Source: Clostridiales bacterium
GTDB taxonomy: Bacteria > Bacillota > Desulfotomaculia > Desulfotomaculales > VENG01
Assembly: GCA_016278505.1 (NCBI GenBank)
Contig: JADQBQ010000001.1
Span: 124,001 to 188,000 of the forward strand
Direction of reading: 5' to 3'
Length of the DNA stretch: 64,000 bases
A model generated the notes under the pieces. The model saw only the letters and a program-made list of their open reading frames with translations. It had not been told where the DNA came from and ran no database searches. Each line of letters begins with the position of its first letter. Position 1 is the stretch's first letter. Position numbers and translations under genes: made by a program. Positions 1 to 64,000 of the stretch are shown piece after piece.

Positions 1-1
1 A

Positions 2-403
2 TCTTTAGAAATAATACGCTCCCCTATCTTCAAAAACGGCAAAATACTGGGATCACTGGCTGTAATCAGTGAGAGCGTGGCCAAAGAACGATTATGCGCT
101 CTGATGTTTTCCAAACTAATAGAAATTCTGGAGGACGGAGTAATATTTGTCACCCAAGAAAATAAAATCGATACCGCCAACATGATGGCCCAATACTATT
201 TGGGCAAAGTAGAAAATGGGATGAATATAAACGACATTAACTCGGAACTGGCTGAATCCATCCACGAACACAACGGAGCTTCTGTCCGAAGAATTACACT
301 GCCTGCAATTAACCTTGTTTGTGAAATTATACCTGTTTACAATGAATCCGGCATGCAGGCAGGCACACTGGTCTTTTTGAAAAACCCTAGTAAATTTGAA
401 TGA
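2..403 (+). CDS. C-terminal part of a PAS-like/regulatory protein, truncated by window start
   Basis: Frame of ORF 77..403 stays open to the window edge (SLEIIRSPIFKNGKILGSLAVISESVAKERL...), so the listed start is probably internal. Confidence 0.6.
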   Translation, partial: SLEIIRSPIFKNGKILGSLAVISESVAKERLCALMFSKLIEILEDGVIFVTQENKIDTANMMAQYYLGKVENGMNINDINSELAESIHEHNGASVRRITLPAINLVCEIIPVYNESGMQAGTLVFLKNPSKFE

Positions 404-424
404 TTTTGACTTGTTTTAGACTTA

Positions 425-919
425 ATGAAAGAAGGGTTCAAACTGCTGCAAGAAATTTTACTGCTGGCTAATGGTTATCCCAACCTTGAGCAATCACAAA
501 AGGCTGCTTTTTCCCTCGCCCAAACTGCGCGCCGGGAAATAACCGCCTTATATATCATTAACAGCGCCTGGGATGATATTTTGGGTGATGAATGGATCAG
601 TGATGGTAAAACGCTTAAAGAATTTAAGTTTTATTTCGAAGCAGGATTAAGGAGAAGGGCAGAGACCGCCTTGGAGGATATTAGGAGTAAAGGAACCGAA
701 AACAACATTAAAGTACACGTTACAATCCAAAAGGGAAACCCGGAAAAATTAATCCTTTCGGCCTGTACAAAGCTGGGCACGGAAGGGGTCTTTATCTTAC
801 CGCTCCTACCTAAAAGTGCCGGCGAAAGAATAAAGGTTAACGCCAAGAAACTGGTAAATAAAACCTCCTGCCCTATACTTTTGGTGCCGGAGTTAAAAAA
901 GCACCAGGATAATAATTAG
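425..919 (+). CDS. Universal stress protein (UspA)-like protein
   Basis: 164 aa; N-terminal LLLANGYPNLEQSQKAAFSLAQTARREITALYII and C-terminal NKTSCPILLVPEL resemble Usp folds. Confidence 0.55.
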   Translation: MKEGFKLLQEILLLANGYPNLEQSQKAAFSLAQTARREITALYIINSAWDDILGDEWISDGKTLKEFKFYFEAGLRRRAETALEDIRSKGTENNIKVHVTIQKGNPEKLILSACTKLGTEGVFILPLLPKSAGERIKVNAKKLVNKTSCPILLVPELKKHQDNN

Positions 920-1036
920 TATCATGGCAGACAGAGCAAGTGCAGCATAATCCTCCAACCGCTCTGTTTCAAACAAGGAATGCTGCCCCCGGTCATCCAT
1001 TTCTTCCGCATCTTCATGAAATTTCTTTTTGTCCAT
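893..1036 (-). CDS. Small single-pass membrane protein (47 aa), not in supplied ORF track
   Basis: Manual translation: MDKKKFHEDAEEMDDRGQHSLFETERLEDYAALALSAMILIIILVLF*; acidic N-terminus and hydrophobic tail; lies directly upstream of the YeiH-like gene on the same strand. Confidence 0.5.
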   Translation of the reverse strand: MDKKKFHEDAEEMDDRGQHSLFETERLEDYAALALSAMILIIILVLF

Positions 1037-1068
1037 GTAAATAGTTTCCCTCCTCTCTCAACAACCAC

Positions 1069-2184
1069 CTAAGGTGTCTCCGAAATAAATAACAGCACTA
1101 CAATCAATGCTCCGATGGCCTTCACCACAGCGGCTATAGAACCGACCACAAATGGTTTTCCGCCTGCTCTGCGCAATTCCGTTATAGATATCTGCATTCC
1201 CAGGCCGGCCAGGCCAATGGCAAAAAACCAGCTATAAAGATTGCGGACAAATAACAATTCGTCGGACACCGGCGAAGTATCCCCAAATAATCCAAAAGTA
1301 GTGAGAAAAACCATAATCAAAAAACCTATTACAAATACAGGAAACTTACTCCAAAGGCTGGTATTCAAATGATACTCTTCATCCTCTTCTGTTCCCCGCG
1401 AATTATAGACGGCCAACAAAAGAACAATAAAAGGCAAAAATATAACTCTTACAATATTATAGATTTCGCCGGTTTTAAGGCTGACAGATGCCTGACCTAT
1501 GGTTCCTGGATCAAAAACCAGTGAGGCAGCTAAAACCTGTCCTGAATTCAAAATGCCGGTACCGGCCCAAACACCGAACTGATGCGGGCTAAGACCGATA
1601 AGTGTACCTATGGTGGGAAAAGTAAGCAAAAAGATTAAGCCCAGCGAAAGAATAGTAGCAATAGAATAAGCAACATCTGATGTTTTTGCCCTAACAGCGG
1701 GTGCTACAGCAACAATAGCCGAAACGCCACAGACTGCCGTCCCTGCAGCCAAAACTGAAACCGAAGCCAAGCTCATACCTTTTTTTTGTCCCAGGTAAAG
1801 GGTTAAAGATAATGTTAAAAATACAAAGATTAAAATAATAAAAATAGCTTTCATCCCTAAACTGGCAAGGTCCACAATGCTATACAGTGAACCAAGCAAA
1901 ACAACCCCCACTTTTATGAACAGGCGAGAAGTTTTTACACCGTTTACAGCCCATTCAGGAATACCAACAGTATTCCTGATCAACATGCCCAGGAAAATGG
2001 AAATAAGCACATAGTTCAAGTGCAACACATCTACGAGGATTTTACTTAAAAAGGCATTTTCCCTGAAATAAGTCTCTAAGCCATGCCACTGGGGAAAGCC
2101 TAAATCAGCCCCACCCCTGGCAAATACAGCAATGGACAGCATCAGCAGAATACCGGGAACAATTTTAAATGGTTGATTTAACAC
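1069..2184 (-). CDS. YeiH/UPF0324 family putative sulfate exporter-like membrane protein
   Basis: 371 aa multi-TM protein with GMLIRNTVG, LKVGVVLLGS-like and AAGTAVCGVSAIVAVAP motifs typical of the family. Confidence 0.85.
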   Translation of the reverse strand: MLNQPFKIVPGILLMLSIAVFARGGADLGFPQWHGLETYFRENAFLSKILVDVLHLNYVLISIFLGMLIRNTVGIPEWAVNGVKTSRLFIKVGVVLLGSLYSIVDLASLGMKAIFIILIFVFLTLSLTLYLGQKKGMSLASVSVLAAGTAVCGVSAIVAVAPAVRAKTSDVAYSIATILSLGLIFLLTFPTIGTLIGLSPHQFGVWAGTGILNSGQVLAASLVFDPGTIGQASVSLKTGEIYNIVRVIFLPFIVLLLAVYNSRGTEEDEEYHLNTSLWSKFPVFVIGFLIMVFLTTFGLFGDTSPVSDELLFVRNLYSWFFAIGLAGLGMQISITELRRAGGKPFVVGSIAAVVKAIGALIVVLLFISETP

Positions 2185-2264
2185 GCTTTACCTCTCCGAA
2201 TTAAAATCTGACCTCTTATTAGTATCTTGTCATATAATATCAAAAAGTTACCTGACTATTAAAC

Positions 2265-2432
2265 CTAACTTCCCCATTTTCGGATAAATTCCCACAATTC
2301 CTTCTCCTCTTCTTCTTCATTCATATCCGGTTTATTTTCCTGTTCCTCACAATATTCCATTATGGGATGTGTCGGAGGGTAACCTTTAGTGGCGCCCAGT
2401 AATAGCAACAACACTTCTATAAACCGTTTCAT
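2265..2432 (-). CDS. Small acidic hypothetical protein (55 aa)
   Basis: Track start at 2504 is probably too long; an internal ATG at 2432 is preceded by AAAGGAGATCCTGCT. Confidence 0.45.
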   Translation of the reverse strand: MKRFIEVLLLLLGATKGYPPTHPIMEYCEEQENKPDMNEEEEEKELWEFIRKWGS

Positions 2433-2717
2433 AGCAGGATCTCCTTTCAACCCTTTGGTAATAAGTTCTACATGGGGATATCCTTCTTCCTGCCGCAGGC
2501 ACACTAATCACTTTTTATAGTAATGAACATATTATGGAATGGTGCCTTTCTTTTAAGCCTTTAGAACTATACTTGCCCATCAAACTCCTTAGCTGTGCAG
2601 AAGTTAGCACATTAAATAATAATAGGTTTGATTTAAATAATTGATTACACTATTATAAAAAACAGGGTTTGTCCAGCCCTCAGACATCCAGTTTTTAACT
2701 TAAAAGGAGGCTACTTA

Positions 2718-3686
2718 ATGAAAAAAGCAGTTGCAATGAAATTTTCTATGTTGACCGTACTGCTGTTTATAGCAACTCTAATCCCAGTAGGAACAGCCCA
2801 TGCTTATCTCTATGATTCGGGCACTTCGGCTAGTTCTGATTACTATTCCCAGTATTATGGGGACAGTAATGCAGGTGAGACTGTGAATACTAATCCGGAT
2901 TCCACAACCGATAATCAATCAGAGGCCGTTAATAACGAGTCCAATACCGGGACCTCTGGCAACACCTACTCGGACTATTATTCAAATCGTTCCGATTATT
3001 ACTCACGTTATTATGACAACAGCACAAGCAATCCTGACCCTTCAGGCGATACAGGGAATAACGACACTACTGACCCTACAGACGAGACAGGGAATAGTGA
3101 TTCCGGCACAACAACACCAAGTCAGCCGGATTCCAATACTGGCAATTCAGATAGTTACTCAAACTATTATGATCGCAGCAGCTGGTATGACCGTTATTAC
3201 AATAACAATAATTCCGGCACAACCACACCCGGTAACGGGTCAGACAATACCCCTGCCCCCTCAACTCCTGGCGAGACAAATGACCCCGGAGATGTAGGAT
3301 CCCTTACTGCGAATGAAAAATTAATGCTTGACCTGGTTAACCAGGAAAGGGAACAAGCAGGACTGAACACTTTTAGCGTTAACTCCGAACTGGTTAGGCT
3401 GGCTCGCATGAAAAGCCAGGATATGTACGAAAACAATTACTTCAGCCATACATCACCCACTTATGGCACAGCTTATGACATGGAAAAAGACGCCGGTTTT
3501 AATGCCAGGGTAATGGGTGCGGAAAACATTGCTAAAGCAGCAACTGTAAGTAGGGCACACACACTTTTCATGAACAGTGACGGCCACCGTGCAAATATAA
3601 TGGACTCCAGGCACGACATGATCGGCATTGGGATCGTTAACACCCCTAACGGTGTATATGTAACCCAATTATTTGCAGGGAACTAA
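2718..3686 (+). CDS. Secreted CAP/SCP-domain protein with low-complexity Tyr/Ser/Asn/Thr linker
   Basis: Signal peptide, repeated DYYSxYY/YSxYYxRS motifs, C-terminal CAP domain (LMLDLVNQEREQAGL...YFSHTSPTYGTAYDM...GAENIA...GHRANIMDSRHDMIGIGI); RBS AAAAGGAGG. Confidence 0.9.
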   Translation: MKKAVAMKFSMLTVLLFIATLIPVGTAHAYLYDSGTSASSDYYSQYYGDSNAGETVNTNPDSTTDNQSEAVNNESNTGTSGNTYSDYYSNRSDYYSRYYDNSTSNPDPSGDTGNNDTTDPTDETGNSDSGTTTPSQPDSNTGNSDSYSNYYDRSSWYDRYYNNNNSGTTTPGNGSDNTPAPSTPGETNDPGDVGSLTANEKLMLDLVNQEREQAGLNTFSVNSELVRLARMKSQDMYENNYFSHTSPTYGTAYDMEKDAGFNARVMGAENIAKAATVSRAHTLFMNSDGHRANIMDSRHDMIGIGIVNTPNGVYVTQLFAGN

Positions 3687-3742
3687 AGAGTAAGGGGACA
3701 CACCTTCTGCTGAGGAATGTCCCAACTGGCTAGGAAGACTTT

Positions 3743-3772
3743 AAGAGATGGACATTTTTATGTCCATCTCTT
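3743..3772. terminator. Hairpin between convergent ORFs
   Basis: AAGAGATGGACAT...ATGTCCATCTCTT perfect inverted repeat. Confidence 0.7.
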
Positions 3773-3965
3773 ATTTTGTTACAAAGCGCCTGAAACAAAA
3801 AACACCCGGCTTGACTTCAATAAACTGCCTCTTTAATGAGTTATTCAGTTGTACTTTAGTAGTATACTCCAGACTCCTATTCCTTCTGGTTTTACAAGCC
3901 TTACCTGAACCTTTTCGTAATTTAACACAGTACACCCCCTCATAAGGACTCCAACGCCACAACAT
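3771..3965 (-). CDS. Short protein sharing the QRQF-x2-VK-x-G-x-FCF motif with the 4810..5223 product
   Basis: LNNSLKRQFIEVKPGVFCF here versus LSNAVQRQFKQVKEGIFCF in the second locus; same position and orientation relative to a Cys-rich gene. Confidence 0.45.
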   Translation of the reverse strand: MLWRWSPYEGVYCVKLRKGSGKACKTRRNRSLEYTTKVQLNNSLKRQFIEVKPGVFCFRRFVTK

Positions 3966-4115
3966 ACGGTTTTCACCACCTTAAGCATTTCTCCAACCCC
4001 AAAGTTCTACAAAAAACTTATGGTTATTCTTGTCTTTTTGTAACACATCAGCCTCAATAACCATATTATGGATTATGCAAAGCCCAATTATATAATTCTC
4101 AAGGAGGTATTTTAA

Positions 4116-4730
4116 ATGGCTGATGATGTTAGCGTCCAGCAGCTTGACCAAATGGAAGTAGTATGTATTGAAACTTTTAAAGTCTACGATTTTTGCTTCC
4201 AAAGTGAACGCAGGGAGAATAATTGCTTCCCCTTGGAGGACTTTAGAGTAAACGCATCTACTTGCCCAATTGAGCCCGACGAAATTGTGTCTTCTACGTG
4301 CGAAATCACAAATGCAAGTTGTTCTGAAATGGCTCGCTCTGAGCCGGATGAAGATGGAAGGGCACAAGTGACCCTCGGCATCACCATCAACGCAACAGCT
4401 ACCATTGCCGATGCAGAAGGTAACACCTGCTTCCAAGAAGAAGAATTTGCTTTCACCAAAACTGTAGTCCTTTGCGCTCCGGTCGGAACTCAAATTAACT
4501 GCTTTATACCCAGTTTTTCTTGCGGCCCCTGTATGCTTATGGGCACCCAGGTTTGCTGCACATTCGATCTTTGCATCGTAATACAGTCCCTGGCCCTGGT
4601 TAAGCTACTGGTACCCAGTTTCGGCTTTTGCACTCCCACGGTTTGTGAGCAAGTATCACCCGGACCTCCCTTTGTATGCCCACCGGAACTCTTCCCGCCG
4701 CAGTGTCCAAATAATGGTAACAACGGTTAA
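4116..4730 (+). CDS. Cys-rich protein, copy 1 (204 aa), function unknown
   Basis: RBS AAGGAGG; 18 Cys; near full-length similarity to 5423..6043. Confidence 0.85.
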   Translation: MADDVSVQQLDQMEVVCIETFKVYDFCFQSERRENNCFPLEDFRVNASTCPIEPDEIVSSTCEITNASCSEMARSEPDEDGRAQVTLGITINATATIADAEGNTCFQEEEFAFTKTVVLCAPVGTQINCFIPSFSCGPCMLMGTQVCCTFDLCIVIQSLALVKLLVPSFGFCTPTVCEQVSPGPPFVCPPELFPPQCPNNGNNG

Positions 4731-4742
4731 CCTGAACTTCAT

Positions 4743-4802
4743 AGTGACAGGGGCAGAAATACTTCTGCCCCTGTCACTTCTGCCGGTGCCCCACCGGCAG
4801 TT
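4743..4802 (+). terminator. Two tandem hairpins after Cys-rich gene copy 1
   Basis: AGTGACAGGGGCAGAAATACTTCTGCCCCTGTCACT followed by CTGCCGGTGCCCCACCGGCAG then TTTGTTTTTT. Confidence 0.75.
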
Positions 4803-4809
4803 TGTTTTT

Positions 4810-5223
4810 TCACGTAAAAGCATAGACTTTCATACCGTCTTTAGTTGTTCCTGTGTCTTGGTAACCAGCGGATACAAATGGCATTCCCTCCGCGTCAATG
4901 GGGATTAAGCCCCACGATTTACTTACATTGGGCCTTTGATAATTTAAAGGATTCGCGTGAGGAGTTTTAAAACAAAATATCCCTTCCTTAACTTGTTTAA
5001 ACTGCCGCTGAACAGCATTAGATAACTTTTTAGCTACATCATTGCAATCCTTATCCACAAAGGAATCTACCTCATCCTTACTGTAGCCACAATTTTCATT
5101 GCTCGCATCCGTCGACGGACTTTGCATATTTGTTTTTTTGCGACTGCTCCTCGCCTGCTTTTTAGGGTATAGTACCGGACCGTTACACGCTGTAAATTGC
5201 CGAAAAATCGTTTTTGACACCAA
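4810..5223 (-). CDS. Hypothetical protein (137 aa) with QRQF-x2-VK-x-G-x-FCF motif
   Basis: Open frame; motif shared with ORF 3771..3965; divergent from Cys-rich gene copy 2. Confidence 0.55.
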   Translation of the reverse strand: MVSKTIFRQFTACNGPVLYPKKQARSSRKKTNMQSPSTDASNENCGYSKDEVDSFVDKDCNDVAKKLSNAVQRQFKQVKEGIFCFKTPHANPLNYQRPNVSKSWGLIPIDAEGMPFVSAGYQDTGTTKDGMKVYAFT

Positions 5224-5422
5224 TTACCCCCCCCTCTTTAAGTGAGTAAGCTACAACGTATACCACTTTAATTATTCACTTCCTTCATAATACTAACTAT
5301 CATTGGTTTTTGTTAATAAAACGCAAACTTTTTCGCACATACTGACACACCTTTTTAAAATTCGGCATAAATTATTTCATATACAACCAAAAAGTGTAGC
5401 ATGAAGGAGGTTTTTTATTAAA

Positions 5423-6043
5423 ATGGCAGATAATGTTAGTGCGGAAGGACTAAAAAGGATGGAAATAGTTTGCATTGAAACTTTTAAAGTCTACGATTTT
5501 TGTTTCCAAAGTGAACGCAGGGAGAATAACTGCTTCCCTCTGGCAGGCTTTAGATCAGACTCTGCAAGCTGCAAGATTGAACCGGACGAAATTGTTTCTT
5601 CTACATGTGAAATCACGGGTGCAGGCTGTTCCGAAATTGGGCGCTCAGAACCTGATGAAGACGGGCGGGCCCAGGTAACCCTCGGTATTACTGTCACCGC
5701 GACGGCTACAATCACGGACGAAGCCGGCAACACCTGCACCCAAGCCGGAGAATTTGGCTTTACAAAGACGGTGGTCCTTTGCGCTCCCACCGGAACCCAA
5801 ATTAATTGCTTTATACCAAACTTCTCCTGCGGCCCCTGTATGCTCATGGGCACCCAGGTATGCTGTGCATTTGACCTTTGTATTGTAATACAGTCCCTTG
5901 CCCTGGTTAAACTACTGGTGCCCAGCTGTGGCTTCTGTACCCCCACTGTATGTGAGCAGGTATCGCCCGGTCCCCCGTTTGTATGTCCGCCGGAGCTATT
6001 CCCGCCACAGTGCCCGGATGATAAACGCAACTGCAACCGCTAA
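5423..6043 (+). CDS. Cys-rich protein, copy 2 (206 aa), function unknown
   Basis: RBS AAGGAGG; 20 Cys; long identical blocks with copy 1 (IETFKVYDFCFQSERRENNCFPL, SEPDEDGRAQVTLGIT, CGPCMLMGTQVCC). Confidence 0.85.
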   Translation: MADNVSAEGLKRMEIVCIETFKVYDFCFQSERRENNCFPLAGFRSDSASCKIEPDEIVSSTCEITGAGCSEIGRSEPDEDGRAQVTLGITVTATATITDEAGNTCTQAGEFGFTKTVVLCAPTGTQINCFIPNFSCGPCMLMGTQVCCAFDLCIVIQSLALVKLLVPSCGFCTPTVCEQVSPGPPFVCPPELFPPQCPDDKRNCNR

Positions 6044-6078
6044 TAGAAAAAGGAACAGAAATACCTGTCCCTTGGGAG

Positions 6079-6291
6079 GTGCACCCGCTGTTAACAACAA
6101 TTTCCTTTGACTTACCTCAAGTACGGGGTGGGAAAGAATGTATAAACAAGTTGCTGAAGAAATATGGTGTTCATGCGGTAAGCATTCATAATAATAGATT
6201 GCATGTGACATACGAATTGTCGCAAGTTTCATCATATACCATTCATAATTATGTACAGGAAAGCAAACCCTTTCTGCGTGACGGAGGTTGA
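6079..6291 (+). CDS. Small protein, possibly HMA-like fold lacking a CxxC motif
   Basis: 70 aa; LTTISFDLPQVRGGKECINKLLKKYGVHAVSIHNNRLHVTYEL has a beta-alpha-beta-like pattern. Confidence 0.35.
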   Translation: MHPLLTTISFDLPQVRGGKECINKLLKKYGVHAVSIHNNRLHVTYELSQVSSYTIHNYVQESKPFLRDGG

Positions 6292-6420
6292 TGTAAAAAA
6301 TATATCCCCGGCGGGGATAAAACAAAAGGTTAGTTGCCGGAATCAACTGGAACCGGCAGAGCTGCAGGTAGCGAAATCAAGCTACCTGCAGCTTTGATGT
6401 GTATAGGAAAATTATTTACT

Positions 6421-6663
6421 TCAGCCCTTAATCCTTTTTTCGATTGAATTCAGTTGTTCCTTTAAAGACTTAAGTTGATCGGTTACATCATTGCTGTTAT
6501 TTGTTGACTGTGCACCCTGGTTATTCCACCGGCGACCCCGGCCTGAACGGCAGCCGAAAAAGCGATCAGTAAATCCCGGTTCGGAACTACCTGAACAAAA
6601 ACCGGCAGCGCGTCCTGTTTTAGGACCTTGCCCTAATGGTCCCCTGCGGTCTCCTCTTGCCAT
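6421..6663 (-). CDS. DUF5320-like protein
   Basis: MARGDRRGPLGQGPKTGRAAGFCSG N-terminus and coiled C-terminus LKSLKEQLNSIEKRIKG. Confidence 0.75.
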   Translation of the reverse strand: MARGDRRGPLGQGPKTGRAAGFCSGSSEPGFTDRFFGCRSGRGRRWNNQGAQSTNNSNDVTDQLKSLKEQLNSIEKRIKG

Positions 6664-7042
6664 ATAAATCACCCCCCTTATAAGGTCTGGCCTTTTGTGA
6701 TGCTTAAATAATCAATTGTGGTCATATGTTCATTATAACCTCCCTCTGTACCCATGTCAATTGTATTCCTGAATTCACCCTAGCTTAGAAAGTATAATCT
6801 TAGCTGAAAAAAGTCTATATATTTGCAAGAGGTCATAGCAACATGACACAAGAATATAGATATTACAATATTTATAATAAAAATATTTCTCCCCTAGCAG
6901 GAATTTTCTCTATATTAAAAGAATTGTGAAAATTAGTTCGAGCAATAAATACGAAAGGGGGGAAAAAGCCGCGCTATGACGCACACCCTGCAAGGTGTCT
7001 ACCTTTTAGAGTGATTTGCCCACTAAAAGGAGGAATGTTATT

Positions 7043-7345
7043 ATGCTTCATCAAGAAACTACAGGGATTCAGGTCTGTGACTCAGCGCAAGCAACTGAAG
7101 GAAATAAGGCCACCGGTGAGTTAACACTATTCTACAGTTGGATGGAAAGTTATTCCGGGCACCAGGTAATGACCACCCATATTAAACTTGTGCCGGGCAC
7201 TAAGGGAACAGTTGTGCTCAAGCAATCAGAAGAAGACCTTGGATGCATGGATGGAATGTCGAGTCAGTGTTCAACTAACAGATATGAAGTGGGTATAGAC
7301 GAGTTAATATCGTTTATCAAAGCCCGGGGTAATAGGATTGACTAA
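7043..7345 (+). CDS. Hypothetical protein
   Basis: ATG preceded by AAAAGGAGGAATGTTATT; start chosen inside the listed ORF 7016..7345. Confidence 0.55.
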   Translation: MLHQETTGIQVCDSAQATEGNKATGELTLFYSWMESYSGHQVMTTHIKLVPGTKGTVVLKQSEEDLGCMDGMSSQCSTNRYEVGIDELISFIKARGNRID

Positions 7346-7409
7346 CTTTTGTTTAATTACTGAATTAGGGTTGGAAAGAGTGGAGAGGAAAAGTTTTTTT
7401 TAACGGGGT

Positions 7410-7440
7410 TTGAGGATCCCGGCTATTGTAGCCGGGATCC
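7410..7440 (+). terminator. Hairpin
   Basis: AGGATCCCGGCTATTGTAGCCGGGATCCT. Confidence 0.65.
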
Positions 7441-7488
7441 TTCGCTTTATCTTTACACAGCCTGTAAGCTCGAAATAAGGGCGGCTAA

Positions 7489-7520
7489 GGTTCAAGTGGG
7501 GTCAAGACCCCACTTGAACC
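7489..7520. terminator. Perfect 15-bp stem hairpin near the 3' end of the CoA-transferase operon
   Basis: GGTTCAAGTGGGGTC-AA-GACCCCACTTGAACC. Confidence 0.5.
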
Positions 7521-7540
7521 AAGTCTTCTTTACTACTGGA

Positions 7541-8326
7541 CTACTTTTTAACTTGCCGCTTCAGGAAGTATCCTTCAGCATCAATCTTATCCCGCAATAA
7601 TGTTAAATCTTCTTCTGTGGGTAATTTCATTTCCTTAACGTCCGAGGGAATAATTAATTCAAAACCTACCAGGTCTTGAATTTCTTCCGTTGTAACCCCC
7701 GGCATAACTTCCAGAAGCTTCATTCTCCTGGTTTCCTCGTCAAAACCAAACAGGGCCTGGTTAGTTATAACTCTGTAAGGACCGGAACCCATTACCCCTG
7801 CTTTATCCCTGTAATCCGGTGAACCGTCTCCATAGCCAATACTGGTCACAAAGTCTAACTGTTTTACAAATCTCCTTTTTTCCAGAGCCATAATAGCAAT
7901 TGTCTTTTCACAGTTGGCTGCCATAGCGCCTGCTCCACCACTGCCGGGGAAGCGAACCTGAGGTTGCCTGTAATCCTCACCCTGAATGGTTGAGCAGATA
8001 TTTCCATACATATCAATTTGAGCGCCACCGATAAAGGCAAAATCAGAGTAGCCTCTTTGTGTCAACTCAAAAACACCACAAAGTCCCTTCAGATAAGTAG
8101 CTTTACGAGCTGCCCTGGTATCCCCTACCGATAATGGCATACCCATTTCCAGCATCGGTGCCAATGAACCTGCCTCGTATATCATTAAAAGATTAGGAGC
8201 ATGTGTATACTGAGCATGCATCGCGGCAATAATTGGCAGGCCGGTTCCAACAAACACAATAGACTCGTCCTGCAAAACTCTGGAGCCAGTATAAGCAATC
8301 ATTTCCATTGGAGTAACTTCAGCCAT
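7541..8326 (-). CDS. CoA-transferase subunit B (glutaconate CoA-transferase-like)
   Basis: 261 aa; family-like motifs (IVFVGTGLP, GAQIDMYGNI, RFPGSGGAGAMA); adjacent to subunit A. Confidence 0.85.
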   Translation of the reverse strand: MAEVTPMEMIAYTGSRVLQDESIVFVGTGLPIIAAMHAQYTHAPNLLMIYEAGSLAPMLEMGMPLSVGDTRAARKATYLKGLCGVFELTQRGYSDFAFIGGAQIDMYGNICSTIQGEDYRQPQVRFPGSGGAGAMAANCEKTIAIMALEKRRFVKQLDFVTSIGYGDGSPDYRDKAGVMGSGPYRVITNQALFGFDEETRRMKLLEVMPGVTTEEIQDLVGFELIIPSDVKEMKLPTEEDLTLLRDKIDAEGYFLKRQVKK

Positions 8327-8365
8327 TTCGTTACCTCCTTAATAATCAAATTAGTCAATTAACCA

Positions 8366-9424
8366 CTAGTCTAAAATAATTGGTTGTCCGCCATCCATTT
8401 CTTTAACTTTCTTAAGGGTTTCACTATCAATTTTCTCGATAAATTCTTCATGATTGGCGCAACCAAAGATATACTCATCATAGTATTGCTTGAGCTTAGT
8501 CTTGTCCCCTGTCTTACGGAATTCTTCAGAAGCTGCCCTGAACATCTTAATATGATCCATATCGAACCAGTGGAAACCATAGCAAGCACCAGGATAGGCA
8601 CCATAAGGCACTTCTACCAGGGAATCTACAGCCGGGTGCGGAATTTCCGTCAGGTTCGGATAATTTCTTATATTCTCATCAGGAATAATCTTTTCCGCTG
8701 TAACAATGCTGTACGTACCGGCCATCGCTAATTCTGAGCAAGTACACTGTGCACCCATTAACCTGCTATTACCATACATATCAGCAGCGGTTACGTGTAT
8801 AAGGGAGACATCAGGATGGCAGGCCGGGACCAGGTAAACATTCCTGCCCGTATAAGGACATTCCATCATTGTACCTTTGTTAATCAGCTCCATATCCGCA
8901 CCACCATGGTCTCTTACCGGAATAAACGGAATACCCATGGCTGCGGCTTTGAAGCGAACAGACATGCCATAGTTTGTATAGTCATCAAGCTCAATCATAC
9001 CATTACTGGTCATATAGCGAAGAAGGGGAGCAATACCAATAATCTCATAGCCCCACCAGGCTAACTCTGCACGTTTGATAGAAACTCTGTCCGGATCTAA
9101 AATCATAGCGCCGGCCAAGAGCTCAGCGCAAATGGAGTTGGACTGCATGGATAAAGTCAAGTCCTTCACCCCGTGCCTTATCACTTCATGCACGGCAGCC
9201 ACAGGAACGCGAGTATTCACAAAACCACCGAGCCCGAGGTTCATTCCATCTTTGATATGCTTTTGAACAGCATCTTTCAGGGTTGTCCGCTTGTCCTTCA
9301 GCCCCTTAGGCTTGGAAACCATAATCTTGCGTGCTTCATCGGGTGTGGGTCCCCAAAATTCTAATGGTTTCTCGTCATACTTAACCTGGGAAATGTTTTT
9401 AATTGAAGAACCTATTTTTTTCAT
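8366..9424 (-). CDS. CoA-transferase subunit A (glutaconate CoA-transferase-like)
   Basis: 352 aa; GMNLGLGGFVNTRVPVAAVHEVIRHG; LIHVTAADMYGNSRL. Confidence 0.85.
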   Translation of the reverse strand: MKKIGSSIKNISQVKYDEKPLEFWGPTPDEARKIMVSKPKGLKDKRTTLKDAVQKHIKDGMNLGLGGFVNTRVPVAAVHEVIRHGVKDLTLSMQSNSICAELLAGAMILDPDRVSIKRAELAWWGYEIIGIAPLLRYMTSNGMIELDDYTNYGMSVRFKAAAMGIPFIPVRDHGGADMELINKGTMMECPYTGRNVYLVPACHPDVSLIHVTAADMYGNSRLMGAQCTCSELAMAGTYSIVTAEKIIPDENIRNYPNLTEIPHPAVDSLVEVPYGAYPGACYGFHWFDMDHIKMFRAASEEFRKTGDKTKLKQYYDEYIFGCANHEEFIEKIDSETLKKVKEMDGGQPIILD

Positions 9425-9891
9425 TCTGTTACCTCCTTTGAAAAAGTTCTTCTACCCCCTACACTGGTTCAACGTGCCGGAACTATGTTTCTAATACTTG
9501 CAATTTACATTCCCTTTTAAGTCTGAAAATTAATTTTTTTAAAAATTCGACCCACCCCCCGTCTTTAAAAGCACAGAATTTTACAAAAATCGTATTAGGT
9601 AACTAGATTTATACATTAATGCACTTTCATTACAATAATTCCGGTGTCACAATTCCGACAATTTCTCCAATTATTTGACTAACGTTTACACAAGTTTGTT
9701 TGTTTGAACAACTATTTGTCATCTATTTTATCAATAAACCAGTCAGTGTGTAAAATAATTTAGACACTTTCTAATTATTACTATAATCCCTATCAGGTCG
9801 AAACAAGTACCGGGTCTTAGGCGTATTAACTCTAAAACATTGGGAGATTAATAAGCAAAGTACTTATAAACAGCTCAGGAAGGAATATTCA

Positions 9892-10590
9892 ATGCATGAT
9901 GCCGTAAATGTATTTTGGAAAACCATAACAATCTTTGTCGTTTTGGTTATACTGGCACGCGTGTTAGGCAAAAAGCTTCTATCCCAAATGACGTTTTCCG
10001 AGTTTGTCATCGGCATCACCATGGGGACAATAGCCGGTGCCTTTGTGGTTGAACAAGTGAAGGGACCATGGGTGCTGTTAAGCCCTGCAATATTAACTAT
10101 TGTTACTTTAGGACTTACCTATCTAAATTTAAAGTGTATAACATTGCGCAAACTGGTTGAAGGTGACCCGGTGACAGTAATCGAAAATGGTAAAATACTG
10201 GAAAACAAAATGCAAAAAACCCGGTATAACCTTAGCCAATTGGAGATGCAATTACGTGAAAAAGGTATTTTTGATATTTCTGAGGTTGAATTTGCAGTTT
10301 TAGAACCACACGGGCAGCTTAGTGTCCTTAAGAAATCACAAAATCTCCCTGTCACAATGAAAGACATTGGTAAACCTACACCATATAAAGGGTTATCCAC
10401 TGACATTATCATGGACGGGGATGTAATCGAAAAAAACTTAAAGCGGCACAAATTGGACTTTGCCTGGCTTTATAGAGAGCTTTACTACCGGGGCATTAAC
10501 GACATTAAGAAGGTTACACTTGCCACTCTCCAACCTGACGGTACACTTTATACGGATGTTACAGAGGATAATCAAGAAAAAAGGGGATAG
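9892..10590 (+). CDS. DUF421 (YetF-like) membrane protein
   Basis: ARVLGKKLLSQMTFSEFVIGITMGTIAG and two repeated C-terminal YREL.YRGI modules. Confidence 0.85.
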   Translation: MHDAVNVFWKTITIFVVLVILARVLGKKLLSQMTFSEFVIGITMGTIAGAFVVEQVKGPWVLLSPAILTIVTLGLTYLNLKCITLRKLVEGDPVTVIENGKILENKMQKTRYNLSQLEMQLREKGIFDISEVEFAVLEPHGQLSVLKKSQNLPVTMKDIGKPTPYKGLSTDIIMDGDVIEKNLKRHKLDFAWLYRELYYRGINDIKKVTLATLQPDGTLYTDVTEDNQEKRG

Positions 10591-10631
10591 GCACCATCTT
10601 TAAATTCAAAAGAAGGTGCCTATCCCCTTTT
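10583..10631. terminator. Bidirectional terminator
   Basis: AAGGGGATAGGCACCATCTTT...AAAGAAGGTGCCTATCCCCTT between convergent genes. Confidence 0.8.
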
Positions 10632-10659
10632 GGGTATACTTTCCTCATTCCCTACCGGG

Positions 10660-12003
10660 TCATTGGTACTTTTTCTTTTCTTTATTTTCATACATTAGTG
10701 AATCAGCTTCGTTAAGCACCTCTTCCAAGTCTCTGGTATCCCCGGGCAGCCATAACACGCTTCCCAAGCTGTATCCCACTGTGAAAGGGGTAAGTGAATC
10801 TATTAATTCACTCTGCTTTAGGCCTTCTTTTATTTTAGCATCCAGTATTACCGCTTCCTGTTCACCTGCCCTTGAAATCACCACAATGAATTCATCGCCA
10901 CCCAGCCTTGCCACAATGTCATTCTCGCTTACTGCAGACATCATAATCGACGCAAATTCCTTTAGAACCTTATCGCCCATCCAGTGACCATGCTTATCAT
11001 TAACCTCTTTAAAGTTATCCAGATCCAGATATAAAAATTCTACTTGGTAATTTTCTTTTTTACCTCGGCTAAGTTCTTTACCTGCCAACTCCCTGAATCC
11101 CCGGCGATTCAACAGGCCTGTTAACGGGTCTTTTAAAGAGTTCTCCTGCATGATTTCCAGCGCTGATCGCATCTTGTCAAAAACTAAATCAAAAGGATAT
11201 TCAAGCCCCCTTAATACAATACCCCAGTAAATTAAAATGAAAGACCCCAATTTGAACAAGTGGCCAACAAAGTTCATAACTCCATACACATCGTTATACA
11301 AAGTAAAAGAAAATTCCGCTAATACAGTTAACAGCGAGGATAACACCATGATTTTAAAAAGCATATTATTCATCCTGCCGCTTCTCATCTTTAAGTGTAC
11401 CACGCCGGCCATAAGAATTACGCAAACAACGATTTCACTAGCCACCTTAAACCTGCTAAGGCCAAGACCCGCTACATAACAATCAGGGAATAATCCCGCT
11501 TTGAGCATAAGAAAAAGTACACCTGTGGCAACACAATAAGTGCCCCATACCAGCCACCGAGGCTTTAGTTTTTTGATCACGAAAAAAGGTGCAACCAACA
11601 GAGTAATTGCTTCCATGTACCTTGCTGCCACCCATAACTGGGTGGACAGGTTTGGCCCCATGCCCCCACAGATACCGCCATAGGTAACAGCGTGCATGAA
11701 GTCAACCGTGGCTATAAAGGGATATGCTATGCCAAGAAAAAGCAGGTAGTCATGGCCGGAGTATTTATAAGTCCTGGTTGCCAGAACATAAATAATACCC
11801 ACTACAACAATACTAAACCCCTCCACCAGGGTATGGAAAAGTAAGTAATGGTAATGGGCAATAACCGCCAACAAGGATACAAAGACTCCCCCCAATAAAA
11901 CCAATTCCCAATCCTTTCTCACTTGGGATTTACTTTTGACAAGATTCAATATAACCCTCCTGCCTACGCCATGTATTTTAAACTTGAAAAAGTTCGCGTA
12001 CAA
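10660..12003 (-). CDS. MASE3-like membrane sensor with GGDEF domain (diguanylate cyclase)
   Basis: N-terminal multi-TM region; DPLTGLLNRRGF and ARLGGDEFIVV. Confidence 0.85.
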   Translation of the reverse strand: MYANFFKFKIHGVGRRVILNLVKSKSQVRKDWELVLLGGVFVSLLAVIAHYHYLLFHTLVEGFSIVVVGIIYVLATRTYKYSGHDYLLFLGIAYPFIATVDFMHAVTYGGICGGMGPNLSTQLWVAARYMEAITLLVAPFFVIKKLKPRWLVWGTYCVATGVLFLMLKAGLFPDCYVAGLGLSRFKVASEIVVCVILMAGVVHLKMRSGRMNNMLFKIMVLSSLLTVLAEFSFTLYNDVYGVMNFVGHLFKLGSFILIYWGIVLRGLEYPFDLVFDKMRSALEIMQENSLKDPLTGLLNRRGFRELAGKELSRGKKENYQVEFLYLDLDNFKEVNDKHGHWMGDKVLKEFASIMMSAVSENDIVARLGGDEFIVVISRAGEQEAVILDAKIKEGLKQSELIDSLTPFTVGYSLGSVLWLPGDTRDLEEVLNEADSLMYENKEKKKYQ

Positions 12004-12151
12004 TTTACAGGCAATTTATGGCATATTATATGTAACAACCTTCCAGAATGTGAATAGGTACAAACATTGGTGCCATAACGCATACTTGCAATGGTTATGA
12101 GAAACTCTATCCATAACACCAGTTAAAAATTAATATCCAGGAGGTGGAGCA

Positions 12152-12328
12152 ATGGATCACAAAGAACGCGAAGAACAAAAGACTTTCCTGGCCGAACTTG
12201 TTAAAGAAGAGTCCCCGATAGGACTGTGGGACTTACATGCCAAGGGGGACAACTTAAGGGAAAATCCTTATAAAACTCCGCCGAACAACCTAACAACCAA
12301 AGAGAAGGACGTTAACGTTAAGGGGTAA
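12152..12328 (+). CDS. Small hydrophilic protein (58 aa), not in supplied ORF track
   Basis: RBS CCAGGAGGTGGAGCA then ATG; MDHKEREEQKTFLAELVKEESPIGLWDLHAKGDNLRENPYKTPPNNLTTKEKDVNVKG*. Confidence 0.55.
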   Translation: MDHKEREEQKTFLAELVKEESPIGLWDLHAKGDNLRENPYKTPPNNLTTKEKDVNVKG

Positions 12329-12387
12329 TAGTAAAGAAAAAAGCCCCCGGTTGATTGGCCCAAACCAGGAGCTGTCACACTAAAGTT

Positions 12388-12430
12388 GAAAGAACCAATA
12401 ATACCAATTTTCATGGTATTATTGGTTCTT
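12388..12430. terminator. Hairpin
   Basis: AGAACCAATAATACCA...TGGTATTATTGGTTCT followed by T-rich tract. Confidence 0.65.
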
Positions 12431-14641
12431 TTTAAAACGTACAAAAAAAGTAGTCCCTTTTGAACCGGTTTCCAGGTTTATGACCGCCTTATGCCTGGTG
12501 GCAATGCTGTAACAGGTAGCTAACCCCAGTCCGGTGCCGTTGTCCTTAGTTGTAAAGAAAGGGGTGCCTACCTTGTCCAAAATTCCCGGCTCTATTCCTG
12601 TCCCCTGATCTTGCACGGACATAATAATATCTTCTCCGTCCATGAAAGTCCTAATGGTTAGACATTTGCCCGCAGGCATTGCTTCCAGCCCGTTTCGAGT
12701 CAAATTTAATATCAACTGGCGAATCTCTTTTTCATCGAGTAATAAGTTGGAAATACCTTTTAGGTCGGTTTCAATATAATTTTCCGAAGCCATGGCATCT
12801 GCATATATAAGGGGATACAGAGCAGTAATAATGGAATTTAAGTTAACTTTTTTCAAATCCACCGGCTTATTCTTAGCCAGTGTTAAAAATTCAGTTATAA
12901 TGCTATTTGCCCTGTCCAACTCGTCGATCATAAGCTTGTAATAACTATGATAAGGTAAACATTCCTGTTTTGTGCTGAGCATCTGCAAAAAACCACGCAC
13001 AGTGGTCATGGGATTCCTTATTTCATGTGCAATACCGGCAGCCATTTGACCAATTAAGTTAAGCCTTTCCAGCCAGGCCATTTTCCTTTCCAACTGCTTG
13101 CGTTCTGTAATGTCATTGATTGTTGACAGTATATACTTAGTTCCATTGAGTTCAATTAAATCTGAAGAGAAGAGGCCCACCCTCGTCTCACCTGACTTTA
13201 TTTTAAAAGTGGATTCCCAATTTCGAACAGTCCCTTGTTCCTGTAGCATCTGCATAAATTGAGCTCTGTCCTTGGAATCAAGCCAAATACTTAAATTCGT
13301 TGTCGTGCACCCTATAACTTTTTGACGCGAGTAACCGGTGGTCTGTATAAAGCTTTCATTTACATCTAACAAGCAACCGTTATCGAGGGTACTTATGGTC
13401 ATTGGAATGGGATTACCGTTAAATGCTTTGGCAAACCGTTCTTCCGATAAACGAAGTGCCTTTTCTGCCTCTTTTTGCTCCGTGATATCTCGAATGGACT
13501 CAATAGCTCCCACTAAATTTCCGTCCGCGTCATATAAGGGAGAAGCGTTTCCCCATAAATATGCCCCTTTGCCGTCAAACAAAGAAGGTACAAAAAACTC
13601 AGTAAAAAGCGTGATTCCTCTCTGCCTAACAAAATCATATTGCTTTTCAACCTGCTCATCCCGGGAAAAAACGAGGTCAATCAAAATCGGTCTTTGCTCA
13701 CCGTAAAAAGGCACCGCATAAAGATAATCACCTTTACCGACTATTTCCTCCTTCCTCTTTCCGGTCATTTGCTCAATAGCCCTATTCCAGGCAATAACTT
13801 TTTTATCTTTGTCTATTACAAATGTTGCATCAGGAAGAAACTCTATTATATTTAAAAGTTTTTGGTGCGAATTTCGCAGTTCGTCCTCCGCGCGTTTCCG
13901 TTCCGTTATATCTCTAAAATTTTCTACAATGCCTATTTTTCTGCCTTCCGCTGTCCAAAAAGGAGCGGCGGTGACATTACAAGGTATCTTTTCACCGTTT
14001 TTACATACCTTTTCCACGTCACACTTTACGCGCTCTTCACCGTTGCGAACTCTGAGCAAGGGACAGTTAGGCGTGTGACACTGTGATCCGGGGAAAACCT
14101 CATAACACTTTTTTCCCACAGCTTGATCACGGCTCATACCTGATAATTCAATAAAACTTTCAGTTACCCGAATTATGTTAAAATTCATGTCCACAACCCG
14201 TATGCCGTCAATAGTATAATTAACTATCTGGTTCAATTCCTCACATGCGTATTTAGCGCAATCCTCAGCCTGTTTATATTCCGTAATATCATTAAAAATT
14301 AATATTATACCTTCGTGCTGCCCGCTAATCTCTAACGCCCGACTTATTTTAACATTAAAGTGCAAAACATCCTTCTCGCCGTTAACTTTTGCCAAAAATT
14401 CACTTACAGGCTCTTTACTTACAACGAAAGAATTAACTCCCTCAGCCAGCCATGGGGGTAAACCATCCCCTTTGGAAATCTTAAACATCCTTAAACCAGC
14501 CTGGTTTATACTATCAATCTTTTGATTTTTATCCAATACCATTACAGGCTGGGGCAAACTTTCGAATATTGCCAAGTATTTGTTATCCGGTACTGATTTA
14601 GCCCGGTCACTAGCTGAAGCAAGATCGTGTAACGGCTTCAT
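12419..14641 (-). CDS. Multi-PAS sensor histidine kinase
   Basis: Several PAS/PAC repeats (DITERK/DITEQK), HisKA (AAGIAHEIRNPMTTVRGFLQML), HATPase (LTRNGLEAMP, DQGTGI, GTGLGLATCYSI). Confidence 0.92.
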   Translation of the reverse strand: MKPLHDLASASDRAKSVPDNKYLAIFESLPQPVMVLDKNQKIDSINQAGLRMFKISKGDGLPPWLAEGVNSFVVSKEPVSEFLAKVNGEKDVLHFNVKISRALEISGQHEGIILIFNDITEYKQAEDCAKYACEELNQIVNYTIDGIRVVDMNFNIIRVTESFIELSGMSRDQAVGKKCYEVFPGSQCHTPNCPLLRVRNGEERVKCDVEKVCKNGEKIPCNVTAAPFWTAEGRKIGIVENFRDITERKRAEDELRNSHQKLLNIIEFLPDATFVIDKDKKVIAWNRAIEQMTGKRKEEIVGKGDYLYAVPFYGEQRPILIDLVFSRDEQVEKQYDFVRQRGITLFTEFFVPSLFDGKGAYLWGNASPLYDADGNLVGAIESIRDITEQKEAEKALRLSEERFAKAFNGNPIPMTISTLDNGCLLDVNESFIQTTGYSRQKVIGCTTTNLSIWLDSKDRAQFMQMLQEQGTVRNWESTFKIKSGETRVGLFSSDLIELNGTKYILSTINDITERKQLERKMAWLERLNLIGQMAAGIAHEIRNPMTTVRGFLQMLSTKQECLPYHSYYKLMIDELDRANSIITEFLTLAKNKPVDLKKVNLNSIITALYPLIYADAMASENYIETDLKGISNLLLDEKEIRQLILNLTRNGLEAMPAGKCLTIRTFMDGEDIIMSVQDQGTGIEPGILDKVGTPFFTTKDNGTGLGLATCYSIATRHKAVINLETGSKGTTFFVRFKKNQ

Positions 14642-14823
14642 AAAATCCTCCCACTTAAATGAAAATGGTAATCAGATAAGATTAAGCAATAATCAATTAT
14701 TTTATTGCCATTTCAACAAAAACTGACTTAGTCCTGCATAAACCTTGAATCCCAAATAGTGTTATTGGAAAAAAAATTATTGACCGAATACCACTCCATG
14801 TGTATAATAATTCTTGTCACCAT

Positions 14824-14898
14824 TCCTCGATAGCTCAACGGTAGAGCATCCGGCTGTTAACCGGAGGGCTGTAGGTTCGAATCCTACTCGGGGAGCCA
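14824..14898 (+). tRNA. tRNA-Asn (GTT)
   Basis: Cloverleaf with anticodon loop CTGTTAA, T-arm GGTTCGAATCC, encoded CCA. Confidence 0.95.
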
Positions 14899-14912
14899 GA
14901 GAATAATTAAGC

Positions 14913-14988
14913 GGCCCCATGGTCAAGCGGTTCAAGACACCGCCCTTTCACGGCGGTAACCCGGGTTCGAATCCCGGTGGGGTCACCA
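14913..14988 (+). tRNA. tRNA-Glu (TTC)
   Basis: Anticodon loop CTTTCAC; acceptor GGCCCCA/TGGGGTC; encoded CCA. Confidence 0.95.
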
Positions 14989-14989
14989 C

Positions 14990-15065
<76 letters not shown>

Positions 15066-15076
15066 AATCAATTATA

Positions 15077-15114
15077 ACAAAAAAAGCCGCCCGTTAAGGC
15101 GGCTTTTTTTGTTA
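15077..15114 (+). terminator. Rho-independent terminator after tRNA cluster
   Basis: AAAAAAAGCCGCCCGTTAAGGCGGCTTTTTTT. Confidence 0.9.
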
Positions 15115-15140
15115 TAATTAGTTAATGTAAATCGCTAGGG

Positions 15141-15416
15141 GTGTTGACACTGCCGGAAACATTAATAACATTGGCGTTATTGGTTAATTTAGTGGGTTTT
15201 ACCATAATGGGATATGATAAATACGCAGCACGCAGGAACCAGTGGCGCATACCGGAAAAAAGGTTGATGGTAACAGCCTTAGTGGGCGGTTCACTTGGTA
15301 TTCTATTAGGCATGAAAATATTTCACCATAAGATACGGCACAGGATGTTCGCAATGGGTATTCCTGTAATTTTTATCTTACAATTGCTATTGGTTTTTTG
15401 GGCATACAAGTCGTAA
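15141..15416 (+). CDS. DUF1294 membrane protein
   Basis: MGYDKYAARRNQWRIPEKRLMVTALVGGSLGILLGMKIFHHKIRH. Confidence 0.85.
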   Translation: MLTLPETLITLALLVNLVGFTIMGYDKYAARRNQWRIPEKRLMVTALVGGSLGILLGMKIFHHKIRHRMFAMGIPVIFILQLLLVFWAYKS

Positions 15417-15433
15417 CAACCGGGAGGTCATAA

Positions 15434-15736
15434 ATGAAATCCATCCTTCAAAAATCCCATTTTATTATGCTTTTTATTATTTTGGTGTTTGCAGTATCAG
15501 CTTATATTTCTACACAATTTGATTCACACAGCACAGAATGGGTTTTAGCCAGGACAGTAGCTTATGGCTCAGTACTCTTGGCCGGCATTATTTCCCTGCT
15601 AAAGCCTGAACTTCTTTTTCAAAGGAGGCGCTTTAGAAACAGAAAGGCTGAGCGACAATACTACCTATTTAACAGAATCCTTGGAGGTATTTGGCTATTG
15701 CTGGCGGTACAGGCTATCTATGAAATGTGGCGTTAG
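15434..15736 (+). CDS. Hypothetical membrane protein
   Basis: 100 aa, hydrophobic segments, RBS GGGAGG upstream. Confidence 0.5.
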   Translation: MKSILQKSHFIMLFIILVFAVSAYISTQFDSHSTEWVLARTVAYGSVLLAGIISLLKPELLFQRRRFRNRKAERQYYLFNRILGGIWLLLAVQAIYEMWR

Positions 15737-15869
15737 TTTTGTCGGTGCAGGTGGTTCCATTTTTTGTCATCTTGCGCGATATTTTTTTTACATACCGGTC
15801 ATCAATCTCCATATTTTTCCTCTCCCTTTTGAGATAATAGGGCAAAGGAAAAATAAGGGAGAGATAATA

Positions 15870-16433
15870 TTGTCTTTTTTATTTGCTAAGCATATCGAAC
15901 AAAAATTTCTTTTCGGTAGCCTTACCAAAACTTTGCGTACCGAGCTGCCCGCCGACATGGAACTAGTTTTTCTTTGTATAGGAATTGATCGTTCCACCGG
16001 CGATTGTTTTGGCCCCATGACCGGTACACTTCTGAGTCAAATGAAAGTACCCAATGTGGTAGGAACTTTAGAAGAACCGGTTCATGCAAAAAACTTGGAG
16101 GCCGTACACAAAAACATAAATAATAAAGACACTTATATCATCGCTATAGATTCATCCCTGGGAAACTTAAAAAATCTAGGGTATATAACGGTAAAAAACG
16201 GCCCCCTCCTTCCTGGCTACGCTATGTACAGAAGCCTTCCTCCCGTAGGCAACATGTCGATAACCTTAAATGTAAATATAAACGGAATACACAATTACCT
16301 TCTTTTACAAAACTCCAGCCTAAACTTAGTTTGGAAAGGAGCAAACGTATTAGCAAAATCTATTGCAACAGCCCTTTATATGAAAAAAAAACACCGACGT
16401 AATACTTGCATCACAGATAAAACACCGGGTTAA
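15870..16433 (+). CDS. yyaC: YyaC-like spore protein (putative spore protease)
   Basis: CIGIDRSTGDCFGPMTG...IAIDSSLG...GYAMYRSLPPVGNMSITLNVN; TTG start chosen inside the longer ORF 15681..16433. Confidence 0.75.
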   Translation: MSFLFAKHIEQKFLFGSLTKTLRTELPADMELVFLCIGIDRSTGDCFGPMTGTLLSQMKVPNVVGTLEEPVHAKNLEAVHKNINNKDTYIIAIDSSLGNLKNLGYITVKNGPLLPGYAMYRSLPPVGNMSITLNVNINGIHNYLLLQNSSLNLVWKGANVLAKSIATALYMKKKHRRNTCITDKTPG

Positions 16434-16464
16434 AACCTATTGCAGTAAATCAAGTAATAAGTAA

Positions 16465-18720
16465 TTATCCGGAACATTTATTCTGAACATTGACAAATAC
16501 GTTAACAAGCCGGGGGTCAAACTGTTTTCCTGCACATTTCTTAAGTTCAGCTATAGCCCTATCATGCGAGAGGGCTTTACGATAGGGGCGTTTACTGGTC
16601 ATAGCATCATAGGCATCTGCAATCCCTAAGATCCGGCATTCCAGTGGAATATCTTCCCCCTTTAACCCCAAAGGGTATCCGCTACCGTCCCAGAATTCAT
16701 GGTGCTTGAGAATCCAATCAGCTATAGGCGCTAAATCCGGCGCTGATTGTGCTATACGATGACCAATTTCACTGTGACGCTGCATGACGGCATATTCCTT
16801 ATCTGTAAGCGGACTTGGTTTAAATAAAATATGATCAGGAATACCCACTTTTCCTATATCATGAAATTGAGCTAAAAGCTGCAAATCACTCATTCTACTT
16901 TCCGCCAACCCGAGAGATAGCGCCAACGAAACCACTAATTCCTCTAAGCGGTCAGTATGGCCTTCTGTAATAAAATCTCTTGCCTCCAAAGCTTTCATAA
17001 GTGTCTGTACTACTGCCTGGCGGGAACTTTGACCATGATGCAGCTTTTCCCTGTACATGGCGTTATCGGCATCCTTGAAAAGTTCACTCATATTCACTTC
17101 CGCGTCACTACTTACACTCAAACCAACTGATAGATTCAACCCAAAGCTCTGGTCTTCGGCATTATATCCTTTGATAGCTGCCCTAATCCTGTTTGCCGCA
17201 TTCTCTACTACTTGACTATCGCTGCAAGGTAAAAGTGCAGCAAACTCATCACCACCAATGCGCGCAACAACGTCGCTCTCACGAAAACAACTTTTTATGG
17301 TATCTGCTGCAACCTTTAAGAGCATATCACCACTGTCATGTCCCAAAGTATCATTTACTAACTTAAGACCATCAACATCACACACAATTATCCCAACCGG
17401 AGCATGACGACCGTCTTCAAGACGTTTCATTTCTTGTTCAAAGTAAGTTCTATTATATAACCCGGTAAGGGTGTCGTACAAGCTTAAGCGCCTTAATTGC
17501 TCTTCTGTCTCTTTTCGTTCAGTGATGTCCCTAATGGATTGAATAGCCCCTACATTACTTCCGTAATCATCATAAAAAATTGATGCTGCCATCCACAAAA
17601 AAGCACTTTTACCTTGGAAGAACGAGGGGACATATGCTTCACCAAACAATGTATTTCCTTTTCTTTCTATGTTATTATAATACCTTTCAATTTCCTTATC
17701 ATCCGCCTTAATAAGATCAACCAACATGGGTTTAGGCTCCCCATAGAAGGGGACAGCGTACAAATAATCCCCCTTACCGACAATCTTTTCCTTAGAAATG
17801 CCGGTCATTTCTTCAATGGCCCGGTTCCAGGCAAATACCTTGTTCTTTTCATCAATAACAAAAGTTGCATCTGGTAGAAACTCTATAATATCAAATAATT
17901 TTCTATTGGCTAATTGAAGAGAGATTCTATTCTTCTCCAACTCATCAAACTGATGCCTCAGTTCCTCCTCAATGGCCGTGAGCTCTTCATTAGTGGCAAT
18001 CAATTCCTCATTATATGTTCCCAATTCTTCATTTTTATTATGCAATGCCACCTCAGCGTTCTTGCGACACCGTATAGAATGAAGTAGAATTATAATGATC
18101 ACTGTAAGACCAATTATGCTGGCAATAACACCAAGCATGAAACTCTTATTATTATTATAAAATAATGCATTCTGTGCTTGCTTGCTTTCTGTATACCCCT
18201 TTGTTAGATTGGGTTTACCGGGGGTGGGATCTGCAAAGAAAGCCCACTTCTCAGAAGTATGCATTCTACCGTAAGAAATGTTGCTTACTTGTTTATCATA
18301 TTCTATTGTATCAAGAACCGTTTTTTTATCCTTCGACCGCAGAATCACATTTTCCCCGCTTGGAGACAGTTTGAAACTAAGATGCAATGGGCCGATATCG
18401 GAGGTTGCGTCTGCCCAAAGAATAGTTGTTTGTTTTGGAGGAATAGTTGTTAAGTTAGGAAAATCAACTGGAATCTTATACCTCAGTGGATCCTCTTTTA
18501 AATCTGAAATATAAAAGCCACCAATATTTACAGGTTCATCTTCTAAATTAGTGATTTCAATCCAACTGCTGTAAACGCCTCTTTCGTCAGAAATCACATT
18601 TTCGTTTAAGACCATAAACTCAGTAATTTTTATGTTCGGGGTCATGCTTCCTTCTGCCCAGGCAAAAGGTACAAATATTATTAGCAGGATTAACACGAAA
18701 AACATATTTCTCACTAACAC
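16465..18720 (-). CDS. Lamin-tail-domain-like sensor with PAS, GGDEF and HD-GYP domains
   Basis: Signal peptide; LTD-like ITEFMVLNE...SWIEITNLEDEPVNIGGFYISD; PAS; DTLTGLYNRTYFEQE...ARIGGDEFAALLP; HD-GYP (HDIGKVGIPD, HHEFWDGSGYPLGLKGEDIP). Confidence 0.88.
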   Translation of the reverse strand: MLVRNMFFVLILLIIFVPFAWAEGSMTPNIKITEFMVLNENVISDERGVYSSWIEITNLEDEPVNIGGFYISDLKEDPLRYKIPVDFPNLTTIPPKQTTILWADATSDIGPLHLSFKLSPSGENVILRSKDKKTVLDTIEYDKQVSNISYGRMHTSEKWAFFADPTPGKPNLTKGYTESKQAQNALFYNNNKSFMLGVIASIIGLTVIIIILLHSIRCRKNAEVALHNKNEELGTYNEELIATNEELTAIEEELRHQFDELEKNRISLQLANRKLFDIIEFLPDATFVIDEKNKVFAWNRAIEEMTGISKEKIVGKGDYLYAVPFYGEPKPMLVDLIKADDKEIERYYNNIERKGNTLFGEAYVPSFFQGKSAFLWMAASIFYDDYGSNVGAIQSIRDITERKETEEQLRRLSLYDTLTGLYNRTYFEQEMKRLEDGRHAPVGIIVCDVDGLKLVNDTLGHDSGDMLLKVAADTIKSCFRESDVVARIGGDEFAALLPCSDSQVVENAANRIRAAIKGYNAEDQSFGLNLSVGLSVSSDAEVNMSELFKDADNAMYREKLHHGQSSRQAVVQTLMKALEARDFITEGHTDRLEELVVSLALSLGLAESRMSDLQLLAQFHDIGKVGIPDHILFKPSPLTDKEYAVMQRHSEIGHRIAQSAPDLAPIADWILKHHEFWDGSGYPLGLKGEDIPLECRILGIADAYDAMTSKRPYRKALSHDRAIAELKKCAGKQFDPRLVNVFVNVQNKCSG

Positions 18721-18874
18721 AAAAAACGTCCCCTCTTGGCGTATGGCGTAACAGATTTACCTAACAAGAAGCATAACATTAATCACTACTATGTGGAGCA
18801 CAGATATTCCTGCCCAAATACCAAAATTTGTTGGCATTAACTGGAGCAAGGAAACGGACCAGATGGGACCAGAT

Positions 18875-19214
18875 GGGGTCAGGCTTGAATTATTCACTTA
18901 TTTTCCCCTCAATAATTTTCTGACATAATTTATTCCCTCACTCACACCAGACTTTATTTTCGATATCATTGATAACGGTAAGTTAAGCTCTTGCGCAATA
19001 ATGTATTTGTATACGTATAACTCGAAGGAGAACTGTTTTTATACTTGCAATTTTTTGGATATATTTTCTTTTCTAATACTAAATATTTTTCTGCATTATT
19101 GCCTTATACCATATATATGGTATAAGGCTCCTGGATAATGGATCCGTGCTTTTCGTGCCATTTTTATCACCTGGTTTTTATACCTGGATTAGTGAATTAT
19201 TCAAGCCTGACCCC
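18875..19214. mobile_element. MITE-like element, copy 1 (about 340 bp)
   Basis: 24-nt TIRs GGGGTCAGGCTTGAATTATTCACT / AGTGAATTATTCAAGCCTGACCCC; no internal ORF; near-identical to 27677..28029. Confidence 0.85.
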
Positions 19215-19250
19215 TTGACAGTCTGCCCGACCGGGAAAGCCGTTCTAATA

Positions 19251-20414
19251 TCACGATGAAGGACAGACCCTGTGCTCTGTGCCCATCCTATATTCAAACT
19301 TTATCGCCCTATTCACCATCTCAATATCAAAATCCTTATATCCTTGGCTTTCTCCCCATACTACCATGTGCTCATGTTCCGGATGTTTTTGATTAGCTAT
19401 GATTTCAAGGAACTCTTCATACCCGTACTTCCCACCCACATCTTCAGGTGGCGTGTTCCCTTCACCTTCAAGGCAGATAGGATGATTTTTATCATAATCG
19501 TCAATAACTCTTTCCAATTCAATATAATGCTGCCAGTTATCCCCGAAATCATAATTGTATTTTATTTTAGTCGCAATGTATTCTGATAGCTTTATACCGC
19601 TTTCGAGTTCCATCGGTACATCATTTTCGTATTCAAATGCCTCTTCGTCACAAACTAGATTAAGAATTGGCTTATAGCCTTCTTTATGATATCCGGAGTG
19701 GTTGATAAAAAAGTCATTATTAAATGTTTCATCACCAAATATATAAAATTCGTGCAAGTGGTAACCCTGCCACCCGAATGCTGCCTGTAAAACCTTGTGC
19801 AGCTTATTAAATGATATATCTACAGGCATCACTATTCTGCGCCACACATTATACTTTTCAAGATCCAGGGTTACTTTTAGCTGTACAGCTTTACAGGAGA
19901 AAATAGGTTTGCCGGCAAAAGCCTCAAGGTCTTTATACATCTCCTCACCGGGCCTTACATATTTTTTAGACCCGTCACTGACTGTGAACCTGCTTATCGT
20001 GATACTTAATGCGCTTTGATTAATAGACCCCTCTAGTATAAAATTCTGGAAAGAATGTACCAGGTCACAGGCCTTGTTCATCCTTGCAACCAATGATTTA
20101 TCCTTCGTTTTTGTGAAAGTGATTTCCGTGGAATGATTGATGAACTGCTTTATAATGTCATCCTTAATGCCCTCATCCTGGAAGGTATCCCGGATGGCTT
20201 GTACTATATGTTCATCTAATCTTTTAAAGTCCGCTGCTTTTAGCCCATGAAGGACTATAATATATCTGTTTTTGTCATTCACAAGCACCACAGCTTTCCT
20301 GCGGTTCACTGTTATCAAGTTAGCATGCCAGGAAAATAAAGGCTCTTCGCCTACAGCAGCGGCCGGCTTTATATTCAGTTGCTCTAAAAGTTTTTTCGTA
20401 CATTGAATTAACAT
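19251..20414 (-). CDS. pRiA4b ORF-3-like family protein
   Basis: LKVTLDLEKYNVWRRIVMPVDISFNKLHKVLQAAFGWQGYHLHEF...YNYDFGDNWQHYIELE. Confidence 0.85.
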   Translation of the reverse strand: MLIQCTKKLLEQLNIKPAAAVGEEPLFSWHANLITVNRRKAVVLVNDKNRYIIVLHGLKAADFKRLDEHIVQAIRDTFQDEGIKDDIIKQFINHSTEITFTKTKDKSLVARMNKACDLVHSFQNFILEGSINQSALSITISRFTVSDGSKKYVRPGEEMYKDLEAFAGKPIFSCKAVQLKVTLDLEKYNVWRRIVMPVDISFNKLHKVLQAAFGWQGYHLHEFYIFGDETFNNDFFINHSGYHKEGYKPILNLVCDEEAFEYENDVPMELESGIKLSEYIATKIKYNYDFGDNWQHYIELERVIDDYDKNHPICLEGEGNTPPEDVGGKYGYEEFLEIIANQKHPEHEHMVVWGESQGYKDFDIEMVNRAIKFEYRMGTEHRVCPSS

Positions 20415-20557
20415 GGTATGCAGCTCCCTAAGATATTTTAAACTCTGTGCAGTAATGGTGCTTGTTTGTCAGCCCCTTTACAAAGTCATACTATTTATTA
20501 AACAGACTAGCCCAAGGGATTGTCCCTATGGAAGGTAGAAGGTACTTGTTCTTCTAA

Positions 20558-21412
20558 TTAACTTCCACAGCACTTTTTATACTTTTTCCCACTTCCACAT
20601 GGACAAGGCTTATTACGCCCTACTTTTGAACTTATAACTCTCTGTATATTCTGGTTTTGGTCGATCACCTTTTTACCGAATTTTTTCATATTGGAATAAC
20701 GGGTCTTCAACAAACCTAAATCATTATTGATGTGTTCACGAAAGCATTTAATAACCTGCTTCATCTCACCGCTGTCAACATTGCTAAATTCAATTGTATA
20801 ACCCCAGCTATCCAGAGGCATCCTTATGGCAAAATTAGGCTCCTGTGTTTCCCCATCGTCAACTATATCTATAAAGGTCAAAAGAACGTCATTGCATCTA
20901 CAATCCGGGTTTATACAATACTGATCGTCAACAAAATATTTTTTGTCCTGATATTCAAACGAAAAATTTTCCCTATCTCTTTCACCGAAGATCTCTGAAT
21001 ACCCAAAACCAGAACCATCCTCAAAATCCACATTGCCAAACCACTCCCAAGGGTTTTCTTCCCCATACGCGTTTGCTTCTTCTATACGTTTCCTTATGGT
21101 CCCCTTAATACCTTCATTAAGATCACCCATAAACTCCGCTATCAATTCTTCGCAATTCAACACCTTGTTTGCTATAGTTTTTCCATTAACTTGCCAAGTT
21201 TCTGTATTGAGACTGATAGAAAACAGCTTGTATTTAAATTGTTTATTTTCGTCTATCTCAACAAAATCAAGAGCTACGTCAACACAGTTGCAGTTGGGAT
21301 TAATGCAATACAAATCAAAAACAACTGCCATAATGCCATTATTAAACTTGATGGTTATCATATTATCTTTATTTTCCTCTTTTGCAAATTCGCAATAAGG
21401 TTTCAACTTCAA
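20558..21412 (-). CDS. SEC-C motif protein
   Basis: C-terminal [21 protein letters not shown]; two internal CINPxCxC repeats. Confidence 0.8.
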
Positions 21413-21454
21413 CTACATCTCCTCCTCAAATACGGTGATGAAACCATTTCAAAT

Positions 21455-21505
21455 TATTTTGTTTTCCGCCATTTCGATGCGGTAGCGGGATAATTCTCTG
21501 TTATA
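21455..21505 (-). pseudogene. Remnant of a HEPN-gene 5' end
   Basis: Minus-strand NRELSRYRIEMAE matches YRDLSRYRIEMAE of the HEPN gene at 23482..23895, then terminates. Confidence 0.6.
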
Positions 21506-21507
21506 AA

Positions 21508-21672
21508 TTTTTAACACGCAGGGATTCAATTTCATATACATTCCCTCAAAGTTGTTCTTAATATATAGTTGCCATTAAAGTGATATTAAGGTAAATATAG
21601 TCATTTTATTTGAATTATTCCCATGCGTCCGGCTAAGTTAAATTGGGAATGATTCTTTCTACTTTCAACACC
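21508..21672. repeat. Duplicated block A (about 165 bp)
   Basis: Near-identical to 24301..24469 (TTTTTAACACGCAG...TTTCAACACCT). Confidence 0.85.
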
Positions 21673-21673
21673 T

Positions 21674-21988
21674 TTGGTGGCCATTATGACCAACTTTATT
21701 ATGAATGTGGCGGCCATAGCCATCATTTTACCGGTGGCACTGGTTGTTGCGGAATATATGGGAGTGAACCCATACCTTATATTGTACTCAGCACTAACCA
21801 TGGCTGCTCTACCATTCTTGCTATTGGTTGGCGCGGCACCCAACGCCATTGCTTACCAATCTAAACAATTTACCACCGGTCAATTCTTTATGGTGGGTAT
21901 ACCATTCACCCTAATCGTACTGGTCATGGTGGCCCTGTTTGCACTGGTGGTTTGGCCGTTACTAGGTGTCCCGGCGCTAGTAAACTAG
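21674..21988 (+). pseudogene. C-terminal fragment of an SLC13/DASS-like permease
   Basis: NFIMNVAAIAIILPVALVVAEYMGVNP...GAAPNAIAYQSKQFTTGQFFMVGIPFTLI; most of the transporter is missing. Confidence 0.65.
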
Positions 21989-22002
21989 TAGTTACCGGGC
22001 TG

Positions 22003-22046
22003 ATAAAAAACACTCCCTTTTTTGTTTTGCTGGGAGTGTTTTTTTG
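22003..22046 (+). terminator. Rho-independent terminator
   Basis: AAACACTCCC...GGGAGTGTTTTTTTG. Confidence 0.8.
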
Positions 22047-22288
22047 TCAGATCTTTTTGTCTGCTAGTGGCACATTGAATCTTACCAGGAATGTGGAGCC
22101 TTCTGTTCATGTCTTCACGTTAAATTGCATTATGCCGGGCAACTACGCTATAACATACTGACAGGCCTAGAACTGTACCTCATCAAAGTGTTTAGGACTA
22201 ATAACACTCTTTGCGTTAAAAACTTCGGGAAAATGTCGAATTATCAGGCTGGAATCGTATATTTATTATTTAAATAGTTAACCATTTC

Positions 22289-22556
22289 CTATTGCCATCC
22301 TTTACAGACATCAATCCATGAAGAATAATTTGAGTATTTTTCGAGTTCTGCTATTGTTAATTCAATTGCACTATTACTACTTCCACAAGCCGGGAATACT
22401 GTTTTGAATCGTTTTAGGGATTCATCAAGGTAAACAGTGACACCATCATTAATACCAAAAGGACATACGCCACCAACGGCATGTCCTGTGAAATCAATTA
22501 CCTCGTCTGGCGTAAGCATTTTTGCCTTTGTTGAAAATTGTGCTTTGTATTTTGAA
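22289..22556 (-). pseudogene. 5'-truncated YbaK/EbsC-like deacylase
   Basis: KYKAQFSTKAKMLTPDEVIDFTGHAVGGVCPFGINDGVTVYLDESL; frame runs into the MITE copy at 22557. Confidence 0.7.
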
Positions 22557-22710
22557 ATAACTCGAAGGAGAACTGTTTTTATTTTTCTGCATTATTGCCT
22601 CTTACCATTTACATGGTATAAGGCTCCTGGATAATGGATCCGTGCTTTTCGTGCCATTTTTATCACCTGGTTTTTATACCTGGATTAGTGAATTATTCAA
22701 GCCTGCCCCC
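22557..22710. mobile_element. MITE-like element, copy 2 (3' part only)
   Basis: Matches the right part of copies 1 and 3, ending in GTGAATTATTCAAGCCTGCCCCC; left TIR absent. Confidence 0.8.
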
Positions 22711-23053
22711 TAGACCTGGAACTCCCCATGGTTGCTTCGAAAAACGCCCGGACAAAATAATGTCCGGGCAAAAAAAACACAAAGGCCTACGCTAACCGCA
22801 GCCCCTTGTGAATATCCGCGCAAACCGCAGACTATACTTTTTATATATATTAACACTCATCAAATAATGTAACAAGGAAAACCCTTCGACAAATTTAAAA
22901 ATAAAGGCCATTTATGGTAGATCTTGCAAGCCATACCTTTTCCCAAAAACTTATTCTATTTGCTTTGTTATTTAAGCAGTTAAATTCATTTCTTTTATTT
23001 TCATCATTCTGTAAAATGAAAAACAACATCTGCTGATCCAAAGTATTTATTTT

Positions 23054-23251
23054 TCAATTTATAACTTGAGGCATCACATTAGAGCGACAATATTCCCGGT
23101 CAAATATAACACCAGCAACAACGTAGTACTGTTGTGGATCTTTGAAGGATTCTATTCCTGATTCATCCAAAAAAAGGCTAAACATCAAAACACCCAAGAA
23201 AATTATGTCAATCAAAAACAATTTATAAAATATTCTCTCATCTTTAGCCAA
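23054..23251 (-). pseudogene. N-terminal fragment of a DUF3800-like protein
   Basis: SLFLDESGIESFKDPQQYYVVAGVIFD resembles the family N-terminus; ORF stops after about 40 further nt. Confidence 0.5.
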
Positions 23252-23481
23252 AATCCTCTTGAAATTTTAAAATAAAATCCCGGGCCTAAAAAACACCCGT
23301 GATAATCCTCACTCCGCCCCCAGCGCCTTAAAAACCGCATCCTTCGTAAAACTCCATGCCACCTATCTTTTTCAGTTGCTCTTTCACCCTTCTTCGCCCC
23401 ACCAGGACGTATTACAGAATTTCCTCCATTTCTTCTTTGCCCAATTCACCGTTGGGATAAATCAGCTTTTTCTTGGTTACC

Positions 23482-23895
23482 TTAATCATCCAGTTTATGT
23501 AATATTTCTTGAATGCGTTTCTTTATTCCAAGAATGAACCTTGTTCCGTCTTTTAAAAGCTCCTCAGCATCCCTGCTACTTACCATGTAAAACTCGTCGT
23601 AATCACTTTCTTCCCGTAAATCCTTGGCGTTTTTAATAATTTTGCCAAAGTCTCTGGGCAGAAGACCGGTCTTTACAAAGTGTTGATTAAAAAGAGATAT
23701 AATTCCCGAATGCTTTTTTGAATCCAAACCTTTTAAGGCCAGAATTGCCCTTGCCGCATGAAATATTCCATAATAAATGCGGGATACTGCATCAGCATAC
23801 ATACCTTCTTTGATCAGTACTTTGGCAGCATCTATTTTACTTTCCGCCATTTCTATGCGGTAGCGGGATAAATCTCTGTAGTTTACGTTGTCCAT
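23482..23895 (-). CDS. HEPN-domain protein (HEPN/MNT toxin-antitoxin pair)
   Basis: 137 aa; ESKIDAAKVLIKEGMYADAVSRIYYGIFHAARAILALKG; overlaps the MNT gene by 13 nt. Confidence 0.85.
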   Translation of the reverse strand: MDNVNYRDLSRYRIEMAESKIDAAKVLIKEGMYADAVSRIYYGIFHAARAILALKGLDSKKHSGIISLFNQHFVKTGLLPRDFGKIIKNAKDLREESDYDEFYMVSSRDAEELLKDGTRFILGIKKRIQEILHKLDD

Positions 23896-24245
23896 AACGT
23901 AACTCCTTCTTTTTTAATGTTGCTGACAAAAGGGACATTTAATTTCACAAGCTTATCAAATTCATCTTTATTGTAAATTTTTAAAGAAATATCTATCCCG
24001 TAATCTAATTCGGCATCAATTACATAATCATAGAGTTTATTGCGGTCAATATTTTGGCGATCCCTTACAATAATGAGTATATCTATATCTGAGTCATAAT
24101 GAGAATCTCCACGCGCTTTGGAACCAAAAAGGTCGATGGAAACAATTTGATCAGGGTATAAATGGGTTACCTGCTGTATGAATTCTTTTAAAACCTTTTC
24201 TTCATTTTCGGACAATGCTAACCTTTCCACAGAAAACCACCTCAC
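23883..24245 (-). CDS. MNT-type nucleotidyltransferase (HEPN/MNT pair)
   Basis: IVSIDLFGSKARGDSHYDSDIDILIIV (GSx10DxD signature). Confidence 0.85.
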   Translation of the reverse strand: MRWFSVERLALSENEEKVLKEFIQQVTHLYPDQIVSIDLFGSKARGDSHYDSDIDILIIVRDRQNIDRNKLYDYVIDAELDYGIDISLKIYNKDEFDKLVKLNVPFVSNIKKEGVTLWTT

Positions 24246-24261
24246 TTCCTACATTAAACCC

Positions 24262-24342
24262 ACACCTATATCTTGACCATCAATCCTTAAATTTCTGAAT
24301 TTTTTAACACGCAGAGATTCAATTTTCATATACATTCCCTCA
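24262..24342 (-). pseudogene. 5' remnant of an AAA/SMC-like ATPase gene
   Basis: Manual translation MKIESLRVKKFRNLRIDGQDIGVGLM*; resembles the N-terminus of RecF/OLD-like ATPases, cut before a Walker A motif. Confidence 0.45.
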
Positions 24343-24469
24343 AAGTTATTCTTAATATATAGTATTGCCATTAAAGTGAAATTGAGGTAAACATAGTCAT
24401 TTTATTTGAATCTTTCCCACGCGACCGGCTAAGTCAAATTGGGAATGGTTCTTTCTAATTTCAACACCT
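24301..24469. repeat. Duplicated block B (about 169 bp)
   Basis: Near-identical to 21508..21672. Confidence 0.85.
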
Positions 24470-24499
24470 TCCCCATTCCCTCCTTCCACCATTTAGGAA

Positions 24500-24740
24500 A
24501 GAACCTATACCCAGTGCCGAAAGGCTATACTGGGCTATGGTTGCTGCCATTTTTTCAGTGGCTTCTTCCAGCTCTTCCGGTGGAGTTTGTTAACCAGTCC
24601 ATGGGTTAAGTCATCTTTTGCCGGCATGAATTCTCCGGTTAATAGTATTTCCATGGCCTTTTTCTTCCTACATTACCTGAGCGATCACAGGCACACCAAG
24701 CCTAAAGTTAATATCTTCAAGGCGATAGAAATAGGAATAT
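24500..24740 (-). pseudogene. Decayed enoyl-CoA hydratase-like gene
   Basis: Minus-strand frames give FRLGVPVIAQV / KAMEILLTGEFMPAKDDLTHGLVNK / TPPEELEEATEKMAATIAQYSLSALGIGSF in different frames with an internal deletion. Confidence 0.6.
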
Positions 24741-24796
24741 GAAAAAACCCACCGTTTTTAATCACGATGGGAATGCTTCTCACTTAACTTCAATAT

Positions 24797-27660
24797 TTAA
24801 CAACTCTTATACCCTCTATAGCTTAAATATATCAAGGGCTTAGCCTTTTCAAGATCTTTTAAGGACTTAATTGTTAACTCCAAGTCACCAGTTCCAAGGT
24901 GATTAATATCAGAAACATCTCTGGCAAATCCCTGTTCCAAATCAACTCTGGATGGGTTAACGTTCAGGTAAACGGTCAATTTACTTGAATTAATCACTAT
25001 ACAGGCAAAGTTTTTACGGCATTTGAATGCATAGTAACGCTGCAGTTCTTTCTTTTTAACATCACTACCTAGTAACATTATATATAACTCCAAGGCACTA
25101 AAAACCTCACGCAGCGGTTTTGGCGCTTGGGCTATTAATTTATTCTCGTTATGATTAGAACTTTTAGAACATTGTTCTGAATCCTGAGAAAAACCAAGCT
25201 CTATAAGTTTATTATAAATTCGCTTCCCATTTTTTGCCTGCTTATAAGTAGGTGTACCTTCACTATTTGCTATTTCACCTAAACTAAGCAAAAGCCCATT
25301 ATCCCACGGCTGTAAATACCCGTTCGCCTTTGCCCAATGGGACATTTCAAACCACGTAGAACCATCAATGGTTCGTGCCCAGGCTATAGTATCTTGCACG
25401 TTCTTTTGCTTCTTGAGCCCGGGTTCCTTTGTAGCTGTAAGTTGGTTTTGATATTGAGCAATAGGATATACTGGCGTATCTAACGGATTTTCAAAGGGTT
25501 CTTCCTTACTTTTTTCCTCACTTTCTTCCTTCCCCAGCCATTGGCGGCGCAATTTAGCAGCCAGCCTAATGACCTTTTCTTTTAATTTTTGTTCTACATC
25601 ATCAATTCCATGCTCTGAGCCTGAATCCTGACTGTCAGGCGTAATTCCCAGCTGGTGAATCCTTTCCAAAACCGGTTCTATTGCTGTGTCCGGATTGCGA
25701 AAAAATTGACTGCCACGGATTCGTACAAAGGTCCACCCTAACCGCTCTAAGATTGCCTGCCGGCCCATATCCTCTTCCAGCTTCTCAATTGGGTGATAAC
25801 GATCACCGTCACATTCCACAGCCAACCTTTGACCGTTACCTTCTACCACCAGGTCAATTCGGTAATGTCCTACCTTCCACTGAGGGACCACTTTATAACC
25901 GGCGGCGATAAGACGCTGCATAACTTCCTTTTCAAAAACTGATTCGGTTTTCTCCTCTGCTTTTTCCAGCTCCCGAATGGTTGCCTGCGGGTCTTCCGCG
26001 TGTTCAATCAGCATTCTCCGCAAGTCACCAGGCTTAAGGTCCGTACGTGGATCTAGAGAATGCACCACCCACATCTGGTCACCCGCCCTGCTGGCAGCAA
26101 CATTAAACCGTTTCTTCCACATATCCTGATTTCCGGGCCCGCGCATACTTAAAGGACCCTTTTCCCCCGGTGCATCCACCACAGATAAGAACATTACATC
26201 ACGTTCATCACCCTGAAAGTGGGCTGAGTTTCCGGAGACTATGCGGCGTTTTGTGTATTCGTCTTCCGGCAAATGAAGCCGAAGTAAGCGGTCAATTTCC
26301 GTTGCCTGCCCACCTTCGTTCCCCAGCAAGGTAACCACTCCAAAGGTCTTATCCTTATACTCGGGCTGTTTTGTAGCCGCGACGAGTAGAGAGGCTACTG
26401 TCAAAGCCTCTTTTTTATTGACCTTATTCTCTGTGAAAGCCCCTTCAACTCTATAGGAAATAACATGCGGCTTGAGTGAGATCCCGCTAGGATCCCGCAA
26501 GGCTTGAATAGCACCATTATAAGAGATTTTATTGCTAAATTGTATAATTTCCGGTACACAGCGAAAATGCTCCACTAAACGGATAGTACCACCAAAGGAC
26601 TCTTGAGCAATATCGTATACCGACCTTTGACCATCATATAGAACATTATTTGGAATCCCCTGTAAATGCTCATCAATCAAATGTTGTACTACGTCCAATT
26701 TCTGTCCTACGGCAACAGGACTAACCTGTTCATGGTCGCCTACAATAACCACCTGCTTAGCAAGATAAAAGGCAAGCAGTCCCATTACATCACATTGGCT
26801 TGCCTCATCAATGATCGCCACATCGAAACGCGCATTACGGGGATCAAAGTTCTCGGCCACCCGGGTAAGAGGCATAATCCACACAGGTACTGCATCACGA
26901 CATTCGCCTGTCTTCTGCCTTGCCTCAGCCCTAAGTCGCGGTACCATTTTCCCTGTCCCGGCACCAATTTTTTTCATGATATGAAGATAACCTACTAAAG
27001 CTTGTTGCTGAGATAATGTAGTCCGCTGCAGCTGTGCTCCCCAGGCCTTAAACCTTATAAGTTCGTTGGTTATGTTTCTAAGCTCAGTACTTAGCTGCTC
27101 AATTTTTTGCTGCAGGCTAGATAGAGAAATTTTACCCCGTTTCTCCAGTTCATCATGCAGCTGACGCCATATCCAGGCAGCTCCAGCATCTCCCGGAACC
27201 TCTCCTTTGCCGTGGGGACCGTGCCTTTCTCGTATAGCAGCTGCCCATGCCGGTGCTGTTTTATTAAGCTGCTCCAGCAACTGCTTTCGTAATGTTAAAT
27301 CAGTATGGCGGTTATGTAGATCTACCAGGCGCTCAAAGGCAGCTTTATACACCTGTGCATCCCGGTTTTTGATTGCCCCGGCCAAAGTGTTGGTGACTTG
27401 CGCGGAATTACCTCTTCACCGCTAATCCCGACAGCATTGTTAAGCTTTTCAAACCGGGATTTAATTTGGTTGAAACGGATGTACTTGGCACGATGTTGTA
27501 AAATGCCCTGAAGAGAGCCCTGCACTGATTCTTTCAACCTTAATAGTTCACCATAAGAATTTAGATTGGGAGGCTGTTCATTAAGAAATGACTCCCAATC
27601 GAAACCTAAGGATTTTAGTCTCTCTTCCAGTGGACCCCACGTAGAATCATTTGTCACGAC
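24797..27660 (-). pseudogene. N-terminally truncated, frameshifted SF1 helicase with Vsr-like nuclease and DUF5655-like C-terminus
   Basis: ORF 24797..27385 has IIDEASQCDVMG, VIVGDHEQVSPVAVG, NVAASRAGDQMWVVHSL, nuclease-like IDLVVEGNGQRLAVECDGDRYHP, and C-terminal NVNPSRVDLEQGFARDVSDINHLGTGDLELTIKSLKDLEKAKPLIYLSY. No Walker A seen. ORF 27322..27699 continues it in another frame and runs into the MITE. Confidence 0.75.
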
Positions 27661-27676
27661 AGAAAATGGTCCAGAT

Positions 27677-28029
27677 GGGGTCAGGCTTGAATTATTCACT
27701 TATTTTCCCCTCAATAATTTTCTGACATAATTTATTCCCTCACTCACACCAGACTTTATTTTCGATATCATTGATAACGGTAAGTTAAGCTCTTGCGCAA
27801 CAATGTATTTGTATACGTATAACTCGAATGAGAATTGTTTTTATACTTGGAAACTTATGGATATATTTTCTTTTCTAAAGTTCTTTACTAAATACTAAAT
27901 ATTTTTCTGCATTATTGCCTCTTACCATTTACATGGTATAAGGCTCCTGGATAATGGATCCGTGCTTTTAGTGCCATTTTTACCACCTGGTTCTTATACT
28001 GGATTAGTGAATTATTCAAGCCTGACCCC
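27677..28029. mobile_element. MITE-like element, copy 3 (about 353 bp)
   Basis: Same 24-nt TIRs as copy 1 and high identity throughout. Confidence 0.85.
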
Positions 28030-28762
28030 ATCAACCCATTTAACAATTTTAGCACCGATTGGGCATCGGTATACCACTGGTGCTATTCTACTTCCACACT
28101 GGTTATAAAAGAAGATTTAGTTGACTCAATTAATAGAAGTGAATATTCCTTACGACCGTAATCCTGCAAAAAAAGCATCATTAAAAGTGAATGGCCACCA
28201 AATGGTGGCCATGGGACCGCTAAGGGTCAAGGGTTTAAATCGGGGCGCTTGGCCCTAAGTGACTATAACTTATTATCATGTATTATATTACAAACCCAAA
28301 CAAAAATGCAAAGTTCATTTAAAAAAATCAAACCTGTTTAGTAAACAGATCCCTTACGGCATCGTCAATTTTATCCATTAAATCTTTTGAAACTCTTGAA
28401 TATTTAAGTTCTATCTATTAACCATTTCAAAAATATTTTCGCTCTTTTATAACCTTTTTTTACAGTGATTCCAACTTGGGTTAATGCCGTTTTTTAAAAA
28501 ATCTAAGGCACCTTCTTTGTCTTCAAAAAGCAACTACTCTCACTCCAGCAGCAATGAGCCTTTTATATTAAACGTTTGGTAGCTATGGTTATGACCGAGT
28601 TAAGCTGGAAATCAAAATAGATTCCTGATAGTTTCAGCATAGATTCATCATTGGAATTCCAATTTCATAAAATGTAGTTTGTAGTTTGATTTAAATTTCC
28701 ATAACATGTTAAAATACATACAATAAGTGAGCCATCTATATTCCCTTACTGGAGGAATTAAA

Positions 28763-29065
28763 ATGCAAAATGCAAATTCTATATTACTGGAAATAGAAAG
28801 AAACATGCCTGTAATAAAGGATTTTGGAGTAAAAAAAATAGGACTATTTGGGTCCTTCGCACGAGGGGAACAAACTGATAGCAGTGATATAGATATTGTG
28901 ATTGAATTTCGTAAAAACCAAAAAACATTTGACAACTACATGGACTTGAAGTTTTTCTTGGAAGACCTATTGGATCGAAAAGTAGGCCTGATAATATCTG
29001 AAGCAATTAAACCTCATTTAAAAGCAAGTATTACGAGGAGTATCCGATATGCCCAGGGATTTTAA
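28763..29065 (+). CDS. MNT-type nucleotidyltransferase (MntA-like)
   Basis: GVKKIGLFGSFARGEQTDSSDIDIVIEF; start after GGAGGAATTAAA. Confidence 0.85.
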   Translation: MQNANSILLEIERNMPVIKDFGVKKIGLFGSFARGEQTDSSDIDIVIEFRKNQKTFDNYMDLKFFLEDLLDRKVGLIISEAIKPHLKASITRSIRYAQGF

Positions 29066-29159
29066 GGCGTATCTTAGTGATATTATTGGCTCAATCAACA
29101 AAATTGAGCAGTACACGGAACCAAGCTTACAGGGGCGGGGTGGGGGCAGACAAACATGA
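29049..29159 (+). pseudogene. Truncated DUF86/HepT-like HEPN gene
   Basis: Manual translation MPRDFKAYLSDIIGSINKIEQYTEPSLQGRGGGRQT*; HepT-like start, then runs into a GC-rich insert at about 29120. Confidence 0.6.
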
Positions 29160-29600
29160 CCGTACGTGCGGTGCCGTGAGCGAAGCTGGCGCCCGGTCAA
29201 TGAGGTCAGGAGGTGCGCCCGGCACGGTTTTTGTCGGGTGCACTTCCTGACCGTTCCGCTTGAAGACCCGTTAGGATGGCCCGAAAGCCTGGACCCAAAA
29301 GCTGGCCCCACTCCGGGCCGGACAGAAGAATACAACACCAGAGCTCGGCTGGTGTGAGGCCGACAAAACCAGTGAAAAAGATGTACGTCATAGCACCCTG
29401 CCAAGCGTACTCCGGCCCGGACCCATAAAAATAACCCACAAAGCTACTCGGGCCGGTGTACGCCGGTAAAACTATCGGAATGCTCCCGGCTGCCACTGCA
29501 GCCGCAAGGTTAGGGCCGCAGCCGCGGCCACATGTAAGCTAATGGCGTGAAACCACCGGGCCGGCAGCTGCCTGCCTGGGCATTCTCCAAAGAATAAGGG
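29120..29600. mobile_element. GC-rich insert with possible group II intron-like sequence
   Basis: Interrupts the HepT-like gene; + strand GTGCGCCCGGCACGGTTTTTGTCGGGTGCA resembles group II intron 5' ends; CCGCACGTACGGTC on the minus strand resembles a domain V arm. No reverse transcriptase ORF. Confidence 0.3.
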
Positions 29601-29654
29601 ATGCTTGTTGGACCATCCGGCATCATGTAGAATAAGTTATAGGAGGTGTTAAAC

Positions 29655-29822
29655 TTGGCAACAAATGATAAATTGGTGGAGAAACTAGCAACTTTACCCC
29701 CTGAAGAACTTGAAAAGGTTTTAGAAGCCTTAAAAATTCGTTTAGAAAAGAACCAACAGCTTAAAGTAGCAGAAGTGATTATCGATAAGTATAAACCTGC
29801 GTTAAAGGAGCTAGCTAAGTGA
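29655..29822 (+). CDS. Small antitoxin-like protein upstream of a Doc-like remnant
   Basis: TTG start after AGGAGG; LATNDKLVEKLATLPPEELEKVLEALKIRLEKNQQLKVAEVIIDKYKPALKELAK* (55 codons). Confidence 0.6.
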   Translation: MATNDKLVEKLATLPPEELEKVLEALKIRLEKNQQLKVAEVIIDKYKPALKELAK

Positions 29823-30131
29823 CGTGGCCGGAGCTTAGTACTGTGTTGGAAATCCAAGAGAGACTTATTAAAGCCACAGGTGGCAACTATGGCCTCAGAG
29901 ATAAAGGACTATTCAAAGTGCCTTATACTCACCACTAGCAACCTTTGGAGGAGAAGATCTATACCTCAATCTTTTTACCAAAATTGAGTGTTAATCCACA
30001 AAATTGCCCAAAACCATCCGTTTGTCGATGGCAATAAAAGAACAGCATTTGTGGTAGGGATAACCACTCTAGAACTTAACGGTTATAAATTCAATGCTAA
30101 AGCGGTTTGGGTTTTGAGCCTTTTTCCATAA
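29819..30131 (+). pseudogene. Doc/Fic-family toxin gene with frameshifts and stop
   Basis: Frames give VTWPELSTVLEIQERLIKATGGNYGLRDKGL, then TFGGEDLYLNLFTKI, then HKIAQNHPFVDGNKRTAFVVGITTLELNGYKFNAKA (HPFxxGNKRT motif). Confidence 0.8.
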
Positions 30132-30141
30132 ACTACAAAAC

Positions 30142-30168
30142 CCCGCCATCCCTTACGGGACGCGGGGC
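30142..30168. terminator. Hairpin near tRNA-Thr 3' end
   Basis: CCCCGCCATCCCTTACGGGACGCGGGG. Confidence 0.55.
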
Positions 30169-30173
30169 TAAGC

Positions 30174-30248
30174 TGGAGCCGGCGAGGGGACTTGAACCCC
30201 TGGCCTACGCATTACGAGTGCGTTGCTCTACCACTGAGCTACGCCGGC
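30174..30248 (-). tRNA. tRNA-Thr (CGT)
   Basis: Minus-strand GCCGGCGTAGCTCAGTGGTAGAGC...ACTCGTAATGC...GGTTCAAGTCCCCTCGCCGGCTCCA. Confidence 0.95.
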
Positions 30249-30304
30249 TTATATTTGTCTGACGAGAATATATTTTATCATGTTTTTAGCCGTACAGCAA
30301 CACC

Positions 30305-30862
30305 TTACCGGACCAACACCTTGCCCTCAGCATCAATTGCAATCCCTTCTAAATTAAGAAGCATACGCTTCCATCCAATTCCACTGCCAAAACCACCTAG
30401 AAAACCGTCTCTTTTAATCACTCTATGACAGGGAACCAAAAAAAGTGTCCGGTTGGTGCTCATTGCACTTCCCACGGCACGATAAGCCTTGGGATTGCCG
30501 GCCAGGGCTGCTACTTCCCCGTAAGACATTACTTCGCCATAGGGAATATCACGCACTACCTGCAGCACACGAGTCCGGAACGGTGAAATAGAAGAATAAT
30601 CAACAGGAAAGCTTCCAAAATCAGGGCAGTTACCGCTAAAGTAGTCCCTTAACGCAACCCCCAAACCGTAGGCCGGCTCCCCCGGATGTGGTGGCAGCAT
30701 TAGTGCCCCTATGCTCTCACCACGGGTATATCTTTCCAGCTCTACAAGCGCCTCCGGCGGGTTATTACAGGGTAAAGTTAGTCCGTTTATGCCTTTGTCC
30801 GTCCAGAAAAAGGCTACGTACCCGTCCTGTGTTTCTTCTACGTAAACTTTTTTTGCACACAT
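30305..30862 (-). CDS. ogt: Methylated-DNA-[protein]-cysteine S-methyltransferase
   Basis: IPYGEVMSYGEVAALAGNPKAYRAVGSAMSTN....LVPCHRVI. Confidence 0.92.
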   Translation of the reverse strand: MCAKKVYVEETQDGYVAFFWTDKGINGLTLPCNNPPEALVELERYTRGESIGALMLPPHPGEPAYGLGVALRDYFSGNCPDFGSFPVDYSSISPFRTRVLQVVRDIPYGEVMSYGEVAALAGNPKAYRAVGSAMSTNRTLFLVPCHRVIKRDGFLGGFGSGIGWKRMLLNLEGIAIDAEGKVLVR

Positions 30863-31770
30863 GACTCTACTACTTTACCCTCCCCCCGGGAAGACCAAAT
30901 AAATATGGCCAGTCCGGCAATAATAATACTTCCTCCCAGCAGTTGTAATGCAGTGGGCACCTGGTGGAAAATTAGATAGGCCAGTACCGTGGCTCCAATG
31001 GGCTCACCTAGAATGGTGACAGAAACTACCGCGGCCTTAACATATTTAAGGGCCCAGTTAAATACGGTGTGCCCGCCAATGGTAGGCACCAGTGCCAGGG
31101 CCAAAAAGTAGATCCAGGTCCAGGCCGGGTAAGGTCCAAGCCGGTTTCCCAGCAGCAGGGCAGACAAAAATAAAACTAAACTTGCCATCCCATAAACCAC
31201 AAATATGTAAGGCAACAATGATAAATGAGTTCTTAGACCTCTGCCGATCAACACATATCCGGCCACAAAAATTGCGCCGGAAAAGGCCAGTAGATCACCG
31301 TACAAGGCCTGCCCCCCTACCTGAAAATCACTCACACCTATAATAATACTTCCCAATACGGCCAAACAGGCACCCGCGAGACCGATAGGCCGAATGCCTT
31401 CTCGATAAAAAACATAACCGCCCGTTATGACAAAGAGCGGGTGCATGGTTACCAGCACGGTGGAACTGGCAATGGAAGTGTAGTTCAAAGAAGCAATCCA
31501 TACAGCAAAATGGAGGGCCAACATAACTCCTGAGAAAGAGGCCAGTATAATATCTTTTTTACCCATTTGACGCAGTTCACCGGTACCCCGGGCAAAAGTA
31601 AACGGTGCCAGTATCAATACCGTAAAACTCAAGCGATAAAAGGCTATGATTAACGGCGGGGCTTCGGCCAACTTGGTAAAAATTGACGAAAAACCTGCTC
31701 CCGTAACGCCTAACAGTACTGCAAGGTATGGGTTTATAATTGGCTGATCTGTCTTTTGCTTAATAGACAA
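30838..31770 (-). CDS. EamA/DMT family transporter
   Basis: 310 aa with 10 TM-like segments and two EamA-like repeats. Confidence 0.88.
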   Translation of the reverse strand: MSIKQKTDQPIINPYLAVLLGVTGAGFSSIFTKLAEAPPLIIAFYRLSFTVLILAPFTFARGTGELRQMGKKDIILASFSGVMLALHFAVWIASLNYTSIASSTVLVTMHPLFVITGGYVFYREGIRPIGLAGACLAVLGSIIIGVSDFQVGGQALYGDLLAFSGAIFVAGYVLIGRGLRTHLSLLPYIFVVYGMASLVLFLSALLLGNRLGPYPAWTWIYFLALALVPTIGGHTVFNWALKYVKAAVVSVTILGEPIGATVLAYLIFHQVPTALQLLGGSIIIAGLAIFIWSSRGEGKVVESCVQKKFT

Positions 31771-31820
31771 TGACGGCCTCCTCTCATTGCGCAGGAGGCG
31801 TTAAAAGTGCAGCCTTCCAA

Positions 31821-32795
31821 TTACGCTTTAAACAAGTCCGTGGACAGATAGCGCTCTCCGGTATCCGGCAGCAGTACCACCACAAGCCTATCCCTGTTTT
31901 CCTCCCTACCCGCAATTTCTAACGCTGCATGCAGGGCTGCTCCGGAAGATATTCCCACCAAAAGACCTTCTTCCCTGGCCAGACGGCGGGCAGTATCTAT
32001 TGCGGACTGTTCTGATACCTTTACGATTTCATCCAATAATTCCGCAGCAAGTACTTTCGGAACAAATCCCGCACCTATCCCCTGCAGTCCATGCGGACCA
32101 GGTTGCTCTCCGGATAAAACTGCGGATGTCTCCGGCTCCACAGCGACAACTTTTACGGAGTGTTTCTTTTCCTTAAGAAAACTTCCTACCCCCGTAACTG
32201 TCCCGCCGGTACCCACTCCGGCTACGAAAATATCTACCCTGCCGCCGGTGTCTTCCCAAATCTCCCTAGCTGTGGTCTTCCTGTGTATCTGCGGGTTCGC
32301 CTCATTTTCAAACTGGCCTGCAAGGAAAGCGTTGGGAATTTCGGAAGCTAATTCTTTCGCCTTTTCAATGGCACCCGGGATGCCTTTATTTCCAGGTGTC
32401 AACACCACTTCAGCACCGTAGGCCTTTAAAAGGTTGCGGCGTTCCTCGCTCATGGTCTCGGGCATAGTCAAAATAAGGCGGTACCCGCGTACCGCACAAA
32501 CCACCGCCAGACCTATACCTGTATTGCCGCTGGTGGGTTCAATAACTACACTCCGGGAAGTTAAAATTCCCTTCTCTTCCGCATCCTTGATCATTGCATA
32601 GCCAACCCGGTCTTTTACACTCCCACCGGGATTAAAGTATTCTAACTTGGCAGCAACTAATCCCGGCAAACCCTCGGATATACGTTTTAATTTTAATAAA
32701 GGAGTAGAACCCATTAAGTCAGTCAGGTTGTCATACACGCTAACAGCCTCCTTAATACTTCTTAATTTACCACTACCAGGTAAGGGTGTCAACAT
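31821..32795 (-). CDS. cysK: Cysteine synthase A
   Basis: [37 protein letters not shown]. Confidence 0.92.
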
Positions 32796-32861
32796 ACGCT
32801 ATTGAATGGTCATAAGGTGTAATATTATGAAGTTTACCACAAAATAACCGGGGATTAACAA

Positions 32862-32896
32862 AAGAGAGAACTCTGGTTAGAGTTCTCTCTTTTAAA
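32862..32896. terminator. Terminator between groEL and cysK
   Basis: AAAAGAGAGAACTCTGGTTAGAGTTCTCTCTTTT. Confidence 0.8.
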
Positions 32897-32922
32897 TATA
32901 GAAGCTTTTATTTATATCTTTA

Positions 32923-34593
<1,671 letters not shown>

Positions 34594-34600
34594 TTACTTT

Positions 34601-34885
34601 TTACTCGACTACACCAAGTACGTCCATTTCGCGAAGAATTAAATACTCTTCCTCGTTGATTTTAATTTCGTTACCTGCATACTTAGAAAATAAAATCTTT
34701 TCACCAACTTTAACATCCATGGGTACGCGCTGACCACTGTCTAGGACACGGCCGGAGCCTACTGCCACTACTTCACCCTCCTGCGGTTTTTCTTTAGCAG
34801 TATCCGGCAAAACAATACCGCTCTTAGTTTTTTCTTCAGTGGGTGTGGGCTTAACCACTAACCGATCGCCCAAAGGTCTAATCAT
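34601..34885 (-). CDS. groES: Co-chaperonin GroES
   Basis: [12 protein letters not shown]...GKEKP-like...[20 protein letters not shown]. Confidence 0.99.
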
Positions 34886-34929
34886 CTAAACCCCTCCTTT
34901 TATTAATTTAAATTGTTGTTGTTTTATTG

Positions 34930-34956
34930 TTAGCACTCACTGAGGGCGAGTGCTAA
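34930..34956. promoter_or_regulatory. CIRCE operator (HrcA site)
   Basis: TTAGCACTC-ACTGAGGGC-GAGTGCTAA: perfect 9-9-9 inverted repeat upstream of groES. Confidence 0.97.
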
Positions 34957-35171
34957 TACCCAAGTAATATAATATAGAACGAGTTAATCAAAAGCAAACG
35001 ACTTGTATAAACAATATTTCCTGAAATGGCTTAATTGTTCAAATTAAGTCCGTTTTACTTTCAATTTCTCCTTCTATATCTTTATTGTTCCATGTCACAT
35101 ATTTCAATTAAGATTACTAGTAATATTTTCCCACTGCTTTATCCTTTTTATACTACCTTTCCCAGTTTTTT

Positions 35172-35687
35172 TTAACGAGCACATTCACCTCCTCGCCCGG
35201 TGAGTATTTCCAGACCATGGGGCAGCGCATGCATAATTGCCTCCAAACATTCCTTTACCGCTTTAGGACTGCCGGGAAGGTTAATAATTAATGTGCGGTG
35301 GCGTATACCTGCTACCGCCCGGCTTAACATAGCCCGGGAAGTTTTTTGCAGACTTTCCATCCGCATCACCTCGGCAATACCGGGAACTACCCGCTCTATG
35401 ACTCCCAATGTGGCCTCCGGGGTGTTATCTCGAGGGCCCAGACCTGTTCCACCGGTGGTCAACACTAAATCAAGGCTCTCCTGGTCACAAAAACTAATCA
35501 GCGTTTCCTGGATGGTGTCCAAGTCATCCGGGATAATTCGGTAGGATGTCACTTTCCACCCCTGACTCCCAATCACTTCCCTTATAGCACCGGCGCTTTT
35601 GTCCTCCCGTTCTCCCCGAGATCCCTTGTCACTCATGGTAATAATACCCACTCTATACAATTCTATACACCTCCTTGGTTTGCCCAT
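35172..35687 (-). CDS. MogA/MoaB-family molybdenum cofactor protein
   Basis: VGIITMSDKGSRGEREDKSAGAI...LTTGGTGLGPRDNTPEAT...LPGSPKAV. Confidence 0.9.
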   Translation of the reverse strand: MGKPRRCIELYRVGIITMSDKGSRGEREDKSAGAIREVIGSQGWKVTSYRIIPDDLDTIQETLISFCDQESLDLVLTTGGTGLGPRDNTPEATLGVIERVVPGIAEVMRMESLQKTSRAMLSRAVAGIRHRTLIINLPGSPKAVKECLEAIMHALPHGLEILTGRGGECAR

Positions 35688-35757
35688 TATAAAATCAATG
35701 GTACAATAATAATCAGTGCTACAATAAACAAAAATATGTTGAGTTAAGTGAGGATCT

Positions 35758-36540
35758 ATGAAACAAGTAGAAAAAATTAACCTGATAAAAATGGATGATT
35801 CCCAACATTATGGCACAGAAGATATTGTTATCAAGGAAGCAGCTTACACGCTTTTTGTTAATAATGAAGAAGTGGTAACGCAGCTTTGTTCTCCATCTAA
35901 TATAGAAGAACTGGCCACGGGATTCCTCTGTGCCGAAGGATTCCTTTCGCAACGGGAAGACCTGTTGGGCCTGACTGTAAACCACCAGGACGGGCTGATC
36001 TGGGCAGAAACCTCATCTCCACGCCCAACGGGATTTTTACAACGTTCCATCACGTCCTGCTGCGGGCGGGGGAGAGCTTCTTTTTACTTCCGTAATGATA
36101 CCGATAATATAGGTCCGGTGCAAGGAGAAATTAAAGTTTCGGCTGAACAGCTTTGGTCTCTGGGTCATAAAATGGAAGCAAGCGGTGAGCTTTTTCGAGC
36201 CACCGGAGGTACGCATGGCGCTGCATTGTGCCTGCCGGGCAATATTATCTGCTTTTTTGAGGATGTAGGCAGACATAATGCCGTGGATAAGATATTTGGG
36301 TACTGTCTATTAAACGATATAGCCAGGCATGATAAACTACTGGTGTTCACCGGCCGGGTATCGTCAGAAATTCTGCTCAAGGTAGCCCGCATGGACATAC
36401 CCCTTCTTGCTTCCCGCTCGGCGCCGACGGATCTCGCGCTACAATTGGCGGGGGAGCTTGGGGTCACTGTGGTGGGGTTTATGCGGAGTAACCGGTTGAA
36501 TTTGTATACGTTTCCGGAACGGATTGTTGGAGTAGAGTAG
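35758..36540 (+). CDS. fdhD: Formate dehydrogenase accessory sulfurtransferase FdhD
   Basis: ELATGFLCAEGF, TSCCGRG, ATGGTHGAALC, FEDVGRHNAVDKI. Confidence 0.95.
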   Translation: MKQVEKINLIKMDDSQHYGTEDIVIKEAAYTLFVNNEEVVTQLCSPSNIEELATGFLCAEGFLSQREDLLGLTVNHQDGLIWAETSSPRPTGFLQRSITSCCGRGRASFYFRNDTDNIGPVQGEIKVSAEQLWSLGHKMEASGELFRATGGTHGAALCLPGNIICFFEDVGRHNAVDKIFGYCLLNDIARHDKLLVFTGRVSSEILLKVARMDIPLLASRSAPTDLALQLAGELGVTVVGFMRSNRLNLYTFPERIVGVE

Positions 36541-36869
36541 GATTTTAAGAATGGGCAATTCTTTGACAGGGCCCCAGGCATTCCTGAGACTGCTGAAAAA
36601 GTCCAGATTTATGTCATTCTGAATGAAACGAAGTGAGTGAGAAATCTTGAGAATTGCTTGAGTACTTAGATTCCCCTAACGCCTCCTACCCATTCCAACA
36701 TCCAATTGTCCCCCAAGCTTTTACTATCAAACTAAACAGCTATCTAACTTTTATTTTTTTTCGAATCAAAGAAGGTATTCCAGTAAAGAGATAGAATTAT
36801 CTGATGTTTCAATTAATTACACTTGTGAAATTTGTAGCATAAAAAAAATTAAGTATTAGCGTATTTACA

Positions 36870-37472
36870 TTGCGGGTAAAGGAGTGTGTTATGCAGACAA
36901 TTAATGTTACCGACGTTATCAGGAAAAACAGCACTTTTATCTCCATGATTAATAGGGATAGCTGCCAGGACGTAAAAAAGTGCTATCAGTGTGGAAAGTG
37001 TTCGGCAGGATGTCCGCTTGCACCGTTTATGGATGTTTTACCTAACCAGGTAATTAGAAAGGTACAGCTGGGCATGAGGAATGAAGTTCTTAATTGTGAA
37101 TCTATCTGGTTATGTGCCTATTGCTCAACCTGTTCAGTTCGCTGTCCACGTAACATTGAGCTGGCTGAAGTAATGGATTCTTTGCGTATACTGGCTCAAA
37201 GAGAAAATATACGCCCCAAAGGCAGGGCAAAAAAAGTTTCAATATTTAACAAAGGCTTTTTAAGGTCACTGAAAAAGTACGGGCGCTTACACGAATTCAC
37301 CACTATGCTCGGCTTTAATATTAAGAGCGGAAAGCCCTTTAACAATGCGGAAACCGGACTTTTTATGCTTACTAATGGAAAGCTAAAGCTGTCAGTATCA
37401 TCACCCCGGGGAATGGATGAAATTAACCGTATTTTTGAAAAGACCGAGGAACTGGAGGAAAAAAGGCCATGA
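36870..37472 (+). CDS. hdrC: Heterodisulfide reductase subunit C-like
   Basis: CYQCGKCSAGCPLAPFMDVLPNQVIRKVQLG...LCAYCSTCSVRCPRNI. Confidence 0.9.
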   Translation: MRVKECVMQTINVTDVIRKNSTFISMINRDSCQDVKKCYQCGKCSAGCPLAPFMDVLPNQVIRKVQLGMRNEVLNCESIWLCAYCSTCSVRCPRNIELAEVMDSLRILAQRENIRPKGRAKKVSIFNKGFLRSLKKYGRLHEFTTMLGFNIKSGKPFNNAETGLFMLTNGKLKLSVSSPRGMDEINRIFEKTEELEEKRP

Positions 37473-38347
37473 AATATTCATATTACCCGGGATGCTGCCA
37501 CCATACCAGTGCCAAGGAGTACGATATATCATCCAGGGTGGTATGTGATACCTTGGGCATCCAGTTAAGTGACGTACCGGATTGGAGTTGCTGCGGCTCA
37601 ACCGCAGCTCACAGCACCAGTCACTTGTTAGCCACGTCTTTGGCGGCCAGAAACCTGTCCCTGGCAGAAAAGGAGGGTGAGGACGTTGTAGCCTCCTGTG
37701 CCGCCTGCTACCAGCGTCTGGCCATGGCCGACCACCATCTAAAAACAAATAAAGACCTTCTACAAGAGGTCAACCAAATACTTGACCGGCCTTACGGGAG
37801 CAGCATAAAGGTACGGTCCATGCTGGACGTCATTTACAGCGCCAAGTCCACTTTGGCGGCCGGCGTAAAAAAACCGCTGCACGGTTTAAAGGTGGCTGCT
37901 TATTACGGCTGTCTTTTGGTCAGACCCCTTTCCGTTAGGGTAGATGACGCGGAATACCCGCAGACAATGGATGAGCTCATGGAAACGGCCGGGGCCCAGG
38001 CTGTGGAATGGGGATTTAAAACCGAGTGCTGTGGGGCTTCTTTGGCTATTTCTAACGAGGATATAGTATTAGAACTGGTTTTTAAAATACTGGAGGCGGC
38101 CCGGGACGCCGGTGCCAATTGTATCGTCACTGCCTGCCCCCTATGTCACTTTAACCTCGATGTACGGCAGGAAAAACTGAATAAATCCAGGGGTCAGAGT
38201 TTTAACTTGCCCGTGTTTTACTTTACTCAGTTAATTGGACTGAGTTTGGGAATTGACCAGCGGGACCTCAGCCTGGGTACACACTTTCTAGATCCCTCCA
38301 GGCTGATCAAAACATTCGATAGTTTTAACGGGGGCGATAGGGTATGA
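37469..38347 (+). CDS. hdrB: Heterodisulfide reductase subunit B-like
   Basis: YYPGCCHHTSAKEYD, DWSCCGSTAAHS, SCAACYQRL, ECCGASLAI, TACPLCHFNLD (CCG domains); 4-nt overlap with hdrC. Confidence 0.92.
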   Translation: MKYSYYPGCCHHTSAKEYDISSRVVCDTLGIQLSDVPDWSCCGSTAAHSTSHLLATSLAARNLSLAEKEGEDVVASCAACYQRLAMADHHLKTNKDLLQEVNQILDRPYGSSIKVRSMLDVIYSAKSTLAAGVKKPLHGLKVAAYYGCLLVRPLSVRVDDAEYPQTMDELMETAGAQAVEWGFKTECCGASLAISNEDIVLELVFKILEAARDAGANCIVTACPLCHFNLDVRQEKLNKSRGQSFNLPVFYFTQLIGLSLGIDQRDLSLGTHFLDPSRLIKTFDSFNGGDRV

Positions 38348-40326
38348 AAAGAATAGGAGTTTTCATCTGCTGGTGCGGCTCGAATATAGGCGGTGTGGTC
38401 GATGTACCCGGGGTTGCCGCTGAAATAGCAGGGATATCCGGGGTTTTATGCAGCACTGATTATAAATATATGTGCTCGGAGCCCGGCCAGGATAAGATTA
38501 TTAAGGCTATTAAGGATGACCATCTGGACCGCATTGTGGTGGCATCATGCTCACCGCGCTTACACGAAACCACTTTCCGCAAAGTATTGGAACGGGCGGG
38601 ACTAAACCCGTACATGCTGGAAATGGCCAACATCCGGGAGCATTGTTCTTGGGTACATGCAAGCGACAAGGAAGCAGCCACCCAGAAGGCCATTGCTCTG
38701 ATAAAAAGGGCCGTGGCCAAGGTATCACAACTAGAGCCCCTGTTTGCCTCCCATATACCTGTAACCAAAAGGACACTGGTGGTAGGAGGGGGCATTGCAG
38801 GTATGCAGGCCGCCCTTGATATTGCAGATGCAGGACAAGAAGTATTGCTGCTGGAAAGAGAGCCTACCATAGGCGGGAAAATGGCCATGCTGGATAAAAC
38901 CTTTCCCACCCTGGACTGCTCGGCCTGAATAAGCACGCCTAAAATGGTTGCTGCGGCGCAGCATCCTCAAATTAAACTGCTAACCTATTGTGAATTGGAC
39001 GAAGTTAATGGCTATATAGGAAATTTTACGGTAAGCATCCGGCAAAAATCCCGCTATGTAGATCACGATAAATGTACCGGATGTGGTACCTGTTGGGAAA
39101 AATGTCCTTCAAAAATTACCAGCGAATACGATCAGGGCCTGGGCACCCGCAAGGCCATATACGTTAACTTTCCCCAGGCAGTGCCCAATAAGCCGGTGAT
39201 TGATGCCGCAAATTGCCGTATGCTAAACTCCGGCAAGTGTGGTATTTGCCAGAAGGTTTGCCCCACACAAGCCGTGGACTTTGAACAGGAAGACAGTATA
39301 TTTCCGGAATCGGTGGGGGCCATAGTGGTGGCCACAGGGTTTGACCTTTTGGCATGGGATAAGGTTTATGGCGAATACGGTTACGGCAAGTACCCGGATG
39401 TGATTACCGGCCTACAATTCGAGCGTATGTCCAATGCCTCAGGTCCTACCGGCGGTAAAATAGTAAGGCCTTCCGACGGAAAGGAACCCAAAAATGTGGT
39501 GTTTATAAAATGCGTAGGATCAAGGGATGAATCCAAGGGGAAAGAGTATTGTTCCAGAACCTGCTGCATGTACACGGCCAAACACGCCCACCAGGTTTTG
39601 GAAAAAATATCTGATTCCCAGGCCTTTGTTTTCTACATGGACGTTAGAACTCCCGGCAAAGCCTACGAGGAATTCTACCAGCGCTCTGTTCAGGAAGGCG
39701 CACAATATATAAGGGGGCGGGTTTCTAAGATTTACCTTAAGGGTAACCGGCTGATAGTAAAGGCTGCCGACACCCTTTTGGGCCGCCCCGTGGAAGTAGA
39801 GGCCGACATGGTGGTACTGGCAACTGCCATGATACCCAGCGAAGGTCACGCAGAACTGGCCCAAACGGTGGGCATCACTGTTGACAAAGACGGCTTTTTC
39901 CAGGAAGCCCATCCCAAGCTTAGACCGGTGGAAACCAACACCGCAGGGGTATTCCTAGCAGGAAATTGCCAGGGGCCCAAGGATATTCCCGACACAGTTG
40001 CCCAGTCCGGCAGTGCCGCCTCAAAGGTCTTAGCACTCATGTCCCAGGATGAATTATCAATGGACCCCATGATTTCCAACATTGATGAAGAATTCTGTTC
40101 CGGCTGTCTCAGCTGCCAGGCTGTATGCCCCTATCGGGCCATACAGCCTGAGACGGTAACCTACAGGCAGGGGGGGCAAACTATGGAACGCACCGTAGCC
40201 GCAGTGAACAGCGGTCTCTGTCAGGGGTGCGGTGCTTGTACCGTGGTTTGTCGTTCCGGTGCAGCAAATCTGAAGGGATTTAGTAACGAACAATTGCTTG
40301 CAGAGGTGAATGCAATATGTCGATAA
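38344..40326 (+). CDS. hdrA: Selenocysteine-containing heterodisulfide reductase subunit A (read through TGA at 38926..38928)
   Basis: ORFs 38344..38928 and 38944..40326 are in one frame; join reads [23 protein letters not shown] where homologs typically have Cys; hairpin 17 nt downstream. Confidence 0.93.
38946..38966 (+). promoter_or_regulatory. Candidate bacterial SECIS element (hdrA)
   Basis: GGTTGCTGC-GGC-GCAGCATCC hairpin inside the CDS, 17 nt after the TGA. Confidence 0.75.
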
Positions 40327-40757
40327 TCCAAGGTAAAAACAAACAGTGGCAGCCGCTTATCGTTGGTTTTTGTTGCAACTGGTGCAGCTATGCCGGGGCT
40401 GATCTGGCCGGAGTAAGTAGGATGCCGTACCCCCCCAGCATTAGGATCATAAGGGTGCCCTGTTCCGGCAGAATCAATCCCCAATTCGTAATCAGGGCTT
40501 TTCAACGCGGAGCTGACGGCGTACTGGTTTCCGGGTGACATCCCGGAAACTGCCACTATGGTAGTGGCAATTATCACGCCCGCAGGCGATTTCAGGTATT
40601 TAAAAAACTTATGGAGTTTGTGGGGATGGAGCCGGAAAGAATCAGTCTGAGTTGGATCAGCGGCTCAGAAGGAGCTAAATTTAGCCAGACCGTTACTGAA
40701 ATCACGGAAAAGATAAATTCACTGGGACCGAATAAGAAAATGAGGGATAACCAATGA
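40317..40757 (+). CDS. Selenocysteine-containing MvhD/FlxD-type iron-sulfur subunit (read through TGA at 40536..40538)
   Basis: Join reads [58 protein letters not shown]; homologs typically carry GCHPGDCHY. Reading frame ends at TGA 40755..40757 overlapping the next ATG. Confidence 0.93.
40553..40571 (+). promoter_or_regulatory. Candidate bacterial SECIS element (mvhD/flxD)
   Basis: TGCCACTA-TGG-TAGTGGCA perfect 8-bp stem, 14 nt after the TGA, GGT at apex. Confidence 0.8.
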
Positions 40758-41728
40758 ACCAGTCATTTAACAGTTTAACTGAGGAACTAAGAAGTGTGGC
40801 GCAGGAGTTGTTAAGAGAAGGGAAAGTAAATATGTTTATTGGGTTCGGACAGGGAACATTAACCGCCCGGACCACCCCGTTATTCATATCGAAACCTGAC
40901 GCGGCAGCAGCATTGACTTGGTCGCCCTTTTGCTCCAATAACCTGGCCGGCTACCTGCTTGATTACCGGGAAACCAACGAAACAATCGGTGTTTTGGTTA
41001 AAGGTTGTGACTCCCGGTCCATAATCAGACTGTTGCAGGACAACCAATTTCCCCGGTCAAGATTAGTGGTAATAGGCATCCCTTGCGCAGGTCTTCTGGA
41101 TTCGGAAAAAGTTACCCTGGAACTGGGCCCTCAGACCGAGATTGGGGATGTTACTGACGAGGATGATAATTTCCTGGTCAGTACCACCACGGGCCAACAC
41201 CGTTTTGCCAAAAAAGATTACCTGCTCCCCAAATGTTTGGAGTGTATTGATTCCAACCCGGTAATATGTGATCATTTTACCGGTAAAAAAATAAATATAG
41301 GAGAAGTAAACGAAAGATTTGTAGAAATCAAATCCCTGGAAGCATTATCCCCCCAGGAAAGAAGCCGGTATTGGGACGGGTACTTCCAGAACTGTCTGCG
41401 GTGTTACGCGTGCCGAAATGTTTGCCCGGCCTGCAACTGCCGGGAGTGCATATTCGATCAGGCCGGACCTGATTGGGTATCAAAAAGGAATAACCTCAGC
41501 GAAAATACCGCCTTTCAGATTATAAGGGCCTTGCATGTGGCCGGGCGCTGTGTGGATTGCGGGGAGTGCGACCGGGTATGCCCGGTTAATATACCCTTAC
41601 GCCATCTCAACCAGAAGGTCCTTAAAGACATTGATGAACTTTTTGATGCCCCCATGCCGGGCACGGATTTGGAGCAGCAGCCGGTACTAGGACATTATTG
41701 TGCCGATGATCCGGATGAGTTTAAATAA
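40754..41728 (+). CDS. FlxC-like 4Fe-4S protein (F420-hydrogenase/dehydrogenase beta-subunit-like)
   Basis: CLRCYACRNVCPACNCRECIFD and CVDCGECDRVCPVNIPL; operon position. Confidence 0.8.
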   Translation: MNQSFNSLTEELRSVAQELLREGKVNMFIGFGQGTLTARTTPLFISKPDAAAALTWSPFCSNNLAGYLLDYRETNETIGVLVKGCDSRSIIRLLQDNQFPRSRLVVIGIPCAGLLDSEKVTLELGPQTEIGDVTDEDDNFLVSTTTGQHRFAKKDYLLPKCLECIDSNPVICDHFTGKKINIGEVNERFVEIKSLEALSPQERSRYWDGYFQNCLRCYACRNVCPACNCRECIFDQAGPDWVSKRNNLSENTAFQIIRALHVAGRCVDCGECDRVCPVNIPLRHLNQKVLKDIDELFDAPMPGTDLEQQPVLGHYCADDPDEFK

Positions 41729-41742
41729 AAGGTGGTGTTCTC

Positions 41743-42771
41743 ATGCCAGTAAAGTTTTTAACCGCAGACAAGTTGCAAATCTTTATTGACCGGCTTTTGG
41801 CAAGCAGTACTGTTTTCTCCCCCTCCAATCAGCCGGGTAATGTTATTAGGTATACGCAGGCCAATAAACCGGAAGATATTTGCATAGATTACGTCAACAG
41901 TGATATTTCCCCCAAAGAGCTATTCTTTCCCCAAACTGAAGAACTGTTTTCTTTTGACCAGACCGATGAGGGGATTGATCTTCGGGTCCAAACGGGCTAT
42001 AAGCCAAAAGTAATATTCGGTATGCGGGCATGTGATGTAAAAGCTCTTCTAACCTTGGACCCCGTTTTTAACAGCCAATGGCCGGACCCGCACTACGCAA
42101 AAAACAGAAATGAAACTATAATCATCTGCCTGGCCTGTGATAAGGCTCTATCTACTTGCTTTTGTAATACATTTGGAATCGATCCCGTGGCACCCGAGGG
42201 TGCCGATCTGGTCTTAATCAGTTACGGAAGCGGCTATATCATTGAAGAGTGCTCTTACACGGGGCGGGAGTTAAGAGAACTGTATCAGGATCTTCTCACA
42301 CAAGAGTATGTTCACCTAGAGAAGATTAAAGAAGAAAAACGAAAGCAGTTAAGCGAACAATTTGTGCACCATGTCTCCCCTTCCAAGGCAAAAGAAACCA
42401 TGGATAACAACTTTGAGCTGCCTTACTGGGATGAAATTTCCCGCAAGTGCCTGGGGTGCGGAATATGCACCTATGTTTGTCCCACCTGTCATTGCTTTGA
42501 CATTTTCGATTATGCACCGGAAGAAACCACAGGGTCCAGGTGCCGCTGCTGGGACTCTTGTATGTACGGGGACTTCACCAAAATGGCCGGAGGTCACAAC
42601 CCCAGGCCCACCAAAAAAGAACGGGTTCGCAACCGTTTTATGCACAAGATAAAATATCACCTGGACCGTTATGGTATAGAGGGCTGCGTGGGCTGTGGGA
42701 GATGTATTGTTAAATGTCCGGTGAATATGGATATAACCAGTATTATCACCGATCTCGGGGAGGTGAAATAA
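41743..42771 (+). CDS. FlxB/AsrA-like 4Fe-4S protein
   Basis: CLGCGICTYVCPTCHCFDIFD...CRCWDSCMYGDFTKMAGGHNPRPTKKERVRNRF...CVGCGRCIVKCPVNMDI. Confidence 0.85.
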   Translation: MPVKFLTADKLQIFIDRLLASSTVFSPSNQPGNVIRYTQANKPEDICIDYVNSDISPKELFFPQTEELFSFDQTDEGIDLRVQTGYKPKVIFGMRACDVKALLTLDPVFNSQWPDPHYAKNRNETIIICLACDKALSTCFCNTFGIDPVAPEGADLVLISYGSGYIIEECSYTGRELRELYQDLLTQEYVHLEKIKEEKRKQLSEQFVHHVSPSKAKETMDNNFELPYWDEISRKCLGCGICTYVCPTCHCFDIFDYAPEETTGSRCRCWDSCMYGDFTKMAGGHNPRPTKKERVRNRFMHKIKYHLDRYGIEGCVGCGRCIVKCPVNMDITSIITDLGEVK

Positions 42772-43611
42772 ATGGCGGACAGCCCTCTAATACCTTTTAT
42801 TGCCACCATAACAGACATAGTGGACGAAACAAGCGACGTTAAAACCTTTCAGATGGTATTTGACGATCCGGCCGTAATGGAGGCTTTTAATAATAAACCG
42901 GGACAGGTAGCTCAGCTATCTGTGTTTGGAACCGGGGAGGCCACCATTAGCATCACTTCGTCACCTACCCGAAATGGAATACTGGAGTTCAGCGTGAAAA
43001 ATGTTGGGCAATTAACAACCGCCCTCCACCAACTGGAAATAGGATCAAAGGTAGGTATCCGGGGGCCGTACGGTAATCACTTCCCTTATCACAGCATGCA
43101 GGGAAAAGACCTTTTATTTATCGGCGGGGGAATAGGACTGGCCCCCTTACGTTCACTTATTGACTTTGTTCTGGATGCATCAAACCGTGATCAGTACGGC
43201 AAAGTTACTATTCTTTACGGGGCACGTTCCATGGACGATTTGTGTTTTAAACGGGACCTTTTTGAGAGGTGGTGCCGGTTACCTGACACAGAAGTACTTA
43301 CCACCATAGACAGGCCTGAAGATGCATGGACCGGCCATGTTGGTTTTGTTCCCGCTTACCTGGAGGAGATCAACCCTACACCGGAAAACAAAATCGCCAT
43401 CACCTGCGGCCCACCTATAATGATCAAGTTTGTCCTCCAGGCGCTGGAAAAGATGGGTTATACCGATGAGCAAGTAATAACCACCCTGGAATTAAAGATG
43501 AAGTGCGGCATAGGAAAGTGCGGCCGCTGTAATATAGGAGATAAGTTTGTTTGTGTGGATGGACCGGTGTTTTCCCTGGACCAGATAAAAGCAATGCCGC
43601 CGGAGTATTGA
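42772..43611 (+). CDS. FlxA/AsrB-like FAD/NAD(P)-binding oxidoreductase
   Basis: GIRGPYGNHFP, GGGIGLAPLRSLI, C-terminal MKCGIGKCGRCNIGDKFVCVDGPVF. Confidence 0.9.
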   Translation: MADSPLIPFIATITDIVDETSDVKTFQMVFDDPAVMEAFNNKPGQVAQLSVFGTGEATISITSSPTRNGILEFSVKNVGQLTTALHQLEIGSKVGIRGPYGNHFPYHSMQGKDLLFIGGGIGLAPLRSLIDFVLDASNRDQYGKVTILYGARSMDDLCFKRDLFERWCRLPDTEVLTTIDRPEDAWTGHVGFVPAYLEEINPTPENKIAITCGPPIMIKFVLQALEKMGYTDEQVITTLELKMKCGIGKCGRCNIGDKFVCVDGPVFSLDQIKAMPPEY

Positions 43612-43612
43612 C

Positions 43613-44452
43613 GCAAGTGGGGACGGTTCTTGCTTGCTAGGAAGGGAAAGTTGGTTAGAGGTTAGTTAGTTAGAAAAACCTTGGACAGGACAAATAAGGA
43701 TTAGGGCTGCGGGTAGATCTTTTGGGTCTTTTTTTTCGACGGGATTAACGGGATGAAACGGGATTTTTTGATTGTGCATTTTCCTATCCGGCTTTTTTTA
43801 AGGCATTTTATTTTAGGAAGTTAGTTGAAACCACCTAACTTCTAACCAACAAATTAATCATTAATCCTGTAATCCTGTCTAAAGGCCTTTAAATCTTTGA
43901 CAGGATTACAGGATAAGGAGGATTAAAAGAGCTATGGTATTTCTTTGGGGTCTTCTGAATTCTGTTTAAAAAAATCTCTAATCCTGAGATTAAGAATGAA
44001 TTGGATCATGTAGACCTAGGTAGCAAGTGGGGACGGTTCTTGCTTGCTAGGAAAGGAAAGTTGGTTAGGGGTTAGTTGGTTAGAAAAACCTTGGACAGGA
44101 CAAATAAGGATTAGGGCTGCGGGTAGATCTTTTGGGTCTTTTTTTTCGACGGGATTAACGGGATGAAACGGGATTTTTTGATTGTGCATTTTCCTATCCG
44201 GCTTTTTTTAAGGCATTTTATTTTAGGAAGTTAGTTAGGGGTTAGGAAAAGAAAAATCGAAACCACCTAACTTCTAACCAACAAATTAATCATTAATCCT
44301 GTAATCCTGTCTAAAGGCCTTTAAATCTTTGACAGGATTACAGGATAAAGGAGGATTAAAAGCTATAGGTATTCTTTGGGGTCATTTGAATTCTGTTTTT
44401 AGAATAATCAATTTCTAATCCTAAGTTAGGAATAAATTGGGATCATGTAGAA
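43613..44452. repeat. Direct tandem duplication, period about 420 bp
   Basis: GCAAGTGGGGACGGTTCTTGCTTGCTAGG starts at 43613 and 44033; most of each unit is near-identical. Confidence 0.9.
43864..43914. repeat. Inverted repeat ATCCTGTAATCCTGTC / GACAGGATTACAGGAT
   Basis: Perfect 16-bp arms, 19-nt loop; same structure at 44296..44346. Confidence 0.9.
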
Positions 44453-44506
44453 TTAAAATACTTCTAAGCTAAAGGCAAAATCCCGTCAAATCCCGTTAAT
44501 CCCGTC
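44331..44506 (+). repeat. Long inverted repeat arm A (GACAGGATTACAGGAT ... AATCCCGTTAATCCCGTC)
   Basis: Reverse complement matches 50162..50338 along nearly its whole length. Confidence 0.85.
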
Positions 44507-44669
44507 AAAAAGCCCTTAATCTCTTTTAATCTTTTAAATTCTGCTTCTTAAAAAATCAATCCCTAATCCTGATTTTAAAAACGAATTAAGACCACTGGAC
44601 CCCACTGCTTCTAACCTGAAAGAAAAATCCTGCAAATCCTGTAATCCTGTCTAAAAAAGTTTTGGTCTT

Positions 44670-46595
44670 TTAATCTTTCCTCCAAACCACTTTCCCGCAG
44701 TCTCTCAAATCATAGCCTCCCAGGCTCTCTACCTCCTGCCGGAACTCCGGCATTTGCATTACTTCCAGCAGGCGCTGAATATACGGGGTATCATAAAATT
44801 CACCGGGAATGCACAGGTCATAACGCTCCTCCACCACCGGTATAAAGTCCAGGTCGAGCGCCCTTGCCGCTGCCAGTATGCCCATAGCCGCATCAGCCGA
44901 GCCCGAGGCCACCGCTGCTGCCACTGACATGTGCGTATAATCTTCACGCTCATATCCTTGAATGGTACCCGGGTCTATATTCTTTTCCTTTAATTTAAAA
45001 TCCAGTAATATTCGGGTGCCTGCGCCACGCTGGCGGTTAATGTAACCAATGTCTTCCCTGACAAGATCTTCTACACCCTTTATATTTTTGGGATTTCCCT
45101 TAGCCACAATAAGCCCCTGCTGCCTATGTACTAAGTTTATCAGTACTATGGGCCGCCCTTTCAACAGGCGTTCAATATATGAGATATTATATTCTCCCGT
45201 TTCCTCGTCTAAAAGGTGGGTGCCTGCCAGGTGCGCCTCTTGGCGCTTTAAAGCCGTGAGTCCGCCCAGACTGCCTACATGGGCTGATGAAAGAGTGGCT
45301 TCCGGGTGATTTTTACGCAAGAAATTAGCCAGCACATCAAGTGCTATATCATGACTGCCGATAGCCACCGTTGTCTCCCGTACTTCAACCAGCGGGCGCA
45401 GCAGTTCTACCTCTACGTTATCGCCGGCGTTGTACCCTTCAGACAACCGCGGTATTCTGAGCATACCATCAGCCCGCACCATGGACATGATCACTCCCGC
45501 GCCGCGGGAAATAGGGGTAGCTACAATCTTATCTCCCACCTGCCCCATTTTAATCCGCACAAATTCTTCAGTACCCATGGAAGAAACAATTTTCCGGGAA
45601 ACCGCAACGGACACTTTTTGCGGTTCCGGTAGGCTGCAGGCAAGTTTCCGAAAAACTAAGGGCTTTAAGAACAGATCCGCGGCCAATACTGCAGAAACAG
45701 GATACCCCGGAATCCCGATTACCGGCTTGCCACGCACCTCGCCCAGTACCACCGGCTTGCCGGGCTTGATAGCCACACCGTGTGTAAGCACGGTACCCAA
45801 TTCCCTGATTAATTCAGCGGTAAAGTCTTCACGCCCCGCTGAGGAACCCGCATTCATGATCACTATGTCGGATTCGTGTAGGGCCTGCAAGAGCCTCTCT
45901 TTGAGCGTTTCATAATTATCCTCCGTTATTTTCCACCTTACTGGTTCCGCCCCCCAGCCGGCAAGCATGGAGCCCAGCACTCTGGTATTGTACTCTACTA
46001 TGTCACCGGGCTTTAGGTCTTCTCCAGGCTGCACCAGTTCGGTACCGGTGGGAAGCAGAGCAACCTTGGGCCTGGGGTGAACTTTGATATCTGGAATCCC
46101 CCCGGCCAGCACTCCACCGATATCCACAGGGCGCAGCAGGTGATTGGCGGGCAGTATCATTTCGGTGGCCACAATGTCCTCACCAATGACACGAACGTGC
46201 TGCCAGGGAACCGCGGCGGCAGTTATTTCAAATATTTCTTCGCCGGTAAAATGCACGTCTTCGATCATTATCACCGCATCACACTCACCCGGCAGGGGGT
46301 CACCGGTATCCACTACTTGCACCCTGTCCCCCAGCTTTAGTTCCTTGGGTTCGGCCTCGGATGCACCAAAGGTATCTGCTGCCATAACCGCTACTCCGTC
46401 CATGGCAGAGGCGTGATAATGTGGAGAAGAGTTTCTTGCATATATTGGAACTGCCGTTACCCGCCCCACAGCATCTTCCGTGGGTATGCTTTCCGCCGGC
46501 CCCGGCTCTAGTGCCCCGGTTTCGTTAAGGTGTGCCATGTACCCCTGAAGGGCTTCCTCCAGTGGCTTGTCCTCCAGGTAAACATCGCGTTTCAT
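44670..46595 (-). CDS. moeA: MoeA-family molybdopterin molybdotransferase fused to a C-terminal PBP-like domain
   Basis: MoeA motifs (NSSPHYHASAMDGVAV, NAGSSAGREDFT, KPGKPVVLGEVRGKPVIGIPGYPVSA) plus C-terminal IGSHDIALDVLANFLRKNHPEATLS...DIGYINRQRGAGTRILLD. Confidence 0.9.
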   Translation of the reverse strand: MKRDVYLEDKPLEEALQGYMAHLNETGALEPGPAESIPTEDAVGRVTAVPIYARNSSPHYHASAMDGVAVMAADTFGASEAEPKELKLGDRVQVVDTGDPLPGECDAVIMIEDVHFTGEEIFEITAAAVPWQHVRVIGEDIVATEMILPANHLLRPVDIGGVLAGGIPDIKVHPRPKVALLPTGTELVQPGEDLKPGDIVEYNTRVLGSMLAGWGAEPVRWKITEDNYETLKERLLQALHESDIVIMNAGSSAGREDFTAELIRELGTVLTHGVAIKPGKPVVLGEVRGKPVIGIPGYPVSAVLAADLFLKPLVFRKLACSLPEPQKVSVAVSRKIVSSMGTEEFVRIKMGQVGDKIVATPISRGAGVIMSMVRADGMLRIPRLSEGYNAGDNVEVELLRPLVEVRETTVAIGSHDIALDVLANFLRKNHPEATLSSAHVGSLGGLTALKRQEAHLAGTHLLDEETGEYNISYIERLLKGRPIVLINLVHRQQGLIVAKGNPKNIKGVEDLVREDIGYINRQRGAGTRILLDFKLKEKNIDPGTIQGYEREDYTHMSVAAAVASGSADAAMGILAAARALDLDFIPVVEERYDLCIPGEFYDTPYIQRLLEVMQMPEFRQEVESLGGYDLRDCGKVVWRKD

Positions 46596-46721
46596 ATAGG
46601 TGCGTCCTCCTTTGGTTTAGGCGATAGGGGTTAGGGTATTTAAAGATTAAAACCTTTTTTTGACAGGATTACAGGATGGCAGGATTAGTGATAGAAAAAA
46701 ATTAAAGACTAAAAATCTTTT

Positions 46722-46891
46722 GACGGGATTAACGAGATTTGACGGGATTTTGCTTTTGATTGGAAGCATTTTGGGTTTATTGGTCATGATTCATTTCTAA
46801 ACTCTGGATTAGGGATGGATTTTAAAAAATAATTTTAAAGACCCTAAGGAATACCCATGGTCTTAATCGTCTTTTATCCTGTAATCCTGTC
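46722..46891 (-). repeat. Diverged copy of the inverted-repeat family
   Basis: GACGGGATTAACGAGATTTGACGGGATTTTGC ... TTATCCTGTAATCCTGTC, same orientation as 50162..50338. Confidence 0.75.
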
Positions 46892-46935
46892 AAAGGTTTA
46901 AAGATTTTTTCTTTTTCTAACCTCTAACCAACTTT

Positions 46936-48168
46936 TTAAAACAGTTTCACCGCCACATATTCCCCTGCTTCCACGCCTTCTTTGTCGGCCGGGATCATGG
47001 CCAGGCCGTGGGCTTTTACCATGGTGGCGATAAGTCCTGATTTGCCTAAAATAGGCTCGGCACTTAATTCTCCCCGCTCACCTTCTACCAGTTTAACCCT
47101 TATGTAATCTTCCCTTCCAGCCGCGGAGCGCATATTGCGGGTAAGCTTGGCCCGTACGGCAAACTCCAGTAGGTTTTTACGGTATTCTCCATAACGTACC
47201 AGAGGCGCAACTAATAGTTCAAAAACCACCATGGCCGAAACCGGGTGCCCGGGAAGTCCAAAGACCGGCTTATTTTCAACCACGGCACCCACTGTAGGCT
47301 TGCCGGGCTTTATTGATATACCGTGAAACAATATTCCGGGCCGGCCTAAGGACTCAATCACTTTAGAAGCTACATCCCTGGTTCCTACCGAACTTCCACC
47401 GGATAATATGACCAAATCACACTCACTCACCGCCCCCGCCAGCGTATCTCTCAACTCACTAAAATCATCTCGGACCACGCCGTACAGCACGGGCTCACCG
47501 CCGCATGCACTAACCTGCCCGTAAAGGGCATAAGAATTTATATCCCTGACCTGTCCGGGACCCGGTTTAACCTCCACCGGCACTACCTCGTCTCCGGTGG
47601 AGATAATCCCTACCCGTACCGCATTTAAAGCTTCAACTTCCGACACCCCTACTGCGGCAAGCATACCAAGGTCCTGCGGGCGAATAATGTGTCCTGCTTG
47701 TAAAACAGTATGCCCGCGCGGCACATCCTCCCCGCGCAGAACCACATTTTCTCCGGGCCCTACCGGCCTGGTAACCCCAATGGTATCTTCATCAAGGGAT
47801 TCTGTATACTCTATCATAACCACTGCATCCGCACCGGGCGGCAGCATGCCCCCGGTGGGTATTCTAAAGGCCTGACCGGTACCAAGCTCTCCCCGGGCAT
47901 CTTTACCCATAAAGATTTCCCCTGTGATATCCAGATACGCCGGAAGGCTTTCGGATGCTCCGAATGTGTCCTTGGCCTTTACCGCAAATCCATCCATGGT
48001 TGAACGGTCAAATCCGGGCACATCATCCTTAGCCGGTACAGCTTTCCCCAAGCGCTTGCCCAGCGAATCCAGTAATGGCACCCTGCGAACATTATTCCCG
48101 GGCCTAATGTGGTTCTCCACTGTTTTCCTGGCTTCGGCAACTGTACGTGCCTGAAAAAGCTCAGTCAT
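46936..48168 (-). CDS. moeA: MoeA-family molybdopterin molybdotransferase
   Basis: PGFDRSTMDGFAVKAKDTFGASES, ILSGGSSVGTRDV, SIKPGKPTVGAVVENKPVFGLPGHPVSA; start placed at ATGACTGAG overlapping the upstream small ORF stop. Confidence 0.93.
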   Translation of the reverse strand: MTELFQARTVAEARKTVENHIRPGNNVRRVPLLDSLGKRLGKAVPAKDDVPGFDRSTMDGFAVKAKDTFGASESLPAYLDITGEIFMGKDARGELGTGQAFRIPTGGMLPPGADAVVMIEYTESLDEDTIGVTRPVGPGENVVLRGEDVPRGHTVLQAGHIIRPQDLGMLAAVGVSEVEALNAVRVGIISTGDEVVPVEVKPGPGQVRDINSYALYGQVSACGGEPVLYGVVRDDFSELRDTLAGAVSECDLVILSGGSSVGTRDVASKVIESLGRPGILFHGISIKPGKPTVGAVVENKPVFGLPGHPVSAMVVFELLVAPLVRYGEYRKNLLEFAVRAKLTRNMRSAAGREDYIRVKLVEGERGELSAEPILGKSGLIATMVKAHGLAMIPADKEGVEAGEYVAVKLF

Positions 48169-48341
48169 CAGAAACACCCCAACTCACAGCTGTGAATTTT
48201 AATTTTTAATTCGTCACAAAGCTTTCCTATTTCGCGCACAGAAACACCGCAATCTTCCGCCAGCTTACGGGCGGAATTGCAGCTGATGCGACCTTCGCCG
48301 GCCACTTCCTGCAGTTTCCTTTTCAATTTCCCGTTATCCAT
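48168..48341 (-). CDS. Small HTH-like protein (57 aa) translationally coupled to moeA, not in supplied ORF track
   Basis: MDNGKLKRKLQEVAGEGRISCNSARKLAEDCGVSVREIGKLCDELKIKIHSCELGCF*; stop overlaps moeA start (TGATG); RBS GAAAGGGGG upstream. Confidence 0.65.
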   Translation of the reverse strand: MDNGKLKRKLQEVAGEGRISCNSARKLAEDCGVSVREIGKLCDELKIKIHSCELGCF

Positions 48342-48492
48342 AAATATACCCCCTTTCTCCGAATTTACTTTCTACATGTAATACTCCCATCCTGCTTAAG
48401 CAAAATAATTTAGTTTAAACCCTTTACGACAAGGGAGGTATGTTATTTAATATAAGAAACGAAAAAATTCGAAAACCAAGGAGATTACAAAA

Positions 48493-49992
48493 ATGCTGTA
48501 CGAAAGTACCAGAGGGAAATACCTTTCTATAACATCGGCTGAAGCAATTAAAGCAGGCATTGCCCCGGACGGGGGCCTATTTGTCCCGGCAACCCGTCCC
48601 GGCATTGATTTGGAAAAGCTGCACAAAATGACATCTATGAATTACAACGAAAGAGCCTTTGTAGTGCTGCAGCATTTCCTAACAGATTATAGTGACGACG
48701 AAATTAAAGATTGTATTAATAATGCCTACAACATGGATAAGTTTGACTCACCTGAAATCGCCCCGGTAAAAGAACTTTCCCAGGGCATTTATACCCTGGA
48801 ATTGTGGCACGGCCCCACCTGCGCCTTTAAGGATATGGCACTTCAGATTCTACCGCACCTGCTTACCCGCGCGGCTTCTAAAACAGGAGAGAAATCGGAA
48901 ATCGTAATCCTGGTTGCTACTTCCGGCGATACTGGCAAGGCTGCGCTGGAAGGGTTTAAAGACGTTCCTGGAACCCGTATTGTAGTTTTCTATCCGCAAG
49001 AAGGTGTGAGTGAAATACAAAAACTGCAAATGATTACGCAGGAGGGAAAGAATGTTAATGTTATCGCCGTAGATGGAAATTTTGACGATACCCAAACCGG
49101 TGTAAAAGAAATTTTCGGTGACCAGGGCATTAACAGAGAGTTGCAAACCAACGGTTATCGCTTTTCTTCCGCTAATTCCATCAACTGGGGCAGACTGGTA
49201 CCCCAGATAGTTTATTATTTTTCGGCTTATTTTGATTTACTCAGCCAGGGTAAAATTGAAAGAGGGGAAGCAATCAACTTTGTGGTTCCCACCGGCAATT
49301 TCGGCAATATTTTAGCAGGCTATTATGCCCGTGCAATGGGCCTTCCTATTCACAAACTGGTTTGCGCGGCCAATGAAAACAACGTTCTTACCGAATTTAT
49401 CCGCACCGGCATATACGACCGTAACCGGGCTTTTAAAAGAACCATTTCACCTTCCATGGATATACTTATATCCAGCAACTTAGAGCGTTTGCTGTATGAA
49501 ATTACCGAACACAATGCCGAAGCAGTTAACGAGTGGATGGAAACATTGAAAGAAAAAGGCTGGTACGAAGTGGAACCCGGCATACGAGACGCCATAGACA
49601 ATATATTTTGGTCGGAGTACGCCACCGACAGGGAAACAATGCAAACCATCAAGGATACTTTTAACCAACATAATTACCTTATGGACACCCATACCGCTGT
49701 AGGAAAAAATGTATATGATAAATATGTTCTGGCCACTCAAGATAAGACCAAAACCGTTATTGTCTCTACCGCCAGCCCCTTTAAATTCAACGCCAGTGTG
49801 GCCCGGGCCGTTCTGAAAGAGGAAGAAATTGCAGGGAAAAGCGAGTTTGAACTACTGGACGTGCTGGCCCAGGCCAGCGGCATAGCCATACCTGAAGGGC
49901 TGAAGAACCTGGACCAAAAACCACTCCTGCACACCGACACGGTCCCCAAAGAAGAAATGCCCGGTGCAGTGAAGGAAGGTTTGGGGCTATAA
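48493..49992 (+). CDS. thrC: Threonine synthase
   Basis: LELWHGPTCAFKDMALQ, VATSGDTGKAALEGF, SANSINWGRLVPQIVYYF. Confidence 0.95.
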   Translation: MLYESTRGKYLSITSAEAIKAGIAPDGGLFVPATRPGIDLEKLHKMTSMNYNERAFVVLQHFLTDYSDDEIKDCINNAYNMDKFDSPEIAPVKELSQGIYTLELWHGPTCAFKDMALQILPHLLTRAASKTGEKSEIVILVATSGDTGKAALEGFKDVPGTRIVVFYPQEGVSEIQKLQMITQEGKNVNVIAVDGNFDDTQTGVKEIFGDQGINRELQTNGYRFSSANSINWGRLVPQIVYYFSAYFDLLSQGKIERGEAINFVVPTGNFGNILAGYYARAMGLPIHKLVCAANENNVLTEFIRTGIYDRNRAFKRTISPSMDILISSNLERLLYEITEHNAEAVNEWMETLKEKGWYEVEPGIRDAIDNIFWSEYATDRETMQTIKDTFNQHNYLMDTHTAVGKNVYDKYVLATQDKTKTVIVSTASPFKFNASVARAVLKEEEIAGKSEFELLDVLAQASGIAIPEGLKNLDQKPLLHTDTVPKEEMPGAVKEGLGL

Positions 49993-50161
49993 GAGCGTAA
50001 GGATTAAAGAATAAAAGACTAAAACCTCTTTGGACAGGATTACAGGATTGGCAGGATTTTTCCTTCAGTGTAGAAAGCATTGGGATCTGTGACCTTAATT
50101 TATTTTATAAATTAGGTTAGGATTGATTTTTGAAAACAAATTTAAAAGAATAAGAGCTTTT

Positions 50162-50338
50162 GACGGGATTAACGGGATTTGATGGGATTTTACCTTTAGC
50201 TTAGAAGTATTTTAATTCTACATGATCCTAATTTATTCCTAAAATTAAGATTACAAATCGATTATTTTAAAAAAGAATTCAAATAACCCCAAAGAACTAC
50301 CTATAGCTTTTAATCCTCTTTTATCCTGTAATCCTGTC
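50162..50338 (-). repeat. Long inverted repeat arm B
   Basis: Reverse complement of 44331..44506 with modest divergence. Confidence 0.85.
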
Positions 50339-50603
50339 AAAGGTTTAAAGGCTTTAAAGACTTTTAAACAGGATTACTGGATTGGCAGGATTGTTGGATT
50401 ACGGGTTCTTTTTTAATGTCTTTACTTCAAGGTATAGGATTTTGTTTATATTATTTAAAATAACTAAAAAACCGACATATAAAATGAATAGCTTAAAAAA
50501 CATGAATAAGTAAAACGCACAATCAAAAAATCCCGTCTCATCCCGTTAATCCCGTCGAAAAAAAGAACCCACAGCCTTAACCTAACCAACAAACCAACTA
50601 TCC

Positions 50604-52223
50604 CTACTTATTAGCTTCTTCTTCCCTCAGCTTCCGGCGTAATATTTTACCGACAATGGTCTTTGGAAGTTCCGCTCTGAATTCCACCTGCCGCGGTAGT
50701 TTATACTTGGCCAGCTTATCGCGGCAGTAATCTATAACTTCTTCTGCAGTAACTGTTTGGCCCTCTTTTAACACCACATATGCTTTTACTGTCTCACCGC
50801 GATAAGGGTCAGGTATGCCGGTGACTACAGCTTCCCTTACCTTGGGGTGTTCGAAAAGCACCTCTTCGATTTCCCTGGGATAGATATTAAACCCTCCGGC
50901 TACGATCATATCCTTTTTGCGGTCCACTATATAGAAATAGCCGTCTTCGTCCATTTTACCGATATCTCCGGTGTAAACCCACCCGTTGCGCAGCGAATGC
51001 GCAGTCTCTTCCGGCATATTCCAATAACCTTTCATACACTGCGGTCCCCTTGCGATCAACTCCCCTTCTTCACCGGTTGATAATTCTTTTTCGCCGGTCT
51101 CCACGTCTACAATTTTAACTTCCGTATCCGGGAAAGGCAGCCCTATGCTCCCTGTCCTGCGTTCTCCCAAGAAGGGATTACAGTTAGTAATGGGAGAGGT
51201 TTCAGACAAACCATAGCCTTCTACCAGGTATCCACCGGTAAGTTCCTCAAATTTATTGGCCACCTCCACCGGCAGGGGTGCCGATCCACTGATGCATCCC
51301 TTTATGGAATCGACCCCATAATCCCGTGCATGAGGAAAATTATTCACCGCGATATACATAGTAGGCACCCCGGGGAATATAGTGGGCCGATAGCTCTTTA
51401 TGGTCTGCATCACCTTTTCAATCTCAAACCGAGGTAAAATGACCATGGTAGCAGCGTTTACCACCGGAAAATTTAGACCGCAGGTTAATCCGTAGACGTG
51501 GAAAAAGGGCAGTACTGATAATACCGTTTCCTGACCGTATTCGCAATTGGTAATCCATTCCGTCATCTGCAAGGCATTAGCTGCAATGTTGCGATGGGTT
51601 AACATGGCTCCTTTAGAAACTCCGGTGGTCCCCCCGGTGTATTGAAAAACAGCTACATCATTTACCACATCTATATCCACTTTTTCGGTTAGAGGCGGAT
51701 TCTCCTGCAATAGCTGTTCCGCATGCAGGCATCGTTCATCAGCCGTACCGGCAGGCTGACCTAGACTGAACAGGATCACATGTTCTAAGGGCGTGACATC
51801 TCTTACGGATTTGATTACCGGGTAAAGGGCATCGTACGCTATAATAACTTCTGCGCCGGAATCACTTAATATATGTTCCAATTCACGCTCCACATACATG
51901 GGGTTTACTTGTACAACGATGGCACCCAGTTTCTGAATGGCGTAAAAACCCACTATATAATGAGGGCTGTTTGGGGTCATCAGCGCCACGCGGTCTCCTT
52001 TATTAACTCCCAGTTTGCGTAGGGCTGTGGCAAATGCGCTGACCATGCCTGCCAGCACCCTGTAGGTTATTTCCACTCCTTCAAAAATAATTGCCTTGCG
52101 ATCCGGAAAATCACGTGCCGCCCTATTAAGTAAATCGGGCATACTTAGTTCAGGATATTCAATGTTAGGCCGCGCCCCTTCGGGGTATTTTTTTAGCCAA
52201 GGCTTCTTGCCTGTTTCTGACAT
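50604..52223 (-). CDS. Long-chain fatty acid-CoA ligase-like protein
   Basis: QYTGGTTGVSKGAMLTHRNI, VEGYGLSETSP, GWVYTGDIGKMDEDGYFYIVDRKKDMI; start chosen at ATGTCAGAAACAGGC. Confidence 0.92.
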   Translation of the reverse strand: MSETGKKPWLKKYPEGARPNIEYPELSMPDLLNRAARDFPDRKAIIFEGVEITYRVLAGMVSAFATALRKLGVNKGDRVALMTPNSPHYIVGFYAIQKLGAIVVQVNPMYVERELEHILSDSGAEVIIAYDALYPVIKSVRDVTPLEHVILFSLGQPAGTADERCLHAEQLLQENPPLTEKVDIDVVNDVAVFQYTGGTTGVSKGAMLTHRNIAANALQMTEWITNCEYGQETVLSVLPFFHVYGLTCGLNFPVVNAATMVILPRFEIEKVMQTIKSYRPTIFPGVPTMYIAVNNFPHARDYGVDSIKGCISGSAPLPVEVANKFEELTGGYLVEGYGLSETSPITNCNPFLGERRTGSIGLPFPDTEVKIVDVETGEKELSTGEEGELIARGPQCMKGYWNMPEETAHSLRNGWVYTGDIGKMDEDGYFYIVDRKKDMIVAGGFNIYPREIEEVLFEHPKVREAVVTGIPDPYRGETVKAYVVLKEGQTVTAEEVIDYCRDKLAKYKLPRQVEFRAELPKTIVGKILRRKLREEEANK

Positions 52224-52242
52224 ACTAGTACATCCCCCTTTT

Positions 52243-52260
52243 AGAATGAACACTCATTCA
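52243..52260. promoter_or_regulatory. FadR(TetR)-like operator upstream of acyl-CoA ligase
   Basis: AGAATGA-ACAC-TCATTCA palindrome, similar to the Bacillus FadR consensus TGAATGA-N4-TCATTCA. Confidence 0.6.
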
Positions 52261-52363
52261 TAGTTGCGTATTAAGTGGTAGGTTCTACATATTCAGGCAA
52301 ATCCCTTTTATATTTTTTAAATTTTTTGCCTATTTGCAAAATTATAAAAATCAGTTATTGCAA

Positions 52364-52409
52364 AAAGGGGACAGGCACCTTTTTTAAAAGCAAAAAGGTG
52401 CCTGTCCCC
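52364..52409. terminator. Strong hairpin
   Basis: AGGGGACAGGCACCTTTTTT...AAAAAGGTGCCTGTCCCCT. Confidence 0.7.
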
Positions 52410-52477
52410 TAATAAGCAGGTCAGCTTAGCTGACCTGCTTTACTTGCGTGGACTTTAACTTTTACCTTTTATTTAAT

Positions 52478-55159
52478 TCAATCTTTTTCCACTTTAACCG
52501 CACATACCTTTAATTCCGGTATTTTGGCCACGGGATCCCTCTGTGCATTAGTAAGCTTGTTTATTGCTACAGCCGGGAAATGGAAGGAGGTAAATACCAT
52601 TCCTTCAGGTACCACGTCGCCAACCCTGGCCTGCACTTTAACGCTGCCCCGGCGCGAGGTAACCTTAACTTTATCGCCGTCACAGATATCCAACTTAGCA
52701 GCATCATTTTGGTTGACTTCAAGATATTCCTCACCATAAAACTCTTCCAGTGCTCCGGTACGCTGAGTCATAGTACCGGTGTGATAATGGAAGTGCCTTC
52801 GCCCGGTGCTGAGCACCAGGGGATAATCTTGATCCGGCTCTTCCGCCGGAGGAATATATTCCACGGGGCTGAACTTACCAAGCCCGCGCACAAACTTATC
52901 CTTATGCAGGTACGTTGTCCCGGGATGGTCCGGTGCCGGACAAGGCCACTGCAGACCACCCTCTTCCAAGCGGGCATAAGATATGCCGGCGTAAGAAGGA
53001 GTAAGGGCTGCTATTTCATCAAAGATTTCTTCCGCAGAGCAGTATCCCATGGGGTAGCCCATAGCAGTGGATATTCCGGCAATTATTTCCCAGTCCGCCT
53101 TAGCATCTCCAATAGGCTCAACCGCCTTGCGAACCCGCTGCACCCGGCGCTCACTGTTGGTAAACGTGCCGTCTTTTTCGGCAAAGCTTGCCGCCGGTAA
53201 TACCACATCTGCCAGTGCTGCTGTTTCGGTCAGGAAAATATCCTGCACCACCAGGAAATCCAGACTTTCCAGGGCATGCACTACATGTCCGCCATCCGGG
53301 TCAGACAGAACCGGGTTTTCACCCATTATATACATGCCCCGCACGCCCTTACCGGCGATATCCATCATCTCGCCTACGGTAAGGCCGGGCTCGCCTGCAA
53401 GGGCAGCTACATCCCAGGCTTTGGCAAATTTAGCCCTTGCCTCATCCAAAGCTACACCCTGGTACCCTGTAAATACATTGGGCAGCGCCCCCATATCGCA
53501 GGCACCCTGTACATTATTTTGGCCGCGGAGCGGGTTAACACCGCTGCTTTCTTTGCCGATATGACCGCAAAGCATAGCCAGATTAGCAACTGCCAGCACA
53601 TTATGAGTTCCACAGATATGCTGGGTCAAACCCATAGTATAAAGAATTGTACCGTTCTTTGCTCCAGCATAGCCACGTGCTACTTCACGAATCACGCCGG
53701 CGCTAACACCGGTAATCCCTTGCACATATTCCGGTGTGTACTGAGCAACCGATTCTTTCAGAGCCTCAAAGTTCTCGGTACGCCCGGAAACAAATTCCCG
53801 GTCATATAAATCCTCATTAATAATTACATTAGCCAGGCCGTTTAAGAGAGCAATATCCGACCCCGATTTAAGCTGCAGGTGGTGTTGCGCCAGCGAGGCA
53901 ACTTCGGTTTTCCGCGGGTCGGCCACCGCCAGGGCAGCTCCCTTCCTAAGTGCCTTTTTCACCTGCAAGCCAATTATGGGGTGAGATTCAGTGGTATTGG
54001 TACCAATGGCCAAAATGAAATCAGCACCGGAAATTTCATCAATTCCGTTAGTCATTGCTCCACTCCCGAATGCAGTTGCCAGACCGGCAACGGTGGGAGC
54101 GTGTCAGAGACGGGCGCAGTGATCGATATTATTGGTACCGAACACCGCACGGGTCAGTTTTTGCAATAGATAGTTTTCCTCATTGGTACACCGGGCGGAA
54201 CTTAAAACGGCCAGGGCACCTGAACCATGGTCTTTCTTAATGCGGCTCAAGTTATCAGCCACCAGGCCGATGGCCTCATCCCAGGAGGCCTCTTTAAATT
54301 CTCCGTCCTTTTTGATAAGAGGTTTGGTAAGACGGTCAGGATGGTGAATAAAACCGTAGCCAAAACGGCCTTTTACACAAAGAGCACGTCCGTTAACGTC
54401 ACCGTTACAGGATGTTACACCCACCACTTGTCCGTCCTTTACATTAAGCTCAAAGTTACAGCCCGTGCCACAATACGGGCAGGTAGTTTTTACCTTTTCA
54501 ACCTCCCACGTACGGGCACGTGCCCTGAGTACTTTCTCCTGCAGGGCCCCTGTTGGGCAAACTGCTACACAGTTGCCACAAAAAACACACTCCGACTCCG
54601 AAAGAGGTACATCCATGGCCGGGGTTACTTTAGTGTCGAAGCCCCGGTAGGCAAAATCAACTATATTTTTACCCTGAATTTCCGCACAAGCGCGTACGCA
54701 CTTTCCGCACACTATACACTTATTCATATCCCGCACAATAAACGGGTTTTCTGCTTCAGTATCATAGGTATGGCGCTCACCGGTAAATATCGTTTCCCCT
54801 ACCCCATATTGATAACAGTAGTCCTGTAAGAGGCATTCGCCGTTTTTACCACAGGTAAGACAATCCAGGGGGTGATTGGCCAAAAGAAGCTCCAGTATGG
54901 TCTTCCTGGCTTCCACCACTGCCGGAGAATCGGTATAAACTTCCATACCGTCCATTGCTTCTGTAACACAAGAGGCAGGCAGATTACGCATGCCCGGTAT
55001 TTCCACCACACACATGCGGCAGGCCCCCACCTTGCTCAGCTCCGGGTCATCACAAAAAGTGGGTATAGAAAAACCGGCCTGGCGGGCAGCATTGAGCACG
55101 GTGGTCCCTTTGGTCACTGCCACCTGCTTACCGTTAATGGTTAAGCTCACTTCTGCCAT
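52478..55159 (-). CDS. Selenocysteine-containing formate dehydrogenase catalytic subunit (read through TGA at 54104..54106)
   Basis: ORFs 54104..55159 and 52478..54055 share one frame; join reads [34 protein letters not shown], the classical FDH Sec site; N-terminal NuoG-like 2Fe-2S/4Fe-4S modules. Confidence 0.96.
54075..54091 (-). promoter_or_regulatory. SECIS element of formate dehydrogenase
   Basis: Minus-strand GTTGCC-GGTCT-GGCAAC; GGUCU apical loop like the E. coli fdhF SECIS. Confidence 0.92.
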
Positions 55160-55182
55160 TTAAGGTATCCCTCCCTTCACCA

Positions 55183-56112
55183 TTACTTCAAGTCAACAAT
55201 CTTATTAATTATATCTTTAATACCCAGGGCCTCTGCCCAAGGCACAGGTACAAATTGTCCGTCTTTCTTGAGCATGGGAGCGGTGGGCGGGTCATCACAA
55301 TATTTAAGCTCCAGAGCCAGGCGCCCCTTCAGACACAGCGGGCGTCCCTTTCCGGGCTCAAGCGGAGTAATACCGATAACCTTTCCATCCTTAACATTGA
55401 GATTAAAGGTGCAGCCACTTTCACAGAAGGTACAAGTGACCGGTCTCTTTTCAATTTCCCATGTTCTACCCAAACCCATCAGCGGCTTAATCATCAAGGC
55501 CCCCACCGGGCAAACCGCCACACAACGCCCGCAGTATACACAGTCAGAGTCTGCTAAAGGTAAATCCATGGCGGTGGCCACTTTAGTATTGAAGCCACGA
55601 TAGGCAAAGTCTATTACGCTTCTATCCTCTATTTGGGCACAAGTCCTTACACATCGGCCGCACAGAATACATTTATTGGCATCCCGCAGAATATACGGGT
55701 TACTATCGTCGATGGGGTGGTCCTTTTTAGCCCCCTCAAAGCCGGTTTCCTTAACACCATACCGGAAACAATAATCCTGCAAACGGCACGCGCCGTTTTT
55801 ATCACAGGTAAGACAATCCAGGGGATGGTTTGCTAATAAAAGCTCCAGAATAGTCTTCCTGGCCTCGATTACTGCCGGTGATTCGGTGAAAACCTCCATA
55901 CCTTCTGTGGCGTCAGTAGCACAGGAGGCAGGCAGGTTGCGCATACCGGTAATTTCCACTACGCAAATGCGGCAGGCCCCGTACTTGGTAAGTTCGGGAT
56001 CATGACAAAATGTAGGGATAAATATCCCTGCTTGTTGAGCCGCATCCAGCACGGTGGTACCTTTGGGGACGGTCACCTTAACCCCGTTAATAGTCAGGGT
56101 CACAGAAGCCAT
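55183..56112 (-). CDS. Stand-alone Fe-S subunit paralogous to the FDH N-terminus
   Basis: 2Fe-2S plus 4Fe-4S motifs (CILCGRCVRTCAQIEDRSVIDFAYRGFNTKV, CVYCGRCVAVCPVGALM); ends just after the CTFCESGC cluster. Confidence 0.88.
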   Translation of the reverse strand: MASVTLTINGVKVTVPKGTTVLDAAQQAGIFIPTFCHDPELTKYGACRICVVEITGMRNLPASCATDATEGMEVFTESPAVIEARKTILELLLANHPLDCLTCDKNGACRLQDYCFRYGVKETGFEGAKKDHPIDDSNPYILRDANKCILCGRCVRTCAQIEDRSVIDFAYRGFNTKVATAMDLPLADSDCVYCGRCVAVCPVGALMIKPLMGLGRTWEIEKRPVTCTFCESGCTFNLNVKDGKVIGITPLEPGKGRPLCLKGRLALELKYCDDPPTAPMLKKDGQFVPVPWAEALGIKDIINKIVDLK

Positions 56113-56130
56113 TACAATCACCCTCCCCTC

Positions 56131-58083
56131 TTAAACCGTTTCAATGGCGTCAAACTTACAATTTGTCACACAACTACCGCATTTAATGCACAGTGACGGG
56201 TCAATCTTATGCGGCTGTTTCTTTTCTCCGGTAATAGCTCCGGCCGGGCAGGACTTGGCACATTTACCGCAGCCCTTACACTTTTCTTCATTAATAACAT
56301 AACTTAAAAGGGCCGTGCAATTTCCGGCGGGACAACGCTTATCCTGAATATGAGCCAAATATTCATCTTTGAAATAGCGCAACGTAGATAGTATGGGGTT
56401 CGGACAGGTTTGTCCTAAACCGCAAAGGGCAGTGTTCTTAACTACTCTGGCCAGCCGCTCCAGTTGATCTATATCTTCTATCTTACCTTCGCCGTCACAT
56501 ATGCGTGTAAGTATCTCCAACATACGGGTGGTACCTTCACGGCAGGGGGTACACTTACCGCAGGACTCCGACTGGGTAAAGGTCAGGAAAAAGCGGGCAA
56601 CGTCCACCATACAGGTAGTTTCGTCCATTACCACCAGACCGCCGGAACCCATCATAGCACCGGCCGCAGTTAGTGAATCATAGTCAACCGACAGGTCAAG
56701 CTGCTCTTCCGGCAGACACCCGCCGGACGGGCCACCTATCTGGACAGCTTTAAACTTCTTACCGCCTTGTATGCCTCCGCCTAAACCAAAGATAATCTCC
56801 CGCATGGTAATACCCATGGGCACTTCCACCAGGCCGGTATTGTTTACCTTACCGGTCAGTGCGAAAATCTTGGTACCCTTACTCTTTTCGGTTCCCAGCG
56901 AAGCATACCACTGACTGCCGTTCCTGATTATATGTGGAACGTTACCGTACGTCTCCACATTATTAAGATTGGTAGGCTTATCCCAAAGACCTTTATTGGC
57001 CGGGAAGGGCGGGCGCACCCGCGGCATACCACGGTTACCTTCTATAGAAGTTAAGAGCGCCGTTTCCTCACCGCACACAAAGGCACCGGCACCGGCTTTG
57101 ATTTTTAATCTAAAATTAAACCCTGAACCCAGAATATTGTCCCCTAACAGACCACACTCTTCCGCCTGGGCAATGGCAATTTGTAGGCGCTTAATAGCCA
57201 GTGGATATTCTGCGCGCACGTATATATATCCTTCATCGGCACCAACAGCATAACCACAAACCAGCATGCCTTCCAACACAGCATGCGGGTCACCTTCCAG
57301 CACACTGCGATCCATGAAGGCACCCGGGTCTCCTTCGTCGGCATTACATACTACATATTTTTTATCTCCCTCGGCCTGGCGCACAAAACCCCATTTTACT
57401 CCTGTTGGGAAACCTGCTCCACCACGACCGCGCAGGCCTGCCTTCTTGACTTCCTCCACAACTTCTTCGGGCTTCATTTCCGCAAGCACTTTGTGCAGGG
57501 CCACGTAGCCGTCATTAGTTATATAGTCACCAATAACCTCAGGGTTGATATGGCCACAATTTGATAAAACCAGGCGCTTCTGCTTGGCGTAGAAAGGTAC
57601 GGTTTCATAGGTTTTAGCGTCCTGTCCGGTGGTGGGGTCCTTATAAAGGAGACGTTCAACAACCTCGCCACCCACTAGGTCACTTTCCACTATTTCAGCA
57701 ATATCATCTTCCTGCACCCGGGTATAAAATGTTTTATGGGGTTCTATAATCATCAGAGGCCCCTGCTCGCAAAAGCCGTGACAACCGGTGATTTTTACTT
57801 CTACCTTATCGGCAAGACCGTTTTTCTTAAGTTCCTCGTTCAGGGTGCTCACCAAAGCTCCAGACCCTGAGGAGGCACAGCCTGTACCGGCACAAATAAG
57901 TATCTGCCGATTATCTGAATCCTCAGGAAGGTGGACCGCGTTTAGAAGGTTCTGCCGCTTTTCCCGGCAGCTTTCATCTTCATGACAAATAGGTCCTTCC
58001 TTGCGGCATTTAATAAAATCTTGACAAGGGTTCTGCAGCGTGTGCCGGCACTTATCACAACATTTATCAATTAGTCTGTTCAC
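56131..58083 (-). CDS. NuoF-like diaphorase subunit (HydB/HylB type)
   Basis: GLRGRGGAGFPTGVKWGF, CNADEGDPGAFMDRS, SCGKCTPCREGT, C-terminal 2x4Fe-4S; GTG start after AAAGGAGG. Confidence 0.93.
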   Translation of the reverse strand: MNRLIDKCCDKCRHTLQNPCQDFIKCRKEGPICHEDESCREKRQNLLNAVHLPEDSDNRQILICAGTGCASSGSGALVSTLNEELKKNGLADKVEVKITGCHGFCEQGPLMIIEPHKTFYTRVQEDDIAEIVESDLVGGEVVERLLYKDPTTGQDAKTYETVPFYAKQKRLVLSNCGHINPEVIGDYITNDGYVALHKVLAEMKPEEVVEEVKKAGLRGRGGAGFPTGVKWGFVRQAEGDKKYVVCNADEGDPGAFMDRSVLEGDPHAVLEGMLVCGYAVGADEGYIYVRAEYPLAIKRLQIAIAQAEECGLLGDNILGSGFNFRLKIKAGAGAFVCGEETALLTSIEGNRGMPRVRPPFPANKGLWDKPTNLNNVETYGNVPHIIRNGSQWYASLGTEKSKGTKIFALTGKVNNTGLVEVPMGITMREIIFGLGGGIQGGKKFKAVQIGGPSGGCLPEEQLDLSVDYDSLTAAGAMMGSGGLVVMDETTCMVDVARFFLTFTQSESCGKCTPCREGTTRMLEILTRICDGEGKIEDIDQLERLARVVKNTALCGLGQTCPNPILSTLRYFKDEYLAHIQDKRCPAGNCTALLSYVINEEKCKGCGKCAKSCPAGAITGEKKQPHKIDPSLCIKCGSCVTNCKFDAIETV

Positions 58084-58099
58084 CAGGGAAACCTCCTTT

Positions 58100-58624
58100 C
58101 TATTCGTATTTATCCAAGATAGCGGCAGCCTTATCAGGGGTAAGGCGCCCGTGCGTTTGATCATTGACCATCATCACCGGGGCCAGACCGCAAGCGCCAA
58201 GACAGGCCACGGTTTCCAGAGTGTAACGAAGATCCTCTGTTGTTTCATTACGTCCAATTCCCAACTTTTGTTCGACGGCATTAAAAACTTTAGACGCACC
58301 CCGAACGTGACAGGCCGTTCCCTGGCAGACACGAATAATATTGCGCCCCCGAGGCTTCAAATGAAACTGGGAATAAAAGGTAACCACTCCGAAGGTTTTA
58401 CTAAACGGAATGCCCATCTCCTTTGAAATTTGCTGCATAACTTCCTTAGGAAGATAACCGTAAATCTCCTGGGCTTGTTGTAGAACAGGAATTAAGGCTC
58501 CCTTTACACCGCTGTATTCAGCAAATACCTTTTTAAGGGCCTCCTGCTCGGTCTGTTCAGTCTTATGTTCACATCCACACTGACATCCACCCAAATTTGT
58601 CCCCTCCTCCCTCTCAATTCTCAT
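58100..58624 (-). CDS. NuoE-like 2Fe-2S subunit (HydC/HylC type)
   Basis: LIPVLQQAQEIYGYLPKEVMQQIS...VCQGTACHVRGA...VACLGACGLAPVMMVND. Confidence 0.95.
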   Translation of the reverse strand: MRIEREEGTNLGGCQCGCEHKTEQTEQEALKKVFAEYSGVKGALIPVLQQAQEIYGYLPKEVMQQISKEMGIPFSKTFGVVTFYSQFHLKPRGRNIIRVCQGTACHVRGASKVFNAVEQKLGIGRNETTEDLRYTLETVACLGACGLAPVMMVNDQTHGRLTPDKAAAILDKYE

Positions 58625-58776
58625 TTCCCACTCTCAATCATATGATACTCCAACCTTACTCCAACATCTAGGCTTGATTTTTTTTGACGCTTTTTTATTT
58701 CGCCTTCCTATTGTGAAATTCCTTCAAATATTCTGACTTTTTAGCGGTTTATACTTTAAGAAATAAGGGAACTAAT

Positions 58777-59478
58777 TTAGCGTACTTTTTTTATAATCCT
58801 GTCCTCAGTTACTAAGATGTGCACCGGACAGTCATGCTGGTCAGGATAAACACTGTCATGCAATTGAAGCTCAAAGGCAGGAGCCAGCCAAATACAATCT
58901 TTACCGGTTTGAGGCAAGAAGCGGTCATAAAACCCTCCACCGTAACCCAAACGGTTTCCCTTTTCATCAAAAGCCACGCCCGGTACAATAACCAGATCCA
59001 GCTCACCTGGAGTAATAGGCCTTAGGCACTCGGGCCTTGGTTCCAGGATACCATACGCCCCCGGGGTAAGGTCCTCGGGAAATTCCTTTAGCAGTGACGG
59101 AACAAGCCGCTTTCCTTCCATGTCGGTTAAAGGAACAGTTAATCTTTTACCGTCATTAAGGGCTCTTCTGATAAGCTCGCCTGTTTGTACTTCATGCCGG
59201 AAATCAACATAGGCCATAATGGTTGTGGCCTGTTGGTATTCCTCCATGTTGATAATGGCTTTGGTAATGTCGTTGCTTTTACTGCTTACCTCTTGCTCCG
59301 ACAATGCCATCCGCCCCTGTATAACTTCTTTGCGCAGCTCTTTTTTAGACATATTCGGCACCTCCAAAATCCAGGCATTATTACAAACCTTTTCTTTGTT
59401 ATGAAAAATAATCCTCCCCTCGGAGGGAGGATTGGTCGATATAGTAGCGTATCTAACCTGCCTTTTGCGCCCGCTCAT
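58777..59478 (-). CDS. 5-formyltetrahydrofolate cyclo-ligase family protein
   Basis: LVIVPGVAFDEKGNRLGYGGGFYDRFL; the true start is probably the internal MSKKELRKEV. Confidence 0.88.
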   Translation of the reverse strand: MSGRKRQVRYATISTNPPSEGRIIFHNKEKVCNNAWILEVPNMSKKELRKEVIQGRMALSEQEVSSKSNDITKAIINMEEYQQATTIMAYVDFRHEVQTGELIRRALNDGKRLTVPLTDMEGKRLVPSLLKEFPEDLTPGAYGILEPRPECLRPITPGELDLVIVPGVAFDEKGNRLGYGGGFYDRFLPQTGKDCIWLAPAFELQLHDSVYPDQHDCPVHILVTEDRIIKKVR

Positions 59479-59766
59479 TTAATTCATCTCGCAGGCCAGA
59501 CTAAAGCTCAGTCTCACGCTACAGCGGGATTCCCAAATTACTAAGCCCCAGCATTAAGACCAGTTGTTTTTCGCAATGGCAGAGATAAAAGTTAGCATTT
59601 CGAAAACAGCCTTGATGCCATTGCTGTCCGCCATCCTTGGCTCAGGGGGCGGCCTCGCACGTCCTGTGCTCGGTCCCGCTTCCGCTTATCGACTTCGCTA
59701 AGCCTGGCTGCTGCTCGATTCAACTCATTCGCTATGCGCAAAAGACAGGTTCGACATCAGTCGTCC

Positions 59767-60198
59767 TTAAACGTTATAAACCTTGTCTCCTTCTAAAATC
59801 CTAAAGCCTTTTTTCTGCAGTTCTTCAATGGCTTCATCCAGCTTTTCCACCCGAAATACTACCAGTGCCGCGTTAGAAGATTTTTGTATGAAGGCGTAAA
59901 GGTATTCGATATTAATATGCACGCCCTGCAGTGTATCAAGGGCCCTGGATAACCCTCCCGGTTCGTCAGTAACTTCAACAGCGATTACATCGGTACCACT
60001 AACAGTAAACCCCTCTTTTTTCAATACTTCGTAAGCCCTGTCAGGGTCACTGACGATAAGCCTCAAAATACCGAAATCAGTGGTATCAGCGATGGAAAGA
60101 GCCCTTATATTGATATTCTGTTCCCCTAAAACTTTGGTCACTTGAGCCAACCGGCCGGTCTTATTCTCCAAAAAAACAGATATTTGTTTAACCTTCAC
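59767..60198 (-). CDS. ACT domain protein
   Basis: Two ACT repeats: ISVFLENKTGRLAQVTKVLGEQNINIRALS and VIAVEVTDEPGGLSRALDTLQGVHINIEYLYAF. Confidence 0.9.
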   Translation of the reverse strand: MKVKQISVFLENKTGRLAQVTKVLGEQNINIRALSIADTTDFGILRLIVSDPDRAYEVLKKEGFTVSGTDVIAVEVTDEPGGLSRALDTLQGVHINIEYLYAFIQKSSNAALVVFRVEKLDEAIEELQKKGFRILEGDKVYNV

Positions 60199-60274
60199 TG
60201 AGAATCCCCCTTTTCAAATTGGTCATCTTCAGTTTCTAATATATTACAACCGGCGCCCGGCCACAACCCGTATA

Positions 60275-61633
60275 TCATATTATTTCCACCGGCAGGCCGG
60301 TCTTTTCTTCTACTTCCTTGTAATATACCCCGATCAAGTCCCTTCCCCGATGATCAAAGGCAACCGGGGGCAAGAGCACTAAATCCGGGGCCCAACCGCC
60401 GGAGACAGACACAAATTTTTGTATCGCAGTGACCATATCTTCCACTACCAGCAGACCGGCAGCACCAATGGAGCCGCCGAAAAAAGTGTTACGTGCGGCT
60501 GTTACCTGGTACTCCAGGTCTTTTGCAAACCGCTTTATACCAGGTTGGAGTATATTTACCGCCAGGCTAGATGTGACCACTAAAACTTTCTTAGCCAGGT
60601 AACTGCCTGCTACTTTGTTTATTTGCAGCCACTCCTGACCAATGTCATATTCCATGACCACACCCGGCGATTCACCGGCCTTTTTGCGTATCCGGCAGCT
60701 GAGCATTTCCTGGTTTCGCTCTATATACACCTCGGGATACTCAGCATCCCGCAGGCGATGGAAAGCGTCTACGCGAGAACACGGAATATAACCGTCAATT
60801 TCCGTGATCAGATCCCCAGGTGCAATTCCCGCACATTCTGCCGCTGTACCAGCAATAACTCCCATCACTTCCGGCCTCAGGTCATTAAGGACCGGGGGCT
60901 CACAAGTAACCGGCACATTAGTCTTATCACGCAGGCCGAGTATCATTTTGCGCACCTCACCGGGCAACCCTGGTGGGAAACGAAGAGTATCCGCAGCCTT
61001 TCTGGTATAGCCAGGGATAAATACCCGTATAGTTTGAGCCCCCTCTCCTGCCAAATAAAGAATGGTTTCCTCCAAGTCATCATACCCGTATATATGAGGC
61101 ATTGCCACAATGCTACCGTGAAATTGCACCTTTGATCGATTTAACATTTGCGCGGACATTATAGCCTTCTGCGCATCATGATCTCTCATCATGTCAGCCC
61201 GAACCTCAGGGCGGCAGCTATTCAAAGATAAGTAAATAACAATACCTTCTAAATTTGCCAGGAAGGAAATCATGTCTTCATTCAACCGGCTCCCGTTGGT
61301 GGTAATTTGAATCAAATTATGGGGTAGACGGTGGCGCACCAAACGTAGGATATCCTTTATCTGCGGATGAGTAAAGGGTTCCCCCTCTGATATTCGGGTT
61401 ACAGATTCCCCAATAATCACAGGGCTGTGTATATCCATGAATTCCAGACACTCCTCTATTTCCCTTAAACTTACAGCAGGGGTGGTAAAAACTTCTACCC
61501 GAGGATCATTTTGCCGGTTACTGCAAAAAATACAATTAACATTACACCGCGAAGTTATAGGCAAAATATTACCACTCTGGGCACTATAAAGCACCAGGGC
61601 TCTTATAAACTCTTGTTTAGAACATTTATTCAT
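60275..61633 (-). CDS. Radical SAM protein with internal PDZ-like domain and DUF512-like C-terminus
   Basis: CNVNCIFC; ISEGEPFTHPQI; PDZ-like GVIAGTAAECAGIAPGDLITEIDGYIP; C-terminal VVTSSLAVNILQP. Confidence 0.8.
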   Translation of the reverse strand: MNKCSKQEFIRALVLYSAQSGNILPITSRCNVNCIFCSNRQNDPRVEVFTTPAVSLREIEECLEFMDIHSPVIIGESVTRISEGEPFTHPQIKDILRLVRHRLPHNLIQITTNGSRLNEDMISFLANLEGIVIYLSLNSCRPEVRADMMRDHDAQKAIMSAQMLNRSKVQFHGSIVAMPHIYGYDDLEETILYLAGEGAQTIRVFIPGYTRKAADTLRFPPGLPGEVRKMILGLRDKTNVPVTCEPPVLNDLRPEVMGVIAGTAAECAGIAPGDLITEIDGYIPCSRVDAFHRLRDAEYPEVYIERNQEMLSCRIRKKAGESPGVVMEYDIGQEWLQINKVAGSYLAKKVLVVTSSLAVNILQPGIKRFAKDLEYQVTAARNTFFGGSIGAAGLLVVEDMVTAIQKFVSVSGGWAPDLVLLPPVAFDHRGRDLIGVYYKEVEEKTGLPVEII

Positions 61634-61729
61634 AATTTTTCATTCCACAAAGCCAACCTTTTATGTATCAAGTTATTAACAGACTTATCCACACTATCCA
61701 CAGGGAAGGCATCCACAGCAGTGGATAAT

Positions 61730-62752
61730 TTAATACTTATCCTCACCCAGTTTTAAATTTGGAACGGCATTTAAGGTAAGCGGGGCAAAATTCTTACGCA
61801 AATATTTATGATAACCGGCACAAGCAATCATAGCTGCATTGTCGGTACAAAGAACAAGTGGGGGGCACACCAATTCCATTCCTTCAGCATTTGCCCGCTC
61901 CCCTAGCTGGTGGCGCAGCTGTGAGTTGGCGGCAACCCCTCCGGCCAGCATTAATACCGGCGTATTATACTTTTTCGCTGCGGCTATAGCTTTATCAACA
62001 AGCACATCCACCACCGCTTGTTGAAAACCGGCGGCCAAGTTTTCCTTGTCTACCGTCTCTCCCCGCTGCTTCGCTCTGTGAGCATAGTTTACCACTGCGG
62101 TCTTTAGACCGCTGAAACTAAAATCCAAACTACCTTCTTCCAGGTAAGCCCGGGGGAGTTTTATCGCCGTAGGATCAGCCTCCCTGGCTATTTTATCTAT
62201 TACCGGGCCACCGGGATATCCCAAATCCAATACCCTTGCCACTTTATCGAATGCTTCACCTGCGGCATCATCCCGTGTACGGCCAACCACGTTGTAGTCA
62301 TTGTAACCGTTAATCAACACCAAATCTGTATGCCCACCGGAAACAACCAGACACAGGAGCGGAAAGTTCAGCCCGGGGTTATTTAAAAAATTCGCGTAAA
62401 CATGTCCCTCCAGATGGTTAACACCCACTAAAGGTACGTTCAGGGCAAAGGACATTGCTTTAGCTGCGGCCACCCCCACTAAAAGTGCCCCCACAAGACC
62501 GGGACCGTAGGTTACGGCAACGGCATCCAAATCTTCAAATCCAATTTTTGCCTCATCCAGTGCTTCTTGTATAACTACGTTGATCATTTCCAGGTGTTTG
62601 CGCGAAGCAACTTCCGGAACAACCCCTCCAAATTTCCTATGCACATCTATCTGAGAAGAAATAATGTTGGAGCTTACATTAAGCCCGTCCACAACCACCG
62701 CAGCTGACGTTTCATCGCATGAAGTTTCTACACCCAGTATATTTACACTCAC
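61730..62752 (-). CDS. tsaD: tRNA N6-threonylcarbamoyladenosine biosynthesis protein TsaD
   Basis: ILGVETSCDETSAAVV, NHLEGHVYANF, VVSGGHTDLVLI, LAGGVAANSQLR. Confidence 0.97.
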   Translation of the reverse strand: MSVNILGVETSCDETSAAVVVDGLNVSSNIISSQIDVHRKFGGVVPEVASRKHLEMINVVIQEALDEAKIGFEDLDAVAVTYGPGLVGALLVGVAAAKAMSFALNVPLVGVNHLEGHVYANFLNNPGLNFPLLCLVVSGGHTDLVLINGYNDYNVVGRTRDDAAGEAFDKVARVLDLGYPGGPVIDKIAREADPTAIKLPRAYLEEGSLDFSFSGLKTAVVNYAHRAKQRGETVDKENLAAGFQQAVVDVLVDKAIAAAKKYNTPVLMLAGGVAANSQLRHQLGERANAEGMELVCPPLVLCTDNAAMIACAGYHKYLRKNFAPLTLNAVPNLKLGEDKY

Positions 62753-62851
62753 ATATATCCCACCATGTCACCAATTTTTTATCATCTGACTATAATTATA
62801 TCATGGAATGCATGTTTTCTTAATCACTGCCGTTCCAAAGGAGTTTTGATC

Positions 62852-63544
62852 ATGCCCAAGTATATTAAGGTAGCAACCTTTAATATCCACCATGCGAAAG
62901 GGTTAGATGAGAGGTTATCCCTCAAGCGGGTGGCCAAAACCTTACAAAAGTTAAACGCACACATAATTGGTTTACAAGAAGTAGACAATCTAATACCTCG
63001 AAGTTACTTTCAAAATCAAACCAAGAAATTGGCTCAGTACTTAGATATGTATTACGCTTTTTCACCAAACCTGAAGTTCTGCTGCTCAGGATACGGCAAC
63101 GCTGTCTTAAGCAAATTTCCTATTATTAAGTCAGGGCATACACTACTTCCAGGGAAGTTGGAACAGCGCGGACTGCAATATGCACTGCTTTCCCTGCCCG
63201 GCACAGAATCTCTGCACTTCTATAACACACACCTCGGCCTATCCACGGAAGATAGGACAGTTCAAATCATTTCTATTGTCCGTCACCTACCGGATAAATC
63301 TAAGCCTGTCATTCTAACCGGGGACTTTAACACCGCCACCATATCTCCCGAACTACAACCCCTTGCAAAAACCCTTTGTGCCACCGGGGGCATTGACCCC
63401 CCATACACATATCCAGCCGGTAAACCACAGCACTCCATAGATAGCATTTATATCTCACACCACTGGAGGGTAATTAATATAACAGCAGTGCCAACCACAG
63501 CCTCTGACCACTGGCCCCTGGTGTGCACCCTCAACAACGACTAA
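62852..63544 (+). CDS. Endonuclease/exonuclease/phosphatase family protein
   Basis: KVATFNIHHAKG, IIGLQEVD, YNTHLGLS, ILTGDFN, ASDHWPLVCTL; start after AAAGGAGTTTTGATC. Confidence 0.9.
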   Translation: MPKYIKVATFNIHHAKGLDERLSLKRVAKTLQKLNAHIIGLQEVDNLIPRSYFQNQTKKLAQYLDMYYAFSPNLKFCCSGYGNAVLSKFPIIKSGHTLLPGKLEQRGLQYALLSLPGTESLHFYNTHLGLSTEDRTVQIISIVRHLPDKSKPVILTGDFNTATISPELQPLAKTLCATGGIDPPYTYPAGKPQHSIDSIYISHHWRVINITAVPTTASDHWPLVCTLNND

Positions 63545-63582
63545 CAGGGCAGTTCTAACCGGAACTGCCCTGCTCAAGAAAC

Positions 63583-64000
63583 CTATTTTTCTCCAAGTTG
63601 GTCCATAAGGTCTGAAAACACCTTGCCGGAAGAATCATTAATTACAATATCCGCTTTATCATCCCAGGGAGTCTCAGTTTTATTAATAATAACCACGTGA
63701 CGGGCAAATTCCGGCAGACTTGCCACCGGGTGCACCGACAAACTGCTCCCGGCGACAATTAATAACTGGCAGCCCGAAAGAATCTGGCACGCCTGAAAAA
63801 AATCCTCACTCATATGGTCACCAAACAAAACTACATCGGGCCTTAAAACCCCTTTACATTTTTCACATACAGGTGGATTATTGCCGGATACAACCTGTTC
63901 CCTGAGTATGGAAAAGTCATAACCACTGCCGCATTCTATACAGCGACACGTACGCAGATGCCCATGCACTTCCCACACCCTCTCAGCGCCCGCCTTACGC
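63583..64000 (-). CDS. Sir2-family NAD-dependent deacylase, N-terminus beyond window
   Basis: EVHGHLRTCRCIECG...CEKCKGVLRPDVVLFGDHM...LIVAGSSLSVHPVASLPE; frame open to the window end. Confidence 0.9.
   Translation of the reverse strand, partial: RKAGAERVWEVHGHLRTCRCIECGSGYDFSILREQVVSGNNPPVCEKCKGVLRPDVVLFGDHMSEDFFQACQILSGCQLLIVAGSSLSVHPVASLPEFARHVVIINKTETPWDDKADIVINDSSGKVFSDLMDQLGEK

Follow-up and report, generated by a model that had tools for sequence, protein, structure and literature searches.

A BMQ_0737-like Cys-rich spore coat homologue in Desulfotomaculales is paired with a divergent, unnamed partner family with a possible role in spore-surface assembly

Introduction

The closest described counterpart of the Cys-rich proteins analysed here is BMQ_0737 of Bacillus megaterium, which gives its name to a family of morphogenetic spore coat proteins (NCBIfam NF052457). 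Of the spore proteins of B. megaterium, BMQ_0737-GFP was one of the outermost (PMC4656864), and it is for B. megaterium BMQ_0737 only that location in the outermost layer and a requirement for the integrity of the spore layers are known (PMC4656864). Two further Cys-rich proteins, CsxA of C. sporogenes and CdeC of C. difficile, are reported to self-assemble at the outer spore surface (PMC7333573, PMC7677010); the likeness of our proteins to these exosporium proteins is an analogy of function, and no sequence relation is claimed.

The locus described below lies in a 64,000-nucleotide stretch of the genome of a Clostridiales bacterium assigned to the Desulfotomaculales, hereafter the window. It encodes two Cys-rich proteins that resemble BMQ_0737 in aligning over the full length of the family, in a Cys pattern conserved among relatives, in the spore-former context and in a putative sigma-K-like promoter, and that differ from it in scores of 61-64 bits, below the family cut-off of 71, in the presence of a divergently transcribed partner gene and in tandem duplication. 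Of this locus, the coat protein is the half already known and the partner family the new one.

Results

Structure and duplication of the locus

The features of the locus are collected in Table 1. Both Cys-rich genes were found where a sequence-only reading of the same DNA had placed them and with the Cys counts given there, and their products have CGPCMLMGTQVCC in common; an RBS-like AAGGAGG directly precedes the first of them. The sequences read in the 64-aa and 137-aa minus-strand ORFs are KRQFIEVKPGVFCF and QRQFKQVKEGIFCF, respectively. That reading had also suggested a tandemly duplicated divergent unit with one partner shortened, and the duplication is borne out by the 82% identity of the two Cys-rich proteins, by a direct DNA repeat across their genes (77% identity over 300 nt, spacing 1307 nt) and by a weaker repeat shared by the minus-strand ORFs at a spacing of 1177 nt. 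As the two Cys-rich copies are sisters in the tree with 100/100 support, the divergent unit was duplicated within this lineage, and the tandem duplication is, as judged from sequence comparison, lineage-specific.

Table 1. Positions of the genes and putative promoter sites of the locus within the window
Feature	Position	Strand	Description
Secreted CAP/YkwD-family protein	2718..3686	+	Tyr-rich linker
Shortened partner paralogue	3771..3965	-	64 aa
Sigma-K-like promoter, Cys-rich gene 1	4043..4070	+	AC-N15/17-CATATTATG
Cys-rich protein 1	4116..4730	+	204 aa, 18 Cys; BMQ_0737-like spore-coat homologue
Divergent partner gene	4810..5223	-	137 aa; TTG 5223 or GTG 5220 as start; complete C-terminal twin-hairpin module (predicted)
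Sigma-A-like site, 137-aa partner	5287..5316	-	TTAACA-N18-TATTAT
Sigma-K-like promoter, Cys-rich gene 2	5347..5374	+	AC-N15/17-CATAAATTA
Cys-rich protein 2	5423..6043	+	206 aa, 20 Cys; second copy of the tandem duplication

Tandem Cys-rich copies were also observed in other genomes (loci L125, L123 and L010/L056), with three copies in G037, two in G060 and three in G010; G037 and G060 each have a single partner gene, located 5' of the first Cys-rich copy. Within the window, the CAP gene is separated from the 64-aa ORF by a near-perfect inverted repeat, AAGAGATGGACATTTTTATGTCCATCTCTT (3744-3773), which lies just past the end of this ORF and is probably a bidirectional terminator common to both genes. 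Beyond the second unit, the minus strand encodes a small protein rich in Gly and Arg (6421-6672, MARGDRRGPLGQGPKTGRAAGFC...), which may be DUF5320-like, and carries two adjoining ORFs for putative CoA-transferase subunits (7541-9424).

The Cys-rich proteins belong near the BMQ_0737 family

NF052457 is the sole NCBIfam match of the Cys-rich proteins and spans nearly their full length, residues 16-199 of protein 1 being aligned to positions 1-195 of the 199-position profile (E=1.2e-16, 61.4 bits), with a similar score for protein 2 (E=2.8e-17, 63.6 bits). Since both scores are under the curated cut-off of 71 bits, the proteins are called BMQ_0737-like homologues, or a branch of the family, and not equivalogs. 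No match was found in Pfam. The profile is matched by all 48 aligned Cys-rich members gathered from genomes, and 17 of the 20 Cys are kept in at least 31 of these; the whole-profile alignment and the conserved Cys pattern together establish homology, and on this sequence evidence the Cys-rich proteins are full-length homologues of the BMQ_0737 morphogenetic spore coat family. The sequence-only reading had been unable to assign a family to either gene of the pair, which no longer holds for the Cys-rich protein and still holds for the partner.

The AlphaFold model of Cys-rich protein 2 (mean pLDDT 85.7) is almost all-beta, with six long predicted strands. Among solved structures, no relative of the family was detected by sequence, and a fold search returned no close match (best E=0.023, top TM-scores of about 0.2 or lower). 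Several longer Cys-rich relatives (L011, L012, L013; G039, G458), with open frames of 320-648 aa, some of them C-terminally extended, were found without the partner family and probably represent a different branch.

The minus-strand ORFs form a family confined to the neighbourhood of the coat gene

When the 137-aa protein was compared by tblastn with the neighbourhoods of relatives, the matches were divergent ORFs directly upstream of the Cys-rich gene. A profile search identified the partner family in 20 of the 113 genomes of the order, with E-values mostly below 1e-10; the search at the level of the class covered the same 113 genomes. In all 20 carrier genomes the partner is divergent from, and adjoins, a Cys-rich gene (E<=1e-68), and conservation of the minus-strand ORFs in relatives, which the sequence-only reading had proposed as a test of its own claim, is thereby evident. 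Cys-rich genes at this level occur in 21 genomes, 20 of which encode the partner, the exception being G022. No match to the family profile was found in the 92 genomes of the order that lack a high-scoring Cys-rich gene, and the family is absent from 398 further genomes sampled across the phylum, a few of them of the same order. Near the distant BMQ_0737-like genes no partner was found either.

A profile of the C-terminal module separates members (E<1e-15) from all other sequences (E>2). The 64-aa ORF was matched at 6e-5 by such a profile built without it, and it was recovered from the whole 3.9-Mb genome at E=5.4e-4 by a family profile that excluded it. As this match falls where the duplicated divergent unit predicts, the similarity between the 64-aa and 137-aa ORFs is not due to chance, and the former is a genuine, shortened member of the family, as had been supposed. 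That the minus-strand ORFs are instead spurious open frames sharing a motif by coincidence is an extremely improbable explanation: the low pairwise identity (~15-27%) and variable N-termini of the members would fit it, but position, strand and C-terminal motifs are constant in 20 genomes, the family-profile E-values are for the most part below 1e-10, and the remaining 93 genomes of the order and the 398 others across the phylum yielded no match. The minus-strand ORFs are, by these comparisons, a real family.

Searches of Pfam, NCBIfam and PHROGs gave no convincing match to the partner family; among 17 sequences only isolated single-member hits to Pfam or NCBIfam were obtained, and none to PHROGs. 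Assignment to a known regulator, a transposase or DivIVA was considered and rejected, the matches being isolated and weak, with the strongest stray one, to an IS6 transposase, reaching E=2.9e-4 in 1 of the 17 sequences. No paper on the Cys-rich/partner gene pair was found in the literature.

Partner proteins combine a variable chain with two conserved C-terminal motifs

Partner family members are ~140-240 aa long, as estimated from open frames, and consist, in order, of an N-terminus, a low-complexity stretch, the motif F-x2-V-x-PG-x-F-x-F, about 40 variable residues and a C-terminal DG-x-PVY-x-F. The N-termini vary, with MPWxWRPLxGxxW[VI] in one group and an aromatic KPYFYYRQ-like sequence in another. 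The 137-aa ORF carries both motifs, having EG in place of PG and KVY in place of PVY. Its first motif is at residues 72-85 and is followed by ~50 residues leading to the C-terminal DG-x-x-VY-x-F, and it lacks the MPWxWRPLxG-type N-terminus. The 64-aa ORF starts with MLWRWSPYEG, which resembles MPWxWRPLxG, and retains the first hairpin motif without DG-x-PVY-x-F. The earlier proposal that both minus-strand ORFs end in a shared motif was thus correct as to the motif; its location near the end applies to the 64-aa ORF only.

In the AlphaFold model of the 137-aa partner (mean pLDDT 61), hairpins are predicted at residues 75-85 and 121-136, with a short helix before the first and low confidence outside these elements; pLDDT is ~86-91 for residues 121-137 and 47-56 for most of the N-terminal half. 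The model thus depicts the partner as two C-terminal beta-hairpins behind a predicted disordered region.

Promoter-like sites suggest late mother-cell expression of the Cys-rich genes and possibly different timing for the partner

The sequence-only reading had called for a search for sigma-E and sigma-K promoters. Sequences upstream of 25 Cys-rich genes (23 from 20 related genomes and two from the window) were compared with expectations from dinucleotide shuffles. The motif AC-N15-17-CATA, in agreement with the known sigma-K consensus, is present in 25/25 regions, a figure that overstates independence given their shared descent, against 3.0 expected (shuffle maximum 8), and lies mostly 45-76 nt from the Cys-rich start; the strict form CATAnnnT[AG] is present in 21/25 vs 0.5 expected. 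As internal controls, the upstream regions of the partner and CAP genes contained a sigma-K-like site in 3/19 and 4/20 cases. A sigma-E promoter was rejected for the Cys-rich genes (0/25). Of the 20 partner-bearing genomes, 18 encode SpoIVA, that of the window among them, and the two in which it is missing are incomplete (72% and 81% complete). The sigma-K-type sites support late mother-cell, spore-coat expression of the Cys-rich genes as a prediction, and together with the NF052457 homology and the SpoIVA-encoding genomes they lend weight to the initial guess, made from Cys content and the secreted CAP neighbour, of a role in the spore coat or an extracellular layer.

Upstream of the partner in several relatives of one group, a sigma-A-like TTAACAAAA...TATwAT with 18-bp spacing was found. 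As the partner lacks a sigma-K-like promoter and, in this group, has a sigma-A-like one, it may differ from the Cys-rich gene in timing or compartment, and different timing is what we predict. A divergent gene with a sigma-A-like promoter beside a single target could encode a regulator of the Cys-rich gene, an interpretation with which strict divergent adjacency and co-occurrence, a promoter type unlike that of the target and the basic character of several members would all agree. We nevertheless regard it as quite unlikely: no DNA-binding domain was detected in the partner by Pfam or NCBIfam, the conserved portion consists of two aromatic C-terminal beta-hairpins (as predicted), and members differ in net charge (-5.9 to +17), which speaks against a DNA-binding family.

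The CAP gene is a frequent neighbour of the pair

The gene upstream of the first unit encodes a protein with a CAP domain (Pfam CAP, E=1.2e-16), in which it resembles the YkwD/CAP family TIGR02909 (E=2.4e-40), although its 137 bits are below the cut-off of 171 and it has no convincing sigma-K-like promoter. A sigma-K promoter for the CAP gene was rejected for want of convincing enrichment across relatives, with the loose form in 4/20 regions (1.7 expected) and the strict form in 3/20 (0.2 expected, shuffles reached 3). The linker of the protein is of low complexity, with DYYSxYY repeats and 7.5% Tyr. The association of the pair with a secreted CAP protein, first seen in the window, recurs among relatives: a CAP/YkwD gene adjoins the pair, co-directional with the Cys-rich gene, in 17 of the 19 partner-bearing relatives, one of the other two lying on a contig that is too short for a judgement. 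Its position varies, being upstream in f17/f18 and downstream or on both sides in f8. According to the ORF sequences, a CAP gene also lies beside some of the distant Cys-rich genes without a partner, and the CAP link may therefore predate the partner.

Such a neighbourhood, together with the low-complexity chain and the variable length and charge of the partner, which recall many coat proteins, would suit an independent structural component of the coat whose linkage to the Cys-rich gene reflects a spore-surface gene cluster that includes the CAP gene. This alternative is unlikely in our judgement, considering that adjacency to the Cys-rich gene is invariant in the 20 genomes whereas the position of the CAP gene varies, and that the partner lacks a sigma-K-like promoter of its own.

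Discussion

The position of the partner in relatives, always back-to-back with the Cys-rich gene, suggests that it probably assists in the construction of the spore surface, and on balance we favour the reading of the locus as a spore-surface structural protein with a small dedicated partner for its assembly or attachment. According to this scheme, late transcription from sigma-K-type promoters in the mother cell would supply the Cys-rich proteins, which would then form a disulfide-stabilised assembly on the outer coat or on a layer resembling an exosporium, a location and mode of assembly that we infer from BMQ_0737 homology, Cys conservation and the all-beta model. The divergent partner would act on the Cys-rich protein itself, with the predicted hairpins formed by F-x2-V-x-PG-x-F-x-F and DG-x-PVY-x-F docking to its beta-sheets, and would either escort it until the spore is reached or tether it there; the linkage is observed, and from it alone come the putative contact and the role as escort or tether. 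After the tandem duplication, one partner copy would have lost the second hairpin. Against this reading stand the fact that G022, which has a good Cys-rich gene, and the distant BMQ_0737-like genes manage without a partner, the lack of a sigma-K-like promoter in front of the partner, and the NF052457 scores under the curated cut-off.

In a bolder version, which we consider somewhat unlikely, the partner would be the first recognised representative of a new type of spore-surface assembly factor. It would be a disordered chain with twin C-terminal hairpins, expressed from a promoter of the housekeeping type, and would escort or cap a coat protein that is crosslinked through disulfides and produced later, under control of sigma-K.

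Through the Cys-rich half of the locus, a little-studied coat family described in B. megaterium is extended to the Desulfotomaculales, an order of sulfate-reducing and syntrophic bacteria. For the unnamed partner family, a coat gene is the only context detected, in 20 of 20 genomes, which amounts to a strong functional link. Little is understood of how Cys-rich coat proteins are prevented from crosslinking too early, on their way to the spore, and a dedicated partner, if its role is confirmed, would offer a handle on how this crosslinking is held back.
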